Part shown: positions 1 to 64,000 of the stretch, piece by piece
Layout: every line of letters begins with the position of its first letter
How positions within the stretch are numbered: position 1 is the stretch's first letter
Program-made: the position numbers and the translations under genes
Source of the DNA: Domibacillus indicus
GTDB lineage: Bacteria; Bacillota; Bacilli; Bacillales; Domibacillaceae
NCBI RefSeq assembly: GCF_000970685.1
Contig: NZ_LAJB01000002.1
Location: 248,001 to 312,000 of the forward strand
DNA length: 64,000 bases
Reading direction: 5' to 3'
Notes under the pieces: model-generated
Databases searched by the model: none
Seen by the model: the letters and a program-made list of their open reading frames with translations, nothing else
Told to the model about the DNA's origin: nothing

Positions 1-3
1 TAG

Positions 4-45
4 AAAACACTGCAGCCGGGCTAAAACCGGCTGCAGTGTTTTTTT
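4..45. terminator. Rho-independent terminator, probably bidirectional
   Basis: A perfect 16-bp stem (arms 4-19 and 27-42) with a 7-nt loop is flanked by a T run on the plus side and A-rich sequence on the other. It lies just past the stop of the minus-strand oxidoreductase at 81, so it probably ends that transcript and one entering from the left edge. Confidence 0.9.
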
Positions 46-80
46 ATTCCTTTTAAAAAAGCAGTGCTCTTCCTGCCCTT

Positions 81-1055
81 CTACATTGTAATGACAATTT
101 TCCCCCGGGCGTGCCCTTCCGCAAAATACGTGAATGCCTCCCTCACTTCCTCGAGCCCAAACTGCCTGTCGAGAACCGGCTTTACTTTCCCGGCTTCAAT
201 CAGGTCTTTTATCAAAAGAAGATCGTCCTGATTCGCCCGCTGCAGCAGGCTGCCGACTTTCTTTTTTTTCGTCAGCGAAATCCACGGCCCGAGCATCATC
301 GCCTGCGCCATCTGGGCACCCGACCCGCCGATATGAACGAAGGTTCCGTTCGGGCGCAGGGCACGCTCATACGCCGAAATCGGCTGGTGCCCGTTTACGC
401 CGGCAATTAAATCATACTGCTCCTGCCTTTCGGTAAAATTCTCTTTTTTGTAGTCAATCGCATGATCCGCCCCGATTGATCGCAATGTATCAATATTTCT
501 CGTACTGCACACACCCGTTACCTCGGCCCCGAACGCTCTGGCAATCTGAACGGCAAAAGTGCCCACGCCTCCCGAGGCTCCGTAAATCAATACGCTTTGC
601 CCTTCCTTGATCCCGCCTTTATTCCGCAGGCCCTGCAAGGCGGTCACAGCCGCCATCGGGACCGCGGCCGCTTCTTCAAATGAAAGATTGGAAGGCTTTT
701 TCACCAGGGCCGTCTCCGGAACACAGGCATACTCCGCAAAGCCGCCCCAGCCCGAGCCGGACAGATCCCCAAACACCTCGTCGCCCGGCGCAAACTGTGT
801 TACTTCTTTTCCGACCGCTTCCACCCGGCCGGCGATGTCCCCGCCCGGCACCGGATACTTTGGCCGGCGGAGGCCGAACGCAAAGCGGGCCGCAAACGGC
901 TCTCCTTTTAACAGCACCAGATTGCCGTAATTAACCGAGGCGGCCTCCACCTTCACCAGCACCTGGCTGCCGTCCGGAACCGGCTTTTCCACCTCTTTTA
1001 CCTCCAGAACATCAGGCGGGCCGTACTTCGTATACACGATCGCTTTCATCACCAT
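81..1055 (-). CDS. NAD(P)-dependent MDR oxidoreductase (quinone oxidoreductase-like)
   Basis: This 324-residue protein belongs to the medium-chain dehydrogenase/reductase superfamily. The N-terminal GroES-like fold covers about residues 1-125. The Rossmann NAD(P)-binding motif GASGGVG is at 159-165, followed by the QIARAFGAEVTGVCS strand-turn typical of the quinone oxidoreductase/RTN4IP1 branch. No structural or catalytic zinc cysteine cluster is visible, so a zinc-free NADPH-dependent quinone or enone reductase is expected; the substrate is unknown. An AAGGAGAGGAG site precedes two possible ATG starts six bases apart (1055 or 1049). It stands alone, with a terminator downstream at 4-45. Confidence 0.9.
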   Translation of the reverse strand: MVMKAIVYTKYGPPDVLEVKEVEKPVPDGSQVLVKVEAASVNYGNLVLLKGEPFAARFAFGLRRPKYPVPGGDIAGRVEAVGKEVTQFAPGDEVFGDLSGSGWGGFAEYACVPETALVKKPSNLSFEEAAAVPMAAVTALQGLRNKGGIKEGQSVLIYGASGGVGTFAVQIARAFGAEVTGVCSTRNIDTLRSIGADHAIDYKKENFTERQEQYDLIAGVNGHQPISAYERALRPNGTFVHIGGSGAQMAQAMMLGPWISLTKKKKVGSLLQRANQDDLLLIKDLIEAGKVKPVLDRQFGLEEVREAFTYFAEGHARGKIVITM

Positions 1056-1185
1056 TTCTCCTCTCCTTTTTCATCATGGTGAATTCGTGCCAGAGGTGAA
1101 CATTTCCTATTAAAAGACAATTCCCTTACCAGGCGCTTTTTTCCTGCCAGAAAGCGGCCCCGGAACCGGCTTTAACACTGTTTAT

Positions 1186-1674
1186 TTACATATGGCCGAG
1201 GTATTCCCTCAGCTGCTTAACGGCGGATTGCTGCCACTTGCGGACTGCCGCCGGTGTAATCCCGTACTTTCTCGCAATATCCGGATTCGACAGGCCGCCG
1301 ATCACCGAGAGCCCAAACCATTCCTTCGCCCGTCCTTCAAGTCTCTCCCCGCACATCTGCACAAATGCCGCTGACTCCGGCGACAAATCCATGTCTGCTC
1401 CCTCAAACAAAGCCGTCTCACCCGTCAGCACCGTTCCGTCACTGAACGCGGCGTCTTTCGTTAACGCATTTTTCAGGCGTCCCTGAATATAAGAATACGC
1501 GTACGGCGCAAAATCGCCTTTTGTTTCATCAAACCGTGTGTATGCCTCCCACAGGGCGATCAGCCCCACCTGATGAAAATCGTCTTTGTTTTTGTAAATG
1601 TGCAGCTTGTTCATGATGCGGTGAATCATTGGGTTGTATTGCTGCGCGAGTTGTTCAAATTGCATGTGAAACAT
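1186..1674 (-). CDS. Sigma-70 family RNA polymerase sigma factor (small, SigH/ECF-like)
   Basis: The protein has about 160 residues. A sigma region 2-like segment (FEQLAQQYNPMIHRI, then DDFHQVGLIALWEAYTRFD and YAYSYIQGRLKNAL) is followed by a C-terminal region 4 helix-turn-helix (LSNPDIARKYGITPAAVRKW). This layout fits the compact alternative sigma factors of Bacillaceae; which promoters it reads cannot be told. No anti-sigma gene is adjacent. The start is uncertain: ATG 1674 or 1665 best fits the conserved region, but neither has a good ribosome binding site. The frame stays open to a GTG at 1785, which would add a hydrophobic N-terminus (see findings). Confidence 0.8.
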   Translation of the reverse strand: MFHMQFEQLAQQYNPMIHRIMNKLHIYKNKDDFHQVGLIALWEAYTRFDETKGDFAPYAYSYIQGRLKNALTKDAAFSDGTVLTGETALFEGADMDLSPESAAFVQMCGERLEGRAKEWFGLSVIGGLSNPDIARKYGITPAAVRKWQQSAVKQLREYLGHM

Positions 1675-2010
1675 CCAATCCAGCCAGCGCCAGCCCCAAT
1701 ACTCCTTAAGGGCATGACCATCGTAGCGGATTGCCAAATAAGTGTAAATACCCACAAAAATGGGGATTGTAAAGAAAAAAATCACTCATTTTGAATGAAA
1801 CTTGCATTTCCAAAACATGCCGATTATACTACTTTCCGTCCCAAAGGAAAAATCAGGACATTCCCTTGTTTTATCCACCATTCGACATTTTTTGTAAATT
1901 AAATGTAAAGACAATATTATTTTTTCGAAGAAGAGAAAAGCAGAATTTAGTTTTCTAGGATACTATTTTTATTTTTCATTTTTAAAACCTGCCGGCATTG
2001 CTGGAACACA

Positions 2011-2042
2011 AACAAGGAGCCCCTTTGCGGCGGCTCCTTGTT
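2011..2042 (-). terminator. Terminator downstream of the PLD-helicase gene
   Basis: An 11-bp inverted repeat (AACAAGGAGCC / GGCTCCTTGTT) with a 10-nt loop lies 42 bases past the minus-strand helicase stop. The T tract is weak on both sides. Confidence 0.7.
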
Positions 2043-2083
2043 TTGAATCTTTTCTCTATTAATGAATAACAAGTCTCTTGTTC

Positions 2084-4483
2084 TCACGAAGGTTTATCCT
2101 TCCGCTCAAAATAACTGTGCAGCCTGTACTCGCAAATATCCTGCGTCCATGTAAAGACGTTTTCGTTTCCTGCGGCTTCAAGCTGAATTTGAAAAACGCC
2201 GTTTTCAAAGGTGATAAGCCCTTTGCTGCGGCCGCTCCATTTTGTCATCGGCATTCTGGCAATTAAATCTGCGACTGCTCTCTCATTGTACTGCTCCAGC
2301 TTTTTGCCCTGCTGGTCGGAAAAATCAATTCGTTTCCGGTATTCCTTTGAAGTCAGATACTCGTGAAAGTACGGAGCTGCTTCCACCGGCGTTATCGGAT
2401 CAAGCCAGCGCTCCGCTCCTCTGGCAAGCATGCAGCGGAGCAGGACCATTTTATAGCTTTTGTTCATGCTCGTTTTTTCCACTTCCGCAAACCAGTGCTC
2501 AAATTGCTGAAAGACCGATTTCTCTGAATCTCGCAATTCTCCCATAGCGGCTAAAAAGCCCGGATAAGATTGATAGAATTCCTTCACCATTTTGCTGTCG
2601 GCCGTTCCATGCAGGTGAAGCTCTACATAAGATGGACGCCGGCCCAGTTCTTTTTTTAAATCTTCGTAAGCGGCATGAAGCTGTTCTTTGCGCGGATTGC
2701 GCTTCCGGTTCATTTCCTTTAACAGCTCGACCGCTTTTAAATCAAAGTTCATCACACATCCGGCCGGCACAGCGGGAACCACATCACGCGTTTTCCGGTC
2801 AGGCTCGGTATCGAACACACGCATTTTCACATCCGCATTCCGGTAGTTGCCGATCAGGTCAATCATGACACAATGCGTTTTGCCCGGCGCTGTGCGGAGG
2901 CCGCGTCCGATCTGCTGGGTAAACACGGTCAGTGATTCAGTCGGACGCGCAAACAAAATCGTGTCAACAGATGGAATGTCCACCCCTTCATTAAAAAGGT
3001 CAACGGTGAAAATCACGTCCAAATCTCCTTTGTCCAGCATCGAAACGGCTGCCGGGCGGGATATGGTTTTCGTCCCGGAGTGAAGCGCAATGGTTTGAAG
3101 TCCGTGTTCATTGAAATAACCGCTTAAAAATTCCGCCTGACGGATCGATGAGCAGAAAGCAATCGTTCTCGTCTGCCTGTGCTTACGCCATGCGTTCAAG
3201 ATTTTTTCCGCCATTTCCTCCCGCAGCTGCACCGCCAGCAGTTCTTCTTCATCGTAGCGGCTGCCAAGCCAGGTCAGCGCTGAATAATCGGTTTCATCGT
3301 AAACGCCGTAATAATGAAACGGGGCCAGCCATTGCTTTTGAATGGCTTCCATAAAATGAATCCGGTACGCAACATTTCCGTCACAAATGCCGTATACATC
3401 CTTGTTGTCCATCCGGTCCGGTGTCGCGGTAATGCCAAGAAAAAACTTTGGCGTAAAGTAGTCACGCACCCGCTGGTACGACTGGCTGGCCGCATGGTGA
3501 AATTCATCCACTACAACCAGGTCAAACGCATCCGGCTCAAAGGTATTCAGGTGGTGTTTGGAGCCGATGGTAAACACAGACGCGAAAAGCATATCCGCAT
3601 TTTTTTCCTTTGTCCTGCCATCTAAAATCCCTGCGGTGCGGTCCGGATGCACATGGAGAAAAGATTTTTTCGCCTGTTCCAGAATTTCAATCCGGTGAGC
3701 GACAAACAGCACCCGCTTAAAGTGCCTGGCAAAAAAAGCCGCCAGATACGTTTTGCCGAGACCCGTCGCCATAACCACTAACGCCCGTTCATATTCTTCC
3801 TCCATTGTTTGCTCCAATGCCGAAAGAGCCGCTTCCTGGGCAGGACGCGGCAACAGGGCAGTCGTGTATGGCTCCGCTGCTTCTGCCACAATGGATTCCT
3901 GGTCAGCAGGCTCCGAAAACATGGCATCCACTTCTTCCGTTTCCGTCCATTCTGTGTGGAGCGACTGCTTTTCATGAAAAGCTTCGTAGCGGTCCCGGTA
4001 TTCGCTGACGGTTTCCGAGTTGACCGGAATGGTCCGCTCATTATAAAAAATGGCTTCAAACTCTCCAAGCGCTTCTTCAAAAAGAGCTTCATTTTCAGCC
4101 TCGACATTCCATTCCACCCCGCCGGTCAAAGCCATAGCCGACATATTGGACGACCCGATAATCACATGACCCTTCTCGCCCAGGCGGAACAAATACGCCT
4201 TCGGGTGAAACGAACGGCCGCCGCTTTTGTACAGACGAATTTCCGCTTCCGGCACTTCTTTCGTAAGCATTTGCAGCGCGTCCGGCTGGGTAATATGCAG
4301 ATAGTCGCCGGTCCCAACCCGGATTTCTGCTCCCCGTGCGGCGGCTTTTTGCAGAGCGGGAACGAGCTTTTTGACGCCCGACTTCATCACAAATGACGTT
4401 AAAATATCAATCTCCGTTGCTTCCTCAGCAAGCCGGTTAATTACATCCAGCAGCTGAGAGGTAATGAGCCGCAGCTTAGTCAT
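2084..4483 (-). CDS. PLD-nuclease/SF2 (DEAD/DEAH) helicase fusion protein
   Basis: This 799-residue protein has a phospholipase D/HKD-type nuclease domain at about 1-150 (FHPKAYLF with H93 and K95, then GSSNMS at 110-115). A superfamily 2 helicase core follows: motif I ATGLGKT at 239-245, motif II DEFH at 326-329, motif III TAT at 352-354, and motif VI QQIGRGLR near residue 500. The last 200 or so residues are an unassigned helical tail. Similar fusions are annotated as DEAD/DEAH helicases related to UvrB/type III restriction subunits; they are expected to use ATP to move on or open nucleic acid while the HKD domain cuts. The ATG (GAGGT upstream) lies inside the preceding MazG-like gene, an 8-base overlap that implies translational coupling. 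A role in DNA repair or phage defence is inference. Confidence 0.88.
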   Translation of the reverse strand: MTKLRLITSQLLDVINRLAEEATEIDILTSFVMKSGVKKLVPALQKAAARGAEIRVGTGDYLHITQPDALQMLTKEVPEAEIRLYKSGGRSFHPKAYLFRLGEKGHVIIGSSNMSAMALTGGVEWNVEAENEALFEEALGEFEAIFYNERTIPVNSETVSEYRDRYEAFHEKQSLHTEWTETEEVDAMFSEPADQESIVAEAAEPYTTALLPRPAQEAALSALEQTMEEEYERALVVMATGLGKTYLAAFFARHFKRVLFVAHRIEILEQAKKSFLHVHPDRTAGILDGRTKEKNADMLFASVFTIGSKHHLNTFEPDAFDLVVVDEFHHAASQSYQRVRDYFTPKFFLGITATPDRMDNKDVYGICDGNVAYRIHFMEAIQKQWLAPFHYYGVYDETDYSALTWLGSRYDEEELLAVQLREEMAEKILNAWRKHRQTRTIAFCSSIRQAEFLSGYFNEHGLQTIALHSGTKTISRPAAVSMLDKGDLDVIFTVDLFNEGVDIPSVDTILFARPTESLTVFTQQIGRGLRTAPGKTHCVMIDLIGNYRNADVKMRVFDTEPDRKTRDVVPAVPAGCVMNFDLKAVELLKEMNRKRNPRKEQLHAAYEDLKKELGRRPSYVELHLHGTADSKMVKEFYQSYPGFLAAMGELRDSEKSVFQQFEHWFAEVEKTSMNKSYKMVLLRCMLARGAERWLDPITPVEAAPYFHEYLTSKEYRKRIDFSDQQGKKLEQYNERAVADLIARMPMTKWSGRSKGLITFENGVFQIQLEAAGNENVFTWTQDICEYRLHSYFERKDKPS

Positions 4484-4802
4484 CCGCTACCTCGATCAAG
4501 TAAATGCGGTCCTGAAAGCCGCCCCGTTTTTCCGCTTTCCGGCGCCGCACTTCTTCCAGCTCGTCAGCCGTCGCTCCATGAATGGCCGCCGCCGCGTGGA
4601 TCAACTCCATTAAATCAGCCAGTTCTTCTATTGCCTCCTGGTCATTTCCCGCGCTTTCATACTCGGCCAACTCCTCGTGCATTTTTGCTTTTACTTCCTG
4701 TATGTATTCATTTTCATCCAAAATACGTGACGTGCAGGTTTTGCCCGCTTTCTCAATCACTTCCAAAATGCGGTCGCGGACAAGCTTGTTGTGGACTGGC
4801 AT
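4476..4802 (-). CDS. MazG-like/phosphoribosyl-ATP pyrophosphohydrolase-like protein
   Basis: This 108-residue all-alpha protein has the N-terminal NKLVRDRI signature and a MazG-type helix pair with acidic metal-binding residues (HEELAEYE, then EAIEELADLMELIHA). Proteins of this type hydrolyse the alpha-beta bond of nucleoside triphosphates or related substrates, either as house-cleaning enzymes or as nucleotide-depleting effectors. GGAAG precedes the ATG. It is the first gene of a two-gene unit and overlaps the PLD-helicase by 8 bases, so the two are probably co-translated. The overlap suggests a shared role, but the substrate is unknown. Confidence 0.85.
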   Translation of the reverse strand: MPVHNKLVRDRILEVIEKAGKTCTSRILDENEYIQEVKAKMHEELAEYESAGNDQEAIEELADLMELIHAAAAIHGATADELEEVRRRKAEKRGGFQDRIYLIEVADD

Positions 4803-5011
4803 GGGTGAACACTTCCTTTTTTATTTTTATTATCTTATTTAACTATACTATATTGAAAATACATGGGTTGCTTTTTATGACAATCACATTTCTGTAAACT
4901 TGGTTTTTGAAACCCTTTGTAAACGCCGAGATATAAATAAAATTCAACAGGGTTATTTTAAAAGTGCAGCATTGTAAATCAACTTCAGCTAGCGTCCAAC
5001 GAGCATTTCAA

Positions 5012-5419
5012 CTATTTTCTCTCGTCATAGGCCTTATCAATAAACTGTTTAATTTCTTCTAACCCACTAACCCAATCTAATCGTATAAAAACTTCATGGG
5101 TTTTCTCGTCAATTTGGTTTGGTATCCTTTCATACATCTTTCCTAGTATCCGGTCTACTTCTTTTTGTATTCTAAGACCTTCTTTATCAGCTCTTTCACC
5201 TATATGCAATACCAAAGCTGGAACACCTCTGAGCATCATCAAGGTGGCAAATTTTTTAGTCAGAGTTCCATCATCTTTAACCTTTTTATATCCATAAGTA
5301 AATTCTTTTTCAGCTATAAATCTCTTAACATATTCCTTACTTGATATATAAGTGTCTATTGCAAGCCCTTTAAATTCCATTTTCTCAAATGCTTTGTCGA
5401 TATTTTTGCTTGATGGCAT
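5012..5419 (-). CDS. Hypothetical protein, about 135 aa
   Basis: I do not recognise this protein. It is soluble, charged and alpha/beta in character, with no signal peptide or membrane segment. The C-terminal part (VFIRLDWVSGLEEIKQFIDKAYDER) loosely resembles the end of YjbR/MmcQ or DUF5655-type domains, but the match is too weak to name. ATG 5419 is preferred over the in-frame ATG 5437 because AAGGGG sits six bases before it. It is a single-gene unit in a more AT-rich patch than the genes to its left. Confidence 0.7.
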   Translation of the reverse strand: MPSSKNIDKAFEKMEFKGLAIDTYISSKEYVKRFIAEKEFTYGYKKVKDDGTLTKKFATLMMLRGVPALVLHIGERADKEGLRIQKEVDRILGKMYERIPNQIDEKTHEVFIRLDWVSGLEEIKQFIDKAYDERK

Positions 5420-5745
5420 GATAATCCCCTTTTCCATACTTTTTCGCTACTTCTGCCGCTTGTCTAATTACAGGTATTCCCCCTTGTTATTCCATAAAAT
5501 TTTCCTTTAATTTAATTATATAGTCAGTAAAAGTAAAGGGGAATGATAGTATTTGTCGTATTTTGTCGAAAAAAAATCCTATGAAAATTGATTTTTTTGT
5601 AAGAAAATATAATAGGTTGGTTTATTATAGTAAATATCTCAATATTATCTGTCTTTTGGTTTATTTATTTTTTTGTATAGATTCTTTCCAACTTTAATTA
5701 GTGCTGGGGAAGAATTTTTAATTAAGAAGAAAAAGGAGTGTTTAA
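5420..5745. other. AT-rich intergenic region with two divergent promoters expected
   Basis: This stretch separates two divergently transcribed genes. It is very AT-rich, with several T and A tracts between 5550 and 5680. I see no hairpin with a T tail, no repeat and no credible small gene beyond the ribosome binding sites. Confidence 0.5.
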
Positions 5746-6660
5746 ATGGGGTTAGGTTTTAGAAAAAGCTTCAAAATTGCCCCTGGAGTTCGTTTTAATG
5801 TTTCCCATAAAAGTGTTGGAGTCAGCGCTGGCGTGAAAGGTCTTAGATATTCTGTTAATTCAAGAGGGCAGAGACGGACTACAGCAAGCATTCCAGGCAG
5901 CGGTATTTATTATTCCAGCACTTCAAGCTCAAAAAGAAATTATAAAAGTGCGGCTCATCAACAAAGACAGCAACTCTTAAGACAGCAGAAAGAAATGGTT
6001 AAGCAAGAAGAGCTTCAACAAGCCAAATATGAAGTTGAAATGTATGAAAATCAAATTGATGTTATTCACTCTATCCATAAAGAATGCGATGATTTCTTCG
6101 ACTGGAAGGAAATTAGCCAATCAAGCCATCCTTATGATCATAATGAAATAGGTGAACACGAAAAAGAAGCTCAACAAAAGTTAGAGCAGTTTACTCCGTC
6201 TTTTATGCAGAAAATCCTGAAGTCTGCGGACAAAGAAAAACAAAAATTAGAAGATGACGTTACGGCTGCCCGCGATCAAGATTCTCTGGAGTATAAAGAA
6301 TTGCAGAGAACCATTGAAATTGCCAGGAAAATACTTAGTGAAGACGTTGATACTTATTTCCAAGTTATAGAAGAACTCTCTCCTCTTGATGATTTATTAG
6401 AATTTGGGAGTGGTTTTGAATTCTTTATAGAAGATCCTAAAACGTTGGAAGTAGAGTTTAACGTACTTTCCAAAAACGTAATTCCTACTCACATAAAATC
6501 TTTAACAAAGACTGGAAAACTTTCTGTTAAGGAAATGCCAAAAACAAAATACTTTGATATTACACAAGATTATGTCTGCAGCTGTGCAATAAGGATTGCG
6601 AGAGATATGTTTGCGATCTTGCCTTTTGAGACAGTCGTTGTTCACGCTTTAGATGAATAA
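5746..6660 (+). CDS. DUF4236 domain-containing protein
   Basis: The N-terminal 55 residues match DUF4236: GLGFRKSFKIAPGVRFNVS, then SVGVSAGVKGLRYSVNSRG and PGSGIYYSS. In this family the domain sits at the extreme N-terminus of otherwise variable proteins. Residues 65-110 are Gln/Lys/Glu-rich and probably coiled coil. The rest (to 304) is an acidic, mostly helical domain that I cannot assign. There is no signal peptide. GGAG lies seven bases before the ATG. The function of the family is unknown. The flanking genes point the other way or have their own start signals, so it appears monocistronic. Confidence 0.88.
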   Translation: MGLGFRKSFKIAPGVRFNVSHKSVGVSAGVKGLRYSVNSRGQRRTTASIPGSGIYYSSTSSSKRNYKSAAHQQRQQLLRQQKEMVKQEELQQAKYEVEMYENQIDVIHSIHKECDDFFDWKEISQSSHPYDHNEIGEHEKEAQQKLEQFTPSFMQKILKSADKEKQKLEDDVTAARDQDSLEYKELQRTIEIARKILSEDVDTYFQVIEELSPLDDLLEFGSGFEFFIEDPKTLEVEFNVLSKNVIPTHIKSLTKTGKLSVKEMPKTKYFDITQDYVCSCAIRIARDMFAILPFETVVVHALDE

Positions 6661-6903
6661 ATAAACACATCTACCGGTCATGTAGATACTGTTCCCATTT
6701 TGTCGGTAAAGTTTGAAAAAAACATTCTTCATTCATTAAACTTTGATTCTATTGATTGCTCGGATTCCTTGAGTAATTTTGAACATAACATGAAATTCAA
6801 GAAAACACAGGGGTTTGTCCCAATTAAAAAACTAACAATTTTATAATGACATAATTAACTTACATTATTTTCAGAACCATTAACAAACAAGGAGTGCACA
6901 TAA

Positions 6904-7167
6904 ATGAAACGAATCATTGCAGTTACCCTTTCTTCCGCTTTGTTTTTAGGAATCACAGCCGTATCCCCTGCTTCTACAGACGCGGCAGCTAAATCATATA
7001 AAAATTGCACTGAACTCAATAAGGCATACAAAGGCGGGGTAGCTAAAGATGCCAAAGTAAAAAACAAAGGCGGCAAAACAAAATACAAGCCTGTTGTTTC
7101 TGCCGATCTTTACAAAGCAAATAGCAGTAAAGACCGTGATAAAGACGGGATTGCCTGCGAAAGATAA
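6904..7167 (+). CDS. Secreted Excalibur calcium-binding domain protein (short)
   Basis: This 87-residue precursor has a signal peptide at about 1-28 (MKRIIAVTLSSALFLGITA, cleavage near DAA-AK). The mature part is one Excalibur domain: YKNCTELNKAY at the start and DRDKDGIACE at the end, the EF-hand-like Asp-rich calcium loop flanked by two conserved cysteines. Such domains occur on extracellular proteins of Firmicutes, often with thermonuclease-like domains; here the domain stands alone. AAGGAG is nine bases before the ATG. A second Excalibur protein follows at 7261 on the same strand. Confidence 0.9.
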   Translation: MKRIIAVTLSSALFLGITAVSPASTDAAAKSYKNCTELNKAYKGGVAKDAKVKNKGGKTKYKPVVSADLYKANSSKDRDKDGIACER

Positions 7168-7260
7168 CCTGTAATCAATCCGCCCCTATTCTCTATAGGC
7201 GCGGTATTTTCTTGTGACTGCTTTCTAAGTGTAAAACAATTAAAAAGAAGGAATGAAAAA

Positions 7261-7782
7261 ATGGCAAGCAATAAGAAGAAAAACGGAAACAATAAGAAAC
7301 CAGGCGGCTGCTTTGGCTGCCTTGGCTGTTTAGGCCTTATATTAATCTTCGGGTTATTATTTGGAGCATGCTCTGCAATTTTTAGTGATGAAACGGAAGA
7401 ACAAGATACAGTAGATACTAGGAATGAAGAAATAACACCTGTGGAAGAAAAACAAGAAGAACCTGCTGTGACTGAAGATGAACCCGTTGTAGAAGAAGAA
7501 AAAGAGGATTCCTCTGTAACCGAAGATGAACCCGTTGTAGAAGAAAAGCAGGAGTCCGAACCAGCTGTGGAAGAAGCTCCTGAGTCTGTAGAACCGGCCG
7601 AAGAGGAGCCAGTTGCAGAAGAAGAAACCGTGGTGGAAGAGGAAGAACCAGTAACTGAAAGTGTCTATTATAAAAACTGTTCCGAAGCAAGAGCCGCTGG
7701 TGCCGCTCCTGTGCATAAGGGTGAACCAGGATATGCAAGCCACCTGGACCGCGATGGCGATGGCATTGGCTGTGACAGTTAA
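7261..7782 (+). CDS. Membrane-anchored Excalibur protein with acidic repeat stalk
   Basis: The protein has 173 residues. A basic Lys/Asn-rich N-terminus is followed by a Gly/Cys-rich hydrophobic segment (about 17-42, CFGCLGCLGLILIFGLLFG) that should anchor it in the membrane. A long Glu/Val/Pro repeat stalk (about 46-135) includes two near-identical TEDEPVVEE units whose DNA repeats exactly at 7474-7497 and 7522-7545. The C-terminal 38 residues are a canonical Excalibur domain (YKNCSEARAAG to LDRDGDGIGCD), probably displayed outside the cell on the stalk. AAGAAGGA precedes the ATG and a strong terminator follows. The repeat unit may vary in number between strains. Confidence 0.88.
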   Translation: MASNKKKNGNNKKPGGCFGCLGCLGLILIFGLLFGACSAIFSDETEEQDTVDTRNEEITPVEEKQEEPAVTEDEPVVEEEKEDSSVTEDEPVVEEKQESEPAVEEAPESVEPAEEEPVAEEETVVEEEEPVTESVYYKNCSEARAAGAAPVHKGEPGYASHLDRDGDGIGCDS

Positions 7783-7790
7783 TTTTATTA

Positions 7791-7820
7791 CCCTGCCTTT
7801 TAATAAGGCAGGGTTTTATT
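7791..7820 (+). terminator. Rho-independent terminator of the Excalibur gene
   Basis: CCCTGCC and GGCAGGG arms (7791-7797 and 7807-7813) flank a 9-nt loop and are followed by TTTTATTT, nine bases past the stop codon. Confidence 0.9.
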
Positions 7821-8024
7821 TATTAATCACTCTGCTTTTTGTTGAATACGGAATTACCTAAATAGAACATGCCCACCCTATAATCATTGCAGCTATTTGA
7901 ACTTTAGCCGGGAGAATATCTCCGTGTGAAATAAACCCCTCCTATCCATCCCCTTTCCCTCGGTTATTTTATTTTTCAATAAATGTCCTGTACGCTTTTT
8001 GAACAAGCCGTCTCCATAAAGAAA

Positions 8025-8051
8025 GGGCACAATTCTTTTGGAATTGCGCCC
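8025..8051 (-). terminator. Terminator of the RsgA-like gene
   Basis: GGGCACAATTC pairs with GAATTGCGCCC around a short loop. Read on the minus strand it is followed by TTTCTTT. It lies about 50 bases past the rsgA-like stop at 8099. Between 7821 and 8024 I see nothing else. Confidence 0.75.
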
Positions 8052-8098
8052 GATTGTCGAATATAAACAGGAAACCTTATCATGAGCCGTTACCTGAT

Positions 8099-9190
8099 TC
8101 ATCTTCTTTTTTTTCTGTTTTGTTCCTTGATGAATTTCCTGGCGTTTTTCATGCCGCCCATACTGCTGAACATATGATTTATCTTTTCTTTTTCAATCAT
8201 TTTAGAATTCAAGGCATCATATTTAGTTTCCCTTTTCAGTTTCCAGTAGCTTTCCAGTCTTTCAGCTGATAAGGTACCCTCTTGAATGGCTTTTTGCACG
8301 GCACAGTCTGGCTCACTGTTGTGCGTACAGTCGTTAAACCGGCAGCTGGAAGCAAGTTCATCAATGTCAGCAAAGGATTTTGTTAAATCCGCACGGAAAA
8401 CCCCAATTTCTCTCATGCCCGGAGTGTCGATCACAACGCCTGAATCCGGCAGCACAATCAGTTCACGTCTTGTCGTGGTGTGTCTGCCCTTATCATCATT
8501 TCTTATCCCACTTGTATCCAGTATAGTTTGGCCGATCAGGCAATTGATTAACGTCGATTTCCCAACTCCGGATGATCCTATAAACGCTGCTGTCTTACCG
8601 TTAGAAAGATACCCTTTTAAGGAGTGGTACCCTTCATCAGATGTACTTGTTGTAACAAGCACGTCTACGCCTATTGCAATAGAGGAAATTTCCTTAAGCC
8701 TTGTCTCTATTTCCTTGCATACATCTGATTTTGTAAGGACAATGACCGGCAATGCACCGCTATCCCAGGAAATAGAAAGGTACCGCTCCAGCCTTCGAAG
8801 ATTGAAGTCATTATTCAATGACATACAAATAAAAACGGTATCAATATTTGCGGCGACAATCTGAATATCTTCCCTGGAACCTGCCGCTTTCCGGGAAAAA
8901 ACACTTTTCCGAGCAAGGATATGGTGAATAATTCCATTTCCCTATGAATGATCTGTCCGGTCCACCATAACGAAATCGCCGACAGCGGGATATTTAGAAG
9001 GTTCTTTTACACTATAGAGAAATTTTCCCGACATCTCAGCAGCCATCTCACCATTTTCCGTAATCACTTTATATACATTTTTATATTGTGATGAAACCCG
9101 GCCTATAAAAAGATTTTTATACAATGCAGACTCCTGTATCCATTCTTCAGTAAGCCCCAGGTTTTCCAGGTTACTATTATTCAACTTCAT
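8099..9190 (-). pseudogene. rsgA: RsgA-like ribosome small-subunit-dependent GTPase, interrupted by an in-frame TAG
   Basis: This would be a 363-residue circularly permuted GTPase that helps mature the 30S subunit. An N-terminal OB-fold part (residues 1-82) is followed by G4 LTKSD, the P-loop GSSGVGKST, G3 DTPGMRE and a C-terminal zinc motif (CRFNDCTHNSEPDC). The frame is intact throughout except for one TAG at codon 83 (8944-8942), between the VDRTDHS and GNGIIHHILARK sequences. There is no frameshift: both halves lie in the same register. Translation may restart at ATG 8824, but that product lacks the OB fold. AGGAGG is only two bases from ATG 9190 but eight from TTG 9184, which is the likelier start. 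It resembles the second, non-housekeeping RsgA paralogue of Bacillus. Confidence 0.85.
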
Positions 9191-9728
9191 TTCCTCCTAA
9201 AGTTTAGTTCATAACCTTTGGGAGGCTTATGCATACGTTTATTTTGTGCATACCTCCCTATTTGTTACAATCTCGGCATTTTTTTGGCTATACATAAAAA
9301 CAGCATCTCCTTTCGATTACATATATGTTTTACTATATCACAAGTGTTCAGCCATTTTTTTAAGAGTCCGGTCAACAAAAGAGTTTTCATCTATATACTT
9401 ATTTTCAATTCATCATTATGTGTGGAATAGGTGTTCTTTAACACAAAATGGCCTGCTTCATACAAATAAAAACCGAGTGAGTCAGCATATTGATTCGGTT
9501 TTTTTCCTTTATATAGCTGTGACGCTTGAGTGTCTGGGCGCTTACTGACGGCTCTTCCTCTCGTATTTATCCGCCCCTTTTGCTTGCTTTTTCAGAAAAT
9601 ATTCGATTCCTCACAGTGTAAACATGCCCTTTCCGTTACTGGCGGTCTCAAGGGCTTTTCGCGGCTGAAAAAGAGGAGTTCGCTGCTGGATTCGAGAATG
9701 TACATACTGAGAACAGGAGGGAATTGGA
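9191..9728. other. Intergenic region, 538 bases, one weak hairpin
   Basis: The region lies between two divergent genes. The only structure I can support is a weak inverted repeat at 9467-9507 (AAAAACCGA / TCGGTTTTTTT), with a T tail reading rightward. I see no small gene with a ribosome binding site and no repeat shared with the rest of the window. Confidence 0.5.
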
Positions 9729-10469
9729 TTGAAGCAAAATATTTACGATAACGACACCTTTTTTAACGGGTACATGACCCTGCGCAAAAGCGGCGTAACC
9801 TACAACGATTTTATCGAACAGCCGGCTATAAAGTCTGTCCTTCCCCCTCTCCACGGAAAAACGGTGCTGGATGTGGGCTGCGGGATGGGCCAGTTTGCGG
9901 CATACTGCGTGGAAAACGGGGCGGCGTCGGTTTTGGGGATTGATATTTCCGAGAAGATGATCGAACAGGCGCAGCGTTCCAATCCGCACCCGGGCATCAC
10001 ATACAGATGTGTGCCGATCGAAGACTTTGAATCGCCGGGTCAGTCCTTTGATCTTATTGTCAGCTCTCTTGCTATTCATTATGTAGAAGATTATCCGGCT
10101 CTTGTGGGCAAAGTGAGCGGGCTGCTGCGCGGGGGCGGGGAATTTATTTTTTCAACGGAGCACCCCGTTGCCACGGCCCGCCAGAAAATGAACAACTGGG
10201 TGCGGGATGAGGAAGGCAACCGGCTGCACTGGGCGCTGGACAACTATCAGGAGGAAGGAATGCGGGAGCAGCACTGGTATATCGACGGCGTGATTAAATA
10301 CCACCGCACCCTTTCCACCCTGGTAAATACGCTGATCACCGGCGGGCTGGCCATTGAAAAAATGGTCGAACCCCAGTCCATTCCAGCGGGGCTTGAGCAA
10401 ATGCCCGATGTGGCGAACGAAAAAAGGCGCCCTTCTTTTCTGATCATACAATCAAAAAAGCGGCCTTGA
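9729..10469 (+). CDS. Class I SAM-dependent methyltransferase
   Basis: This 246-residue protein has a Rossmann methyltransferase core: motif I VLDVGCGMGQFA near residues 45-56, motif II acidic residue in VLGIDIS, and post-motif FDLIVSSLAIHYVED near 110-125. It belongs to the generic Methyltransf_11/25 group; the methyl acceptor is unknown. The start is TTG 9729, with AGGAGG eight bases upstream. A close paralogue survives only as a C-terminal remnant at 32650-32925 (matching the HWALDNYQEEGM...YHRTLSTLVNTLI region). A lipoprotein gene follows 27 bases downstream and may be cotranscribed. Confidence 0.9.
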   Translation: MKQNIYDNDTFFNGYMTLRKSGVTYNDFIEQPAIKSVLPPLHGKTVLDVGCGMGQFAAYCVENGAASVLGIDISEKMIEQAQRSNPHPGITYRCVPIEDFESPGQSFDLIVSSLAIHYVEDYPALVGKVSGLLRGGGEFIFSTEHPVATARQKMNNWVRDEEGNRLHWALDNYQEEGMREQHWYIDGVIKYHRTLSTLVNTLITGGLAIEKMVEPQSIPAGLEQMPDVANEKRRPSFLIIQSKKRP

Positions 10470-10496
10470 ATTATATTAAAAGAAGGACAAATTCAC

Positions 10497-10868
10497 ATGC
10501 ACAAAATACATTTAATCGTTTTCACCGTAATTGCTTTTTTTACCTTATCCGGCTGTGTCCAGGATGAACAAACTGCGGTGTCCTCCCCTCCCTCCGCGGA
10601 AGAAGTGCTGGAACAGGATACGGAGGCGGATCTTTTTCAATACAAAGATACCGTCTATCAAACGAATATTGACTGGGTGGATGAGCTGGAGCTGACGAAA
10701 AAGCAGGAAATCGGCGAAGTCCGGGCGGTTTTTTCCGGTGAAGATTCGTTTTCAAATGGAATGTCGACAAAGCTTCCGGCAGGAACAAAGCTTTATTCGG
10801 TTCAGGAGCGGGAGGATATTCTGATGTCCGGCGACGGAAAGAAATATCTTGCACTTTCGGAGGGCTGA
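10497..10868 (+). CDS. Small lipoprotein with C-terminal 'PAGTKLYSV' motif
   Basis: This 123-residue protein has a lipoprotein signal peptide with lipobox LSGC (Cys at about 20), an acidic linker, and a C-terminal beta domain containing KLPAGTKLYSVQ. The last segment resembles the lipoproteins at 18364 (YFPAGSAIYSIKG) and the broken one at 55731 (AYPEGSSLFAVKG), so they look like distant paralogues. The function is unknown. GAAGGA precedes the ATG. It sits between the methyltransferase and a small cytosolic protein gene on the same strand. Confidence 0.8.
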   Translation: MHKIHLIVFTVIAFFTLSGCVQDEQTAVSSPPSAEEVLEQDTEADLFQYKDTVYQTNIDWVDELELTKKQEIGEVRAVFSGEDSFSNGMSTKLPAGTKLYSVQEREDILMSGDGKKYLALSEG

Positions 10869-10937
10869 ATGCTGCGGCTTGAGTGCGGAAGGCGTTCCCG
10901 CTACAATGAAGCAAGGCCCTATGTGAGGAGTGATGGA

Positions 10938-11246
10938 ATGTCAAAGGAAATGGAAGATTTTATTGTCCAGAGCTATCAGAAAGAAGAAAATATGATGATT
11001 CTCGTGTTTGCGCAGTGGTGCATCAACCACGATCTCGATCCGGAGGCGCTGTATTTGGAGGCGTATCCGGACCAGGCGAAAAACCAGGCGCTGCGGGATG
11101 CCCTGGCGCTGACGGTTCCGAAGGAAGAAGCCGGCGAGGTACCGGATGAAACGCTGCTTGGCGTGCTGTCGCTGTTTGGCAATGATGACCTGGCGTTTGT
11201 GGTGACGCAGGAAATCGCCCGGCTCGGCAAGCAGAAAAAGCAATAG
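10938..11246 (+). CDS. Conserved hypothetical cytosolic protein, 102 aa
   Basis: I do not recognise a named family. The protein is small, acidic and helical (QWCINHDLDPEALYLEAYPDQ, then a conserved-looking LLGVLSLFGNDDLAFVVTQEI). It has no signal or membrane segment. The open frame extends upstream to 10869, but ATG 10938 has GAGGAG at seven bases and fits the codon pattern, so it is chosen. A strong terminator follows directly. Confidence 0.75.
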   Translation: MSKEMEDFIVQSYQKEENMMILVFAQWCINHDLDPEALYLEAYPDQAKNQALRDALALTVPKEEAGEVPDETLLGVLSLFGNDDLAFVVTQEIARLGKQKKQ

Positions 11247-11258
11247 CCGCGCAGCTGC

Positions 11259-11293
11259 AGAGAACCCGATATTCGCCGGGTTCTCTGTTTTAT
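11259..11293 (+). terminator. Rho-independent terminator
   Basis: Arms AGAGAACCCG (11259-11268) and CGGGTTCTCT (11277-11286) have an 8-nt loop and the tail GTTTTATT. It ends the transcript of the 102-residue protein. Confidence 0.9.
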
Positions 11294-11383
11294 TCTGCCG
11301 TAAAAAGCTAGTACCTAATCCCCTCTGCTTCATAGCAGAGCCCCTCTTAAACAGCGATCGTTATGTACCCGGCCCGTCAAAAA

Positions 11384-11425
11384 GCCCGCAGACATGCTCT
11401 TTGTATGAAAGGCGTGTCTGCGGGC
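11384..11425 (-). terminator. Terminator of the minus-strand yjcZ-type gene
   Basis: Perfect 11-bp arms GCCCGCAGACA and TGTCTGCGGGC lie 18 bases beyond the gene stop. Read on the minus strand the stem is followed by TTTTT. Confidence 0.88.
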
Positions 11426-11442
11426 GGCCGGCATTTATCATG

Positions 11443-11565
11443 TTAGTAGGCACCATGACCACCGTTAAGGTAAGCAGCACCTATAATGATCAAAAGGATG
11501 AATAAAACAACAATTAACGCAAAGCCGCCTCCATATCCGGCGCCTTCTGTTACAACTTCGCTCAT
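11443..11565 (-). CDS. YjcZ family sporulation miniprotein
   Basis: This 40-residue protein has a Gly/Tyr-rich N-terminus ([10 protein letters not shown]) followed by the hallmark hydrophobic stretch [17 protein letters not shown], as in the YjcZ family of Bacillus spore-associated membrane miniproteins. ATG 11565 is chosen because a purine-rich AAAGGGGGTG lies before it; the frame extends further upstream without support. It has its own terminator. A second family member lies at 12264 on the opposite strand. Expression in the mother cell or forespore is expected from the family, not shown by the sequence. Confidence 0.88.
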
Positions 11566-12263
11566 CCCGTTCACCCCCTTTCCATGCCCCAAAGGAAACA
11601 TCTCTTTTGGATACCGTTTGTTTTGTTCCGCTGCTGATCCAGGGGGATTTAACAAAAAACAGCCTGAACCGCGACTTCATACAAAGCATTCTTTCCTGGA
11701 AGCCCTATCCCTTCCTTTTGTAGTTTATGGAACAGGATGGGATATGGTGTGTGCAGAAAGCGGAGAGGAAGCGGATTTTTCACTTTCTAGCGCAAAACGG
11801 CTGACCGGGTTCCATCATTGCCGCTGTAAAATTCATCACCGGCCCCTCAAAATCGATGGCATGGCTTCTCTCCTTATGTCGTACTCCTTTATGCGGCACC
11901 TGAAGGAAGGAAAAATAAAAATGAAGCTCCTTTCCCCGCTCTTGAGCATATTTTATAAAAAAAGAAGAAAGCTTACGGATTTTCTTGAACAGGCTATATT
12001 CAAAAATCCGCAAGAAAACTTTATCCAGCCTATTTATCTTACAACTTTCAGCTTTTTTTCTTCTAAGCTCCTTTACGATTCCTTTTATCGAATTTGCAAG
12101 ACGGATATAAGAGATTTCAAAGCAATACGATAATCGGCCCGCCTCGCTTTTTTTGTTTATTATCAAAAAGAGAAAAGGTTTTTCTGGAATAATGCACCTG
12201 TCTATACCAAAAAAGACGGCCATTCATATAATGTATTAGATTCAAAGAAAGGAGGTGCAGCAT
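11566..12263. other. Intergenic region, about 700 bases, no supported gene
   Basis: This lies between the two divergent yjcZ-type genes. Open frames cross it on both strands but have poor composition and unconvincing start signals, and one merely runs antisense to the yjcZ gene. The part from 11900 to 12120 is markedly more AT-rich than its flanks. I see no terminator, repeat or RNA structure that I can name. Confidence 0.45.
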
Positions 12264-12368
12264 ATGGGTGGTTACTCAGGCGGTGGAAGCAATGGAAATT
12301 CAGGTTTCTTCCTGATCGTTGTTCTCTTTATCCTTCTTATTATCGTTGGTGCATCATGGAGCTACTAA
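12264..12368 (+). CDS. YjcZ family sporulation miniprotein
   Basis: This is a 34-residue miniprotein: a Gly/Ser-rich head (GGYSGGGSNGNSG) followed by [20 protein letters not shown], the single membrane segment typical of YjcZ. An almost perfect AAAGGAGGTG lies six to seven bases before the ATG. It is a paralogue of the gene at 11443. The PAP2-like gene starts about 150 bases downstream on the same strand. Confidence 0.88.
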   Translation: MGGYSGGGSNGNSGFFLIVVLFILLIIVGASWSY

Positions 12369-12519
12369 TCGGCATGCTTTATGCCATATGAGCCAACAAG
12401 CATACAGGGGCTGGGCGGCCCCTGTATTTTCAATTGGAAAAACCGCCTCCATACTGATGTATTTCAAGCAGGACTGGATGATCCTCATAAACAATAAGAA
12501 ACCAAAAGAGGTGAGAAAA

Positions 12520-13290
12520 ATGAAGCAACGCCTTCCCGGCAGTCCTGTTTTTACCCCGGGCTCCCCATCCAATTATCCACGGCTTTCTGATCCAGCTGGA
12601 GCTTCTCCGTCTTCATTCCCCGAAGAGCTTTTCCACTCTTCCTGGCCGCTCGTTTTTTTAAAACGGGATGAAAACGGCTGGTTTGCAGATCCAGCAGGAA
12701 ACTCCCTTCCATACGTAAAGCATCCTGGCACCATTGACTGGGATGAACAGCTGCTGCTTGTGGAGAAAACACTGAAACACCTGACTCCCAGACAAAAAGC
12801 GATAGCGCGCTACTGGGATACTGACAATGTGATCCAGAAATGCGCGGCGTCAGCTGACCGGTTATTCGGCATTCCTTTTACCCTTCAGCTGCCTCTTCTG
12901 CCGCTGCTTTTATCAATCCCAGAGGATATACATATTCTGGTTCTTCTCCCGGGTGCCATCCACGATGCCCTGATGGTTTGCTGGACCGTGAAGTACCGCT
13001 ACAAAACAGCCCGGCCCAATCAGCTGGGCAGCCCGCTGTCCTCGTTTCTGCCTACCCCCCGCCAGCCGTCTTTCATTTCCGCGCACGCCACGATAGCGGG
13101 AATGATGGCCGAGCTGCTGGGCGGCTTTTTTCCGGCTGAGCGAAACCGGCTGCAAAAGCTTGCGGAAGAATGCGCGGCTTCCCGCGTATACGGCGGCGTG
13201 CACTTTCCAGTCGACTGCAGCGAAGGGCTGCGGATCGGGCGGGCAATTGGGCGAAGCATTGCCGGTTTTTATTCCAGGCAGCCCGACTGA
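12520..13290 (+). CDS. PAP2/vanadium-dependent haloperoxidase-like protein
   Basis: This 256-residue protein has the three phosphatase/haloperoxidase motifs in order: KYRYKTARP (KX6RP type, about residues 157-165), PSFISAHAT (PSGH type, about 184-192) and SRVYGGVHFPVD (SRX5HX3D type, about 222-233). These residues bind phosphate or vanadate in the superfamily. There is no clear signal peptide or membrane bundle, so it fits the soluble haloperoxidase-like branch better than membrane PAP2 phosphatases. ATG 12520 is chosen because AGAGGTGAG precedes it; the frame is open further upstream. The substrate is unknown. Confidence 0.85.
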   Translation: MKQRLPGSPVFTPGSPSNYPRLSDPAGASPSSFPEELFHSSWPLVFLKRDENGWFADPAGNSLPYVKHPGTIDWDEQLLLVEKTLKHLTPRQKAIARYWDTDNVIQKCAASADRLFGIPFTLQLPLLPLLLSIPEDIHILVLLPGAIHDALMVCWTVKYRYKTARPNQLGSPLSSFLPTPRQPSFISAHATIAGMMAELLGGFFPAERNRLQKLAEECAASRVYGGVHFPVDCSEGLRIGRAIGRSIAGFYSRQPD

Positions 13291-13457
13291 CACGCCGCAA
13301 AAAAAAAGAAGCCCGGGTATTATTTTGCCGTGACGGTCTTTTTTTATGTTTGCAGGAGTTCCGGGCGGCCAGGAACGGAATCCCGCCCTCCCTCATTTTC
13401 CGCCTGTATTCGCAGACAATTCATTGTACTGGTCCTTATTGTCTTTATATGAAAAAT

Positions 13458-13488
13458 AACAAACCCTGAAACGATTTTCAGGGTTTGT
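13458..13488 (-). terminator. Terminator of the SDR gene
   Basis: ACAAACCCTGAAA pairs with TTTCAGGGTTTGT with a tiny loop. On the minus strand it is followed by TTATTTTT. It lies 22 bases past the SDR stop. Confidence 0.88.
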
Positions 13489-13510
13489 ATTATAATATAT
13501 ATCTTTAAAA

Positions 13511-14269
13511 TTAGTATGCGGTCCATCCTGCGTCAGCTGCGATCACTTGCCCATTTACGAAGCTTGATTCATCAGAACCTAAGAAAACAGCAAGTTGAGC
13601 AATTTCATCAGATTTTCCCGCACGTGGCATTGTACCGATACCAGTTGCTTGGCGCCCGGCTCCAAATTCAGAAATATTCGTCATAGAAGCACCGATGTTA
13701 GTCTCTACACCACCAGGGGCGATACCATTACAACGGATTCCAGAGTGGGCATACATATATGCAGTGTTTTTCGTTAATCCCGTAACCGCGTGCTTAGAGG
13801 CTGTATATGCTGCCCCTGCACGCGCACCACGCAAGCCACCTGCCGAAATATTGTTTACGATTACGCCATGTCCTTGTTCTAAGAAGATATTAACAGCAAT
13901 ACGCATTGCACGCATGACACCAGTAGTATTAACTGCAAATACGCGGTCCCATCTTTCATCAGAAATTTCTCCAACTGGTTCCATACCATCCATAATGCCT
14001 GCGTTGTTAACTAAAATGTCTAGCTTTCCATATGCTTCTTTGGTTTCAGTGAATAATTGCTCTAAGTCTGCTAATTCAGCAACGTTTGTACGGTTGGCAA
14101 TTGCCACGCCGCCATTATCGTTAATATTCTCAGCTACTGCTTGAGCACCTTCAAAATTATAATCAGAAACAACTACTTTTGCTCCTTCTTTTGCGTAAAG
14201 TTCTGCGATTGCCTTCCCCATTCCTGAAGCTGCGCCTGTTATGATGGCTACTTTATCTTTTAATCTCAT
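13511..14269 (-). CDS. SDR family oxidoreductase
   Basis: This 252-residue classical short-chain dehydrogenase has the cofactor motif TGAASGMG at 11-18, NNAG in LDILVNNAGIMDG, the catalytic Ser in NNISAGG and YTASK (Tyr-X3-Lys), and the C-terminal NGQVIAADAGWTAY of glucose/3-ketoacyl reductase-like SDRs. The substrate is unknown. ATG 14269 has AAGGAGG nine bases upstream. It is divergent from a TetR regulator at 14414, and the shared upstream region carries two similar palindromes, so it is probably repressed by that regulator. More AT-rich codons than the genes to its left hint at a separate origin. Confidence 0.92.
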   Translation of the reverse strand: MRLKDKVAIITGAASGMGKAIAELYAKEGAKVVVSDYNFEGAQAVAENINDNGGVAIANRTNVAELADLEQLFTETKEAYGKLDILVNNAGIMDGMEPVGEISDERWDRVFAVNTTGVMRAMRIAVNIFLEQGHGVIVNNISAGGLRGARAGAAYTASKHAVTGLTKNTAYMYAHSGIRCNGIAPGGVETNIGASMTNISEFGAGRQATGIGTMPRAGKSDEIAQLAVFLGSDESSFVNGQVIAADAGWTAY

Positions 14270-14292
14270 ATGATAAATCCTCCTTAAATATA

Positions 14293-14308
14293 TTGTACAA
14301 TTGTTCAA
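14293..14308. promoter_or_regulatory. Operator-like palindrome (SDR side)
   Basis: TTGTACAATTGTTCAA is a 16-bp near-palindrome (14 of 16 positions symmetric) about 25 bases upstream of the SDR start. It shares GTACAAT and its complement with the second site at 14363, as expected for a TetR-type repressor binding both. Confidence 0.65.
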
Positions 14309-14362
14309 TAAAATAATAATATTAAATTGTAACCGCATTCAATAATCAAAAAGAAGCAAATC

Positions 14363-14376
14363 GTACAATATTGAAC
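14363..14376. promoter_or_regulatory. Operator-like palindrome (TetR side)
   Basis: GTACAATATTGAAC is a 14-bp near-palindrome 38 bases upstream of the regulator's TTG start, matching the site at 14293. Two similar sites in a divergent promoter suggest autoregulation plus control of the SDR gene. Confidence 0.65.
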
Positions 14377-14413
14377 AAAAAACCAGAAAGTGTTTAATAA
14401 GGGAGAGATCTAT

Positions 14414-14965
14414 TTGAATAAACATGATTTGCGCGTTCTAAAAACAAAGCAAAATATACATTCGGCATTAACGAACCTATTAAAGAAGAAACCCTTAACT
14501 CATATAAAAGTAACTGAACTTTGTAAAGAAGCAAATATAAATCGTGGAACATTTTATTTTCATTATCAAGAAGTGGGAGATGTTTTTAAGGAGTTTTTTG
14601 AAGAAATCATGTTAGACTTAAAAAAATCTTATAACGAACCTTATTATCACACAGATTTTCTTAACGGAAAAACTTTGGACCCCAAAACAGTTCGTATCTT
14701 TCACCATATAAAAAAATATGAGGATTTTTACAAAATTGTATTTTCTCAAGAAGTATCTTCAGAATATTATTACATGTTATTCGATGAAATACGTTCATTT
14801 GGCCTTGAAAATGAACATGCTGTACACCAGGGAAAACTTAATAATTATTTACACTCCTACTCAGCCAATGCGATTATTGGATTAATCATTGAGTGGTATC
14901 GTCATGATTTTCAAGAATCCGCTGATGAAATGAATGTCCATTTGGTCAATATTCTTAAATTATAA
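14414..14965 (+). CDS. TetR/AcrR family transcriptional regulator
   Basis: This 183-residue protein has an N-terminal TetR DNA-binding domain (TKQNIHSALTNLL, HTH in HIKVTELCKEANINRGTFYFHY) and a C-terminal ligand domain with aromatic-rich helices (SEYYYMLFDEIRSF; NAIIGLIIEWYRHDF) like the TetR_C_7 group. The start is TTG 14414 with GGGAG about eight bases upstream; a GTG at 14390 is the alternative. It is divergent from the SDR gene, with paired palindromes between, so it is the likely local repressor. The ligand is unknown. Confidence 0.88.
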   Translation: MNKHDLRVLKTKQNIHSALTNLLKKKPLTHIKVTELCKEANINRGTFYFHYQEVGDVFKEFFEEIMLDLKKSYNEPYYHTDFLNGKTLDPKTVRIFHHIKKYEDFYKIVFSQEVSSEYYYMLFDEIRSFGLENEHAVHQGKLNNYLHSYSANAIIGLIIEWYRHDFQESADEMNVHLVNILKL

Positions 14966-15422
14966 AGGATAGGGACAGGGTTTCAGAAAAGCCATTCTGC
15001 GGGCAGGCTATCCCAACTATATTCAAACAGCACCGTCTATTAACTGTTACAAACAATAGTGTGTATTAATGAAATACAGATTATGAAGGATTATACTTAA
15101 ACTAACCGGGCGGTTTTTCAGTAACGATGGATTGTTTTTGCTGATTAAAGTAAAGGGGACATTTCTCTTAGAAGGATTTGCACCATCTGAAAAAATAAGA
15201 ACCCGCTAGTATGATGCATATGCGCTGGATTGTGGAAGTAATACCGGCAGACGCCTGCGAAAATCCGTTTCGTATTATGGTTCCATTCCTTTTTTAACGT
15301 GAAGCATGGCAGCCTGAATCATATAACCCCTCTTTTTTACAAATTACACCATTACCAGCCAGTAAAAAAAGAAGCAAAACGGAATGAAACGCGACGAATA
15401 TTTAAAAGAAATCGCGCCGTTC
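14966..15422. other. Intergenic region without a supported gene
   Basis: Short in-frame stretches occur (for example 15211-15297, plus strand, starting at an ATG-rich patch and encoding a terminal VIPADACENPFRIMVPFLF). None has a full gene structure or a ribosome binding site. It may hold worn remnants of lost genes. Confidence 0.4.
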
Positions 15423-15548
15423 TCACCCTGACACTTTAAAAGGAACAGCAAGGGTTCTCCCGTCCGGCTTCTTTTTCTTTTCATTCAGCACAAAAAAGTA
15501 GTCTGACGGATCATACTTCCCCTCCCCTTTGAAAGATCGCCGGTTTAA
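15423..15548 (-). pseudogene. Possible C-terminal gene remnant
   Basis: The minus strand reads in one frame for about 41 codons to a TGA at 15423 with protein-like composition (GEGKYDPSDYFFVLNEKKKK, then PDGRTLAVPFKVSG). There is no start codon or ribosome binding site in this frame. It looks like the tail of a deleted gene; the family is not recognised. Confidence 0.3.
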
Positions 15549-15586
15549 GCGAGGAACAGTGGACTCGATACAGCGCGCATGCCTGC

Positions 15587-15763
15587 TTAGTTATTTTCTC
15601 TTATTCGATTTCTAAAAACGTTTATACCTTCCCCAATAGCTGCCCCTGCAGCAAATATAACAATAGGCGCTGCAGTAAACTTGTTCCCGAGCACTGCCAT
15701 ATAAACAAAATAACCCGCCAGAAAAATGAATAAGAATGTCATGTACTTTTTCACAAAGAACAA
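15587..15763 (-). CDS. Small two-helix membrane protein
   Basis: This 58-residue protein has two hydrophobic segments (MTFLFIFLAGYFVYMAVLG and the API VIFAAGAAIGEGI stretch) and a basic C-terminus (RNRIRENN). The start is taken as TTG 15763 because GAGGTG lies six bases before it; the alternative GTG is part of that ribosome binding site. The function is unknown. It stands alone on the minus strand. Confidence 0.6.
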   Translation of the reverse strand: MFFVKKYMTFLFIFLAGYFVYMAVLGNKFTAAPIVIFAAGAAIGEGINVFRNRIRENN

Positions 15764-16087
15764 GTTAATCACCTCTTTTATATTGTCAGCGTCATGGTAA
15801 ACCTTTTTAATGCATTCACTCTTAAGTTTTCACGGGATTCTCTTGAACACAAGCCCTTTGATTGAAGAGTTTCTATCACTGGATTTATGTTAACAGTATT
15901 TTTTGAACTCATTCAATTCGTATCCATCAAGTCTGCTCCATAATATTTTTGCGTTACTTTTGAAAGCACTGCATCTAAATCTTCAAAATCCATCCCGTGT
16001 TATCTGGCCGCCAGAAAAAGTAAAATCTGAACAGTAATCATTGCACTTTTGCAGAATTATTTTTTCCATCTCCATCACTCCAGATCA
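15764..16087. other. Intergenic stretch containing a possible broken small ORF
   Basis: It holds only the frameshifted minus-strand reading frame at 15913-16069 described separately. The rest (15764-15912) shows nothing I can support. Confidence 0.4.
15913..16069 (-). pseudogene. Possible frameshifted small gene (about 51 codons)
   Basis: From ATG 16069 the minus strand encodes MEKIILQKCNDYCSDF and so on to TRDGF, then TGA at 15983-15985. The next frame continues smoothly with EDLDAVLSKVTQKYYGADLM to a TGA at 15913. Removing one T from the TTTT run at the join restores a single frame. It directly follows the membrane protein gene at 16088. The family is not recognised; it could be a real small gene with a sequencing error. 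Confidence 0.35.
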
Positions 16088-16417
16088 TTACGGCTGATAC
16101 CCCAGCATGGCGATAAATACAATGAACACCAGATAACAAAATCCAACCGGAATCATACTAATGCAAATTACGATTTTTTCTTTAGTGTTTTTCGCACTGA
16201 ACAGCCAAATGCAATACCCCCATATGAGGATGACGAGCAGTGGCCAGGCAAGGAAGGGAAAGTAATTGTCAACATACGTTGAATTCTGATCCCATCTTTC
16301 TTCGATCGGATGTCCCGCCGATTCCTCCCACCGCTTTTCTCGTCCTGTCAGAAAGACAAACAAAAGGATAACATAGTAGACAACCGTCCCCAGCAAAGCA
16401 CGCAAAAATAGCTTCAT
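16088..16417 (-). CDS. Small membrane protein, 109 aa
   Basis: Three hydrophobic segments are visible: residues about 3-27 (LFLRALLGTVVYYVILLFVF), about 57-75 (YFPFLAWPLLVILIWGYCIW) and about 83-107 (IVICISMIPVGFCYLVFIVF). A charged loop lies between the first two. The family is not recognised. ATG 16417 is chosen because AGGAG lies seven bases upstream; earlier in-frame ATGs lack spacing. A possible small frameshifted gene follows it closely. Confidence 0.7.
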   Translation of the reverse strand: MKLFLRALLGTVVYYVILLFVFLTGREKRWEESAGHPIEERWDQNSTYVDNYFPFLAWPLLVILIWGYCIWLFSAKNTKEKIVICISMIPVGFCYLVFIVFIAMLGYQP

Positions 16418-16546
16418 AATCATTCTCCTAATTTCCTCATCCTGCTTTCTCCATATTATCACTCACATCGCCATAAATTCAAAATTATTACAAAAATAGT
16501 GAGTAGACTTTATTTTGCTTAAGATTGGAGTTTATGCATAAATAAC

Positions 16547-16584
16547 AAGCAGCCATGAGAACCCGGTCATTCTCATGGCTGCTT
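16547..16584. terminator. Long inverted repeat, possible terminator
   Basis: AAGCAGCCATGAGAA (16547-16561) pairs perfectly with TTCTCATGGCTGCTT around an 8-nt loop. T tails are poor on both sides, so termination is plausible but not certain. Confidence 0.5.
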
Positions 16585-16691
16585 CAGCAAGGATGCTGCA
16601 TTCAATCCTTTCACAGGATTTTCAAGGTAACGGGAGGGATTATCCCAAAGAAATAGAATGGATAATAGAATAAATCATTTGGAGGTGTGTG

Positions 16692-17039
16692 ATGAACCCT
16701 GCTGCCAATCAAATCAGTGGAGTTTTTGTGCCTGTTCGTGATATTAAAAATGCCCGTGACTGGTATTGTGATATTTTAAGCCTGCCGCGGGACGGTGATC
16801 TTTACTTTGGCCACATTTATGTTCTCCCGTTAGACGGGGCAAATATTATTCTTGACAGCAAAATTTACGCTCCCGATCATGTGCATAAGGTTCCGGCATT
16901 TCAATTGCGAACGAATGATATCCATCAATCCTATGAATATATGAAAGAAAAAAATGTGGAACTCATAACGAACATCGAAAACGGCCACTGGTTTAATTTT
17001 AAAGACCTGGATGGAAATGTCATTATGGTTTGTAAATAG
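16692..17039 (+). CDS. VOC family (glyoxalase/bleomycin-resistance fold) protein
   Basis: This 115-residue single-domain protein has the beta-alpha-beta-beta-beta repeat of the vicinal oxygen chelate fold: the start ISGVFVPVRDIKNARDWYCDIL, the middle GANIILDSK, and the end GHWFNFKDLDGNVIMV, whose GN and metal-ligand Glu/Asp region is typical. It may be a small-molecule binding or lyase/dioxygenase-type protein; the substrate is unknown. GGAGG lies six bases before ATG 16692. It is followed by its own terminator. Confidence 0.88.
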   Translation: MNPAANQISGVFVPVRDIKNARDWYCDILSLPRDGDLYFGHIYVLPLDGANIILDSKIYAPDHVHKVPAFQLRTNDIHQSYEYMKEKNVELITNIENGHWFNFKDLDGNVIMVCK

Positions 17040-17082
17040 ATTATTCCCCTGGTCCTCTTAAAAGTAATCCGTAATTTCTCGG

Positions 17083-17126
17083 AAAGCCCGGTCATTCCGG
17101 GATAAAGGGAATGACTGCTTTTTTCA
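17083..17126 (+). terminator. Terminator of the VOC gene
   Basis: GTCATTCC pairs with GGAATGAC, extended by AAAGC/GCTTT with a small bulge, and is followed by TTTTTTC. It lies about 45 bases past the VOC stop. Confidence 0.85.
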
Positions 17127-17212
17127 TTTAATCTTTTCTCAATTTCAAAATACGGGATATTTCCGATGCAGCACCAAAGATAAGTGTTGAAAATTGGGAT
17201 ACACACCATTTC

Positions 17213-17464
17213 CTAACGAACAAAAACCAAAAGCAGGAGACAGCCAAATGCGATCCCGTTCAAAGAAGCCCCTATTATCTTAATGAGACCTTTCTTTCCT
17301 GAAAGGGCGGAGACAAGTCCCAGCAGAGGGAACAAGGCCCATATAAAAACAGTATATTCGCCGAAATCACCAAAAACCCCGTTCAGCGCCATGATAATCA
17401 TAAGAGGACCTAACAAGCAGGCAAATAAAAATACAAATGAAAGAATGCTGAATACCATTTTCAT
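17213..17464 (-). CDS. Small membrane protein, 83 aa
   Basis: Three hydrophobic stretches (FSILSFVFLFACLLGPLMII, YTVFIWALFPLLGLVSAL and IIGASLNGIAFGCLLLLVFV) indicate an integral membrane protein. The family is not recognised. ATG 17464 has AAGGGGGAAGG just upstream. It starts 41 bases after the DUF5412 gene stop on the same strand, so the two probably form an operon. Confidence 0.7.
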   Translation of the reverse strand: MKMVFSILSFVFLFACLLGPLMIIMALNGVFGDFGEYTVFIWALFPLLGLVSALSGKKGLIKIIGASLNGIAFGCLLLLVFVR

Positions 17465-17505
17465 AACCTTCCCCCTTAAAACCGCTCGAATCGCCCTGAT
17501 GACAA

Positions 17506-17859
17506 TCACTTATTCCGAAAATCAAATGTCTCATCAGGTACCGTTAATTCTTTCTCATTTATGATCACTGTATCTTCATCAATCCAGTGGATGTTTGCTT
17601 TGTCCTCACGGTAATTCCAATAAATATTCTTTGAAGCTCTTTTTTCTTTATTAAACGTAAGCTCCCCGCGAACAGCTGGAGCGACTGTTGCTCCCCCGTT
17701 TGAAACATAGGCTTTAATTGTATAGGTTCCATCCGGAGAATTCACTTTAGAAATCAAATCTCCTTCGGGTAAACGATTCATATCGAAGAACGCCCAGTAT
17801 ATGCCGTATCCCAGCAGCCCGGCTACTAACAAAGCCGTAACTGTCACTTTTTTCTTCAT
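17506..17859 (-). CDS. DUF5412 family membrane-anchored protein
   Basis: The protein has 117 residues. An N-terminal membrane segment (VTVTALLVAGLLGYGIYWAF) is followed by an extracytoplasmic domain with NSPDGTYTIKAYVSNGGATV, VRGEL, KNIYWNYRED and IHWIDEDTVIINEKEL, the pattern of DUF5412 proteins in Bacillus. The function is unknown. ATG 17859 is chosen for GGGAG seven bases upstream. It is cotranscribed with the small membrane protein at 17213. A copy of the ACCGAAAC repeat box (17894-17912) lies in its upstream region. Confidence 0.82.
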   Translation of the reverse strand: MKKKVTVTALLVAGLLGYGIYWAFFDMNRLPEGDLISKVNSPDGTYTIKAYVSNGGATVAPAVRGELTFNKEKRASKNIYWNYREDKANIHWIDEDTVIINEKELTVPDETFDFRNK

Positions 17860-17973
17860 GTTTTTCTCCCTGAAAGTTATTTCCGGATTAAGCAGCAGCG
17901 GACCGAAACTTTCCAATAAACCCAAATAAGTAAATATATGTTATACTAATACAAAAAGATTGGAGAGGTCACT

Positions 17974-18087
17974 TTGTCGAAACGAGAAAAAGCACCAGTT
18001 ACTAATTACATTTTTATTTTTATACTGGGAACCCTGTTTGGTTATTTTGGCATTCCTTTAATAGAAAGATTATTTTTTTACATATAG
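17974..18087 (+). CDS. Small single-pass membrane protein, 37 aa
   Basis: A short frame starts at TTG 17974 with GGAGAGG upstream. It encodes a basic N-terminus (SKREKAPVTNY), one membrane segment (IFIFILGTLFGYFGIPLI) and a short tail, ending at TAG. The ribosome binding site, charge pattern and hydrophobic helix make it credible. It is divergent from the DUF5412 gene. I do not recognise a family. Confidence 0.5.
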   Translation: MSKREKAPVTNYIFIFILGTLFGYFGIPLIERLFFYI

Positions 18088-18363
18088 ATAACTTGTTCAG
18101 GATGTTGACAAACGCCCGCTTTCTAACTTTGTCTACACCCTCAACTTTTTTTCATATTTGACAGTGCGCTGGTCTGTTTCTTATTTATTATCATAATAAT
18201 TTACGCAACCCTCTTCATCATATTTAGTTGGACTCTCGATTTCTGGATCAGGGGGCTATATGTTTCGCAAAATCGCTTTACCTCTCGCCCCTTTTTTCTT
18301 ACGCCATAGTAACAGGTTCATCTTTGAATCTGACTATATACTGATCTGCAAGCTGGAATTTTA

Positions 18364-18720
18364 TTATTTTAACTTCTTAGAAGGCTCTTTTTTCATAAGA
18401 AACTGCTCTCCTGATTCACCATGCTTGATGACGATGTGCTGATCTGTACCTTTAATTGAATAAATGGCAGACCCGGCCGGAAAGTAATTGGACTCCAATT
18501 CATCAGGAGCTTTACTCGGCTTCGTCTCTCTTTGGATCTTTCCAATCCGCTGATCAACCCCGCCATGATCTTGAACTGCCTCATCATTACCGTCAAAGAT
18601 GTAGCTCTCCCCTTTTACTCTGGCCAGTATGGCATAGCTGCCTTCATCACCATTACCAGCCGTTGTACTTTGATTACAGGCAGCTAATATACATACAGCC
18701 AGCACCAAAACTAGTTTTCT
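18364..18720 (-). CDS. Small lipoprotein with 'PAGSAIYSIKG' motif
   Basis: This 118-residue precursor has a lipoprotein signal peptide (RKLVLVLAVCILAAC, lipobox LAAC) and a secreted domain containing YAILARVKGESYIFDG and YFPAGSAIYSIKGTDQHIVI. Motif and layout match the lipoprotein at 10497 and the broken one near 55.9 kb, so they are probably distant paralogues. ATG 18720 has GGAGGT seven bases upstream. It is a single gene; the function is unknown. Confidence 0.8.
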   Translation of the reverse strand, partial: RKLVLVLAVCILAACNQSTTAGNGDEGSYAILARVKGESYIFDGNDEAVQDHGGVDQRIGKIQRETKPSKAPDELESNYFPAGSAIYSIKGTDQHIVIKHGESGEQFLMKKEPSKKLK

Positions 18721-18803
18721 CATCAAGAACACCTCCCCCCACTATATTAACATATATATCCATTCCATTCTTTCTACAATTCATGAACAATGAACCCGAA
18801 GAA

Positions 18804-18835
18804 AAAAGCCCCCGTTTCTTAAAAACGGGAGCTTT
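18804..18835 (-). terminator. Terminator at the end of the ABC transporter region
   Basis: AAAGCCCCCGTTT pairs with AAACGGGAGCTTT with a short loop and one mismatch. Read on the minus strand it is followed by TTTTTTC, so it ends transcripts from the 19-22 kb operon and the remnant at 18972. Confidence 0.75.
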
Positions 18836-18971
18836 AACACCATGCAATCTTTTATGGTGAGATCTATTTTGCCGGCCAGCAGCTGATCAAAAATGTTGAT
18901 TAAGCTATTTGCACAAGTTTTAAACGCTATTTTCCATGTTGATATAAAGAAAATTCAGTCTTCCAGCGAAA

Positions 18972-19202
18972 TTATTTTCCAACATAAATAATCAAGCCCC
19001 GCTTTGCGTCCTTGATGCCTTTTTCTGATAGTGACGTTTTGTTCTCTGCGTTTGATGCTTGGAAAGCCCACTGAATGAGTGCGTCCATCGATTTTGCGGC
19101 ATAGCCATTAGTCCAGCAGCTTTCAAAAAAACCATCGCCAGCCTCCGCTGGGTTATGTTCATCTGGTTTTCCCTTAAAAGCGGGGTCCCGCAGCCAAACA
19201 GC
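18972..19202 (-). pseudogene. Gene remnant downstream of the ABC transporter
   Basis: Directly after the ATPase stop, and in the same frame, the minus strand reads about 75 codons to TAA 18972 with protein-like composition (WLRDPAFKGKPDEHNPAEAG, then SCWTNGYAAKSMDALIQWAF and SEKGIKDAKRGLIIYVGK). There is no start codon at the beginning, only one ATG midway. It looks like the C-terminus of a gene lost when the ABC genes arrived. I cannot name the family. Confidence 0.35.
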
Positions 19203-19205
19203 TTA

Positions 19206-19967
19206 TCATATTCCTATTTCCCGCATTTTTGCGGTGATTGCTTCTATCCTGTCCTCCATACCGGTGCCATTGAATTTCTTAAACCGCATTTCACTCACAA
19301 TCTTTCCATCGCACATAAACATAATGCGCTCCGTCCTGGCTGCAACCTTTGCGTCATGAGTGACAAGCATAACCGCCGTCCCTTCTGTATTTATTTCGGA
19401 AAGCATATCCATGATTTTTTGTGCGGATGTTGAGTTAAGCGCGCCAGTCGGCTCGTCACCGAAGATAATTTTCGGCTGGCTCATCACTGCGCGGCATATT
19501 CCCGCACGCTGAAGCTGCCCTCCCGAAACCTCGGTAATATCACGCTTTTCCAGTTCCCCAATCCCTGCTTTTTTCATAAGCGCTCTTGCTTTTTCAGTGG
19601 TCCTTGCAGCGTTTTTCCTGTTATCCCGCATGGCGGGGAGAATAATATTATCGAGAATATTCAGGTTTTTGAGCAAAGTCGGCTGCTGAAAAACAAACCC
19701 CATTTTTGTCCGGCGTATGTCGCTAAGCTCCTTTTCACTGAGTGCTGATAGATTTCTGCCATCAAACAAAACCGTTCCGCTGTCAATACTGTCCATTCCA
19801 CTCACCGCATACATAAGTGTCGTTTTTCCGGAGCCTGAAGGACCCATAATCGAAATGAACTCCCCCTCGTTGATTTCAAGAGATACGCCACCCAGAACAG
19901 GGTGTTTTTCATTTCCTGCGCTGAAAGATTTGACTATGTTTTCACAGCTAATAATCTTCATCATCAT
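19206..19967 (-). CDS. ABC transporter ATP-binding protein (MacB/BceA type)
   Basis: This 253-residue ATPase has Walker A GPSGSGKT at 42-49, Q-loop FVFQQPTLL, signature VSGGQ at 147-151, Walker B IIFGDEP at 167-173 and the H-loop LVTHD. It is the LolD/MacB/BceA type that pairs with FtsX-like permeases for export of peptides or lipids or for antimicrobial-peptide resistance. Its ATG immediately follows the permease stop, so it is translationally coupled to it. A TetR gene heads the same-strand cluster. Confidence 0.93.
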   Translation of the reverse strand: MMMKIISCENIVKSFSAGNEKHPVLGGVSLEINEGEFISIMGPSGSGKTTLMYAVSGMDSIDSGTVLFDGRNLSALSEKELSDIRRTKMGFVFQQPTLLKNLNILDNIILPAMRDNRKNAARTTEKARALMKKAGIGELEKRDITEVSGGQLQRAGICRAVMSQPKIIFGDEPTGALNSTSAQKIMDMLSEINTEGTAVMLVTHDAKVAARTERIMFMCDGKIVSEMRFKKFNGTGMEDRIEAITAKMREIGI

Positions 19968-22280
19968 CTACTCCTTCATATTTGCGGCTAGTTTTATTTG
20001 TCCTGCCCCCCATGTGCCGAGCATGGTTGCGATCAGCACCGTGCCTGCCATCAGCAGCAATGGATACATAGAAAGTGGATGATCCGCAAATTGAAATGAA
20101 GCTGCCCCGAAAGAGGAGATAACCGCGCCCGCAAGCACTTCTCCGATAGTGTTGGCGAGCAGCGTCCCAAGGATCATTCCCGCCATCAGGACAAAAACTG
20201 AACGCGAAACATACTGCATGGCAATATCCGAGTCCGTAAAACCAACCGATTTCATGACAGCAATGGAGTAGCTGTCTTTTGCGACAAGCATTTTCATAAA
20301 CAAAAGGATAACCAATCCCGTGATCATCAGCGCAACAGCAACCGACGTATCGGAGGCCTTTCCAACGGAGCTTATGGTCGAGCCGAATGTCTGTGCAACA
20401 TATTCATCAATGTGCGAAACCTTCGCGAAATGAAATCTGTCCGCATATTCTGAAGTCTTGGCTTCAGCAAGAGACGGATCAGAAAGCTTCGCATAAATAA
20501 CGCACCACATAATATCCGCCGATTCGTCGGAGAAAACTGCTTTTGCGGTTTTGCCGCCGTTCGTAACGTCGGAATACACCCCGCACACCGTGAAATCCTT
20601 CTCCTTGCCTTCAATTACCAGCGTCATGACGTCGCCGACTTTTATCCCCAGATCATCAGCGTTCATAGTTGAAAGCGCAATTTCATCCTCTGCGACGGGC
20701 GCTTTGCCTTCGGAATATTGTACGGGGAGTATTGAATGGTCGCCAAGCTCAATTTTTATTCCTTGCTCCGATCCGTCTGCCGCCTTTGCTTTGAAGGTTT
20801 TGGTCGTAAGTACAGCATACTTAGAGATAGAGCTGTCGCGCTCCATCGCCTTTACGATTTCTGCTGCTTTTTCGGAAATATGGCTGGTTTGCTGAATATC
20901 CATGCGCATATCGCTGCTTCCTATTCCCATGTATGTAATGAAGCTTTTAGAGGAAATCGTATTGTACAGGTTCTGTGGAACAATAATGATAAAGGTCGAA
21001 ATGATGAGCACTGCAAGCATTGTGGCGTATAGGCTTTTTCTTGCTAAAACATCTTTTACACCCAGAAAAATATTCGTATTAAGCAGCCTGTTTCTACTTA
21101 GCCGGAAATGTTTTGCGCCAGCGGCTTTTCCTTGTGAAGTGCCCAATCGTATTGCTTGTGCGGCCGATATTTTTCGAAATCGTTTCAGCACGTTGTTCAC
21201 ATAAGCAACAATGGCAAGGAAAACAACCAATATACCGACTATTCCGAAAAGGAAAGCGAAAGAAGCATGTTCACTTTCCCCCATATAAAGCCGTATGTTT
21301 TCAAGAAGCAGGTCCCTGAAAACAAATGAAAGAGCAAATCCAAGCATACAGCCAGCTGCTGCGATCACCGCGTATTTCACCAGATAAATCTTTTTCAAGT
21401 CAGAAACCCGCAGCCCAATTGCTTTCATGACACCTATTTCACGGTAGTCGTCTTCGATTTTTGCAAGGAGCGTAAAATGTATGCACATAAAGGTGATGGC
21501 AACGATAAGTGTACTTACAAGAAGCAAAACGGCGATCATCAGCCCATCGGAAATGGCATTGAGCATTTTAAAAAGAGGATAGGTGATTGTCGGCCCGTTT
21601 GCTTCAAGCTCTGCAGAAGTGTAGTCCGTTTCAAAGGCGCCTATTTCAGACAAGTCCTTTAATCTGAACTCAATCAGATATTCCATGCTCCCGCTGCCCT
21701 TTATTGCCGCATAATCATTTTCGCTCACAAGAAATCTCTTTGACGATGCAAGCAGCGAATTCATCTGTGAGTCACGGAGAAAGCCCGCCACAGTCAATGT
21801 CTTCCCGTTTATCGAAATCGTATCGCCGACTTTTCCAGTGCCGTCCTTCATGTAACTTACTGGAATATAAATTTCTCCATCAGAGACAGTGATAACGTTT
21901 CCGTCCAGATCAAGGAGGTAATCAAATTTTTCGCTCTGTGTGGTGAAGCCGTTATCCTGAACACTGTCCGCAAGCGAGTTTCCGTCAATGACAATCCGCG
22001 CACCGTCGACATTGAGAAATTCAAGCACCTGAAATTCATCGACATGGCTGTTTTGCTCCGCGAAATCTGCAAGCCGTCCGGCATCAATATCGCCTGAATG
22101 CATCTGCATAAAATGCGGTGTTTTCGCCTGATCCATAAGCATATTTATCGAACCTGAAAGATTGACGACAAGTATTGCCGAGAGAGAAACAAGCATAGCT
22201 GCTACCGCGACAAACATCATGGTTGTCAGTGTGATCAGTTTGCTTTTTAACATATCATTACGGATTATTCTGTAATACAT
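19968..22280 (-). CDS. FtsX-like ABC transporter permease
   Basis: This 770-residue permease has an N-terminal helix (about 15-40), a large extracytoplasmic domain (about 45-245), a first FtsX-type three-helix block (about 250-370), a second membrane entry near 420, a second extracytoplasmic domain (about 450-640) and a C-terminal FtsX block (about 650-765). The two FtsX repeats match the single-chain permeases of MacB/BceB-like exporters. GAGGTG precedes ATG 22280. Partner ATPase: 19206. Candidate repressor: the TetR at 22542. No adjacent two-component system is visible, unlike classical Bce modules. Confidence 0.9.
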   Translation of the reverse strand: MYYRIIRNDMLKSKLITLTTMMFVAVAAMLVSLSAILVVNLSGSINMLMDQAKTPHFMQMHSGDIDAGRLADFAEQNSHVDEFQVLEFLNVDGARIVIDGNSLADSVQDNGFTTQSEKFDYLLDLDGNVITVSDGEIYIPVSYMKDGTGKVGDTISINGKTLTVAGFLRDSQMNSLLASSKRFLVSENDYAAIKGSGSMEYLIEFRLKDLSEIGAFETDYTSAELEANGPTITYPLFKMLNAISDGLMIAVLLLVSTLIVAITFMCIHFTLLAKIEDDYREIGVMKAIGLRVSDLKKIYLVKYAVIAAAGCMLGFALSFVFRDLLLENIRLYMGESEHASFAFLFGIVGILVVFLAIVAYVNNVLKRFRKISAAQAIRLGTSQGKAAGAKHFRLSRNRLLNTNIFLGVKDVLARKSLYATMLAVLIISTFIIIVPQNLYNTISSKSFITYMGIGSSDMRMDIQQTSHISEKAAEIVKAMERDSSISKYAVLTTKTFKAKAADGSEQGIKIELGDHSILPVQYSEGKAPVAEDEIALSTMNADDLGIKVGDVMTLVIEGKEKDFTVCGVYSDVTNGGKTAKAVFSDESADIMWCVIYAKLSDPSLAEAKTSEYADRFHFAKVSHIDEYVAQTFGSTISSVGKASDTSVAVALMITGLVILLFMKMLVAKDSYSIAVMKSVGFTDSDIAMQYVSRSVFVLMAGMILGTLLANTIGEVLAGAVISSFGAASFQFADHPLSMYPLLLMAGTVLIATMLGTWGAGQIKLAANMKE

Positions 22281-22353
22281 ACGCCACCTCTGTTTTTAAG
22301 GTTTTTAACCGATTTCAGGCTGTACAGATTGACTTAAGCAGCATGTCGCAAAA

Positions 22354-22542
22354 TCACGCCTGCCATAATGGGCCATCTCGTTTTTCTGCCAGGCGGCTTA
22401 AAAGAGTGGAGTACATAAACGCAAGGAAAGCAGCAAGTGCCACTGCCTGTTCCGTCTGCCCGAAAACATAAATTCTAAATAAATACCAGGCCCGCTTTTT
22501 GGGGGTGAAATAAGCTATACCGGCCGCAGAAGTTTCTTGCAT
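22354..22542 (-). CDS. Possible small membrane protein coupled to the TetR gene
   Basis: A 62-codon frame starts at an ATG that overlaps the TetR stop as TAATG, a typical termination-reinitiation junction. It has one hydrophobic stretch (AVALAAFLAFMYSTLLSRL) and a basic flank. It lies between the TetR and permease genes on the same strand. There is no family match and composition alone is not decisive. Confidence 0.35.
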   Translation of the reverse strand: MQETSAAGIAYFTPKKRAWYLFRIYVFGQTEQAVALAAFLAFMYSTLLSRLAEKRDGPLWQA

Positions 22543-23177
22543 TACTCATCACCGCTGTCAAACATCCTCATCATGTGCGTAAGACTTCCGCTTTCAACAC
22601 CAAGCAGCCTTTCTGCGTTGAAAACAAACGCCTGTATACGCGAAACGCGCTCTTTATTCGTGAGAGTGACGAGTTCATCATCAAAAACGGTATTCGTATA
22701 CGCCACAACCATTTCCATGCATTCATACGGGTATGGCGTGCTGAATAGTCCCTGCTCGATGCCCTCCCGGATTATTTCCGTGAGTATCGGCGGAACTTCG
22801 TTGATTATGACCTTTTGTATTTTCTGATGCATAAGCGCATTCTGAGGCTTGTGAATGTGCTCCATGATTTCCCTGCCATTTCCGCCGCTTATGTTCAATG
22901 CCATGACCACACGGATAATGCGTTCATTCACAGGTATATTCTTGTCTGAGGCAATCTCTTTCGCTGCTCCCAAAAGGTGGACGGTGTGCCGCTCAATCAG
23001 TGCATTCATAATCTCCTCCTTCGACTTGAAATGATAGTAAAGCGTTCCCCGCGCAACTCCGACTTTTTCGAGAATATCATTTGTAGTTGTGCCATCAAAG
23101 CCCTTTTGACCGAAAAGCTCGTCAGCAGCATCAAGTATTTCGTTTCTGCGCTCCTTTGCTTTTTTTGTAACTCTCAT
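22542..23177 (-). CDS. TetR/AcrR family transcriptional regulator
   Basis: This 211-residue protein has a TetR HTH domain (RRNEILDAADELFGQKGFDG, then TTTNDILEKVGVARGTLYYHF) and a helical C-terminal ligand domain. AGGGG precedes the ATG. It is first in a same-strand cluster with the FtsX-type permease and ATPase, so it probably controls the exporter and itself. A partial palindrome at 23199-23215, just upstream of its start, is a candidate operator. Confidence 0.92.
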   Translation of the reverse strand: MRVTKKAKERRNEILDAADELFGQKGFDGTTTNDILEKVGVARGTLYYHFKSKEEIMNALIERHTVHLLGAAKEIASDKNIPVNERIIRVVMALNISGGNGREIMEHIHKPQNALMHQKIQKVIINEVPPILTEIIREGIEQGLFSTPYPYECMEMVVAYTNTVFDDELVTLTNKERVSRIQAFVFNAERLLGVESGSLTHMMRMFDSGDE

Positions 23178-23198
23178 TTTTACAACCCCTCTTTATAG

Positions 23199-23215
23199 AC
23201 CGTCTGTCTGTCGGT
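23199..23215. promoter_or_regulatory. Candidate TetR operator
   Basis: ACCG and CGGT form the ends of a 17-bp element with a TCTGTCTGT centre, 22 bases upstream of the TetR start. Several TetR repressors recognise operators with ACCG/CGGT ends. Assignment rests on position and partial symmetry. Confidence 0.5.
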
Positions 23216-23598
23216 TTTATGCTTTTATAGTAGCATACTGCGGGTTAAAAATAAAATTCGAATAAAAATTTTATCCTCACCCAGTTATTATTAAAACTGA
23301 TGATAAATAATGAATCATTTTCAAAAAGGATCAGGCATTGCCATTGCTGCGCATCATTCAGTTATTCTAAATCTGCGCTATGACCATTCCCCCGGCTTTC
23401 CAAATAACCTAATACAATAATCAAGAATCTGCTATAGCTAATAATCGCAAAGGAAGACAGGCGTTATGCTTTTCACCGGTTATTCGGCTCATCCCAACTG
23501 CCCGGGAAGCCTCCTAGCGATAACCGGGGCCTCTAAAACAATAAAAGCAAACAGGTATAATGATCCTGTTTGCTTTTATTTGAACTCTTGCTTATTGA
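23216..23598. other. Intergenic region with one terminator
   Basis: Apart from the operator-like site to its left and the terminator at 23540-23580, I see no gene or repeat in this stretch. Confidence 0.45.
23540..23580 (-). terminator. Terminator of the S-layer-homology gene (bidirectional)
   Basis: A 16-bp stem (arms 23540-23555 and 23565-23580, AATAAAAGCAAACAGG and complement) with a 9-nt loop lies 18 bases past the SLH gene stop. A/T runs flank both sides. Confidence 0.88.
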
Positions 23599-24726
23599 TT
23601 AGGAAGCATTTGCTGCCGCTGCGGCAAATTCATCTTCCAAGGTCTCTTCAAACTCTTCATCCAGCACGATGTTATAAATCTTCCATTTTCCATCGCTTCC
23701 TTTTTTCAGGTGCGCTGTTCCAGATGCGTCGATATTTATGGTGAAAGACATATCCGGTGCTGTAAATGAAACTTTGTACTTCAGATTATCTATTCTGGCC
23801 TGCGCAAAGCGTTTATGAACGGTTCCAGGGCTGACCGTGTGGGTGCCAATTTGCTCAATGCTGTACGTAACACCTTCTTCAAAGTCATCTTCTGTGAACA
23901 TCAGGCTTTCATCCGTCGCAAGAGACAGATAGTACCCTGTTGCCGTCTCTTTATACAAAGCATCTAAACCGGAAAGATCCCCTGCTGCCATTAAACGGGA
24001 TTCTTCCGCTGTATTGCGCTCGACAACCTCTTTCACAGCTGTCCGGTCATCAGCCGTGCCAGCTTCCTGCTGAAGTGCCCGGTCGATCATCACGATTGCC
24101 TGGCCGCGTGTTGCTTTTTCATGGGGCTTAAACAAGTCGCCGTAGCCTCTAATGATTCCATTCGCCGCTGATTTCGTAACAGCTTCATACGCAAAGCTTG
24201 TTGCCGGTACATCTTTAAATGTTTTTACAGGTGTTTTAAACACGACTGTTCCTTTAAAGGCCCGGTAAATCATCGCCGCCATCTGGTCACGCGTAATATT
24301 GGCGTCTGGATTAAATTTCCCGTTCGAGCCTGTTACGATCCCGTTGCTGCTCGCAATGCGGACATAGTCATAATACCAGCGCGATGATTTCACATCTGAG
24401 AATTCTACTGATTTATTTCCTGCTTTTAAAGACAAAGCATTCACTAAAATTTTCGTGAATTGAGCGCGGGTAATATTTTCATTCGGACGCACTGTCACAA
24501 ATGAGTATTCATATGTTTCACCGTCTTCTACTTCTACCTCTTTTTCTACATATCCATCAATTAAATCACTGTAAATGAACCGCTCAATGGCATCATAAAA
24601 CTGATGGCTTGGATCTACATCCCAAAAATCATAACGATCAATCGGTTTTACAGCGGCTGAAGCGGTAGAAACAGAGAATAAACCAAGTGACAGAACAAAA
24701 GCCAATACAATACGAATTGCCTTCAA
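23599..24726 (-). CDS. S-layer homology (SLH) domain surface protein
   Basis: This 375-residue precursor has a signal peptide (1-24, ending ASA-AV) and three SLH repeats: about 32-95 (FWDVDPSHQFYDAIERFIYS), 107-155 (FSDVKSSRWYYDYVRIASSN, then TRDQMAAMIYRAF) and 168-215 (FKDVPATSFAYEAVTKSAAN, then TRGQAIVMIDRAL). Three SLH units normally bind pyruvylated secondary cell wall polymer. The C-terminal region (about 225-355) is an unassigned alpha/beta domain resembling a SnoaL/DUF4440-like fold in length and ending (GSDGKWKIYNIVL). The start is TTG 24726, with GAGGAT upstream. It is a single-gene unit. Confidence 0.9.
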   Translation of the reverse strand: MKAIRIVLAFVLSLGLFSVSTASAAVKPIDRYDFWDVDPSHQFYDAIERFIYSDLIDGYVEKEVEVEDGETYEYSFVTVRPNENITRAQFTKILVNALSLKAGNKSVEFSDVKSSRWYYDYVRIASSNGIVTGSNGKFNPDANITRDQMAAMIYRAFKGTVVFKTPVKTFKDVPATSFAYEAVTKSAANGIIRGYGDLFKPHEKATRGQAIVMIDRALQQEAGTADDRTAVKEVVERNTAEESRLMAAGDLSGLDALYKETATGYYLSLATDESLMFTEDDFEEGVTYSIEQIGTHTVSPGTVHKRFAQARIDNLKYKVSFTAPDMSFTINIDASGTAHLKKGSDGKWKIYNIVLDEEFEETLEDEFAAAAANAS

Positions 24727-24856
24727 AATACATCCTCATTTCTGCTAATATTCTTTGGTGCTAATGTATATTATAGGATTTTAGGAGGGAGCACAATAGG
24801 TATAAAATAGTATTCTATCATATTTTTTGTCAGAATTACTTTTCGGGATTGCTTCT

Positions 24857-24876
24857 AACAGTAGACCGAAACGGTT
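24857..24876. repeat. Intergenic repeat box, copy A
   Basis: AACAGTAGACCGAAACGGTT; the same 20-bp box occurs at 25066, 32221 and, diverged, at 37115 and 17894. It is partly self-complementary (AACAGT / ACGGTT). Confidence 0.6.
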
Positions 24877-24892
24877 TGGTAAGAATTCAAAT

Positions 24893-24999
24893 GCCTCTGA
24901 CGGGATTCGAACCCGCACTCCTTTCGTAAGCATAGGCCAGGAGAGAACACGCTTCCCTACGGAATTTCACCGGCAGGATTTACGTTAATCACCACGGCT
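24893..24999 (-). other. tRNA-like 3' end (T arm and acceptor strand) without a full tRNA
   Basis: Read on the minus strand, a 5-bp T stem with loop TTCGAAT is followed by CAGAGGCA, as at the 3' end of a tRNA. Upstream lies a stem CTCCT/AGGAG that could be a variable arm. The 5' acceptor strand (GCCTCTG) is not where it should be; the nearest match is GCCTATG, only about 35 bases upstream. I cannot fold an anticodon arm. It is either a decayed or chimeric tRNA, an attachment-site relic or coincidence. Confidence 0.35.
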
Positions 25000-25022
25000 G
25001 CCAAAGAAACCCGGGGTGCTTT

Positions 25023-25085
25023 CAACACAACAAAATAAGCACTATATTGTATTTTCCTGCTGGCCAACAGTAGAGCGATACTGTT
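25023..25085. repeat. Intergenic repeat element, copy B
   Basis: It has a degenerate form of the CAACACAACATAA palindrome (25023-25050), then the 20-bp box AACAGTAGAGCGATACTGTT (25066-25085). Here the box has perfect 7-bp arms AACAGTA / TACTGTT. It lies just past the SMI1/KNR4 gene stop. Confidence 0.6.
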
Positions 25086-25105
25086 GGGTAAGAAGTTCAG
25101 TGAAA

Positions 25106-25588
25106 TTAGTCGACTAGACGAAAAAGCTGTTTTAGGAAATCATCGAAGGTATCTGCCATTTTGGTGTAGTACCAAGTCATTTCTCCTGTTGAATAATCCT
25201 CGCAAATAAATTGAATGGAAGGATTTTCTTTTGTAAAGCGATAATCCATAACAAGCCAATTATGAAAATCCCACCACAATACAATCAAATCCTTCGGCAG
25301 GTTTGCTTCTTTCAATAAATCCTCTGATGATACAATGCTCGTATCATCTTCTTCAAAGTGAATAGGGTCAATGTCTAACTTGCACTCTACTGCACTATTA
25401 GGAAACATAAAATACGGATAAGTAAGTTGACCGCCATTTTGCTCTTTCATTAATTGTTTAAACGTTTCTGGAAATTTAATAGTTAATTTAGATTCTGCTT
25501 TTCGAATGATGTCATCATTGATTGGGTATTGATAACGCCAAGTATTCTTTTTGTCCCAAAAGTTTTTGCCGGTATAATACTCCTTCAT
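25106..25588 (-). CDS. SMI1/KNR4 (SUKH) family protein, possible immunity protein
   Basis: The protein has 160 residues. The family signature is visible in DDIIRKAESKLTIKFPETFK followed by QLMKEQNGGQL, and in the later ILPKDLIVLWWDFHNWLVMDY-type strand region (LPKDLIVLWWDFHNW). SUKH proteins are frequent immunity partners of polymorphic toxins. No toxin gene is adjacent, so it is probably an orphan immunity gene. GGAGG is eight to nine bases before ATG 25588. It is flanked by intergenic repeats and another orphan-looking gene. Confidence 0.88.
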   Translation of the reverse strand: MKEYYTGKNFWDKKNTWRYQYPINDDIIRKAESKLTIKFPETFKQLMKEQNGGQLTYPYFMFPNSAVECKLDIDPIHFEEDDTSIVSSEDLLKEANLPKDLIVLWWDFHNWLVMDYRFTKENPSIQFICEDYSTGEMTWYYTKMADTFDDFLKQLFRLVD

Positions 25589-25643
25589 ATTTGTATCCTC
25601 CTATGGTGACGGCAAATTTGGTCTATTTTAATGATTTATATTA

Positions 25644-25675
25644 CAACACAACATAATGGCATTTATGTTGTGTTG
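25644..25675. repeat. Intergenic palindrome, copy C
   Basis: Perfect 13-bp arms CAACACAACATAA and TTATGTTGTGTTG enclose the loop TGGCAT. The same palindrome, more or less worn, appears at 25023, 32176 and 60192. As a hairpin it may also act as a terminator. Confidence 0.7.
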
Positions 25676-25740
25676 AATACTGAATTTTATATTTCATTTT
25701 TTAAACCAATGCCCTGTTAACTAAAGAATATTTATGTCTC

Positions 25741-26250
25741 TCAGATGATTGTGTGCTTGAAATTTGGTCCTTCTTCTCTTTTTTTGATTATTACATTCTC
25801 ATCCAATCCATTACATATGGCGAAATATCCATCATTCAAGTGAAGCCCTATACCAGTTAAATAATAATCCGATGAGTTTGTTTCACGCATTTCAATCATT
25901 TCAATCCCCATCACTTTTTTACCAATAGCAAAATTAAGTTCTTCTAACTTGTTCTTTTCCCAATTAAGTTTTAAATCTGACCCATACCAAGAAAGACCCT
26001 GGGAAACAAGAATTTCATCAAACGTGATAGCGTATTCATTCGTTTTATATGCACATAATTCTAATTGGCGGTCTTCAAAACAAATAACAACGGGACAATC
26101 GTTAAACCATTCATGTTCATCTTGCGCCCAAACAGTCCATATTTCTTTTACATTTCTACCAATCAGAGCTTCAAGTTTCGTTCTGTGGTCTCCTATAATA
26201 GTAGATGGGTTAGTATACATTTTGGGGTTGTAATTTTTAATTCCGAGCAT
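25741..26250 (-). CDS. Hypothetical protein, possibly immunity-like, 169 aa
   Basis: I do not recognise this protein. It is cytosolic, with a central beta-rich section (CPVVICFEDRQLELCAYKTN) and a C-terminal GIGLHLNDGYFAICNGLDEN. Its size, composition and place next to an SMI1/KNR4 gene suggest another orphan immunity protein; this is inference. ATG 26250 has AGGTG about nine bases upstream; TTG 26256 and GTG 26262 are alternatives. Confidence 0.65.
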   Translation of the reverse strand: MLGIKNYNPKMYTNPSTIIGDHRTKLEALIGRNVKEIWTVWAQDEHEWFNDCPVVICFEDRQLELCAYKTNEYAITFDEILVSQGLSWYGSDLKLNWEKNKLEELNFAIGKKVMGIEMIEMRETNSSDYYLTGIGLHLNDGYFAICNGLDENVIIKKREEGPNFKHTII

Positions 26251-26304
26251 AAACAAATTCACCTTTTCATAATGAAGTAATAATTTTAGACCATTTTATC
26301 ATTT

Positions 26305-26398
26305 CTTGTTCAACTAACCTGCCCCGTTTGTTCAATAAGAAAAGGAGGTGCCACAGCTACCTCCGTTGTTAAGTTAAAGCCCCCTTTAGTTGAACAAG
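26305..26398. repeat. MITE-like element with 13-bp terminal inverted repeats
   Basis: CTTGTTCAACTAA (26305-26317) and TTAGTTGAACAAG (26386-26398) are exact inverted repeats bounding 94 bases. Inside is a hairpin GGAGGT / ACCTCC (26344-26364). There is no coding capacity. Similar half-elements occur near 29505 and 60115. It could be a miniature mobile element or a Bacillus-type intergenic repeat. Confidence 0.6.
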
Positions 26399-26451
26399 CA
26401 CCTTTTTAAATTATTATGTCCTCTTTTACCTCTTAATAGCTGTAATAAAGA

Positions 26452-27290
26452 TTAATCAATATAATTAAACATGTAATATAGACCCCAATCCTGGTCATTT
26501 GCCCATGGATCATAGAATCCCGCTTTTATTCCATTCACTGTGTGAGGTGTAAGCTTTGCACAAGATGCGCTGCCGTCTTCATTGAACAAATTTAACACTC
26601 CACGATAAGAGGCTTCTGCTTTCTTATAATACTCAGTATCTTTCGTTATCTCTGCTGCGTTTTGATAAACACGTCCAGTTAAGGAACTCCAATAATGCGG
26701 GAATGTATCACCATACAATCTATGTTTACCAAACCAGTATCCATCCCAGTGTCTTATTGCCGTTTCGTACAGATGATAATCAGGTTGAAGACCATTGAAA
26801 AGTTCTAAAATTTTTATATGTTTTTTTGCTTCATCAAGATACTTACTATCATCCGTTAACTTATACATTTCTAGTAAACAGCCTGAATATAACTAACAGT
26901 GCCGCCACACCAAATATGTGCATGGCATTTATTTGTTATACAGATATCAGCTGATTCATAATCATCATTAAATATTGTGTATATGGAGATGTCTCCTAAT
27001 TTCGAAAAAATATCAAATTCTGTATTGTTCGTAAACGTGTAAACCTCTCGAAGAGTATTGTTGTTAGTAAAACTCCGAGTAACCTCTGTGTCTATTCCTT
27101 TTGGAGCTCTAATGGTTCCCCAAAGTTGAGTCCCTTCCACCCAATTCATTTTATACGGATCATCCTTATGCGATAATGAGCTTATATATATGCCTTCCTT
27201 ATATTCAATGTTAAAAAAACTTTCCTTCATCTCATCCCTATTGTTTGTTTGCATGTAAGTACCCCCAGTATTAAAATTCATCCTTAACAA
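26452..27290 (-). pseudogene. Six-hairpin-glycosidase-like protein with a large internal deletion
   Basis: Two frames encode the ends of one protein. The 5' part (27290-26871) reads SLSHKDDPYKMNWVEGTQLW, then EVYTFTNNTEFDIFSKLGDI and NKCHAHIWCGGTVSYI. The 3' part (from about 26880 to 26452) reads LLEMYKLTDDSKYLDEAKKH, then HWDGYWFGKHRLYGDTFPHY and DPWANDQDWGLYYMFNY, as at the C-terminus of six-hairpin-like carbohydrate-active proteins. From my memory of the family, intact members are several times longer. The two parts meet near 26880 with a one-base phase shift, so most of the middle has been deleted. The product should be inactive. Confidence 0.8.
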
Positions 27291-27656
27291 TAATCTTAGA
27301 TCCCTTCAATATTCTAATGATTAACTATTTTTCGCTGTTGAGTTGGGAACTAGATGAAATATTTTATTTGATTATATTAAAACTCTTGTGTGCATTTAAT
27401 TTAAAATTCAGTTTTTTTAAATTGAATAACAGTAAATTTCTATACCTCCTTTAAAGGAACAGCTGATTCTCCGGAAGAACCGATTGAATAATTACCCGAT
27501 TTATGGAAGTTCGTTGCATTTGGCAATTAAAAATGCTGTTTATGGCATTATGTTTTTTTGAATATAAAAAGCCGAAAACATGCAAGAAACGAATAAAAAT
27601 TTGCATATTTTTGGCTTATTAATAACTTTGGATATTGAACAAAAGCCCCTGATTGT

Positions 27657-27750
27657 TTAAGTGAATCCTTTCACAATATTATCCTTTAATACCGTTCGTT
27701 TATTACAGGGATGCTGCCATATTTGTGGCTTAAGAAAGGTTCTCTACATT
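27657..27750. repeat. Intergenic repeat, copy 1 (pair with 30769)
   Basis: It shares TTTATTACAGGGATGCTGCC and diverged flanks (GTTTAAGT, CCTTTAA, then an AGG..CTACAT end) with 30769-30862 in the same orientation. No coding sense is evident. Confidence 0.5.
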
Positions 27751-27961
27751 TTTTATTGCAATGCTTTCCTATAGAGACAGAATAAAAGGAACTCTCCCTT
27801 TATGAAAGGAAAGTCCCCGTTATTCACCGCTGGTAGTAATAAATATAATTTACTATTTAATCCTTTTCACTAAGGGTTAGTACGGAAGAGTGTTTTAGTT
27901 ACTTTAATTCTAAATCCCCTCGTTCTTCCACAATTCTTTGTCCCCAGAATAATTGTTCCTC

Positions 27962-28057
27962 TTTTGCTTCCTTTAATAATAGCAGTATTTCTTTCATTTA
28001 TTATTTCATAGGAGCCTTTGATAACAGGGCCGTTTCCTTAATAATATCTACCTCGTC
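27962..28057 (-). pseudogene. Degenerate fragment duplicated from the gene at 32253
   Basis: About 95 bases match 32465-32562 closely by eye (shared TAACAGTATTTCTTTCATTT-type run, then ATTTCATAGGAG and CGTTTCCTTAATAATATCT). Here the frame is broken by stops. The fragment ends just beside the csaA stop. Confidence 0.65.
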
Positions 28058-28064
28058 GGTGTCT

Positions 28065-28394
28065 CTATGCTATGGGTGTTCCATTTTCAACAGGTTCATC
28101 TGGCTTTAAAAGTACCACATCACCTTCTTCTGGGACACCTCCTAGTACTAATACCTCAGATTTAAACCCTGCGATACGTCTATGTGGGAAGTTTACTACT
28201 GCCACCACTTGACTTCCAATAAGCTGTTCTGGTTTATATCTTCGTGTAATTTGAGCTGAAGATTGTTTAATGCCCATTTCCCCAAAGTCGATTTCTAGCT
28301 TTATAGCTGGTTTTCTGGCTTCGGGAAAAGGTCTTGCATTGATAATCGTCCCAGCCCGAATATCCAGTTTTGTAAAATCTTCTATTTCTGCCAA
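28065..28394 (-). CDS. csaA: CsaA, tRNA-binding-domain chaperone-like protein
   Basis: This 109-residue protein is nearly the full length of B. subtilis CsaA (110). The OB-fold tRNA-binding (EMAP/MetRS-beta type) signature is clear: [56 protein letters not shown] and [12 protein letters not shown]. CsaA is a dimeric protein linked to export of preproteins and chaperone activity in Bacillus. The start is taken as TTG 28394, with AAGGTGG eight bases upstream, which aligns with the known N-terminus; a GTG at 28406 is the alternative. It is a single gene. Confidence 0.95.
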
Positions 28395-28535
28395 ACGGAT
28401 AACCACCTTTTTAAAATTTTAAATGTTGCTATTTTGAACCTGGCTTTAGTCAGGTCTAATACATTCGGAAGACCATATTAAACCCGGAGTATTGCTGCAA
28501 CGTAATAAATAGCTCCTTTCATTTTGCTCACCTTT

Positions 28536-28608
28536 TAAAAAAAGGATATGTAAACTTATAGTAAGAAATTTTTCAAACAATTTCTTTACCAAGTTTCATA
28601 TCCTTTTT
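28536..28608 (-). terminator. Long-stem terminator of the AraC gene
   Basis: An interrupted stem of about 30 bp joins AAAAGGATATG and GTAAGAAATT with their complements, AATTTCTTTAC and CATATCCTTTTT. It begins at the stop codon of the AraC-type gene. Confidence 0.75.
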
Positions 28609-29308
28609 ATCCTTTATTAAGGAGTCTATACTTTTGCGGGGACAATCCCTCAGATTTAACAAACCATCTTGTAAACGATGAAGAATTCACAAAACCTAAC
28701 TCCTCACTAATCCTTGTCATAGACCATACTGTTGAATTCAGCAAGATTTTAGCCTCTTGTAAACGAATTCCAGCTATATAATCTTTTAGGCTTTTTCCTG
28801 TTTTTTTCTTAAACCATGTTGAATAATATACTGGATGGTAATGCTCTATTTCAGCTAAAGTTTTCAATCTAATTGACTCTCTAAAATGTTTATGAATATA
28901 GTCGATTGAGGGAGAATTGGTCATTTGAAATTTATTGGTTACATATCTAGTTAACTCTATTAAAGCGCCAGTACTCTCTTTATTCTTTGATTCCTCCAAA
29001 AGCAAATAACGGATTGAATCCCACTTTTTATCCACCGGAGTATACATACTACTTGTGTCATCCGGCAAAAATCGCAAGGGAATATCTAAGATTAAGAACT
29101 CATTCCTGTCCAGTGCACGAAAGGTATGCTCAAACCCCGGAGGAAGGTAAAAACAGTAATCTGAGTCAAGTTTTATCTCCTGCCACTGTGTTATTATCTC
29201 TAAGGAACCTTGTAATGGAAAAAGCAATTGCCCATATTCATGCTGATGTGAATGAAACTCTCTAGAATATGACCTTTTCTCACATAATATTTGATTGAAA
29301 CTTTCCAT
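28607..29308 (-). CDS. AraC family regulator with N-terminal cupin
   Basis: The protein has 233 residues. A cupin-like sensor (FHSHQHEYGQLLFPLQGSLE, then YCFYLPPGFEHTF) is followed by a two-HTH AraC DNA-binding domain (SIRLKTLAEIEHYHPVYYST, then MTRISEELGFVNSSSFTRWF and GLSPQKYRLL). The metal/ligand His pattern of the cupin (HSHQHEYG) is present. ATG 29308 has GGGGGGAGA five bases upstream. No obvious target operon is adjacent. The polysaccharide deacetylase gene beyond it has its own signals. Confidence 0.9.
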   Translation of the reverse strand: MESFNQILCEKRSYSREFHSHQHEYGQLLFPLQGSLEIITQWQEIKLDSDYCFYLPPGFEHTFRALDRNEFLILDIPLRFLPDDTSSMYTPVDKKWDSIRYLLLEESKNKESTGALIELTRYVTNKFQMTNSPSIDYIHKHFRESIRLKTLAEIEHYHPVYYSTWFKKKTGKSLKDYIAGIRLQEAKILLNSTVWSMTRISEELGFVNSSSFTRWFVKSEGLSPQKYRLLNKG

Positions 29309-29537
29309 GATCTCCCCCCTATTCATTAATATATTATTATAAATTTAAACCAGAAATATATGAATAGTTTAGAAAGAGGCCCCATATTTTATTTTCTCTT
29401 CTTAGCATGATAATTCTCATTCTTTTTATTCATAATCTATCTCTTTCACTATACTGCATCGTTTGTTTAATAATTCAACAGAAAAAGCGCTGACCCTTTT
29501 GGATCAACACACCCGTTAGTTGAGTAAAAAGTAATTT

Positions 29538-30242
29538 TCATGGGGACAATTCTTGAAGCTCATCCACAGTCACAAATTTATACCCTTCGTTCGTAAGTTC
29601 TCTTAAAATATCTTCAATCGCTTGCATTGCCCCACCTGTTTGATCGTACATTGGATGCAGCAAGATTATCGACCCTGGTTTAATGTTCTCCACCACATAT
29701 TTTACTTTTTCATCAGCACTTGTGTAATATTTATCCGGTTCTAAAGACCACATAATCGTTTCTCTGTTGTGCTTATTTAAATAATAAGGCAATCCCGCAA
29801 ATTTTTTCCCGTAAGGAGGTCGAAAGTCAATTTCGCTCTTATATCCAGACTTTCTAATCAACTCATCCGTTTTTTCAATTTCTTCTTTAATAAAAGCGGG
29901 AGATTTTAAAACCATTCTTTTGTGTGAATAGGTGTGATTTCCAATTTGATGCCCTGCTTCTACCAATTTTTTTGCTTCTTCAGGGTATTTTTCAATATCC
30001 TTTCCAATAAGAAAAAAGGTAGCTTTTGCCTCGTATTTATCCAATAAAGGCAGAATCTGATCCACATTCTTTGTCGGACCGTCGTCAAATGTTAAAGCAA
30101 GAACCTTGTTTTCCGTTTCAACCTGATATGTTAACCCTCCAAATAATTGAAAGGTTCTTAATTTTGTCACTTTAAAAGTTCCTGCGAATAAAAGAGCTAT
30201 TAACAAAAAGCCAATTCCAAAAAATATTAGTTTCTTTTTCAT
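29538..30242 (-). CDS. Polysaccharide deacetylase (CE4/NodB domain)
   Basis: This 234-residue protein has an N-terminal signal-anchor (about 4-22) and a NodB domain: motif 1 TFDDGP at 51-56 (catalytic base and metal Asp), motif 2 H103 and H107 in GNHTYSHK (metal ligands), motif 3 RPPYG at 141-145, and motif 5 ILLHP. All metal residues are present, so it should be an active extracytoplasmic deacetylase of peptidoglycan or related GlcNAc polymers, like the PdaA/YlxY group. AAAGGAAA precedes the ATG. Confidence 0.93.
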   Translation of the reverse strand: MKKKLIFFGIGFLLIALLFAGTFKVTKLRTFQLFGGLTYQVETENKVLALTFDDGPTKNVDQILPLLDKYEAKATFFLIGKDIEKYPEEAKKLVEAGHQIGNHTYSHKRMVLKSPAFIKEEIEKTDELIRKSGYKSEIDFRPPYGKKFAGLPYYLNKHNRETIMWSLEPDKYYTSADEKVKYVVENIKPGSIILLHPMYDQTGGAMQAIEDILRELTNEGYKFVTVDELQELSP

Positions 30243-30404
30243 CTGTGTTTCCTTTCTTTCAAAGGCTGCTATATAACGCCTGGTATTTTAAATGCAAATG
30301 CTTTATTGAAGCAGCCTGCCATGATTCATTGAATAGTCTCTTCCGTTTCAAGTTCTATAGTCAAGTCAATAATTCCTTTAAAAGAAATTTTAAGGGGGTG
30401 TATT

Positions 30405-30706
30405 TTGTTATTATCACAAGCATGGGAAATGTATGACTCGGATGAGCGAATAGAAGGATTCTCTCCGAAAACATTAAAAGCATATCAACTTCAAGTTACC
30501 TTGCTTATTCGTCATTTGGGAGATATAGAAATCAATTCACTTACAGCGGAACAATTAAAATAATATTTATCTAAAATTAGTTAAATAATGGCGCCCCCAT
30601 TGAAGTGATACAAAGTTTAATGAGACATGAAAAAAGTAAAACAACTCGAATCTATGCGGAGTTACGTGGTCAACTTAGGAAGGAATTTCATCAGAAGTAT
30701 TTTTAA
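30405..30706 (+). pseudogene. Tyrosine recombinase (phage/ICE-type integrase) deletion remnant
   Basis: TTG 30405 (AAGGGGGTG upstream) opens a 52-codon N-terminal piece with the core-binding pattern (SQAWEMYDSDERIEGFSPKT, then YQLQVTLLIRHLGDIEINSL), stopping at 30563. From 30584 a second piece gives the end of the catalytic domain (GAPIEVIQSLMRHEKSKTTR, then IYAELRGQLRKEFHQKYF), including the HxxR-like region and the catalytic Tyr in RIYAEL. The middle of the gene is missing. It marks a former integrated element. Confidence 0.8.
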
Positions 30707-30768
30707 AAAATCATTAAGAGCAATGAGGTTCAAATAACCATCGTTGCTCCATTAAACTCTTGCCCTCT

Positions 30769-30862
30769 ATCGTTTAAGTTCATCTGTTTACAAACTTCCT
30801 TTAAAAGTTTATTTATTACAGGGATGCTGCCCCCTTTTGTGCCAGGAGGAACCTACATAAAA
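30769..30862. repeat. Intergenic repeat, copy 2 (pair with 27657)
   Basis: Same orientation and order of matches as 27657-27750, centred on TTTATTACAGGGATGCTGCC. Confidence 0.5.
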
Positions 30863-30960
30863 AAGCATTAATCCATAGTGAATCAATGCGCCCGATTGTG
30901 ATAGATACATTTATCTCATTACTTTTTTGAATCAAAAGCGCCATACTTAACCTCTTCGTA

Positions 30961-31527
30961 TTATTTTTCTTTTAATATTGAATATTTCCGATAAAATTTA
31001 TAGAAACTGATACCAAAAAAAACAACCAGAAGTGCAGGAGCCAACTTCAAAAGGACAAATGGAGTTTCAAACAAAAAGGCCTTTAAAAGTAATGAACCTT
31101 TCATACTCCAAAGACCTTCATGATATAATCCCGAATTTTCGTAAGGCCTATAAGAAAAAGCCAGACACAGCATCCCTAACCAAAATGAATAACTCATTAA
31201 TCTTTTATAATAATTAGCCTTTGATTGGCGGTCCGAAAAGATTTCATTTTGATCATCCTCTTCTTTTTGCCAATATCGAATTCCCCCAAGCCAGGAGTCA
31301 TTTATATAGATCCAGCCAAAATCTTCATATATCCCTTTGTAATCCTCGAGTTTTTTCTTTGGTAAATAATCTTGATAATCCAGCCGCATAACATATTTTT
31401 TGTCCGTTTTTTGGAAAGTGTATATTCCTAATCCACTAATATTTGTGCAGCGATAGCCTTTTTGTAATTGCTCGTTCAGCCATTGCTCTTCTCTTTCAAT
31501 ATTAAAAAACACTTTAAACTTCTTCAT
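30961..31527 (-). CDS. DUF2812 domain membrane protein
   Basis: The protein has 188 residues. The soluble N-terminal DUF2812 part (KVFFNIEREEQWLNEQLQKG, then YVMRLDYQDYL, DFGWIYINDSWLGGIRYW) is followed by two membrane helices (about 112-130 and 155-178). DUF2812 proteins almost always accompany PadR regulators in Firmicutes and may act as membrane-bound modulators; the function is unproven. ATG 31527 lies inside the PadR gene (14-base overlap), so it is translationally coupled. Confidence 0.88.
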   Translation of the reverse strand: MKKFKVFFNIEREEQWLNEQLQKGYRCTNISGLGIYTFQKTDKKYVMRLDYQDYLPKKKLEDYKGIYEDFGWIYINDSWLGGIRYWQKEEDDQNEIFSDRQSKANYYKRLMSYSFWLGMLCLAFSYRPYENSGLYHEGLWSMKGSLLLKAFLFETPFVLLKLAPALLVVFFGISFYKFYRKYSILKEK

Positions 31528-31831
31528 TGGATTCACTTCCTTCGTATAGGGATAAAATATGCGTTAGCCTTTCTTGTTCCATTCTCAATATGGCTGTTCC
31601 TTCTGCAGTTATCCTATAAATTTTTCTCCGGCCCGAATTTCCAACAGGTTCAATCCAACCATGTTTACTTAAATTTTCAATTGCCCCGTATAATGTACCA
31701 GCTGCTAAAATAACGGCACCGTTACTTATTTTTTCTATCTCCTGCATTACGGCATAGCCATGGAGAGGTTCACGAAGGGCTAATAAAATATAATGCATGG
31801 TTTCAGACAACGGCAATAATTTGTGTTTCAT
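31514..31831 (-). CDS. PadR family transcriptional regulator
   Basis: This 105-residue protein has the PadR winged HTH: LSETMHYILLALREPLHGYA, VMQEIEKIS, AGTLYGAIENLSKHGWIEPV and RRKIYRITAEG. A short C-terminal helix should mediate dimerisation. AAGGGG precedes the ATG. Three direct repeats of CAGTTYAACT lie just upstream (31848-31896), so autoregulation of the padR-DUF2812 unit is likely. The inducing signal is unknown. Confidence 0.92.
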   Translation of the reverse strand: MKHKLLPLSETMHYILLALREPLHGYAVMQEIEKISNGAVILAAGTLYGAIENLSKHGWIEPVGNSGRRKIYRITAEGTAILRMEQERLTHILSLYEGSESNEEV

Positions 31832-31847
31832 ACTTTCACCCCTTATT

Positions 31848-31896
31848 CAGTTCAACTATACAGTTTAACTTTATAACAATATAATACAGTTCAACT
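31848..31896. promoter_or_regulatory. Triple direct repeat, candidate PadR operator
   Basis: CAGTTYAACT occurs at 31848-31857, 31861-31870 and 31887-31896, with start spacings of 13 and 26 bases. It lies 17 bases upstream of the PadR start and overlaps the expected promoter. Confidence 0.6.
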
Positions 31897-32129
31897 GAGT
31901 AGTCAACAGCGTTTTTAAAATTCATCGAAGGAACTCAAAGTAAAATATTTATAATTGAGAAAAAATATATAAAAAAGCCGGTTTCCATTACGTAGGAAAA
32001 CCGACTTTGTGTGTTAATCTTATTTAATTTAATGGCCTGATTATTGCATCTGATCTAAAAATGCTTCTTGAATTAATCCGCCCTGTTCGTACAATAAAAT
32101 GCATTATAAAAATCTCCTCGAGCTTGCAC

Positions 32130-32246
32130 TTGAATCGAAAAAACGCCCCAAATTCTAAAGATCCGGGACGCTCTCAATACAACATAATCGCATTTATATT
32201 GTAGTCAATTTCACTGATCAACAGTAGACCGAAACGGTTGAATAAA
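32130..32246. repeat. Intergenic repeat element, copy D (most complete)
   Basis: It has a hairpin AACGCCCC / CGGGACGCT, then the palindrome CAATACAACATAAT and complement (32176-32205), then the 20-bp box AACAGTAGACCGAAACGGTT (32221-32240). The 60147-60225 copy shares the first two parts; copies A and B share the box. Confidence 0.6.
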
Positions 32247-32252
32247 ACTCAT

Positions 32253-32647
32253 TTATTTATACTGGTGAAAATTTGTCTCCTTTGGCGTTACGGATTTGAT
32301 ATACGCTATATCTTCCTCACTGATATTTGGAGCGAAAAACTCTGTTCCCCAATGTTCAGAGTGAAAAAGGAGTGCCTTATTTTTGACTAAAGAAATCGAA
32401 AACCATTTTAATCTCCCGTTTGTTTTTACATTCTTATACAACAGGCGGTTTGAAATCTCCTCTGTTTTGCTTCCTTTGATACTAACAGTATTTCTTTCAT
32501 TTACTATTTCATAGGAGTCTTTGAATAAAAGGGTCGTTTCCTTAATAATATCTTTCTCGTCATTCCAGCATTGAATTTCTATGGTGTCTGATTGCTCGAT
32601 AAATTTTCTCATTAAAAGAACCCAGTAATCATAATTTTCAGTTTCAG
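32253..32647 (-). pseudogene. Hypothetical protein, probably truncated at its N-terminus
   Basis: The frame encodes about 130 gene-like residues (YDYWVLLMRKFIEQSDTIEI, then ISNRLLYKNVKTNGRLKWFS and HSEHWGTEFFAPNISEEDIA). Upstream of about 32647 the same frame merely runs antisense through a methyltransferase remnant, so the natural N-terminus is missing. A worn duplicate of its middle lies at 27962. There is no recognised family and no good ribosome binding site. Confidence 0.55.
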
Positions 32648-32649
32648 GG

Positions 32650-32925
32650 AGCGGCTGGGAAAAAACGAACGACGGCAAAAAGCTGCACTGGAACGTAGAC
32701 AAATACTTTTATGAAGGGATGTATGAGCAGCGTTTAGGCGAGAACGAAAAAATGTTATTCTTTCATCGAACATTAACAAGTTATATAAACACGTTAATCA
32801 AAACAGGCTTTATCTTAGAAAGCCTGGTAGAGCCTACGCCATCAAAAGAGATGCTAAAAAAATATCCTTCATTCGAAGAAGATTTCAAATGTGCTGATTT
32901 TATCGTTTTTAAATTGAAAAAGTAA
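32650..32925 (+). pseudogene. C-terminal remnant of a SAM methyltransferase
   Basis: About 92 in-frame codons (GWEKTNDGKKLHWNVDKYFY, then RTLTSYINTLIKTGFILESL and EPTPSKEMLKKYPSFEEDF) match the last third of the intact methyltransferase at 9729. The SAM-binding motif region is missing. It abuts, tail to tail, the truncated gene at 32253, which marks a rearrangement junction near 32647. Confidence 0.75.
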
Positions 32926-32987
32926 AAATAGTGAGCAATCGTATTGTCCTGCACAGCAAGTGACGTTGCAGGGGGTATTCGATGTAT

Positions 32988-33797
32988 TTAAAGCGGTAAA
33001 TTGCGATGTTTAAACACGACAACTGCCGCTGCATAAGTAAAACATCCCATTCCGAAAAGAATAAGTGAAGGAACGAATATCTCCGCATCACCACTTGCTA
33101 TTTCACTGGGGTTGTATAAGGAGAATGGTGTTATGTTCCTCAGCCATTCAAAATCCGGGCTGATTTTTCCTGCCATATCTAACCCATAAAAAATAAAGGT
33201 TAACGCACCGGCTGTACCAAGCGATGTTTTTTCGTCATTGCATAAAGATGAAACAAGAAAAGAATATCCTCCAACCACAAAAAACAATAAAAACCCAACA
33301 AAGTTTATCTGGAAAAATGTATAAAATTCAAGCGAGTATTGTTCATCAATTAATGCTTCTCCCGCAGCGATACCGCCTAAAAATGTTAATGATACGATAA
33401 GCAGTAATCCGCTGATCAAGACGAATCCTTGAGTAAAAGCTATTTGACTGCGAGAAACCTTTGTGGAAAGTAAATACGCCATAGATCCCTTATCAACAAG
33501 ATGCGCCAGCAGTTGGGTTGCCGTCATTACACTAAAAACACCTAAAATAATAGGAAAAAACAGACCGAAATATTCAGCAGAGATAAATCCGCCATAACTA
33601 GTTAGAGAATCAAAGCCAAGTGCGTTTTTCATCGTTTCAGGAACAATCTTTATCAGCTCGTTGACTGCCTCGGTATTATCGGCAAACAGAGGATATAAAG
33701 ATGTCATTAAAACGACATAAAGAGCCGAGCCAAACCCAAAACAAAGAAAGTTTTTCATATTTAGCTTCACCATTTGCCTGAACAATGAAATATTCAT
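32988..33797 (-). CDS. ABC-2 type transporter permease
   Basis: This 269-residue protein has about six membrane segments: one near 20-40, then clusters at 75-95, 115-140, 150-170, 180-200 and 240-262. The pattern is that of ABC-2 permeases (GGFISAEYFGLFFPIILGVF, LVDKGSMAYLLSTKVSRSQI, the latter a typical coupling stretch). The start codon overlaps the ATPase stop by 4 bases (ATGA). With the ATPase upstream it forms a complete exporter, possibly for a drug or peptide. Confidence 0.88.
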   Translation of the reverse strand: MNISLFRQMVKLNMKNFLCFGFGSALYVVLMTSLYPLFADNTEAVNELIKIVPETMKNALGFDSLTSYGGFISAEYFGLFFPIILGVFSVMTATQLLAHLVDKGSMAYLLSTKVSRSQIAFTQGFVLISGLLLIVSLTFLGGIAAGEALIDEQYSLEFYTFFQINFVGFLLFFVVGGYSFLVSSLCNDEKTSLGTAGALTFIFYGLDMAGKISPDFEWLRNITPFSLYNPSEIASGDAEIFVPSLILFGMGCFTYAAAVVVFKHRNLPL

Positions 33798-34681
33798 TTT
33801 ACAGTTTCCTTCGCATCATAGTAGTTCATAAAAACATCTTCCAGGCTTTGATTAACACTATTTATATTTGTAACATTAACTTTAGATAATTCCTCTATCA
33901 GCTTATTGTAATCCCCCTGGACCACGATCCGGACCACATTGCCATTTATGTCTTCAATGATTAAATTAGATGCTTGAATTCTTTCTGCATCATTTTTATT
34001 CTCAAGAGTAATTTCATAGATTTTCCGCTGCATAAATTGAAGGTCATTGATGTTTTGAACGGTCACAATCCTTCCATCCTTTATAATGGCAGCTCTATCA
34101 CAGGTTCTCTCTATTTCTGCAAAACTGTGGGAAGACATGAGAAAGGTTTTCCCTTTTGCTTTTTCTTCTAATACAAGATCGATAAAGACTTTTTGCATTA
34201 AAGGGTCTAATCCTGACGTTGGTTCGTCTAATATATATACCTCAGGATTATGCATGAATGTAACCACAATGCCTACTTTCTGTTTCATCCCTTTTGACAT
34301 TTTACGAATTGGCGTTTTAGGCTCGAATTGAAGCCGTTCAATCAATTCATTCCGCCTTTTTTTATCCTTTCGTCCTTGCATACCTGCCATTAACTGAATA
34401 AATTCCAATCCGTTCATTCCATCCATAAAAGAAATTTCTCCCGGTAAATAGCCTACTTTTGCTCTTGCTTTCTCTTGTTGTTCCCAGGTGTTAAACCCAT
34501 GGATGACAGCCGCTCCTTCTTGCGGCTTTATATACCCCATCAAATGGCGGATCGTTGTGGACTTTCCTGCACCATTCGGCCCCAGAAATCCGAACACCTC
34601 TCCTTTTTCCACCTCGAAGGTTACATCAAATATTCCTCTTCCATTTGAAAACTGCTGGGTCAGACCATGAATTTGTATCAT
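33794..34681 (-). CDS. ABC transporter ATP-binding protein
   Basis: This 295-residue ATPase has Walker A GPNGAGKST at 34-42, signature MSKGMKQKVG, Walker B VYILDEPTSGLD and the H-loop SSHSF. The C-terminal 80 residues are the regulatory extension common in DrrA/CcmA-type ABC-2 exporters. ATG 34681 has AGGAGGGG four bases upstream; upstream in-frame starts are unsupported. It is first in a two-gene operon with the permease. Confidence 0.93.
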   Translation of the reverse strand: MIQIHGLTQQFSNGRGIFDVTFEVEKGEVFGFLGPNGAGKSTTIRHLMGYIKPQEGAAVIHGFNTWEQQEKARAKVGYLPGEISFMDGMNGLEFIQLMAGMQGRKDKKRRNELIERLQFEPKTPIRKMSKGMKQKVGIVVTFMHNPEVYILDEPTSGLDPLMQKVFIDLVLEEKAKGKTFLMSSHSFAEIERTCDRAAIIKDGRIVTVQNINDLQFMQRKIYEITLENKNDAERIQASNLIIEDINGNVVRIVVQGDYNKLIEELSKVNVTNINSVNQSLEDVFMNYYDAKETVK

Positions 34682-34896
34682 ATAACCCCTCCTCGAAAAT
34701 GAAATCTTCAAAAATTTATTGTATAAGTTGAATACAGCTTTTTACATTGTCCGTTTACTGTCCTGTTAGAATTCATTTAAAAAACAGCATAGCGGGATGC
34801 GGACTGGCGGCTCCGCTTTTCTAAGAAGCAGTATGTAAACCATTCGTTCAATTTATATAAATATATTTTTCTTTAGGCTGTACTCATATTATAGTG

Positions 34897-35349
34897 TCAG
34901 TTTATCACCTTTATGTTTTGAAGATAACGATAAAACCAGTAGCCAAAGAGATAGGGAAAAAAGTATGAAACAAACGTCCAAATAACATTCCATCCATTTC
35001 CATATGCGACTTTTCCCATCAGCAAAAAGAAGAATTCCATTAGCGCTGTGAGGAATGCCATGAGAACCACAATGAAATAGGGATTTCTGCGGCTTTGCTT
35101 TATAAAATAAATCATATAACAGCCCAGGACAGGATAAAGCCCCAGGTCAAAAGATATTGTGGAGAAAAATTCTCGCCTGATAAAGGGATACACATGCCAA
35201 AAACCAAACTGTACGCCTAATCCATTTACAAGAAATGCATTTACAGAAGAAAACGGGGCAATCAATGGAATCAATGTCTTATCTTTTCGCTGCAGATGCA
35301 GCAAGGCGATCACCCAGGGGACAACTAAGAAAACAATTGAAAAATACAT
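34897..35349 (-). CDS. CBO0543 family membrane protein
   Basis: This 150-residue protein has four to five membrane helices and the family pattern: FSSVNAFLVNGLGVQFGFWH, YPFIRREFFSTISFDLGLYP and a C-terminal WFYRYL. The family is widespread in Firmicutes with no known function. ATG 35349 is chosen because AAAGGAG lies ten bases upstream and the upstream in-frame codons are basic and outside the family start. Confidence 0.82.
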   Translation of the reverse strand: MYFSIVFLVVPWVIALLHLQRKDKTLIPLIAPFSSVNAFLVNGLGVQFGFWHVYPFIRREFFSTISFDLGLYPVLGCYMIYFIKQSRRNPYFIVVLMAFLTALMEFFFLLMGKVAYGNGWNVIWTFVSYFFPYLFGYWFYRYLQNIKVIN

Positions 35350-35488
35350 ATCAGGCCAGCTCCTTTTAGCATGCATTTCCAAAACAAATCACTGTTTTAT
35401 CCTTTACATTATCCTTTCATCACAATAATCATACACAAAATCGGCAGATGGGGACGGCACCTGTAAGAAAAAAATAAAAAAATGGAAA

Positions 35489-35521
35489 AAGCCGATTCTC
35501 GAAACAGTGAGAATTCGGCTT
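35489..35521 (-). terminator. Terminator of the 106-residue protein gene
   Basis: AAGCCGA plus TTCTC pairs with GAGAA plus TTCGGCTT. On the minus strand it is followed by T-rich sequence. It lies just past the stop at 35538. Confidence 0.8.
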
Positions 35522-35537
35522 GTGGAATTTTTTCTTT

Positions 35538-35858
35538 TTACATGGTTTTCACTTCTTCTTTTGAAACAGCACGCCAGCCGTGTTCTTTCAGTCTTTCTAC
35601 GTAGGTCTCTGCCGTGATTTCTTCCTTTTCCAGCACAAGCGGGTGCAGTGAAACAAAGCATTCATTTGCGGCGTAATTGAGTGTGACCTTCACGACTTCA
35701 TAGCCATTGTGAAATCCCGGATGGAATCCCGGGTCCTCGATGATATCTCCTTTTGCCGGACGGATAGCAGATTCAAATGTTTTCATCATTAGTTCCGCGG
35801 CATTGCTTTCCTGCTGTTCTTTTACGGACGATACAAAAATCAATAAATGTATTTTCAT
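35538..35858 (-). CDS. Conserved hypothetical protein, 106 aa
   Basis: I do not recognise a named family. It is soluble, with an N-terminal strand (KIHLLIFVSS), a PGFHPGFHNGYEVVKVTLNY motif and a C-terminal helix. GGGAGGAG lies six bases before the ATG. It is followed by its own terminator and lies just downstream of the YitT-family gene on the same strand (42-base gap), so cotranscription is possible. Confidence 0.75.
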   Translation of the reverse strand: MKIHLLIFVSSVKEQQESNAAELMMKTFESAIRPAKGDIIEDPGFHPGFHNGYEVVKVTLNYAANECFVSLHPLVLEKEEITAETYVERLKEHGWRAVSKEEVKTM

Positions 35859-35900
35859 TATTATCTCCTCCCTTGCTTTATTCAGGAGTGCGGTTTTGAT

Positions 35901-36773
35901 TTAATGAATATCGTTCTTTTTGAAATTGCCGCCTTTCACTTCTGCTACATCGTATACGGTAACAAAGGATTCCGGGTCAATCTCATTGATAATTTCCTTC
36001 AGCTTGGTTTCTTCGAGGCGGTTAATCACACAGGTGATTTCTTTAAAGTTTTCATTGGTAAAGCCGCCATACGCTTCTTTATAGGTGGCACTCCGGCCCA
36101 GACGGTCACGGATGGTCTCTATCATTAATTCAGGATGGGTGGTAATAATTTGAAAGGTTCTTGAGCCGCTTAATCCTTCTTCAACTATATGTATAACTTT
36201 CGAAGCAATAAAGTAAGCAATCGCCGAAAGAATCGCTCCCTGCAGGCCGAATACGGATGAAACGACAATAAATACAAATATATTTAAGAAAAGAATGAAA
36301 TCACTTGTTCCAAACGGCAATTTCCGGGAAAGCAGCACCGCAAGCATATCAATTCCATCCAGGGCACCGCCGTTACGCAGGGCTAACCCCATCCCCAAAC
36401 CAAGAATAATCCCGCCAACCACGGTAATCAATAATGTATCGCCTTCAATAATAGCCGGGGTATGGTGCATAAGAACCGTGCCAGCAGCCAGTGAAACGAT
36501 GCCGATAATTGAAAAAATGGCGAAGCTTTTTCCGATTTGTTTGTATCCTAACCAGATAAACGGAATGTTAAGAACTGCTATTAGAATTCCCAATGGCAGA
36601 TCAAACAATTGTGAACCCACGATGCTTAGGCCTGTCACTCCCCCATCTGATACGCTGTTCGGGATCAGCACTGTTTCCAGGCCGTATGCGGCGATAAATC
36701 CCCCGAGGATAACCATCAGCCCCCGCAGCAGCATTTTCAATTTATTCGGCCTGCGCCTGTTGATTTTCTTCAT
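35901..36773 (-). CDS. YitT family membrane protein (DUF2179)
   Basis: This 290-residue protein has five to six N-terminal helices (18-40, 52-75, 80-100, 112-132, 152-180) with the family landmarks LIPNSVSDGGVTGLSIV and LALRNGGALDGIDMLAVLLS. The C-terminal cytosolic DUF2179 domain (FQIITTHPELMIETIRDRL, GFTNENFKEITCVI, VYDVAEVKGG) is complete. Several paralogues occur per Bacillus genome; the transported or sensed ligand is unknown. AGAGGAG lies seven bases before the ATG. Confidence 0.93.
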   Translation of the reverse strand: MKKINRRRPNKLKMLLRGLMVILGGFIAAYGLETVLIPNSVSDGGVTGLSIVGSQLFDLPLGILIAVLNIPFIWLGYKQIGKSFAIFSIIGIVSLAAGTVLMHHTPAIIEGDTLLITVVGGIILGLGMGLALRNGGALDGIDMLAVLLSRKLPFGTSDFILFLNIFVFIVVSSVFGLQGAILSAIAYFIASKVIHIVEEGLSGSRTFQIITTHPELMIETIRDRLGRSATYKEAYGGFTNENFKEITCVINRLEETKLKEIINEIDPESFVTVYDVAEVKGGNFKKNDIH

Positions 36774-37181
36774 ACTAATTCTCCTCTGTACACTTTTGTC
36801 CTGTTCAAGTTTACCATAAAATTTAAAACACCATTAACTGCCAGGCAACAGATGCGGTATTTATACGAAGAGAATTTCTAAATGAAGGCGTTTGCCGCCT
36901 AAAGCATCCTCCGCTACCGGATAACTAGATGCGGTCTTCATTATCACGGCCGCTCCGAATTGGCCGGTGGTTTCATGGCGAAGCATATTTCGGCGCTGTA
37001 TATGTTTGTTACTGCCCCTGTTCTTTGGCCTCTTGACCCCGCCAAAAAACATGATTAGAATCAATCATGTTTGTGCGAAATTCATTTGAACGGCAATATA
37101 CTGTCAGATTGGTTAATAGCAGACCGAAACTGTGCAATAAAAAAAAACCTCTAAAAGTTTTAGAGGTTCTCAGTCAAATCA
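36774..37181. other. Intergenic region with a repeat box and terminator
   Basis: It holds repeat box copy E (37115-37134, AATAGCAGACCGAAACTGTG) and the terminator of the next gene. A minus-strand open frame at 36861-37064 has no ribosome binding site and is not called. Confidence 0.45.
37146..37169 (-). terminator. Terminator of the 73-residue protein gene
   Basis: AACCTCTAAAA and TTTTAGAGGTT form a tight stem. On the minus strand it is followed by nine Ts. Confidence 0.85.
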
Positions 37182-37403
37182 TTATTCATTTATTAGTTCT
37201 GCAATAACAGCCGCGGCTTCATCTATATCATCATAATATTTAATCTCTTGGGATTTAAGAAAGGTTAACTGTATGGTTTCAGTGTTTTTTTTGCAGCTGG
37301 CTTTTAAAAAAGCCTGTTCATTCTTGCTGAATGTATGAGTAATCTCAACAGCATTATAGTAACACAGCGTCTCTAACATTTCTTTTATATGTTTTAAAGA
37401 CAA
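37182..37403 (-). CDS. Small hypothetical protein, 73 aa
   Basis: This small alpha/beta protein ends in IKYYDDIDEAAAVIAELINE, a C-terminal pattern loosely like YkuJ/DUF1797-type miniproteins of Bacillus; the match is weak. TTG 37403 is chosen, with AGGAG nine bases upstream, over an in-frame TTG at 37427. It is a single gene with a strong terminator. Confidence 0.65.
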   Translation of the reverse strand: MSLKHIKEMLETLCYYNAVEITHTFSKNEQAFLKASCKKNTETIQLTFLKSQEIKYYDDIDEAAAVIAELINE

Positions 37404-37650
37404 TTCGATCGTCTCCTTTCCTGACAAAGGAAAGTGACTAAAAAAAGTCTGAAAGAATCCCGTGTATATATTTGATCCTCACTATAACACAAGTGCAGAT
37501 ATTTTGCTCAATAGTACGTTTAAAAGTTAAATAACGTTTATCATTTATTCGAAAATTTTATAGTTATCCCCAAGAGGCAGCTTTTAAAAAACCGTAATCA
37601 TTTTTAATATGCTGCCATTTTTCCTGCACAGTAATTTCTACGTTTTCTGC

Positions 37651-38499
37651 TTACCATAAAGCAAGCGGCTGTTTCCTTCCGGGTTTTGGATAGATGGAGT
37701 TTAACTGCTTCAAATCCTGCTGTGTTAATTGGATCTCAGCTGCTTTCACATTATCTATCACATGAGCAGTATTACTGGATTGCGGTATAGCAATTGTTTG
37801 GCCATTTCGAATACACCATGCCAATAAAATTTGAAAACAATTTGAATGGTGTTTTTCAGCAATTTCCTTTAAAGCTTTTTGTTTCGTCAGGTTAGTGCCG
37901 AGGCTGTCACCCCGAGCAACCGGGGCATAGGCGATTAATGGCATTTCACGTTTGTTCATCATAGGCACTAAATCGAATTCAATCCCTCGATCTCCTAAAT
38001 TATAACGTACCTGATTGGCTGCACAGTTTATTCCATCAGGTATTTTCATGATTTTTCCCAGGTCATCCACATCTACATTAGAAACACCCCATGATTTAAT
38101 TTTCCCCTGACTTTTTCCTTTCTCCAGAGCTTCAATGGTTTCTTCCATTGGAATATTCCCTTTCCAATGGAGTAAGTAAAGATCCAAATAATCTGTCTTT
38201 AATCTTTTTAAGCTGTTTTCTAAACTGACTGGTAATTGCTTTTTTGAGGCATTTGAAGGAAGAACCTTTGAAATGAGAAATAATTCTTCACGGTTATAAG
38301 GCTGAATAGCATGTGCAACTAATCTCTCTGCATTTCCGTCACCATACATTTCAGCCGTATCAATAACTTGAACGCCATGGTCAAGACCAGCTCTTATCGC
38401 TTCAGCTTCCTGTTCAAATTTATCTGCTTTGTCTCCCATATTCCAGGTTCCCAAGCCTATGGGAAAAACGTTCCTTCCTGCGATTTTTACTTGATTCAT
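37651..38499 (-). CDS. Aldo/keto reductase
   Basis: This 282-residue TIM-barrel NADPH oxidoreductase has the catalytic tetrad D47, Y52, K78 and H111 (VIDTAEMYGDG, ISKV, LYLLHW) and the C-terminal IPQSSNTAHVIDNVKA cofactor site. It resembles bacterial diketo-reductase-like AKRs; the substrate is unknown. ATG 38499 has GAGGAG eight bases upstream. It lies downstream of the MFS gene on the same strand, about 155 bases apart. Confidence 0.93.
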   Translation of the reverse strand: MNQVKIAGRNVFPIGLGTWNMGDKADKFEQEAEAIRAGLDHGVQVIDTAEMYGDGNAERLVAHAIQPYNREELFLISKVLPSNASKKQLPVSLENSLKRLKTDYLDLYLLHWKGNIPMEETIEALEKGKSQGKIKSWGVSNVDVDDLGKIMKIPDGINCAANQVRYNLGDRGIEFDLVPMMNKREMPLIAYAPVARGDSLGTNLTKQKALKEIAEKHHSNCFQILLAWCIRNGQTIAIPQSSNTAHVIDNVKAAEIQLTQQDLKQLNSIYPKPGRKQPLALW

Positions 38500-38655
38500 T
38501 TTTTTCACTCCTCACCTCAAATTTTGAAGCTGCTTTCGAGATGATTTCCTGATAAAAATGGATCAGAGGCCAGAAATCACTTTTGCAGCGCATATATCAT
38601 GTTTACTCCATAGATCAATCTGTGACAAAGCAAGAAAACGGTCCCTGTGCTTCGC

Positions 38656-39852
38656 TTAATTAGAAGCAGAAGCGCCTTCTCCAGGCTCTTCTGCTTGTCC
38701 TGCAGCGTTAAACATATTGTTCCGCAGCAGGATCACAGCAAGACCTAGAATTACGGATAGAATTCCTGTTAGTACAACGTATGGTGTACCCATTTGTGAT
38801 ATCAATAACCCGCCTGCAGCTGAGCCAACTGTTGTTCCTAGGTTACATGCTGATATAAATAAACCATTGGCGAAATCAGGAGCTTCTGGAGCTGAGGATG
38901 CAATCAAATATTGATTTATATTCGCCATGATTCCTCCAGCCAGCAGACCCCAAAGAAAAGTGATGATTACCACAGGTACGGCCAGCTCCGCAGTGAAGAA
39001 TAAAAGAATGTAAACTGCTCCCAATAACAAAGGAAAAGTGAAGACGGACTTAACAGGACTATTCGTGAGCAGCCTCCCTGCAACGATGTTTCCAATCATA
39101 TTGGCTCCACCGAAAACGAATAGCGTTAAACTGATGGTATTCGGAGACATTCGGGTAACCGTTTCCAGGTACTCAGCAATATAACTGTATACCCCGAATA
39201 CAGAAGCATTTAATAAAATGACAGCTGCGATAGAAACCCATATAATGGATTTTTTCAAAACAGCAAGCTGTTCACCGTACGATTGTCTTTTTTCCACAGG
39301 CATAGACGGCACAAAAATGAATGTAGCGGCCAATACAAATGCATTTACAATAGCAAAAAAGGCCATCGCCATTTCATACGAAAGAGCGCTGTCAATAAAG
39401 CTTGCGATCGGTACGCCGGCTACCATACCGGCAGATATTCCTATAAACACGTTAGAAACAGCTTTTGGAGCTTCTTCAGGTTTTACTGAGGAAGCGGCTA
39501 CGGTAAATGCCATGGAACAATAAACCGGATGGAAAAGAGCCAGTGCGATGCGAATGATTAATAGAAGGGTAAAGTTCGTGACAAACACGGATGCGATGTT
39601 TCCCACAACGAATACGCTTAATACAAGCAGCATGACCTTTTTTCGATTGATTCCTGATAGCAATAACGGCATCGTCGGCCCCGATACCGCAATAGCAAGA
39701 GCAAAAAAACTCACCGTCCAGCCTGCCTGCGCTATACTGACATCAAAGTGATCAGCAATGGAAGGCAATAACCCGATAACCCCCATCTCCGTATTTAAGA
39801 TGCCGAAAACACCTATGGTCAATATGAAAATCAACAATTTATTTTCTTTCAC
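38656..39852 (-). CDS. MFS transporter (AraJ/YdhP-like efflux)
   Basis: The protein has about 398 residues and 12 membrane segments. The N-terminal signature KENKLLIFILTIGVFGILNT fits the DHA1/AraJ efflux group, as does the motif A region LLSGINRKKVMLLVL. The start is uncertain: GTG 39852 gives the typical MKENKLL start with AGGAG 12 bases upstream; TTG 39864 is too close to it. The gene is divergent from a LysR regulator, with a perfect 7-5-7 palindrome between, so LysR control is likely. The substrate is unknown. Confidence 0.9.
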   Translation of the reverse strand: MKENKLLIFILTIGVFGILNTEMGVIGLLPSIADHFDVSIAQAGWTVSFFALAIAVSGPTMPLLLSGINRKKVMLLVLSVFVVGNIASVFVTNFTLLLIIRIALALFHPVYCSMAFTVAASSVKPEEAPKAVSNVFIGISAGMVAGVPIASFIDSALSYEMAMAFFAIVNAFVLAATFIFVPSMPVEKRQSYGEQLAVLKKSIIWVSIAAVILLNASVFGVYSYIAEYLETVTRMSPNTISLTLFVFGGANMIGNIVAGRLLTNSPVKSVFTFPLLLGAVYILLFFTAELAVPVVIITFLWGLLAGGIMANINQYLIASSAPEAPDFANGLFISACNLGTTVGSAAGGLLISQMGTPYVVLTGILSVILGLAVILLRNNMFNAAGQAEEPGEGASASN

Positions 39853-40180
39853 AAAAAGAAACAACTCCTATCTTTCATAAAAAATAAAATGCTCCCAGCC
39901 CCCGTTCGCGAAACGGTGATTCCTCCTGATTGGTGATGGAAATTAGAGGTTTTGAAGCGATGTAATTCCAAACCTGCTGTTGTATGAAACTGATTTTCTT
40001 GTTACCTTATCGCTTAACTCAAAAATACATTTAGATAACATCCTTTCAGTTATCTTCCCTTCGTTATTTATTTTAGCTATGCCATCTCCATATAACAAAT
40101 ACCTATATCTCATATCAAGATATGCTTGATAAGCATTTGTTGAATATTTATACTAAAACATAATAAAGGAGGAATGCTGG
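39853..40180. other. Divergent control region between MFS and LysR genes
   Basis: It contains the LysR-type palindrome at 40113-40131 and is otherwise AT-rich without structure that I can name. Confidence 0.5.
40113..40131. promoter_or_regulatory. LysR-type operator palindrome
   Basis: TATCAAG and CTTGATA are perfect inverted arms around ATATG, 50 bases upstream of the LysR start in the divergent promoter region. Size and position fit a LysR recognition box. Confidence 0.65.
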
Positions 40181-41089
40181 ATGGAATTTAGAGTTTTGCG
40201 CTATTTTCTTACTGTTGCCAGAGAAGGAAGCATTACGCGTGCTGCTGATTTCTTGCATGTGACACAGCCAACCCTGTCAAGACAATTAAAAGATCTTGAA
40301 CAGGAATTAGGAAAAAAACTATTTACTCGCAGCAGTCACAGTATTATTCTCACAGAGGAAGGAATGCTCCTGCGCAAAAGAGCAGAAGAAATTGTGGATA
40401 TGGTCGAAAAATTAGAAGCAGAATTCAGCTCCATGGAGGAAACCATAAGCGGTGATGTTTACATAGGCAGCGGGGAAACAGACGCCATGAAACAAATTGC
40501 GCGGGCAGCAAAGGATTTACAATCACGCTATCCAAATATACGGTATCACCTTTACAGTGGAAACGAAGACGACGTGACCGAACGGCTTGACAAGGGCTTG
40601 CTTGATTTTTGTATTTTAATTGAACCAGCCGATTTATCAAAATATAATTATATTAATATTCCGGCCAAGGATGTTTGGGGAGTTGTCATGAGAAAAGACA
40701 GTCCTCTTGCTTCGAAAGATACCATTCAAGCAGTTGATTTAGTAAATGTTCCGCTGCTCTTTTCACGACAGGCTATACAGCAGACATTGTCTAAAAATGA
40801 ATTTGTGGAGTGGTTTGGAGAAGATTTTGATAAATTAAACGTCGTGGCTACATACAATCTTCTCTATAACGCTGCTATTATGGTGGAAGAAGGCATCGGC
40901 TATGCAGTAACCATTGACAAGCTGGTGAATACGTCCAGCGACAGCAGCCTTTGTTTTAGGCCGCTGGAGCCAAGACTGGAAGCCGGCTTAAATATTGTCT
41001 GGAAAAAGCATCAAGTTTTATCCGCTGCAGCTGATCTGTTTTTAAAAGAAATTCAGGCGAAATTCACAAATTCTTCATCAGATGGATAA
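40181..41089 (+). CDS. LysR family transcriptional regulator
   Basis: This 302-residue protein has an N-terminal winged HTH (FLTVAREGSITRAADFLHVT, then QPTLSRQLKDLEQELGKKLF), the linker helix and a periplasmic-binding-type effector domain (from about 90). GGAGG lies eight bases before the ATG. It is divergently placed to the MFS efflux gene and presumably activates or represses it in response to an unknown small molecule. A bidirectional terminator follows. Confidence 0.93.
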   Translation: MEFRVLRYFLTVAREGSITRAADFLHVTQPTLSRQLKDLEQELGKKLFTRSSHSIILTEEGMLLRKRAEEIVDMVEKLEAEFSSMEETISGDVYIGSGETDAMKQIARAAKDLQSRYPNIRYHLYSGNEDDVTERLDKGLLDFCILIEPADLSKYNYINIPAKDVWGVVMRKDSPLASKDTIQAVDLVNVPLLFSRQAIQQTLSKNEFVEWFGEDFDKLNVVATYNLLYNAAIMVEEGIGYAVTIDKLVNTSSDSSLCFRPLEPRLEAGLNIVWKKHQVLSAAADLFLKEIQAKFTNSSSDG

Positions 41090-41173
41090 TAAAAGCCCGA
41101 AGCGTATTATGAACTTTTTCTTATTATCAATTCCTTGAAGAAGCTACCTTTCAAGTGAGAATCTGCACATTAG

Positions 41174-41219
41174 AAAGAGGCTTATGGTGATCTTCTTACC
41201 GATCTCATACGCCTCTTTT
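41174..41219. terminator. Bidirectional terminator between LysR and AraC genes
   Basis: AAAGAGGC and GATC pair with GATC and GCCTCTTT (mismatched middle), and TTTTG follows on the plus side. It separates two convergent genes. Confidence 0.8.
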
Positions 41220-41286
41220 GTTTATATGTTAAGTGAGAAGTCTGCAAACAAGTACTGCACTGTGAAGAATCAAAAGTAATGCAGGG

Positions 41287-42195
41287 TTATTTTTGTCCGC
41301 TTGGGTTGTACAACATCCGGAATTCACTGGGTGTCACACCAATTTCCCGATGAAAGAGCTCTGTATAATAGCTTGCACCTGAAAAGCCGCTATCATGAGC
41401 CACTTCCAAAATACTTAGTGAAGGATCCTGCAGCAGCTCCATACTTTTCTCGAGCCGGAACTTGTTCAAATACTGAATAGGAGACATTTGCAGTTTATCT
41501 TTAAACAATTGACAGCATTTGCTGCGTGACACTGCGCCAGCCTGGGAAATTTTTTCCAAAGACACCTTTTTCGAGTAGTTAACTTGGATGAATCCGATCA
41601 TCGCTTTCAACTCCGTAAAACCTATCTTCTTTATGCGATTGTCTGTATGCATGGCATTTTTGTAAAGTACTAGCCAAAAGGAATACAACAAGCTTTGAAC
41701 GCTTAGTTCGTAGCCTTTTTCTTTTCTTTGACAGACATCAAAAATATCCTTAATAAACTGTATTGATTCCATTTTCCATGGGATATGAGGATCAAAAACG
41801 ATAAGAGGACAGTTATGATTATGGATGAAAGGCAAAACATACTCGGATTCAATATGAGCATTCGCGGAAATTAATTCCGGATGAAACAACAGAACAAGAA
41901 ATTCACAGTCTTTTCCTGATTCAGAAAATCCATAATGCAATTGCCCTGAGTTCACAAAAATACCCATTCCCTTTTGCAGCAGATACTTTTCCCCATTTAC
42001 AAAATAAGTCATTTCCCCCTGAAGAATGACAATAAATTCAACATCATCATGCCAATGACAGACTGCTGATAAATTTTGAAAATAAGAAAGCCAGCTTCTT
42101 TTAGTCCTAATTGGCATATTGCCCGAATCATAATGAACAATTTCAGAGGAGTTTTCCAAAACATCAAGTTTAATAAATTTATTAGAAGGATTCAT
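41287..42195 (-). CDS. AraC family regulator with N-terminal cupin
   Basis: The protein has 302 residues. The cupin sensor includes CHWHDDVEFIVILQGEMTYF and QKGMGIFVNSGQLHYGF. The C-terminal AraC double HTH includes VSLEKISQAGAVSRSKCCQL, then ILEVAHDSGFSGASYYTELF and GVTPSEFRML. GGAGGAGAGGG precedes the ATG. It is divergent from the acetyltransferase at 42318 and is a candidate regulator of the following sugar-related cluster. Confidence 0.9.
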   Translation of the reverse strand: MNPSNKFIKLDVLENSSEIVHYDSGNMPIRTKRSWLSYFQNLSAVCHWHDDVEFIVILQGEMTYFVNGEKYLLQKGMGIFVNSGQLHYGFSESGKDCEFLVLLFHPELISANAHIESEYVLPFIHNHNCPLIVFDPHIPWKMESIQFIKDIFDVCQRKEKGYELSVQSLLYSFWLVLYKNAMHTDNRIKKIGFTELKAMIGFIQVNYSKKVSLEKISQAGAVSRSKCCQLFKDKLQMSPIQYLNKFRLEKSMELLQDPSLSILEVAHDSGFSGASYYTELFHREIGVTPSEFRMLYNPSGQK

Positions 42196-42317
42196 TTATA
42201 TTTCCCTCTCCTCCTTAAATACGATTGTTATATTAAATTATCCTATTGTGATAGAAAATTCAATAATTGTGGATTATTATTATATGAGTAAGTTGCGAAT
42301 GCAAAGGAGTGGCCAAA

Positions 42318-42908
42318 ATGAATACAGAAGAAAAAATGGCAAAGGGTCTGCTTTGGACAGATACAGGAGAATATCTCCAGGCGCAAACAAAGGCAAAAGA
42401 ATTGATGTATGATTTTAACCATTTAAGACCAGCCGAAAAAGAAAAACGAGTCGAACTGATTCATGAGATATTCGGTTCAGTTGGAGAAAGTGTGTGGATT
42501 GAGCCGCCTCTTACTTTTGCAAGGGGCAAGACCGTAACGATTGGAGACAATTGTTATATTAATGCCAATTTAACACTTGTAGATGATTATAAGATAACAA
42601 TTGGGAATGGAGTTCTAATTGCACCGAATGTGACGATCACCGTTACGGGTCATCCTGTTCACCATGAGCTTCGTAAACATGGGGAAATGTACACTTTTCC
42701 CGTACATATTGGCGATAATGTTTGGATTGGAGCGAATGTTGTCATTTTGCCTGGAGTGACTGTTGGAGAAAATTCTGTAATTGGTGCCGGGAGTGTTGTA
42801 ACGAAAGATATTCCTGCAAATGTAATTGCAGTTGGAAATCCATGCAGAGTACTTCGTGAAATTACAGACAAGGATAAAGAGTATTATTATAAAGATAGAA
42901 AATTGTAA
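42318..42908 (+). CDS. Maltose/galactoside O-acetyltransferase-type enzyme (LbH)
   Basis: This 196-residue protein of the LacA/Maa group has an N-terminal MAC domain (about 1-55, EEKMAKGLLWTDTGEYLQAQ) and a left-handed beta-helix of hexapeptide repeats (GDNCYINANLTLVDD, then GNGVLIAPNVTI and IGANVVILPGVTVGENSVIG). The catalytic His is in TGHPVHH (about residue 112). It should transfer acetyl from acetyl-CoA to a sugar hydroxyl. ATG 42318 has AAAGGAG eight bases upstream. It heads a plus-strand series with an HPr-like protein, an MFS permease and a HAD phosphatase. Confidence 0.93.
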   Translation: MNTEEKMAKGLLWTDTGEYLQAQTKAKELMYDFNHLRPAEKEKRVELIHEIFGSVGESVWIEPPLTFARGKTVTIGDNCYINANLTLVDDYKITIGNGVLIAPNVTITVTGHPVHHELRKHGEMYTFPVHIGDNVWIGANVVILPGVTVGENSVIGAGSVVTKDIPANVIAVGNPCRVLREITDKDKEYYYKDRKL

Positions 42909-43088
42909 GGCCAAAATAAAAAGAAACCAATTAAGGATATTGGGCACAAGGAGAGCATGGAATTTATTACAATCAAACGAGCGAGTGGTTCGCTAAACAT
43001 TGTATAGATCCTCTTCGAATGGCCAATGTTTCTTGTCAGGGGTCAACCGGATAATTGTTCATTACACTGAAGTATAAGGGTGAGAAAC

Positions 43089-43343
43089 ATGTTAATTAGC
43101 GATCTTATCGTTCGTCTCCCACAAGGTCTTCAGGCTAGAAACTCATGTAGACTGGTTAAAAATGCTTCCTCCTTTAACAGTGAAGTAACGATCGTTAAAA
43201 ATGGAATTTCAGGCAGTCTCGATGTAATGGAAATTATGGATTTAAATGTTCAAGAAGGAGACGAGATTACGTTACTAGTAGATGGATCGGATGAACAATC
43301 TGCAGCTGAGGTGTTGAAAAAATACTTATTGGACATTGAATAA
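43089..43343 (+). CDS. HPr/Crh-like protein lacking both phosphorylation residues
   Basis: This 84-residue protein has the full HPr fold length. Aligned by eye to B. subtilis Crh, VRLPQGLQAR matches VRLKTGLQAR, so the EI-phosphorylated His15 is Gln15, as in Crh. With a one-residue gap in the 40s loop, VMEIMDL matches IMGLMSL and the HPrK/P site Ser46 becomes Asp45. It thus can take neither phosphate, and the Asp may mimic P-Ser. Such a protein cannot pass phosphate in the PTS but might bind CcpA or another partner constitutively. The Pro-Ala after the ARP motif is also lost (ARNSC). ATG 43089 has AAGGGTGAG upstream. It is followed by an FucP-like permease. Confidence 0.88.
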   Translation: MLISDLIVRLPQGLQARNSCRLVKNASSFNSEVTIVKNGISGSLDVMEIMDLNVQEGDEITLLVDGSDEQSAAEVLKKYLLDIE

Positions 43344-43534
43344 CCTTGGAAAGAGTTTGCTCTCTAAAAAAATGGTAATAATCAGGTCAAAATAACTTTC
43401 TGGTCCAAAAATGAGCCATCAACCTTGTTCGAGAGAAAGCATTCCACGACCACATTCCATTTATCATAATTCCTGCGCCCTGGGTGTTTTACTAGAGGGC
43501 AAATTTACGAAAGATTAATGGTGAAAATTCAAAT

Positions 43535-44767
43535 ATGGGCACATTCCTTTTAGTCATCATTTATTTGGCTTCTATCAGTATAGAGTTACCTGATTCATTA
43601 CTAGGCGCAGCATGGCCTGTGATGCAGCCGGATTTTGGGGCCTCAATTGAGACTGCCGGCTTCCTGTTTATGGTGGTTTCAGGCGGTACCATTATCTCGA
43701 GTCTCGCTAGCGGAAAGATACTTGAACGGTTTGGAACCGGCAATGTCACCTTTGTCAGTTGCCTTATGACTGCAGGGGCTTTGTTGGGATTTTATTTTGC
43801 TCCCTCGCTTGTTTGGTTAATGATATGTGCCATACCGCTTGGATTAGGAGCGGGAGCTGTTGATGCAGGGCTAAACAATTTTGTTGCTATCCATTATAAG
43901 GCACACTATATGAGCTGGCTGCATTGTTTTTGGGGAGTCGGAGCTACTTTAGGTCCTGTCATTATGGCTCAGTTTATTTCAGGACAACATGCCTGGAGAA
44001 GCGGGTATCTTGCGATTGCTGGACTTCAGTTTGCGTTAGTTGCCCTCCTTTTCTTCACTTTGCCCCTATGGAACAGGGGGGCAAAAAACGGCCCTATTGC
44101 CTCAAATGAAAAGCCGGAAGATTCAAAAGCTGCCTTTTACAGTGAAGATTCTAAGCATGTGAAACCCTTGCAAATCAAAGGGGTTAAACTAGCCCTGGTG
44201 TCCTTCTTGTTTTATTGCGGGGTTGAAGCAACCGTAGGGCTTTGGGGAAGCAGCTTTCTGGTAAATGTCAAGGATCTGCCGGCAGCGGCTGCGGCACAAT
44301 GGGTTTCCCTGTATTACGCCGGAATCACAATCGGCCGCTTTATTACCGGTTTTATTACCTTTAAAATGAGGAATCGCACTCTTATTCGGATGGGGCAAAT
44401 TATAGCACTGGCGGGTGCTGCCCTTCTGTTCCTGCCGTTGCCGCCCACTTTCTCGCTTGCAGGTTTTATTATGGTTGGATTCGGATTAGCACCGATATTT
44501 CCATGTATGCTGCATGAAACACCCATTCGTTTTGGGAAGAAGCATTCCCAGACTATTATGGGATATCAAATGGCTGTTGCCTATACAGGCAGTACATTCA
44601 TACCGCCCCTTCTTGGGTTCATTGCATCGCATTCCACAATAGAAATCTTCCCATTTTGTATTGTTGTTTTTGTGGCAATAATGTTCCTGAGTTCAGAAAA
44701 ATTAAATACATTATTGAAAAAGAAGGATTTAGTAAAAAGAAACGACACAAGCTCAACAGCATTTTAA
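43535..44767 (+). CDS. MFS transporter, FucP/FHS-like sugar permease
   Basis: This 410-residue protein has 12 predicted helices with a central cytosolic loop (about 180-215). The early acidic motif SIELPDSLLGAAWPVM and GLGAGAVDAGLNNFVA, followed by WLHCFWGVGATLGPV, are typical of fucose/glucose permease-like (COG0738) MFS proteins, suggesting proton-driven sugar uptake. The ribosome binding site of ATG 43535 is weak. A HAD phosphatase starts 57 bases after its stop, and an HPr-like gene precedes it. The sugar is unknown. Confidence 0.9.
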   Translation: MGTFLLVIIYLASISIELPDSLLGAAWPVMQPDFGASIETAGFLFMVVSGGTIISSLASGKILERFGTGNVTFVSCLMTAGALLGFYFAPSLVWLMICAIPLGLGAGAVDAGLNNFVAIHYKAHYMSWLHCFWGVGATLGPVIMAQFISGQHAWRSGYLAIAGLQFALVALLFFTLPLWNRGAKNGPIASNEKPEDSKAAFYSEDSKHVKPLQIKGVKLALVSFLFYCGVEATVGLWGSSFLVNVKDLPAAAAAQWVSLYYAGITIGRFITGFITFKMRNRTLIRMGQIIALAGAALLFLPLPPTFSLAGFIMVGFGLAPIFPCMLHETPIRFGKKHSQTIMGYQMAVAYTGSTFIPPLLGFIASHSTIEIFPFCIVVFVAIMFLSSEKLNTLLKKKDLVKRNDTSSTAF

Positions 44768-44824
44768 TCGTGTTGAGGGCTAACAAGCGTTTTTCAAAAA
44801 AGAAGAAATGCAGGAGGAAATCAT

Positions 44825-45637
44825 ATGATTAAATTAGTGTTAACGGATATGGATGGCACATTCTTGAATAACAGCGGTGATTTTAACAGAGAACTGTATA
44901 AGAATGTGAAAAAGGTAATGAAGGAAAAGGGAGTGGCGTTTGCTCCTGTTACTGGCAAGCAATGTGAACGTGTGGAAGAATTGTTTGGCGAGGATGCTGA
45001 AGATTTATGGATTTTAGGAGATAGTGCAACTCGAATCAAACATAATGGAGAATTTGTTTACGAATCACTGCTAAGTAATAAACTGGGACTGGAAATTATC
45101 CAGCTGCTTGAGGAAATTAGTCTTGATCATACCATTATTGCGTGTACTAGAAATGGAGCTGTCACTAAAGACCACCTATCCCCGGAAGAAGCGGCTATTG
45201 TTAGAAGATCCTATGCTCAAGTAAGACAAGTATCTGATTTTAACGAAATAACAGATGATTTTGTCAAGATTACCATTCACGATCCAGCCCTTAAGTGTTT
45301 CGAAACGAGGGAAAAATTATCCCGCTTTTTTGATTCAGCTTATATTGTAGCATCTGAAGCAGCCTGGATTGACATAGCCAATGCGAACGTTCATAAAGGC
45401 ACGACCGTTGAATACTTGCAGCGTTTATTGAACGTAACACCAGAGGAAACAATGGCATTTGGGGATGGCTACAATGATTTAGAGCTTATGGTTCGCGCCA
45501 CATACAGCTTTGCTGTCCGAAATGCAGTTCAAGAATTAAAAGACGTTGCGAATTTTATTACCCGTTCTAATGAAGAAGATGCTGTAATGAAAACCATTAT
45601 TCAATTACTATCCTTGCAAAATGACATAGACAAATAA
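44825..45637 (+). CDS. Cof-type HAD-IIB hydrolase
   Basis: This 270-residue phosphatase has motif I TDMDGTF (D8 nucleophile, D10), a C2B cap (about 85-185), then K in the NVHKGTTVEYL region and motif IV FGDGYNDLEL. Cof-type enzymes dephosphorylate sugar phosphates and related metabolites. AGGAGG precedes the ATG. It sits between the sugar-type MFS permease and the GntR regulator, so it may control the phosphorylated form of the imported sugar. Confidence 0.93.
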   Translation: MIKLVLTDMDGTFLNNSGDFNRELYKNVKKVMKEKGVAFAPVTGKQCERVEELFGEDAEDLWILGDSATRIKHNGEFVYESLLSNKLGLEIIQLLEEISLDHTIIACTRNGAVTKDHLSPEEAAIVRRSYAQVRQVSDFNEITDDFVKITIHDPALKCFETREKLSRFFDSAYIVASEAAWIDIANANVHKGTTVEYLQRLLNVTPEETMAFGDGYNDLELMVRATYSFAVRNAVQELKDVANFITRSNEEDAVMKTIIQLLSLQNDIDK

Positions 45638-45740
45638 TATAGACCTTTTAAATATCTAAACTAAACAGCTTCCTTCCATATTACACCGGTAGAACGCCAA
45701 AAGAATCGAAATAAGCAGATGAATAGGGATTTTATTTTAT

Positions 45741-46451
45741 ATGGTAAAGTACCAGCAAATCGCAGATGAAATTGAAATGTATATTGAAGAAAATGCCCTT
45801 CAGCAGGGAGATAAACTGCCCGTGTTAGAAGGCTTAATGGCTCATTTTAACGTGAGTAAAAGTACGATTACGAAAGCACTGGAGCTATTGGAGAATAAAG
45901 GCGTCGTATTTCAAGTGAGGGGCAGCGGCATTTTTGTAAGAAGGCATAGAAGAAACGGGTACAGAAGCCTCCTTTCTAATCAAGGGTTTAAAAAGGAGCT
46001 TGAAGATTTTCACACAGCTTCAAAAGTAATCGAACTGGAAGTAACGAAGCCTGCAAAAGAAATAGCAGATCATTTAAATATTGAACTTGATGACGATATC
46101 TATTTTGTAAAAAGGGTTCAGTATATTGACAGGCAAATTTTGTGCCTTGAAGAATCCTATTTTAATAGATCCATCGTTACCTATTTGAATAAAGAAATTG
46201 TCTCTGAATCCATTTTTGATTATATTCAGAAAGGTTTAGGGGTAAAGATCGGCTTTTCAGATGTGTATCTTCACGCAGGAAAGCTGAAGGAAGAAGAGGC
46301 AAAACAATTATGCCTGGAAAGTGAAGAGCCTGCCTTTTATGTCGAATCCGTTTTTTATTTAACCAGTGGACAGCCGTTTAATTTTTCAAAAGTCACTTAT
46401 AATTATGAACAATCCCAGTTCTTTATCCAAACGAATGGCCACTTTTCCTAA
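45741..46451 (+). CDS. GntR/HutC family regulator (UTRA domain)
   Basis: The protein has 236 residues. The winged HTH (KYQQIADEIEMYIEENALQQ, then LMAHFNVSKSTITKALELLE and GSGIFVRR) is followed by a UTRA effector domain (VKRVQYIDRQILCLEESYFN and YVESVFYLTSGQPFNFSKVT). UTRA regulators usually sense phosphorylated sugars or amino acids. It ends the acetyltransferase/HPr-like/MFS/HAD series, so it is the likely local regulator. The ribosome binding site is weak (AGGGA 13 bases away). A terminator follows. Confidence 0.92.
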   Translation: MVKYQQIADEIEMYIEENALQQGDKLPVLEGLMAHFNVSKSTITKALELLENKGVVFQVRGSGIFVRRHRRNGYRSLLSNQGFKKELEDFHTASKVIELEVTKPAKEIADHLNIELDDDIYFVKRVQYIDRQILCLEESYFNRSIVTYLNKEIVSESIFDYIQKGLGVKIGFSDVYLHAGKLKEEEAKQLCLESEEPAFYVESVFYLTSGQPFNFSKVTYNYEQSQFFIQTNGHFS

Positions 46452-46490
46452 AAACCGAAATAGGGGCTTCCTTTTAACACAAAAACGTAC

Positions 46491-46534
46491 AAGAAGCCGG
46501 AGTAGAGGGTAAAACCTTCTCCCTGGCTTCTTTT
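46491..46534 (+). terminator. Terminator of the GntR gene
   Basis: AAGAAGCC and GGAG pair with CTCC and GGCTTCTT (small bulges), followed by TTTT. Confidence 0.8.
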
Positions 46535-46638
46535 GGATTAAATGGAGCCGGCTGCTATAGTATTTATTGAACGGCTTATCTTGAAATTAAGTCACACTTC
46601 CCTCAACTTGAACAGCATTTAATCAAACCAGCAAGCAA

Positions 46639-46664
46639 AAAACCCCCGGAAATTTTCGAGGGTC
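46639..46664 (-). terminator. Terminator of the TrxB-like gene
   Basis: An ACCC-CGGAAA stem pairs with TTTCG-GGGT. On the minus strand it is followed by TTTTTTG. Confidence 0.75.
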
Positions 46665-46758
46665 CTATTTTTAATAACAGATGTGGCTTCTTCGTCATCT
46701 TTGTATTCTTCAGCTGTCGGCCTTCAGCAAATGGTAACAAGTACGTCCATACTGTTCG

Positions 46759-47661
46759 TTACGGCAAAAAAAAGGCAGCTTCCACTAAATCCATGATGAC
46801 GCCAGCTGCCGCTTTACTGCCCTCGGCCGCCGCAATCACCAGCTGGGGAGGCCCGCTGAGCGAAGCATCTCCGCATGCATACACTCCTTCAACTGTTGTT
46901 CTTCCCAATGAATCGACTTTAATCCCGCCATTTGCGGTGGCCTCGCAGCCGAGCTGTTCTGCAAAGGGAGCCGACTGCACGAGACCGGTCATCACAATCC
47001 CTGCCTCCCTTTGAATATCCCGGCCGTTTTTCAGCCGGACCGCTGTCAGCTTCCCTTCCTTTGAATCGAGGCCTTCAATCCTTTCCTCTACGACTGCCAC
47101 CTGCTGCCGGGACAGAACAGCTCTCTCCCCATCAGGCATCCGATAGCCGTTTGTGAACACCATTACATCGCGGCTCCAGTTTGACAGCAGCTTGCCCATA
47201 TGAAAAGCCCGTTCACCTTCCGCAAACACCGCCAGCGCCCGGTCCCGCATTTCCCAGCCGTCACAAAACGGACAGCTGAAAACACTCGTTCCGTAGACGT
47301 TTTGAATGCCTGCAATTCCCGGCAAAATATCTCGAAGCCCTGTTGCGAGAAGCACCTTTTTCGCCATATAATCCCTTCCGCCTTTTGTTTGAACCCGGAA
47401 CACATCACCGGCTTTTTCAACAGTCTCCACCCTCTGTTCTTGAATAGAGACAGACGGATACTTCTCAACATCCATTCTTGCCCGCTTCTTGAACTCCGAC
47501 GGGCTTACCCCGTCCTGTGTGATAAATCCGTGCGACTCCTGCGTTACCCGGTTACGCGGCTTACCCTCATCAAACAAAATTGTCTGCCGTCCAGCACGCC
47601 CCATGACCAGCGCGGCATTCAGCCCCGCAGGCCCCCCGCCAATAATTACACAGTCCAGCAT
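46759..47661 (-). CDS. Thioredoxin-reductase-like NAD(P)/FAD oxidoreductase
   Basis: This 300-residue protein has an FAD-binding GGGPAG at 8-13, a redox pair CPFC (C130, C133) in the TrxR position, an NADPH domain (about 115-240) and the C-terminal GVYACGDAS FAD motif. It fits the YneN/TrxB-like branch rather than housekeeping TrxB: the pyridine-nucleotide glycine motif is degenerate (FAEGERA). ATG 47661 has AAAGGAG eight bases upstream. It lies downstream of the Rrf2 regulator on the same strand. A TTAAAGAC palindrome just upstream matches the Rrf2-gene palindrome. Confidence 0.88.
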   Translation of the reverse strand: MLDCVIIGGGPAGLNAALVMGRAGRQTILFDEGKPRNRVTQESHGFITQDGVSPSEFKKRARMDVEKYPSVSIQEQRVETVEKAGDVFRVQTKGGRDYMAKKVLLATGLRDILPGIAGIQNVYGTSVFSCPFCDGWEMRDRALAVFAEGERAFHMGKLLSNWSRDVMVFTNGYRMPDGERAVLSRQQVAVVEERIEGLDSKEGKLTAVRLKNGRDIQREAGIVMTGLVQSAPFAEQLGCEATANGGIKVDSLGRTTVEGVYACGDASLSGPPQLVIAAAEGSKAAAGVIMDLVEAAFFLP

Positions 47662-47688
47662 ATAAAACACTCCTTTTTATAAAATATA

Positions 47689-47711
47689 TTAAAGACCCTT
47701 AATGTCTTTAA
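47689..47711. promoter_or_regulatory. Rrf2-type operator palindrome before the TrxB-like gene
   Basis: TTAAAGAC and GTCTTTAA are perfect 8-bp arms around CCTTAAT, 28 bases upstream of the start codon. It is related to the palindrome at 48179. Confidence 0.7.
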
Positions 47712-47726
47712 TTAGTGTAAAAAAAT

Positions 47727-48155
47727 TTATTTTTCTTTTTTTGCTTCTTCACAATGTCTTTTTTCTATCTGCTCCGCTATGCTTTGAATCGTCCGGCCGG
47801 CCAGCTCTTTCTTCATGCTGCTCTCCGCCTCGATCATCACCCGCTCAATTAAGCACTCGCTTTCGTTATGGTCAAATGCGCAGTTGAACAGCACCGACTG
47901 GCCCTCCACCGCTTCAATCACATCCAGAAACGAAATATCCTGGGCGCGGCGTGAAATACTGTAGCCGCCCTTTGCCCCGGGGACAGATTCAATTAATCCG
48001 GCTTTCACAAGCTTTGTCAAAATCTTCGACAAGTACGTCGGAGACAAATCCTGCATGGACGCCAGCTGCTCTACGCTTACTGCCTGGCCCTTTGGTTCCA
48101 GCGTTAAATGCACCATTGTATGGAGTGCATAATTGGTTGCTTTTGAATACTTCAT
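47727..48155 (-). CDS. Rrf2 family transcriptional regulator
   Basis: This 142-residue protein has the Rrf2 winged HTH (KYSKATNYALHTMVHL, VSVEQLASMQDLSPTYLSKI, GAKGGYSI) and three C-terminal cysteines (C92, C101, C135), two of them in the region where Fe-S or redox-sensing family members hold ligands. This makes redox or thiol sensing plausible, fitting the adjacent TrxB-like flavoprotein. GAGGTG is five bases before the ATG. A palindrome at 48179-48203 overlaps its promoter region, suggesting autoregulation. Confidence 0.92.
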   Translation of the reverse strand: MKYSKATNYALHTMVHLTLEPKGQAVSVEQLASMQDLSPTYLSKILTKLVKAGLIESVPGAKGGYSISRRAQDISFLDVIEAVEGQSVLFNCAFDHNESECLIERVMIEAESSMKKELAGRTIQSIAEQIEKRHCEEAKKEK

Positions 48156-48178
48156 TGATGCACCTCATAATTAAAACT

Positions 48179-48203
48179 ATTACAGACATTTAATATCTGT
48201 AAT
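48179..48203. promoter_or_regulatory. Rrf2-type operator palindrome before the Rrf2 gene
   Basis: ATTACAGA and TCTGTAAT are perfect 8-bp arms with a 9-nt centre, 24 bases upstream of the Rrf2 start. It shares the TTA-AGA...TCT-TAA form with the site at 47689. Confidence 0.7.
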
Positions 48204-48459
48204 TGATTATAACCCGGACTTCGAAAAACCGCAAACTTTTCTTGCCGTAATCTGAAAGTAATTCTTTAGCCGAACTTTATTGAATTTGTTTTCAGGCATC
48301 TGGGTGTATATCATCTTTCAAAGGACGGATATCTTCTCTTTTAAGCGCCATTGATTTATGTAAAAGCCGGGGATCATCATGGGATAGGACAGGTGAATCG
48401 TGCTATTTAATGGTATAGTAAATTCAATAAATAACTCATTACCAAAAGGATGAATGCGT
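48204..48459. other. Intergenic region, nothing further seen
   Basis: Between the Rrf2 operator and the next gene I see only the ribosome binding site of the latter. Confidence 0.4.
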
Positions 48460-49086
48460 ATGGATGTTGGAATAGCTTATTTTCCGAAGCACTATATTAG
48501 CGATAAGCCTGATGCCGGCGGCCATTTTCCGTTTGCTATCGAAGGAACTGTAAATTATATTTTTGATATAGATAACGTTTATCCATTTGAGTGTGATGGG
48601 AACTTCGTGCTTGCATGGATGAAAAGCATTAAAGCATATCCTGTCTTCTTTTGTTTCGAGGTTCCTTCTTCTAGTAAACAAGAGTATGAAAAGAATTGCG
48701 CAAAAACAAGTGTCCCCTGCCATTACTTGTTCGAAAGCCGGCAGCTGGCTGTGGCGGTTACGGAGATTCAAACTGAAAAGCAATTTCAGGATATTTTCCC
48801 CTGGCTCTCTGCAATATGGTCCATTAATGAAACCATTTTATGGTCAGCAAATAAAAATGTGTTTAGCGTGGAACAAAGAGAGTGGACAGGAAGTTGGGAA
48901 GGAAAAGTCACAAACACAGTAGTAGTGGAAGCAGGTCAGGACACAAGTGTTTTTTGGATTGGCTACGGTGGTACCAGCATTGTCGTTCTCTCAAATAAGC
49001 CGCAATTCTCTACATATGAATATATATGCGGAACGCTTCCGGGCTTTGTGCATCCAGCTCTGTGGACCTATGATAACCCAGTATAG
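48460..49086 (+). CDS. Hypothetical protein, 208 aa
   Basis: I do not recognise this protein. It is soluble and rich in aromatic residues, with conserved-looking stretches (VGIAYFPKHYISDKPDAGGH, then DNVYPFECDGNFVLAWMKSI and VVLSNKPQFSTYEYICGTLP). There is no signal or membrane segment. ATG 48460 is preferred over ATG 48454 because AAAAGGA is nine rather than three bases upstream. It is convergent with the DUF3916 gene. An immunity-type role is possible but unsupported. Confidence 0.7.
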   Translation: MDVGIAYFPKHYISDKPDAGGHFPFAIEGTVNYIFDIDNVYPFECDGNFVLAWMKSIKAYPVFFCFEVPSSSKQEYEKNCAKTSVPCHYLFESRQLAVAVTEIQTEKQFQDIFPWLSAIWSINETILWSANKNVFSVEQREWTGSWEGKVTNTVVVEAGQDTSVFWIGYGGTSIVVLSNKPQFSTYEYICGTLPGFVHPALWTYDNPV

Positions 49087-49127
49087 CTGCCCGTGTACGT
49101 TCGAGGGGGAAAATATATCTTTTTTGA

Positions 49128-49640
49128 TTATATTAGCTCCCCTATAAACCAAATTTCTCTTGTATGACAGGCTTCCTCTTCATCGTCAATAACTTCTTCT
49201 TTAAAGCCCTTTACCTTCATTCCACTTGGAATAGATAATTCCCATTCGGCTGCAAGATTTCTTTCCTCTGCTAGTGGAATCCATCTTTGAAAGTCATCGT
49301 TCCGGTTAAAAAAGTTCTGAAAGTGACGATCACCTTTGAAAACAATGATTTGTGAGTCCCATAAATGCGGAAAAGTAATACAAGCCGCAGCCCTGAGCTT
49401 TTCATTGCTGTCTGGCTTTATTTCCATAAGATGATTTGTTCTGTCTATTAACGCTTGAATGCATAGCCGCTTAACGTTACAGGGAGTTTTATGAGAATTT
49501 ATAAAGTCCTGGTCCGCGGGCAAGTGCAGATGCCAGTATCCTTTATAAAATTCTGAAGGAAATTCCATTGTGCTCTCTTCTATTCGCTTCATCATATTTT
49601 CTGTTTTTCGCTTCATGCCGCGAACTTTTTTTACCCGCAT
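49128..49640 (-). CDS. DUF3916 domain-containing protein
   Basis: This 170-residue protein matches DUF3916: KRKTENMMKRIEE, FPSEFYKGYWHLHLPADQDF, VKRLCIQALIDRTNHLMEIK, SQIIVFKGDRHFQNFFNRND and a C-terminal EIWFIGEL. The family is of unknown function, cytosolic, and often found near toxin/immunity-type genes. The start may be ATG 49640 or the later ATG 49616. It is convergent with the 48460 gene. Confidence 0.85.
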   Translation of the reverse strand: MRVKKVRGMKRKTENMMKRIEESTMEFPSEFYKGYWHLHLPADQDFINSHKTPCNVKRLCIQALIDRTNHLMEIKPDSNEKLRAAACITFPHLWDSQIIVFKGDRHFQNFFNRNDDFQRWIPLAEERNLAAEWELSIPSGMKVKGFKEEVIDDEEEACHTREIWFIGELI

Positions 49641-49793
49641 GGCTTTTTCTCCTTATTAACCAGTAATAGAATACTGTTAAAGCACCTTTATTTGCCGTAT
49701 ACGTTATGCTGGTAACGTCAACCTTACATTTGATTTATTTCCCATTTTTATTCGAATGCATTCAAATCGGACAACCATAAAAGCCGCCACAAA

Positions 49794-49823
49794 AAAGCCC
49801 GGGCTTTTCATCAGCCGGGGCTT
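49794..49823 (-). terminator. Terminator of the haemoglobin gene
   Basis: AAGCCCGGGC pairs with GCCGGGGCTT. On the minus strand it is followed by TTTTTTG. It lies about 70 bases past the globin stop. Confidence 0.8.
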
Positions 49824-49895
49824 ATTCCATCCAATCTCATTCGATTAATGCTGTAATCCATTTTCTTTAACTAAATCATCCGTCAGGGGCACCAA

Positions 49896-50258
49896 TCATT
49901 TGTAAGTGATATCTTCTTTTAGTGAAGCAACTTTACTCAAGGCTGTATTTATATCCGCTTCCTCTACTCCAAAGTGAGCAAGAGCGGTGCCAAGATGGCC
50001 GGCGATCGCATCAAACTGGGCTGGCTGAATATTCATACCTTCGTGTGCTTTCGCCATTGATTTTCCTGAATACTGATTAGGTCCGCCCAATGCAAAGCTG
50101 ATAAATTTTGTCTGGTGGCGGCGTTGCTTTTCCATGTCTGTATGTTCAAAAAAGTGATTCACGGTATCATCTTTAAGCACCAATTCGGAATAAAAATAGT
50201 CGACCACTTTGGAAATTGCTTCTTCTCCGCCAACCTTTTCATAAAGTGTTTGTTCCAT
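49896..50258 (-). CDS. Group I truncated haemoglobin (TrHbN-like)
   Basis: This 120-residue 2-over-2 globin has the N-terminal LYEKVGGEEAISKVVDYFY (B10 Tyr region at 21-23), the RRHQTKFISFALGGPNQYSG loop with E7-region Gln, and proximal His F8 at H72 in MAKAHEGM. The C-terminal FDAIAGHLGTALAHFGV is typical of group I. It binds haem and probably O2 or NO; NO dioxygenation or oxygen handling is the usual role. AGGAG precedes the ATG. It is a single gene with a terminator. Confidence 0.94.
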   Translation of the reverse strand: MEQTLYEKVGGEEAISKVVDYFYSELVLKDDTVNHFFEHTDMEKQRRHQTKFISFALGGPNQYSGKSMAKAHEGMNIQPAQFDAIAGHLGTALAHFGVEEADINTALSKVASLKEDITYK

Positions 50259-50391
50259 TGGTATCCCACTCCTGTCTGAATGTTTATACTACCATTTTCC
50301 CCAGAAGTGTCCGGTACAATCCCTAATGAATTATTATTAGACATTAATTTTTCCAATTTTTATATCCAATTAACTGATAAGAGGAGATCTC

Positions 50392-50715
50392 TCACCTTTT
50401 TTCATTTGTTTTCAATATTCTCTTCTCTTTAATATAAGGAGACAAACCTTTTAGTTTGCGTTGAAAGGTTTTGCCGTCCGCAAAATCATTTACATCGACA
50501 ATAATATAAATATCATCATTTGGGGCATGCAGGGAACGAAACAGGGTAACCGCCCTTTTATAAGTTCTTTGTAGATATGGACTGTTTTCATACGCCTCTT
50601 TATGGCTATAGCCCACACCGAGTTCAAATCGAATACCCGTTTCCCAGTTATAAAACAAAGGCGGTCTGAGCTTTAATTCCGGGAACGTATTTTGTATATA
50701 GTCGCTTACTTGCAT
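50392..50715 (-). CDS. DUF3885 domain protein, probably C-terminally short
   Basis: This 107-residue protein has a clear DUF3885 pattern (FYNWETGIRFELGVGYSHKE, then YENSPYLQRTYKRAVTLFRS and PNDDIYIIVDVNDFADGKTF). Family members I recall run to about 190-200 residues, so the C-terminal half appears missing here: the frame stops just after LSPYIKEKRILK. It could be a degraded gene or a short variant. ATG 50715 with GAGAGG upstream is chosen. No partner is evident. Confidence 0.75.
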   Translation of the reverse strand: MQVSDYIQNTFPELKLRPPLFYNWETGIRFELGVGYSHKEAYENSPYLQRTYKRAVTLFRSLHAPNDDIYIIVDVNDFADGKTFQRKLKGLSPYIKEKRILKTNEKR

Positions 50716-50836
50716 TTCTGCCTCTCGCACCTTTCTTTTGCAGGACCATTAATCATAAAGCCCCCATTCATATTCAATAGTCTTTTAGAAAAATCCGTTA
50801 AAAATGAATTGTCTTAAATAATTCATCTTCTCTTCT

Positions 50837-51301
50837 TCAATCGTTCGTTCCTTCTTTTTCAGCCATCAGCTCTTCTATCCTCTGGACATTCTCTTCGCTA
50901 AGCAAGTAAATTTGTTCGTCTTCTCCTTTTCGGCCACTATCCGCTTGAATCCGCGCAGAATTTCGATCAGGGTAGAACCAAAAAAGAAATGCCCGGGCGG
51001 CACCTTCTTTGAAAAAAAACGTCAGTGTAAGGTTCTCTCCTTCAGCCGTTACGGGACCTGAATGAGGAGAAGAATTCTTTATAGCATCAGCAAACACTTC
51101 AATTTCTTCGAGCTGCTTCAAAACCAGCTTTTCTTCAACAGGCTGTTTCGCTTCCGGAAAGTACATTCCTAATCCATTTCCAGTTACCTCTATCCTGCTA
51201 ATATCCTTTGGAACATCTAACTCCTTTTCCCCGATGAAACTGCAGCCATATAAACCAGCCGTTACCAGCAGCAAGAAACATGCTAAAACGAGTTTTTTCA
51301 T
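50837..51301 (-). CDS. Hypothetical lipoprotein, 154 aa
   Basis: The lipoprotein signal peptide ends in lipobox LYGC (Cys at about 20). The secreted domain alternates strands and helices (ISRIEVTGNGLGMYFPEAKQ, then LTLTFFFKEGAARAFLFWFY and QIYLLSEENVQRIEELM). It is not a named family that I can identify; the layout resembles Bacillus YhfM-like lipoproteins. AGGAGG precedes the ATG. It is a single gene. Confidence 0.8.
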   Translation of the reverse strand: MKKLVLACFLLLVTAGLYGCSFIGEKELDVPKDISRIEVTGNGLGMYFPEAKQPVEEKLVLKQLEEIEVFADAIKNSSPHSGPVTAEGENLTLTFFFKEGAARAFLFWFYPDRNSARIQADSGRKGEDEQIYLLSEENVQRIEELMAEKEGTND

Positions 51302-51401
51302 CGTAAACCTCCTATGTTTCTTCCCGTCTGTTGAATACGTTAAGATCCATCGGTTTTGGCAAATCGCCAGAATGTATCAGTACCCTGACAGCTGCCCTGC
51401 T

Positions 51402-51456
51402 CACCAGAGAAAACGTGTATACCAGTTCAGCATGGTGAGCCTTAAATAGAGACCAT
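51402..51456 (-). pseudogene. Remnant of a paralogue of the membrane protein at 51503
   Basis: The minus strand reads GLYLRLTMLNWYTR, close to GLYLGFAMLNWFTR in the intact gene, and the DNA matches over about 50 bases (ACGTGTA-ACCAGTT-A and flanks). No other part of the duplicate survives. Confidence 0.5.
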
Positions 51457-51502
51457 CCCCCATATAAATCCTTGCTTGCTCCGGTTATTGGGTTATTTAG
51501 CG

Positions 51503-51901
51503 TTATTGAGACATTTTTGCTTCATTGGTTAAAGGATTCGAGCGCATAACCAGCGTGAACCAAACGGCAAATACAAAATAAACGAATGTTAAAATAGCGA
51601 ATATCAAGTTAAACTGCTCCGCCAGCTGCCGGATTAGGGCAAAAAAAACAACGATGCAATGAATCAGGTTTCCCAATACGACAGGTCTGTTATAAATGCC
51701 GCCGATCCGGGAAGAACGTGTAAACCAGTTTAACATGGCGAATCCTAAATATAATCCTCCAATGATTTGCAGAAGAATCAGAGTTACCGGCGAAGGATCA
51801 ATCCCTAAAATGTTTGAAATTTCTTCGGGAAGAAAGGTTCCTGCCAGCCCCAACAAACCCATTACCACTGCACTGCTGCTCAAAAGCCATTTTGTTTTCA
51901 T
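51503..51901 (-). CDS. Four-helix membrane protein, 132 aa
   Basis: Hydrophobic segments at about 5-27, 38-58 (LILLQIIGGLYLGFAMLNWF), 70-90 and 97-120 form a small integral membrane protein of a DoxX-like size and layout; no named family is certain. ATG 51901 has AGAGGA seven bases upstream. A worn partial duplicate lies downstream at 51402. The function is unknown. Confidence 0.75.
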   Translation of the reverse strand: MKTKWLLSSSAVVMGLLGLAGTFLPEEISNILGIDPSPVTLILLQIIGGLYLGFAMLNWFTRSSRIGGIYNRPVVLGNLIHCIVVFFALIRQLAEQFNLIFAILTFVYFVFAVWFTLVMRSNPLTNEAKMSQ

Positions 51902-52360
51902 ATTGCTTCCTCTTTTCACCTAATTTTGCAGTTCCTAAATGCAGCCATAGAATACAACGGCTTTCAACGACAATCAATACCACGGGTACGGTTCTGCGTA
52001 AGTCAACAGACTCTCGTTCAACGGCTTTATCCGTAGATTGTCTTCCACCAGAAGATTGACCAAGAAGGTTTCAGGCATTCTGGGCGAAGTGTATGTGAAC
52101 TCAAATGTTCACTTAAACAATAGTGTGGATATGCTTCTATGCGCCCTGTCCCGTGATTTTTCGCAGCATATAGCTTAAGTAGTTTGAAGATTTTGCCGAA
52201 AAATATTGCACCGATGGCAGTCCTGTTTGCTGCATCAATTAACAGCCCGAATATTCAGTTAATATTTTATATATTTTATCGCTGCAGATACTAAAGAATT
52301 TGGAAGTGAGGGACTTACAGACGTAATGATGTAAATCTACAATTCCATAGTTGTATCATA
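51902..52360. other. Intergenic region, about 460 bases
   Basis: A minus-strand stretch near 51980-52095 has protein-like reading (MPETFLVNLLVEDNLRIKPL, then NESLLTYAEPYPWY and stop) but no start signal. It may be a gene remnant. Nothing else is seen. Confidence 0.35.
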
Positions 52361-52864
52361 CTATAATAGCTTTTGCCGGCTATACATTTTTTCAAAAAGA
52401 ATTCCTGTTACATAGTAAAACACGAGGCCGAAACTGATATGAATAAGTGTAAATTCAAGACCGAATGAAGTGAATTCATACACTAGAACTGGCAATTTTA
52501 CTGTTGACCAGGCCCCTAGGAAAAACACTATATAGCGGACGCTGGCTCCTTTTTTCAATAAAAGTACGGCAATTGGAAAAGCTATATAAAGAGGTCCAGC
52601 AGCTGCTGTTGCTAATAATACGGTGAAAAGGATACCAAATATACCTGATTTTTCACCCATGTATCGAATGAGCGTTTCCTTCTTTACCCACTGGTCCAAT
52701 AATCCCACTAATATAAATATGGGAGGAAGCAGAATGAGCATATCCAAAATATTTTTACCGGTTAACTGAACTGCTTCTGCAGCAACAGCTTGATTTATAA
52801 ATGCCATAAGGAAAAGCCCTGATAATAAAATAAGAAAGAACCGATATCTTTTTAACTGTTTCAT
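52361..52864 (-). CDS. Split COG0701-type permease, C-terminal half
   Basis: The protein has 167 residues, an N-terminal helix and then four to five helices with the pattern LVGLLDQWVKKETLIRYMGE and GPLYIAFPIAVLLLKKGASV, as in ArsP/YraQ-like permeases (COG0701). It starts four bases before the end of the partner gene (ATGA overlap). The two half-size proteins presumably assemble as a heterodimer equal to one ArsP-like permease. The substrate is unknown; arsenicals or other thiol-reactive compounds are possible by family analogy only. Confidence 0.75.
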   Translation of the reverse strand: MKQLKRYRFFLILLSGLFLMAFINQAVAAEAVQLTGKNILDMLILLPPIFILVGLLDQWVKKETLIRYMGEKSGIFGILFTVLLATAAAGPLYIAFPIAVLLLKKGASVRYIVFFLGAWSTVKLPVLVYEFTSFGLEFTLIHISFGLVFYYVTGILFEKMYSRQKLL

Positions 52865-53343
52865 GTCATCACCACCCAGATAATGAATGCAAAGAGAAGA
52901 GACATTACCAGGGCAGAAACGTTTCGGGCATAGGCAAAACGATGTCCAAACGTTTTTTGTTCCATAGATAAACTTGCCAGCCCTACAGACATTAATGTCG
53001 ACATTAATACAGCCACTTGTGGGAGAGCAGCACCATTTTCAACTAATGTATGTCCAAGAGGAAAGACGATAAAGCTGGGAACTATAGCAATCGATCCAAT
53101 GATTGTTGAATAAACCATGCCAGGTAAACCGGAGTTTTCTCCAATAATTGAAGAAATAAGGGATGGTGTCAATAAAGATAATGTCAGCCCAACAAAAAGC
53201 ATAATGGCTAATAAATCAGGTAAAACATTGCGAAACATTTTCCATGAGCTTAATACAGCTGCCTTTGTTTTGTGTTTGTCTTTTATAAAAGATATCCCCA
53301 GATAAACAGCAGCTATTGTATATAAAACAATTCCATTAGCCAT
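52861..53343 (-). CDS. Split COG0701-type permease, N-terminal half
   Basis: The protein has 160 residues and four to five helices, with NVLPDLLAIMLFVGLTLSLL, then LIGENSGLPG-like SIIGENSGLPGMVYSTIIGS and PSFIVFPLGHTLVENGAALP, a repeat of the motif seen in its partner. ATG 53343 overlaps the end of the PadR gene by 8 bases. Three genes (padR, this, partner) are thus chained by overlaps and should be one transcript. The cysteine used by ArsP for arsenic binding is not visible in either half. Confidence 0.75.
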   Translation of the reverse strand: MANGIVLYTIAAVYLGISFIKDKHKTKAAVLSSWKMFRNVLPDLLAIMLFVGLTLSLLTPSLISSIIGENSGLPGMVYSTIIGSIAIVPSFIVFPLGHTLVENGAALPQVAVLMSTLMSVGLASLSMEQKTFGHRFAYARNVSALVMSLLFAFIIWVVMT

Positions 53344-53677
53344 TTCTTTCACTATTCCATTTTTCGTATTTCTCCAGGAAAAACGATAAATTTTGAATTT
53401 TTTCTTCAATATCAATTTGAAAATCTTCTAATTTTCTTTTTCCAACTGCAGTGATTTTGTACATCCTTATCGGTTTATCTTGATTAGATGTATTTAGATA
53501 AGACTCAACAGCGCCTTCTTCCTCTAATTTTTTTAATGTGCGGTATAATATCGCACTATCAATTGGATTGATGGGAAGCTCTTCCTCACATTTTTGCAGC
53601 AGTTTCCCCCCATAGTTATCTCCCTCTGTTAAAAACAGCAAAAGAAATGCACCTGTATGTCTCCCTGTATGCTTCAT
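53336..53677 (-). CDS. PadR family transcriptional regulator
   Basis: This 113-residue PadR winged HTH has the pattern GAFLLLFLTEGDNYGGKLLQ, then AILYRTLKKLEEEGAVESYL and RMYKITAVGKRKL. The C-terminal helix supports dimers. It leads the split-permease operon. Two perfect palindromes, ACAGTACTGT and ACAGTATACTGT, lie just upstream (53726-53752) and are probably its operators. Confidence 0.9.
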   Translation of the reverse strand: MKHTGRHTGAFLLLFLTEGDNYGGKLLQKCEEELPINPIDSAILYRTLKKLEEEGAVESYLNTSNQDKPIRMYKITAVGKRKLEDFQIDIEEKIQNLSFFLEKYEKWNSERNG

Positions 53678-54034
53678 AAAAGATATAACCTCCTATTTTT
53701 AATGTAATGACCTTTTTCCGATAAAACAGTACTGTTAACAACAGTATACTGTCGAAAACAGTATTTAGTCAATTTTTTTATAAAGAAAAAATAAAAGGTG
53801 AAGGATTAAAAGGTGCATTCGTTTAACAAGAAACACAAAATGACTAAGGACGTTTCCCGTTCTTTCCTTTTGAGCAAAAATCAGCAGTGAGATAATACAG
53901 CCTGCCAGCCATTATTGTGTATGGTTTGATAGTAAACCGGTGCTGTGAAGTTCGATAACTGAACGCAAAGAAGGGATTCTAAAATATGTATTGAATTTAA
54001 TTAAGAAAATGTATTTAAAAAGGATGGATGGCGA
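53678..54034. other. Divergent control region with PadR palindromes
   Basis: It holds the palindromes at 53726-53752. The remaining sequence up to the VOC gene shows nothing that I can support. Confidence 0.5.
53726..53752. promoter_or_regulatory. Tandem palindromes, candidate PadR operator
   Basis: ACAGTACTGT (53726-53735) and ACAGTATACTGT (53741-53752) are both perfect palindromes sharing ACAGT/ACTGT halves; a further half-site ACAGTA follows at about 53758. They lie about 50 bases upstream of the PadR start. Confidence 0.7.
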
Positions 54035-54433
54035 ATGGAAAAAGTGATCCCATTTTTAATGTTCCAGGATGGCAGGGCAGAAGAAGCGATCAATTATTAC
54101 ACGTCTGTTATTGAAGAATCAGAAATCATCAGTATTGTTCGATATGGAGCGAATGAACCCGGAGATGAAGGAACGGTTAAGCAGGCTTCTTTTTCGATAA
54201 AAGGACAGGAATTTATGTGCATTGACAGCAATGTGAAGCATGCATTTTCTTTTACACCATCATTCTCCATTTATACAGTTTGTACGACTGAGGAGGAAAT
54301 TGACAGTCTTTATCAGAAGCTTAGCGAAGGAGGACAAGCGCTAATGCCTATAGGCGATTATGGCTTCAGTAAAAAGTTCGGCTGGTTCAATGACCGTTTC
54401 GGCGTTTCCTGGCAATTAAATTTTCCTGGATAA
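54035..54433 (+). CDS. VOC family protein, PhnB-like
   Basis: This 132-residue protein is of the PhnB/3-demethylubiquinone methyltransferase-like VOC branch: KVIPFLMFQDGRAEEAINYY, then VKQASFSIKGQEFMCIDSNV and FGWFNDRFGVSWQLN, with the typical D-RFGVSWQ end. These proteins have the paired beta-alpha-beta fold; the catalytic role is unknown. AAGGATGG precedes the ATG. A strong terminator follows. Confidence 0.9.
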   Translation: MEKVIPFLMFQDGRAEEAINYYTSVIEESEIISIVRYGANEPGDEGTVKQASFSIKGQEFMCIDSNVKHAFSFTPSFSIYTVCTTEEEIDSLYQKLSEGGQALMPIGDYGFSKKFGWFNDRFGVSWQLNFPG

Positions 54434-54473
54434 AAAACAACGACGGAACCCTGTCACAGGAAGCCAAAACCAA

Positions 54474-54505
54474 AAAAACCCGGTTGTTAAAGAACCGGGT
54501 TTTTA
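54474..54505 (+). terminator. Terminator of the PhnB-like gene
   Basis: AAAAACCCGGTT pairs with AACCGGGTTTTT with a short loop, 40 bases past the stop. Confidence 0.9.
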
Positions 54506-54597
54506 CATGCGCCTCTTTTTTAAAAAGGAGTAAGACACACCTCTTCTTCCGGCATGTCGGCACCCCCACTGGCCTTATCCGCAGGCCGTATTGTTGC

Positions 54598-54942
54598 TTA
54601 CCATTCTCTCCATTCTTCCGTTATGTCTTCTTTCGTTTTTAATCCGGCTATTTTCGCGCCTTCCTGGATAAACTCGGCTAATTCCTCTCTTTCCATTGTT
54701 TCGATAAAGTAATCATGCTGGTCGTTTAATTCATTGAATCTGCTAACCACTTCTTTGACGTTTTCCATAATGGCTGCCTCTGCCGGCCTGTCTTCCAGTT
54801 CTTTTAATCTGCTGATGTAAGAGTCAAGAATTACATCGGCTGCATTGATTGCTTCATCCGTAAAAAGATCGTCGCCTTCCTCCATTCTTCTCCTCCATTC
54901 TAGTGTCGGCTTTTGCTGGATCAATTTTTCAAAAGTCATCAT
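54598..54942 (-). CDS. Hypothetical protein, 114 aa
   Basis: I do not recognise this protein. It is highly charged and helical (LIQQKPTLEWRRRMEEGDDL, then AADVILDSYISRLKELEDRP and MENVKEVVSRFNELNDQHDY), soluble, and ends with a WREW motif. GGAGG is five bases before ATG 54942 and eight before the adjacent ATG. Size and acidity resemble small immunity proteins, but there is no toxin neighbour. Confidence 0.7.
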   Translation of the reverse strand: MMTFEKLIQQKPTLEWRRRMEEGDDLFTDEAINAADVILDSYISRLKELEDRPAEAAIMENVKEVVSRFNELNDQHDYFIETMEREELAEFIQEGAKIAGLKTKEDITEEWREW

Positions 54943-55111
54943 TAAATCCTCCAGTAATTATCAAATTTCTTTATTATCTATCTTACCGCATTTCACCTGC
55001 CTGATTTAGGTGGAATAATTTGTCATATAACTTCATTTGCGTTATCATTGAAATAAAAGCTTAGTTTGAAGGAAACTTAATAACTCATAAAGTGGGAAGC
55101 GAGGGCAGGTC

Positions 55112-55651
55112 ATGTCTAAAAAAGCAATTGGATGGTCTGTAATCTTCATGCTGACTGCAGTCATTGTTGGAACAGGAGCATTCCTGGCCGTGGTCATGAA
55201 CGATCAAAAACAAGAAGAAGCCGATATTAAAGCTGTTTCTACGGAAGGCGTCCATGCGAAGCAAGTCTCATACGGGGTAGTACAGCATTATCTCGATCTT
55301 GCGCCTGGAGCCAGCCAGGACGAGGTTATTGAAGCTATGCATAGAATGACACACCAAAAGGTGAAAGCGAATGCTGTACGGGGAGCGATCCCCATGACTG
55401 TCACTGCCATTGATGAACTGTACCGCGTCATTCAAATGAATGATTATGAACGGAAAGACGACCTCCTGGAAATAGCAGGCCGCTGGAAAAGAAATGACTT
55501 TAGCCACATTGTCAAAGACCACAATTATCTCTGGGAATACCAGGGAAAAGGAGATGGCAAAGCATACGGTGCTTTAAGCAAAGCAGAAGAAAAAGCCTTT
55601 GTCGAAGTGAATTTTGGTGAACACAGCGAGCGCTTGCTGAAAGGAATGTAA
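55112..55651 (+). CDS. DUF6241-like membrane-anchored protein
   Basis: The protein has 179 residues. One N-terminal membrane helix (about 8-30, SVIFMLTAVIVGTGAFLAVV) is followed by an extracytoplasmic domain with VIEAMHRMTHQKVKANAVRG, IPMTVTAIDELYRVI and WKRNDFSHIVKDHNYLWEYQ. The MTHQKVKA and DFSH-DHN motifs match what I recall of DUF6241. The function is unknown. The ATG follows GGGAAGCGAGGGCAGG. A terminator lies downstream. Confidence 0.75.
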   Translation: MSKKAIGWSVIFMLTAVIVGTGAFLAVVMNDQKQEEADIKAVSTEGVHAKQVSYGVVQHYLDLAPGASQDEVIEAMHRMTHQKVKANAVRGAIPMTVTAIDELYRVIQMNDYERKDDLLEIAGRWKRNDFSHIVKDHNYLWEYQGKGDGKAYGALSKAEEKAFVEVNFGEHSERLLKGM

Positions 55652-55697
55652 CGCTTCCGATCAAGTAAACCTGCTGAATGATATTGTCATTGCAAAT

Positions 55698-55730
55698 AAA
55701 GCCGGAAGAATTTATGATTCCTCCGGCTTT
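55698..55730. terminator. Terminator shared by the 55.1 kb gene and the lipoprotein remnant
   Basis: AAAGCCGGA pairs with TCCGGCTTT, extended by GAAT/ATTC. Modest T/A flanks lie on both sides. It sits between convergent genes. Confidence 0.75.
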
Positions 55731-56035
55731 GTTAAAAGAAGCATACGATTTTTCTTCAACGGCTATTGCTTCACTTATCGAAAGACCTTTTACCGCAAAA
55801 AGAGAGCTCCCTTCAGGATAAGCATTCGCATATCCGTTTTGGCCGGAAACCCTTCTATTTGTCCTTTGACAGCACCAATTTCCTTTTTTATTCCTTCTTT
55901 TGAAATAAAGGTGCCTGAACCTATATAATTGGTATTTTTCCACCTTACCGCCGATGGATAATCTTCTATTGGATGGGAACACCCGCCCAGCAATATGAAT
56001 AGTGTTACCCAAAAAGGGAATGCAACATATCTCAT
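55731..56035 (-). pseudogene. Frameshifted lipoprotein of the 'PAG/EGSxxYxVKG' type
   Basis: ATG 56035 opens a lipoprotein signal peptide with lipobox LGGC and continues to GQIEGFPAK, then runs out of phase into a premature stop at 55790. One base added to the A run at about 55837-55840 joins it to the next frame, which reads NGYANAYPEGSSLFAVKGLS and then EAIAVEEKSYASF. This matches the C-terminal motif of the lipoproteins at 10497 and 18364. It is a single-base deletion or a sequencing error. Confidence 0.65.
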
Positions 56036-56083
56036 TTTTATATTGACCCTCTCCCCGGACACCTAAAGGGCTGCCGCACTTTT

Positions 56084-56263
56084 CTAGATTACTGCTGAAA
56101 AAAATAATAGGAACAGCCAAAAGACCGAAATAACTACGAATATAAGTTTATACCCTATGTCTTTATCGGTATTATTTTTTCTTTTCTTTGTATAGACCAG
56201 CCAGTAGACAATACTGCTAAACATTATAAGTATAGACAGAAAAGTGAATGCACCCGGACCCAT
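56084..56263 (-). CDS. Small two-helix membrane protein, 59 aa
   Basis: Two hydrophobic helices (FTFLSILIMFSSIVYWLVY and YKLIFVVISVFWLFLLFF) are joined by a basic loop (TKKRKNNTDKD). ATG 56263 has AAGGGG eight bases upstream. The frameshifted lipoprotein follows 49 bases downstream on the same strand. The family is unknown. Confidence 0.65.
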   Translation of the reverse strand: MGPGAFTFLSILIMFSSIVYWLVYTKKRKNNTDKDIGYKLIFVVISVFWLFLLFFSAVI

Positions 56264-56316
56264 AGACAAATCCCCTTACGCAAAAAACAGAGGCTTTAAC
56301 CCTTCTGCCTGTTGTT

Positions 56317-56832
56317 TCATTCCTGTTTTAATACATTATCGTATAATTCATGAAATTCTTTAAAGTACTTTTGAAAAGCTCCCAGCTCTCCAATGAAATC
56401 CTTCTCAACTTCAGCGGGCAGCTTCTCTATTACTCCATTCACAGCCAAATCGTAGCTGTCATCAAAAGAATATAAGCCGTAATACTCGCTTTCCCACGAT
56501 AATCCCGTATGTACCAAAAGCCGGGATGTTATCCGGATTGCCCTTTCAGCCGGCAGCTGCGCCAGCTCTGCCTTTTTATGAATAATGGATAAAACGACCT
56601 TTGCCATATGTTCTTCATCTTCTATGGCAGATAACTCAAATAGCTTTCTCTCGATATCATCCAGCTTTGATTTTGACATCATGGATACTTCGAGAAGCTC
56701 AACAGGCGGATGATCCATGGCTTCGATTACCCTGTCGCACCATTCAATGACTTCATCTTTATTCCATACTCCGCAGCCGATCCCTAAATAATATATACCT
56801 GCTAATGATTTTAAAAAATCCATCCATTCCAC
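56317..56832 (-). CDS. Hypothetical helical protein, 171 aa, immunity-like
   Basis: I do not recognise this protein. It is soluble, acidic and mostly helical (IYYLGIGCGVWNKDEVIEWC, then DHPPVELLEVSMMSKSKLDD and EFHELYDNVLKQE). The pattern of an N-terminal WMDFLKSL helix and a conserved P-VELLE motif resembles helical immunity proteins of contact-dependent systems, but this is inference. It is a single gene. The ribosome binding site is weak. Confidence 0.65.
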   Translation of the reverse strand: MEWMDFLKSLAGIYYLGIGCGVWNKDEVIEWCDRVIEAMDHPPVELLEVSMMSKSKLDDIERKLFELSAIEDEEHMAKVVLSIIHKKAELAQLPAERAIRITSRLLVHTGLSWESEYYGLYSFDDSYDLAVNGVIEKLPAEVEKDFIGELGAFQKYFKEFHELYDNVLKQE

Positions 56833-56891
56833 CGCCCTGTATATTAAGATCTCGGTCAGGCCTGCATATCAACAGTTACCGGAGATTTCTT

Positions 56892-57077
56892 TTAGCTGCG
56901 GGTCTGACGCTTCAACAATTCAATTATTTCTTCATTCTGCTTCACAATTGTCTTTATACCTCGTTCCATTTCTTTCGCCGAATCAGCCATTTTTTTCGAA
57001 TCCTTTGCCAGCATCGGCAAATAATACATAAAAAAGACAGCCGCCCCCGCCACTAATAAATATACAAGCAGTTTCAT
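56892..57077 (-). CDS. Small membrane-anchored coiled-coil protein, 61 aa
   Basis: An N-terminal helix (KLLVYLLVAGAAVFFMYYLP) is followed by a charged coiled coil (KKMADSAKEMERGIKTIVKQ, then NEEIIELLKRQTR). ATG 57077 with AAAGGGG immediately upstream is chosen; a GTG three bases earlier is possible. The architecture is like small scaffold or holin-regulator proteins. The function is unknown. Confidence 0.65.
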   Translation of the reverse strand: MKLLVYLLVAGAAVFFMYYLPMLAKDSKKMADSAKEMERGIKTIVKQNEEIIELLKRQTRS

Positions 57078-57324
57078 CACCCCTTTTTTATTATATTGGA
57101 TCAAATAGTATAATTTGTAAATGATGGGCCCTATGCTAAGGGAAGAAGATATAGCTGAAGCGAACGATGTGGCGTGCCATCCCTGCGCTGCTAAATTTGT
57201 TTAATTTCATCTGCGGTCATTCTGCCGCCGTGGTTTTATTCCTTTTCCGAAAAAAAAAGACACATTTCCCTTGTAAAATCGGCAAAGCGGCGTGATAGCC
57301 GCTATCAAAGAAAGACCTGCATTT

Positions 57325-57744
57325 TTATTTGAGAATCTCTATCTCGTGCCCGTAGGCTTGAGGTGGACTTGAATACATTACACCTTTGTATGACACTTTG
57401 ACCTTTTGGCCGACTTCAAGATTTGAAATTTCCCGCTCATCCATATCCCTTGTGCGGATGAAAATTTGTCCCTTTATCTCCTTTTCACGCAGCTCCTGGT
57501 TGTTTACTTGCTCTAAAGCAGGAACTATAAAAATTCTATCCGGTGAAATAGACGCAATATAGCCCGTCGTTTCAGCAAATTCTGTAACAGCCTTCTTTTC
57601 ACTGCCTTCTCCTTCAGCCACCGGCTTTTCCTGCTGTGCAGAGTCACCGTCATCGCCTGATGGCTGATCTGCTTGATTATTGTAGCAGGCACTTAAGACA
57701 GCTGTGAGTAAAAGAACTGCTATACTATTTTTTACTTTATACAT
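57325..57744 (-). CDS. DUF3221-type lipoprotein
   Basis: This 139-residue lipoprotein has lipobox LSAC, a Glu/Gly/Ser-rich spacer (about 22-55) and a C-terminal beta-barrel-like domain (TTGYIASISPDRIFIVPALE, then FIRTRDMDEREISNLEVGQK and SSPPQAYGHEIEIL), as in DUF3221/YobA-like proteins. ATG 57744 is chosen for GGAAGGTGG upstream. A second, damaged lipoprotein gene precedes it on the same strand (55-base gap), so they may form an operon. Confidence 0.82.
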   Translation of the reverse strand: MYKVKNSIAVLLLTAVLSACYNNQADQPSGDDGDSAQQEKPVAEGEGSEKKAVTEFAETTGYIASISPDRIFIVPALEQVNNQELREKEIKGQIFIRTRDMDEREISNLEVGQKVKVSYKGVMYSSPPQAYGHEIEILK

Positions 57745-57798
57745 GCTCAGAACCACCTTCCTTTTTCTACAGAAACACATTCGTTAGCTTAAGACAAA

Positions 57799-58188
57799 TT
57801 ACTTTTCCTCACCAGGAAGATTTAGATAGAAACTATCGACAATTGGATAGATATCTGGCGCGGTATGATAGTAATGATCACCTATTCTTGTTAAAGAAAA
57901 TGAAAAAGTGACTTCTTCATCCCAGTAAAAAGCGATCCCGTAATTAAACCCGGATCTGTCTTCTTGATTTTCATCCGGAATAAACTTTATATCTTTTATA
58001 TCATCGAGAAAGCTTTCTATAATCGTTTTATCTGTAATTGTTTTTGAGTATCCTGTGTTTCCATCGATAATTACTATTTTCGTTACTTCCTCAAGGTTTT
58101 TTTCATAAAATTGAGAAAGTATTTTTGTTTCCAAACCACACCCGCCTAAAAAAGCTGCGAAAAAAAAGAAAAAGAATCATCTCCTCAT
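57799..58188 (-). pseudogene. Lipoprotein gene with in-frame TGA at codon 4
   Basis: From ATG 58188 the frame reads MRR, then TGA (58179-58177), then a hydrophobic stretch FFFFFFAAFLGGCG with lipobox LGGC, and on through about 110 residues of domain (VTKIVIIDGNTGYSKTITDK, then FNYGIAFYWDEEVTFSFSLT). Only the downstream part, from TTG 58134, is open without interruption and would lack the signal peptide. Either the TGA is a point mutation, or one T of the eight-T run is extra and ATG 58181 starts MILFLFFAAFLGGC. The domain looks like a small secreted beta domain of unknown family. Confidence 0.65.
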
Positions 58189-58256
58189 TTTGATGAATAC
58201 CCCTTCTATAAACATTATTTTACCATAAAAAACCATATGCCTTTTGAATAATTTAA

Positions 58257-58307
58257 AAATAAAAGCAGCCAGAAGAATGGAGTCATTTTTCCGGCTGCTT
58301 TTTTACA
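58257..58307. terminator. Bidirectional terminator
   Basis: AAAAGCAGCC and GAA pair with TTC and GGCTGCTTTT around a longer loop, flanked by A and T runs on both sides. It lies past the HAD gene stop (58386) on the minus strand. Confidence 0.75.
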
Positions 58308-58385
58308 TACAACGGTATTTTCTTTTTCTACTTTCAAGACGGGGTTTCGTTGAAATAAGTGCCAAAAATCATTTTTTTTACTCCA

Positions 58386-58997
58386 CTAGAAAATGTTTAA
58401 AAGGTCTTCGAAACTGTCAATTGCTTGCTCATATTCACTTACTTGCCCAAATCCGTATTTCGCATATATAAAAGGAATTCCGGCAAATCTGGCTGCTTTT
58501 AAATCACCTTCTGTATCTCCTATATAAACCGGGTTTGATAAATGATTCCTATCCATAATTAAGTTAATATTTTCCCCTTTTGACAGGCCCGTTCTCCCGG
58601 GGTTTTCAAAATCTGAAAAATACGTTTCAAGTTTATGGTACCTGTAGAAAACTTCTATGTAGCCTTCCTGACAGTTGCTGACAATGTACAGTTTGTATTT
58701 TTGCGAAAGCTCTTTCAGGACATTTTCTACATTTTCATAGAGAACCCCACCCTGTTTTTCCAGGAAAGCAATTTCCGCCTCACCACACTCCTTTACTAAT
58801 TGCTGCCGCTGCTTATTGGGCAATTCAGGAAAAAGTTTCCTGCTTATCTCGTTCATCTGCAGCCCCATTATGTTTTCAAAGTCTTTCCGGGTTAATTCGC
58901 TTTTTAGTTTTCTTTTTATCACGCTGTTCCAGGCAATGAGAACGGTGTCTATGGAATCCCAGATGGTTCCATCTAAATCAAAGATGATACTGTCCAA
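58386..58997 (-). CDS. HAD family hydrolase (phosphoglycolate phosphatase-like)
   Basis: This 203-residue protein has motif I FDLDGT (D7, D9), a helical C1 cap (about 15-80), motif II Ser in YIVSNCQEGYI, Lys in LSKGENI and motif IV YIGDTEGDL. It is complete and should be an active small-molecule phosphatase. A second, related HAD gene lies at 60649. It is a single gene. Confidence 0.92.
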   Translation of the reverse strand: MDSIIFDLDGTIWDSIDTVLIAWNSVIKRKLKSELTRKDFENIMGLQMNEISRKLFPELPNKQRQQLVKECGEAEIAFLEKQGGVLYENVENVLKELSQKYKLYIVSNCQEGYIEVFYRYHKLETYFSDFENPGRTGLSKGENINLIMDRNHLSNPVYIGDTEGDLKAARFAGIPFIYAKYGFGQVSEYEQAIDSFEDLLNIF

Positions 58998-59235
58998 TTT
59001 ATTAGTTCCTCCTTTAGTGTTATACCACTCCTGTTAAGCTGTATTGGTTTACTTAACTATTTCCATGTTTCCATAATCACACCTTTTTTTATTGTCTCAC
59101 AAGAAATTGGTTGATTTTACATCAGGCGGTTTTGTAAGGAAGGTGTAAGAGAAATCGATAGCAGGGCTATTTATCAGAAGGTATAGTGTAAATAGAAATA
59201 CCGGTGCGCGGACAGCGGTTAAAGGGGACTTGATT

Positions 59236-59576
59236 ATGAAACGAATGGAAACGCTTGATGTGTTGCGCGGATTTGCCCTGCCTGGCATTATTTTGGTTAA
59301 TATTCGGCAAATGGTCCATATGTCGACGGATGTGTCACAGACAGATTATCAGATTGCCTCTTTTCTTGATGCGGCAGTCACCGGCCGGTTTTATGTTATC
59401 TTCTCTTTTTTATTTGGGGTTGGTTTTTTTCTATCCGGGGCGGAAAAAAAGGACACCCTCTGCGCCGCTTATTCATGCGCAGGCTATTCACCTTATTCTT
59501 GATTGGGCTGGGTCATCATTTTTTTCGGCCCGGGGAAGCGCTTTTGTATTATTCGATCGTTGCCCTGCTGTTATAA
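59236..59576 (+). pseudogene. DUF418 family membrane protein, frameshifted and truncated
   Basis: ATG 59236 (GGGGA upstream) encodes the DUF418/YeiB N-terminus: METLDVLRGFALPGIILVNI, then FLDAAVTGRFYVIFSFLFGV and GFFLSGAEKK. At the A7 run (59444-59450) the frame is lost; the third frame continues with GHPLRRLFMRRLFTLFLIGL and GHHFFRPGEALLYYSIVALL before TAA 59576. The remaining two thirds of the usual protein are missing, cut by the MaoC gene region. It cannot be functional. Confidence 0.75.
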
Positions 59577-59600
59577 GATTTAATTTTTATAAAAATTTTT

Positions 59601-60026
59601 TCAGCGCTTTACCAATACAGATAAGTCACCCTCAAAAACTTTTTCTTCTCGGTCATTAAAGGTCGATAACAATACAGTGAGGATGCCTGATTCTTTTTTT
59701 GTTGTTTTCTTATCAATCACCTCAACCATAATTTTCAGCTCATCTCCAGGGTAAACGGGCTTCATGAATTTTATATTATTCATTTGTGTTCCAGCAATTA
59801 CATCGCCGCCATACATACCTTCTTCAACCCAGAGTTTAAATGTGATCGCCAGCGTATGGATACCGGAAGCAATGATTCCATTAAACCTTCCCTCAGCTGC
59901 TTTTTCCTCGTCCAAATGCATATACTGGGGATCAAATTCACCTGCAAACCTCACTATATCCTCTTTTGTTAATTTGAACGATTTAGTGTGAAACACCTGT
60001 CCAATTGTAAACTCATCAAATTTCAT
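59601..60026 (-). CDS. MaoC-like (R)-hydratase domain protein
   Basis: This 141-residue hot-dog fold protein has the hydratase motif FAGEFDPQYMHLDEEKA (catalytic Asp/His pair D32 and H37), then GRFNGIIASGIHTLAITFKL and MNNIKFMKPVYPGDELKIMV. It should hydrate or dehydrate enoyl-CoA thioesters. GAGGTG precedes the ATG. It is a single gene next to a repeat element at 60147-60225. Confidence 0.92.
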   Translation of the reverse strand: MKFDEFTIGQVFHTKSFKLTKEDIVRFAGEFDPQYMHLDEEKAAEGRFNGIIASGIHTLAITFKLWVEEGMYGGDVIAGTQMNNIKFMKPVYPGDELKIMVEVIDKKTTKKESGILTVLLSTFNDREEKVFEGDLSVLVKR

Positions 60027-60146
60027 TCCTGCACCTCTATTTTATGTCGTTGTACTTGTTTATTTTAGCACCATGCAGCCGAAAAATCGGGAAAAATAAT
60101 CGAATCGTTCGTTGATAACCTGCCTGTTCAACCGAACACATGACAA

Positions 60147-60225
60147 AAACGCCCTGGATTCTATAACCCGGGCGTTTTATTCTGGGCATTACAACACCAC
60201 ATAATGGCATTTATGTTTCATTTGC
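60147..60225. repeat. Intergenic repeat element, copy F
   Basis: A hairpin AAAAACGCCC / GGGCGTTTT (60147-60180, terminator-like) is followed by the palindrome CAACACCACATAA and complement-like half (60192-60225). It shares layout and the ATTCTA loop sequence with 32130-32205. Confidence 0.55.
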
Positions 60226-60247
60226 TCGATTGTATTACTTTTTTCAT

Positions 60248-60664
60248 TTAGTATCGAACATTGATATATATAATACAAAGGCCAATTAATAAGCCTGGCA
60301 AAACTGAGAGAGTACAGGCAGAAGCTTTGCTCTTAATTTTTTGGCTTGCGAGAAACGTCAATGATCCTAACACGGCCAAAAAGAATAGAGGTGAAAACAA
60401 CTCATTTTCAGTAGTATAGGTCATGAACCACCCGCACAGAATACCCAACAATACGTACAATAAATAACTTTTTGCTGTATTGTATTCTTTCTTTTTCACT
60501 AAAAATAAGCAGGCAGCTCCTAACAGACTAAATATATATCCAAAACCAGTAACATATACAAGGCCGACATAAAAGTCATCAAAAGATAATCCGTCAGCCA
60601 TTATTAGTAAGCCTAACATCGTTACTATAACCGCACTTCCAGAGCCTTTCAGATAGTTGAGCAT
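60248..60664 (-). CDS. Membrane protein, 138 aa
   Basis: Four hydrophobic segments (VIVTMLGLLIM, YVTGFGYIFSLLGAACLFLV, LLYVLLGILCGWFMTY and a C-terminal PGLLIGLCIIYI) show a small integral membrane protein; the family is unknown. Its ATG overlaps the end of the upstream HAD gene by 16 bases, so the two are translationally linked. The ribosome binding site is weak (GGGTAA). Confidence 0.75.
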   Translation of the reverse strand: MLNYLKGSGSAVIVTMLGLLIMADGLSFDDFYVGLVYVTGFGYIFSLLGAACLFLVKKKEYNTAKSYLLYVLLGILCGWFMTYTTENELFSPLFFLAVLGSLTFLASQKIKSKASACTLSVLPGLLIGLCIIYINVRY

Positions 60665-61323
60665 TCAAGATTACCCATCAAAATATCCTTTAACTGGCTT
60701 ACGCTCCTGACAATATGAGCAGGGTTAGAATCGTTCAGTTCTTCAAATGAACCATATCCATAAGTTACTCCTATAGAGTGAATTCCGATGTTATTTGCAC
60801 CAATAATATCGTGCTTCCTGTCGCCGATCATAACAAAATCATCAAGCGTATGTTCCTTATACTTATCTAGTATGTATTGGATGATTTCAGTTTTTGATGC
60901 TCTTGTTCCATCAAGGTTGCTTCCGACAATATGTTCAAAATACTGGTCAATATTAAAGTACTTTAGTATTTGTTCAGCAAATACAGTAGGCTTCGAAGTT
61001 GCTACAACTAAAGTAAATTGTTGTTCTTTTAACGACTTCAATAGCAATGCGATATTTGGATATAACACATTCTCAAACATTCCCTTTTCCTTAAACCTCT
61101 CCCTGAATAAGGCAATTGCTTTTTGTGTATTTTCCTCGTCGAAATTATAATATTCAGCAAATGAAACATGTAGTGGCGGACCAATAAAACATTCAAGCTT
61201 ATCAATGTCAGGCTCAACAATGTTCATTTTTTGCAATGCATATTGAACCGATTTAGTTATTCCTGCCTTGGGGTCTGAAAGTGTTCCGTCTAAATCAAAT
61301 AAAATAACTTTGTATGTATTCAT
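60649..61323 (-). CDS. HAD family hydrolase (PGP/Gph-like)
   Basis: This 224-residue phosphatase has motif I FDLDGT (D10, D12), a cap domain (about 20-90), motif II LVVATSKP, Lys in RASKTEI and motif IV VMIGDRKHDI. It belongs to the phosphoglycolate phosphatase-like HADs. ATG 61323 has AAGGGAG six bases upstream. Its 3' end overlaps the membrane protein gene, so they form a two-gene unit. Confidence 0.92.
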   Translation of the reverse strand: MNTYKVILFDLDGTLSDPKAGITKSVQYALQKMNIVEPDIDKLECFIGPPLHVSFAEYYNFDEENTQKAIALFRERFKEKGMFENVLYPNIALLLKSLKEQQFTLVVATSKPTVFAEQILKYFNIDQYFEHIVGSNLDGTRASKTEIIQYILDKYKEHTLDDFVMIGDRKHDIIGANNIGIHSIGVTYGYGSFEELNDSNPAHIVRSVSQLKDILMGNLECSTI

Positions 61324-61775
61324 ATTGAACTCCCTTAATATATCTAATAGTCCCCCTGATTTTACCACAGTCTCTTATTGAGCTAATTTCCCTTTATTCT
61401 AATTTACTGCTTATAATACTATAAATCTCTTTACAAATGGTACCTCCACTTTAATATTCGGGAAAAACAGAGAGGTGCTCACACCTGTTGCTAATGAAGA
61501 TAATAATGCAGCGGATATTGCGGTGAAGCAGTTCAATAAGGACATTTGCAAATTTAAAAAATAATGTAAAGAACATACTAAAAAGGCTGAAATCCTTGAT
61601 TTATCAAGAATTCCAGCCCACCGATTAAGATGATCTTTGAGGGAGTTGAATTCCCCGGCCCCGCCCTGTCAATCCAAATCATTTAAATCAATCTAATTGT
61701 TATATACCGCCATGCTTAAACTGAACTTCCAGAGCGATTAAAAGACAGCCCTAATCTGCAATAACTCAAATTTAT
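61324..61775. other. Intergenic region with a possible remnant and a terminator
   Basis: On the plus strand a short frame (about 61445-61563) reads GKNREVLTPVANEDNNAADI, then AVKQFNKDICKFKK and stop, without a start signal; it may be a gene tail. A hairpin GGCTG-AAT-CTTGA at 61585-61618, with TTTTT after it on the minus strand, is the likely terminator of the sugar ABC operon. Confidence 0.4.
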
Positions 61776-62651
61776 TTACCCTTTTATTCCGCCAATCATG
61801 ACACCCTTAACAAAATACTTTTGTAAAAACGGATATAAGCAAAGGATTGGCAGTGTTGCTACGACAATAGTCGCGTATTTAACGGTCTCTCCTATAGGCA
61901 TCGCATCCACTGCACTTACTCCTGTCGTCATGCTGCTAGTATCATTTGCAATTAGAATTTCACGTAATATGAGCTGTACCGGAAATAGCTCCCTATTTTG
62001 CAAGAAAATCATCGCATGGAACCAGGAGTTCCAATGATACACACCGTAGAAAAGAACCATAACAGCGACGACAGGCAGTGACAACGGCAGAATGATTTTA
62101 AAAAGAATGGTAAAATCATTTGCTCCATCAATACGAGCTGACTCTTCTAAGCTGTCAGGTATACCCTGGAAAGCAGTACGCATAATAATTAAGTTAAACG
62201 CGCTGACTGCTGTTGGGAGAATCAACGCCCATCGTGTATCAATCATATTCAACTCACTTACAAGCAAGTAAAGAGGAATCAGTCCCCCTTCAAAAAACAT
62301 AGTGAAGACAATCATAAACATAATAAAGTTTTTCCATAGCACGTTTTTTCTAGAAAGCGCATATGCACCCAAAGACGTTAAGACAATATTTAGAGTTGTA
62401 CCAACGACTACATAGAACAACGTGTTAAGATAAGAAGTTATAATCATTGGGTTTTTAAATACCATGTTATACGCGTCCAGGGTGAAATTCTTTGGTAAAA
62501 GCATAATCCCTCTAGCCTGGGCAACATAAGCAGGATCACTTACAGATGCAATTAAAATATAAAGTAGTGGGTAGAGGGTTACAATGGATAAAAGAACTAG
62601 AAATAGTATATTCCCGTAATCAAATAACCGCTCTCCGAGTGTTTTTTTCAT
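61776..62651 (-). CDS. Carbohydrate ABC transporter permease (LplC/YtcP type)
   Basis: This 291-residue MalG-like permease has six helices. The EAA loop for docking the ATPase is clear: ESARIDGANDFTILFKIILP. The N-terminal FDYGNILFLVLLSIVTLYPL fits the LplC/YtcP subgroup that imports oligosaccharides in Paenibacillus/Bacillus. GGGGGAG precedes ATG 62651. It follows the partner permease by 13 bases and the solute-binding protein gene beyond, all minus strand. No ATPase is in view, as is usual for this group, which shares a common MsmX-type ATPase. Confidence 0.93.
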   Translation of the reverse strand: MKKTLGERLFDYGNILFLVLLSIVTLYPLLYILIASVSDPAYVAQARGIMLLPKNFTLDAYNMVFKNPMIITSYLNTLFYVVVGTTLNIVLTSLGAYALSRKNVLWKNFIMFMIVFTMFFEGGLIPLYLLVSELNMIDTRWALILPTAVSAFNLIIMRTAFQGIPDSLEESARIDGANDFTILFKIILPLSLPVVAVMVLFYGVYHWNSWFHAMIFLQNRELFPVQLILREILIANDTSSMTTGVSAVDAMPIGETVKYATIVVATLPILCLYPFLQKYFVKGVMIGGIKG

Positions 62652-62664
62652 CTTGTATCTCCCC

Positions 62665-63648
62665 CTACCATAATTTAGTGTCACCAGCTTTTCTTGCTAT
62701 TCCATTTGCTATTACTAACAGTGTAAAAGCTATGATAGCTTTAAACAGCCCAACAGCAGCACTGTAGCTGAAGTCACTCTCTAAAATCCCTTTTCTATAG
62801 ACATATGTTCCAATTACATCAGCCGTATCATAGGTTGTTGGATTGTACATTAATAATATTTTTTCATCACCCACTGTCATAAACTTGCCAATAAGCAATA
62901 TTAGCAAGATGACAACTGTCGGCATAATACCAGGTAACGTAACATGAATCATTTGTTTAAACCGGCCCGCCCCGTCCATTTTAGCTGCTTCATATAATGA
63001 AGGATCAATGCCTGACATAGCCGCAAGGAAAATGATCGAGCTCCAGCCAACGTTTTGCCAAATATCCGAGCCTATATAAAGTGTTCTGAACCACTCTGAT
63101 TCCCTCATGAAAGCAATTGGCTCAATGCCAAATAAAGATACTAAAATATAATTGATCACTCCGTCTCTTGCCGTAAAATCATATAATATACCCACTATAA
63201 CGACCAGCGAGACAAAGTGAGGCATATACGTAACCGTCTGGACAGTTCGTTTGAATACTCTGCCTCTCACTTCATTAAGTAATAACGCCAGTATAATTCC
63301 TGCTGGAAAAGCAAAAATCAAACTATAAAAGCTAAGAAGAATGGTATTTTTCAAAAGCCGTCCAAAATAGAAACTATTAAAAAAGTCTTTAAAATGCTCA
63401 AACCCTACCCAGGGACTTCCATGAAAACCAAGTGCAGGTGAATAATCCTTGAAAGCAATTTGCAATCCATACATAGGCCCGTATTGGAAGATAATATAAT
63501 ATAAGACAACCGGTGAGATCATCAAATATATAAGCTTATTTCTTTTAAAATCTTTGACCGCCTTATTTTTGAAGTTCGTCACTCTATCACCAAAACTGCT
63601 TTTTTGTTTAATAGAGCCAGCAATAATTTCCTTTTCTACTTTTGCCAT
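62665..63648 (-). CDS. Carbohydrate ABC transporter permease (LplB/YteP type)
   Basis: The protein has 327 residues. A long cytosolic N-terminus is followed by six helices and the EAA loop (YEAAKMDGAGRFKQMIHVTL). KRNKLIYLMISPVVLYYIIF and YGPMYGLQIAFKDYSP are hallmark N-terminal sequences of LplB/YteP permeases. CGGGGTG precedes ATG 63648. It is cotranscribed with the LplC-type permease and the solute-binding protein. Confidence 0.93.
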   Translation of the reverse strand: MAKVEKEIIAGSIKQKSSFGDRVTNFKNKAVKDFKRNKLIYLMISPVVLYYIIFQYGPMYGLQIAFKDYSPALGFHGSPWVGFEHFKDFFNSFYFGRLLKNTILLSFYSLIFAFPAGIILALLLNEVRGRVFKRTVQTVTYMPHFVSLVVIVGILYDFTARDGVINYILVSLFGIEPIAFMRESEWFRTLYIGSDIWQNVGWSSIIFLAAMSGIDPSLYEAAKMDGAGRFKQMIHVTLPGIMPTVVILLILLIGKFMTVGDEKILLMYNPTTYDTADVIGTYVYRKGILESDFSYSAAVGLFKAIIAFTLLVIANGIARKAGDTKLW

Positions 63649-63735
63649 ATCTTCACCCCGTTTTCTATGATACCCGGATGGATAAATGCGGCCGTGTCGG
63701 GATTTCCCTCGAAACAACCGCATTAAGGAACTTAA

Positions 63736-64000
63736 TTATCTTTCATTGTAGCGGTCCAATGCAGCCTGCTGCAGCTCAGTCGCTCTTTGAATACCCATCC
63801 CTTCTAATGTTGCAACGAAATCTTCAAAATTATCCAGCGGCTCTTCGCCCATGATGAATCTAATAACTGTTTCATCATAATACGTGTTTAAGTCACTCAT
63901 GATTGAATTAAACTCTTCACTTTCTTCAGCGTTTAACGTAGTAGGAGGCAAATTAATTTTATTCTCTGCTGATTCACCCCATAAATCCACGGATTCTTTT
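63736..64000 (-). CDS. Extracellular solute-binding protein, C-terminal part (LplA/YtcQ type), runs off the window
   Basis: The last 87 codons of a sugar-binding lipoprotein are visible (SEEFNSIMSDLNTYYDETVI, then MGEEPLDNFEDFVATLEGMG and TELQQAALDRYNER), typical of LplA/YtcQ C-termini. The frame is open to the window edge, so the gene continues to the right. It is the first known gene of the sugar ABC operon on the minus strand; the gap to the LplB-type permease is 87 bases. Confidence 0.88.
   Translation of the reverse strand, partial: KESVDLWGESAENKINLPPTTLNAEESEEFNSIMSDLNTYYDETVIRFIMGEEPLDNFEDFVATLEGMGIQRATELQQAALDRYNER

Follow-up and report, generated by a model that had tools for sequence, protein, structure and literature searches.

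Replacement of Ser46 of HPr by Asp is the classic laboratory phosphomimic for Gram-positive catabolite repression. The HPr and Crh residues that contact CcpA and HPrK in complex structures include Arg17, Ile/Val47, Met48, and Met51. Engineered HPr S46D leads to permanent catabolite repression in Bacillus subtilis (PMC4574613) and has served as a mimic of P-Ser-HPr in pneumococcus (PMC10269683), and the methylglyoxal synthase MgsA is inhibited by unphosphorylated Crh and not by P-Ser-Crh (PMC9631020). No description of a natural Asp46 HPr was found in the literature within our coverage, outside which most subscription journals lie. Here, we describe an HPr/Crh-like gene in a 64,000-nt stretch of the Domibacillus indicus genome (the window), the product of which belongs to a subfamily with a naturally charged, mostly acidic, residue at position 46. 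The gene and its key codons are as follows.

43076..43084, forward strand: Shine-Dalgarno sequence AAGGGTGAG, just 5' of the ATG
43089..43343, forward strand: HPr/Crh-like protein of 84 aa with Gln15 and Asp45 (equivalent to position 46), from the ORF, Pfam, phmmer, AlphaFold, and alignments
43131..43133, forward strand: codon for Gln15, replacing the PTS His15, from translation and alignment
43221..43223, forward strand: Asp45 codon (GAT), at the position of Ser46 in HPr/Crh, from phmmer, alignments, and gapless relatives

The ORF is genuine, running from an ATG at 43089 to a stop at 43343 and encoding MLISDLIVRLPQGLQARNSCRLVKNASSFNSEVTIVKNGISGSLDVMEIMDLNVQEGDEITLLVDGSDEQSAAEVLKKYLLDIE; its GC3 is similar to that of neighboring genes, and a leader resembling its Shine-Dalgarno region is present in the relatives. 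The product is a member of the PTS-HPr family (PF00381; E 3.9e-17, 62.5 bits vs. a cut-off of 23), scores 55.7 bits against the Crh-type equivalog NF010354 (cut-off 123), and falls far under the cut-off of the HPr equivalog model as well. Two AlphaFold models computed from different alignments (pLDDT 87.2 and 88.9) both adopt the HPr fold; the second superposes on solved HPr and Crh structures, including S46D HPr and the CcpA-Crh-DNA complex 1zvv, at Z ~15-16 and ~1 Å rmsd, and Foldseek with the first model agrees. On these models, the window protein is an HPr/Crh-fold protein. With B. subtilis Crh (YvcM) it shares 38-40% identity, the HPr fold (the model superposes on the Crh of 1zvv), Gln15, Arg17, Met48, and Met51, but Asp takes the place of Ser46, which in Crh is the sole regulated site, Gly49 and Ser52 are replaced, and the gene lies outside the rapZ-yvcK-whiA-crh operon. 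Judged from residue 46 and the equivalog scores, the window protein is not a Crh. Engineered HPr S46D (1opd and 1sph; ptsH-S46D strains) likewise combines Asp46 with the HPr fold, but it is laboratory-made and keeps His15, whereas here Asp or Glu is natural, clade-wide, and accompanied by Gln15 and an altered helix B.

Both substitutions had been proposed in a first-pass annotation of this DNA, which read Gln at the His15 site and, after one gap, Asp at the Ser46 site, and both readings hold. The alignment at Gln15 is exact. For Asp45, the best PDB match by phmmer is 1opd, Escherichia coli HPr S46D, with the window Asp aligned on the mutant Asp, and MAFFT alignments also place Asp45 at Ser46. 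Structural comparison, which the annotation had suggested as a check, agrees: helix B spans residues 46-51/52 in both AlphaFold models, and Asp45 directly precedes it, as Ser46 would. The register is settled because relatives without the gap carry Asp there, reading G-K-D-I/L-M-K/R/E at 44-49. The window protein has further changes around this site and elsewhere, with one residue deleted around Lys45, Gly49 replaced by Glu, Ser52 by Asp, and Pro18 by Asn.

The host genome (3.60 Mb in 32 contigs) encodes seven HPr-family proteins, among them a separate true Crh, together with a single HPrK and a single CcpA, the latter having the MRLLTK helix, so that a P-Ser-like protein would find its usual partners. 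Across 13 Domibacillus genomes, which have between three and 14 HPr-family matches each, we aligned 78 distinct HPr-family proteins; Asp46 occurred in the window protein alone, Ser46 was retained in all 75 others that cover the site, and the other 12 genomes yielded no copy of the gene itself. Scans with the window protein over 84,980 GTDB species and over viral contigs returned no relative, both using exact 8-mer peptides, which are too strict at ~50% identity. Of 397 genomes, the window genome alone contained the motif DVMEIMD, and a D/E46 Crh pattern had no match in 387 genomes, a result that does not amount to absence because the pattern required Gly49, which is missing throughout the subfamily. 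An early reading of the protein as a degenerate orphan, drawn from the Ser46 alignment in Domibacillus, was overturned by a plasmid match in Niallia and a search with a two-sequence profile. The plasmid match came from tblastn: pMEGANia, a megaplasmid of Niallia taxi (NZ_CP102590.1), encodes an orthologue-like protein that lacks annotation, GLQARN...NGKEIMKVMDLNVNNGDEVTL, which is gapless and has Gln15 and Glu46. A profile built from the window and N. taxi sequences was searched against 397 genomes of the order. One set of proteins scored 82-114 bits, clearly apart from ordinary Crh, which reached 73 bits at most. The search recovered Asp46 in five proteins from two genomes, three copies in one (G317) and two in the other (G374), with GKDIMKIMDL or near variants; Lys46 in one protein (L234, genome G400); and Ser46 in a sister set (KSIMKVMAL or near variants) from a genus that shares its family with Priestia abyssalis. 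The high-scoring set also contained a few Ser46 proteins of a separate group, which we call class C. D46 genes are multiple in both G374 (L235 and L236) and G317 (L237, L238, and L239), and some of them lie next to genes for an FAD monooxygenase, an aldo/keto reductase, or an SDR.

In a maximum-likelihood tree, the window protein falls outside Crh and inside a 12-member subfamily with support of 100/99. Nested in this subfamily is a clade of eight proteins with Asp, Glu, or Lys at position 46 (D6 E1 K1), drawn from five genomes or records, the support of which is only 85/69; its sisters within the subfamily keep Ser46. Of the clade members, the window copy has diverged furthest (terminal branch 1.04; 55% identity to its nearest clade relative, L237). 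It clusters with the acidic-46 subfamily and shares the K/E/R residue at 49, Asp52, the MDL motif, and LysR and MFS2 neighbors. Position 49 is Lys, Glu, or Arg in all 12 members, Ser46 sisters included, and Gly49 is never kept, whereas Gln15, Arg17, Met48, Met51, and Asp52 are invariant in the clade of eight. The His15 that a functional PTS phosphocarrier needs is therefore lacking in the window protein and in every other clade member, and of the residues that mark Crh, the window protein has Gln15 and not Ser46. The residues expected of a P-Ser co-repressor are present, with Arg17, Met48, and Met51 in 8/8, an acidic residue at 46 in 7/8, and Ile, Val, or Leu at 47. Pairwise dN/dS among the D46 copies is 0.17-0.26, indicating that these genes are constrained. 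Conservation among close homologs, on which the annotation had made its idea depend, is thus largely borne out: Gln15 (8/8), acidic residue 46 (7/8), and purifying selection stand, and the exception is the one Lys46 member. We conclude that Crh-like proteins with a natural S46D/E replacement form a genuine subfamily under constraint.

Two groups of Ser46 proteins stand close to the clade. The sister proteins of the Priestia family (L240-L243 and L245) belong to the same 12-member subfamily and have Lys49 (KSIMKVMAL or near), but they keep Ser46 and neighbor a zinc ADH and a MerR regulator. The class C Crh-like proteins of Bacillales (for example, in Ectobacillus, Priestia, Neobacillus, and Domibacillus) have Gln or Glu at 15 and form the nearest outgroup, at 45% identity or less to the window protein; they differ in keeping K-S-I-M-G at 45-49 and in having 2HCT, CitMHS, BrnQ, or sugar ABC genes as neighbors, rather than LysR and MFS2.

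The genes around the HPr-like gene in the window fall into an association that is conserved in the clade and a mosaic sugar cluster that is not.

38656..39864, reverse strand: MFS exporter MFS2; 56-74% identical copies beside L198, L235, and L237
39907..40038, reverse strand: what remains of an alpha/beta hydrolase gene, lying between MFS2 and LysR; the gene is whole in related cassettes
40181..41089, forward strand: LysR-family regulator, a conserved partner; 75-82% identical copies beside L198, L234, L236, and L238
41287..42195, reverse strand: AraC regulator of the mosaic cluster, outside the conserved association; 82% identical protein in Domibacillus robiginosus
42318..42908, forward strand: maltose/galactoside-type O-acetyltransferase of the mosaic cluster
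43442..43480, reverse strand: candidate inverted scrap of a ROK regulator gene, ~40 bp, 85%
43535..44767, forward strand: MFS transporter (FucP-like) in the mosaic cluster, with 81% identity to its D. robiginosus counterpart
44825..45637, forward strand: Cof-type HAD phosphatase of the mosaic cluster
45741..46451, forward strand: GntR/UTRA regulator of the mosaic cluster

LysR and/or MFS2 genes lie within ~5-6 kb of the HPr-like gene at six of the seven other clade loci, and at none of 27 control HPr-like loci (Fisher 5e-6); several clade loci share the same two genomes, so that the fairer figure is that by genome, 4/4 vs. 0/22. At L236 and L238, the HPr-like and LysR genes form a directly divergent pair; at L234 and L198, LysR is divergent from a series made up of SDR, HPr-like, and MFS genes. 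The hydrolase is intact near L236 and L238 and partly covered near L237. In the window, LysR and MFS2 are 2-4.4 kb upstream, with the AraC and acetyltransferase genes intervening. On Priestia and Peribacillus plasmids, LysR/MFS-type cassettes have no annotated HPr-like gene, and the linkage is for this reason strong from the HPr side only.

It was the other set of neighbors, the acetyltransferase, FucP-like permease, Cof phosphatase, and GntR regulator, that the first-pass annotation had singled out as the setting of the gene, and this part of its proposal is not supported. The cluster is present in D. robiginosus without an HPr-like gene; there, the AraC-acetyltransferase (~87% DNA identity) and Cof-GntR (~77%) blocks are adjacent, and the MFS gene adjoins its own ROK regulator. 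We rejected these four genes as conserved partners on the basis of that cluster, and rejected the MFS and Cof phosphatase pair also on the basis of Domibacillus enclensis, which has both and lacks the HPr-like gene at that locus. A ROK gene normally precedes the downstream MFS gene, and in the window a 41-bp inverted match to the D. robiginosus ROK gene sits between the HPr-like gene and the MFS gene, a sequence arrangement that hints at a rearrangement. The window contains 10 near-matches to cre-like sites (5.1 expected); near the HPr-like gene there is none at one mismatch or fewer.

The interpretation that we prefer, tentatively and at a probability somewhat below even, is that the window protein may act as an HPrK-independent, permanently P-Ser-Crh-like adaptor, its dose set by transcription, which would bind CcpA or a CcpA-like protein of the LacI/GalR type. 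It draws on sequence, trees, and linkage, and on analogy with engineered HPr. On this view, the subfamily first lost the site for EI, where Gln replaces His15 just as it does in Crh, and a charged residue, acidic in most cases, later became fixed at 46. Loss of EI control follows from Gln15, and HPrK would presumably no longer be able to switch an acidic-46 protein because there is no Ser46 to phosphorylate. Dose would instead follow transcription, with the linked LysR probably controlling the HPr-like gene. Because engineered S46D HPr is active and Arg17, Ile/Val47, Met48, and Met51 are kept, Asp may stand in for phosphoserine, binding would run through these residues together with position 46, and a permanent P-Ser-type (CcpA-binding) activity is plausible. 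The protein would also be predicted to leave MgsA uninhibited, since only unphosphorylated Crh inhibits that enzyme. That the S46D/E subfamily as a whole consists of constitutive CcpA-family co-regulators, dosed by the linked LysR and wiring the expression of an exporter/dehydrogenase module into catabolite control, is a broader idea that we regard as less likely than not. If the interpretation is correct, evolution has moved a Crh-like protein from kinase control to transcriptional control, and the acidic-46 subfamily offers a natural tool for learning what P-Ser-Crh does alone, without HPrK.

The Lys46 member L234, the loss of Gly49, and the divergence of the window copy all call for caution in reading residue 46 as a phosphoserine. 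Asp and Glu are also common helix N-caps, and Gly49, which lies next to the face that contacts CcpA and HPrK, is replaced already in the Ser46 sisters, so that helix B may serve another partner. An HPr-fold adaptor outside catabolite repression, with helix B remodeled (Lys, Glu, or Arg at 49 and Asp52) for some other protein such as the linked LysR or a dehydrogenase, and with the charge at 46 as an N-cap or part of a new interface, is the main rival because helix B changed before Ser46 was lost and one member has Lys46; we consider it possible, at a probability only a little lower than that of the preferred interpretation. Such an adaptor would fit the change at Gly49 in 12/12 subfamily members, the fixation of Asp52 (8/8), and a gene company of LysR, SDR, MFS, ADH/MerR, and FAD monooxygenase genes rather than sugar operons, but not so readily the conservation of the CcpA/HPrK contacts Arg17, Ile/Val47, Met48, and Met51 or the acidic residue 46 in seven of eight.

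Two further explanations have less to commend them. The window copy may be partly decayed, and its long branch and one-residue deletion, the hydrolase remnant by LysR, what looks like an inverted ROK fragment adjoining the HPr-like gene, and the presence of the gene in only one of 13 Domibacillus genomes would suit a passenger, a functional D46 gene severed from its LysR cassette and drifting in a rearranged sugar cluster. We hold outright drift to be unlikely, as the frame and Shine-Dalgarno sequence are intact, GC3 is neighbor-like, the HPr fold is confidently modeled, and all clade-invariant residues are kept. A dominant-negative Crh, in which the D46 protein would fill the HPrK/P or CcpA pocket without activation and damp local catabolite repression, would explain contact residues that are kept while the phosphorylatable Ser is gone; it seems very improbable, given that engineered S46D HPr activates catabolite repression and does not block it (PMC4574613, PMC10269683).

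The acidic-46 clade is part of a wider spread of HPr paralogs that the survey revealed. Two Domibacillus genomes (G005 and G012) have 14 HPr-family matches each, a few of them fragments, whereas most other genomes of the order have two or three. Many Domibacillus paralogs lack His15, keep Ser46, and adjoin organic-acid transporters, a spread that is apparently undescribed and that makes it easier to test why there is a Crh in addition to HPr. The neighbors include TctA (L138, L141, L145, L148, L150, and L151), CitMHS (L113, L115, L130, L133, and L139), BrnQ (L108-L110 and L112), and, in Ectobacillus and Priestia, 2HCT (2-hydroxycarboxylate) symporters (L176 and L177), with aconitase also among the neighbors of such genes (L108-L113, L115, L130, L133, L139, L176, and L177), which suggests transporter-dedicated Crh-like proteins. 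One HPr-like protein of the D. indicus genome itself (L150 3965-4213, G000:C11) is N-terminally truncated, starting at helix A without the His loop; proteins truncated in this way keep D-V-K-S-I-L-G and are encoded directly downstream of tctA, a gene of a tripartite tricarboxylate transporter, in at least six Domibacillus genomes. In another group (class D), the His loop is changed or deleted and MFxKTVxx is followed by KSIxGVLxLG; these genes (L120 7920-8237, also in the D. indicus genome, G000:C32; L116, L119, and L121-L126) adjoin nucleotide pyrophosphatase-like and other genes. In sugar ABC regions of both a Priestia megaterium plasmid and Ectobacillus funiculus, a Ser46 Crh-like gene (L199 5001-5258 and L172 5004-5261) is followed immediately downstream by a gene of the ROK family (glucokinase).
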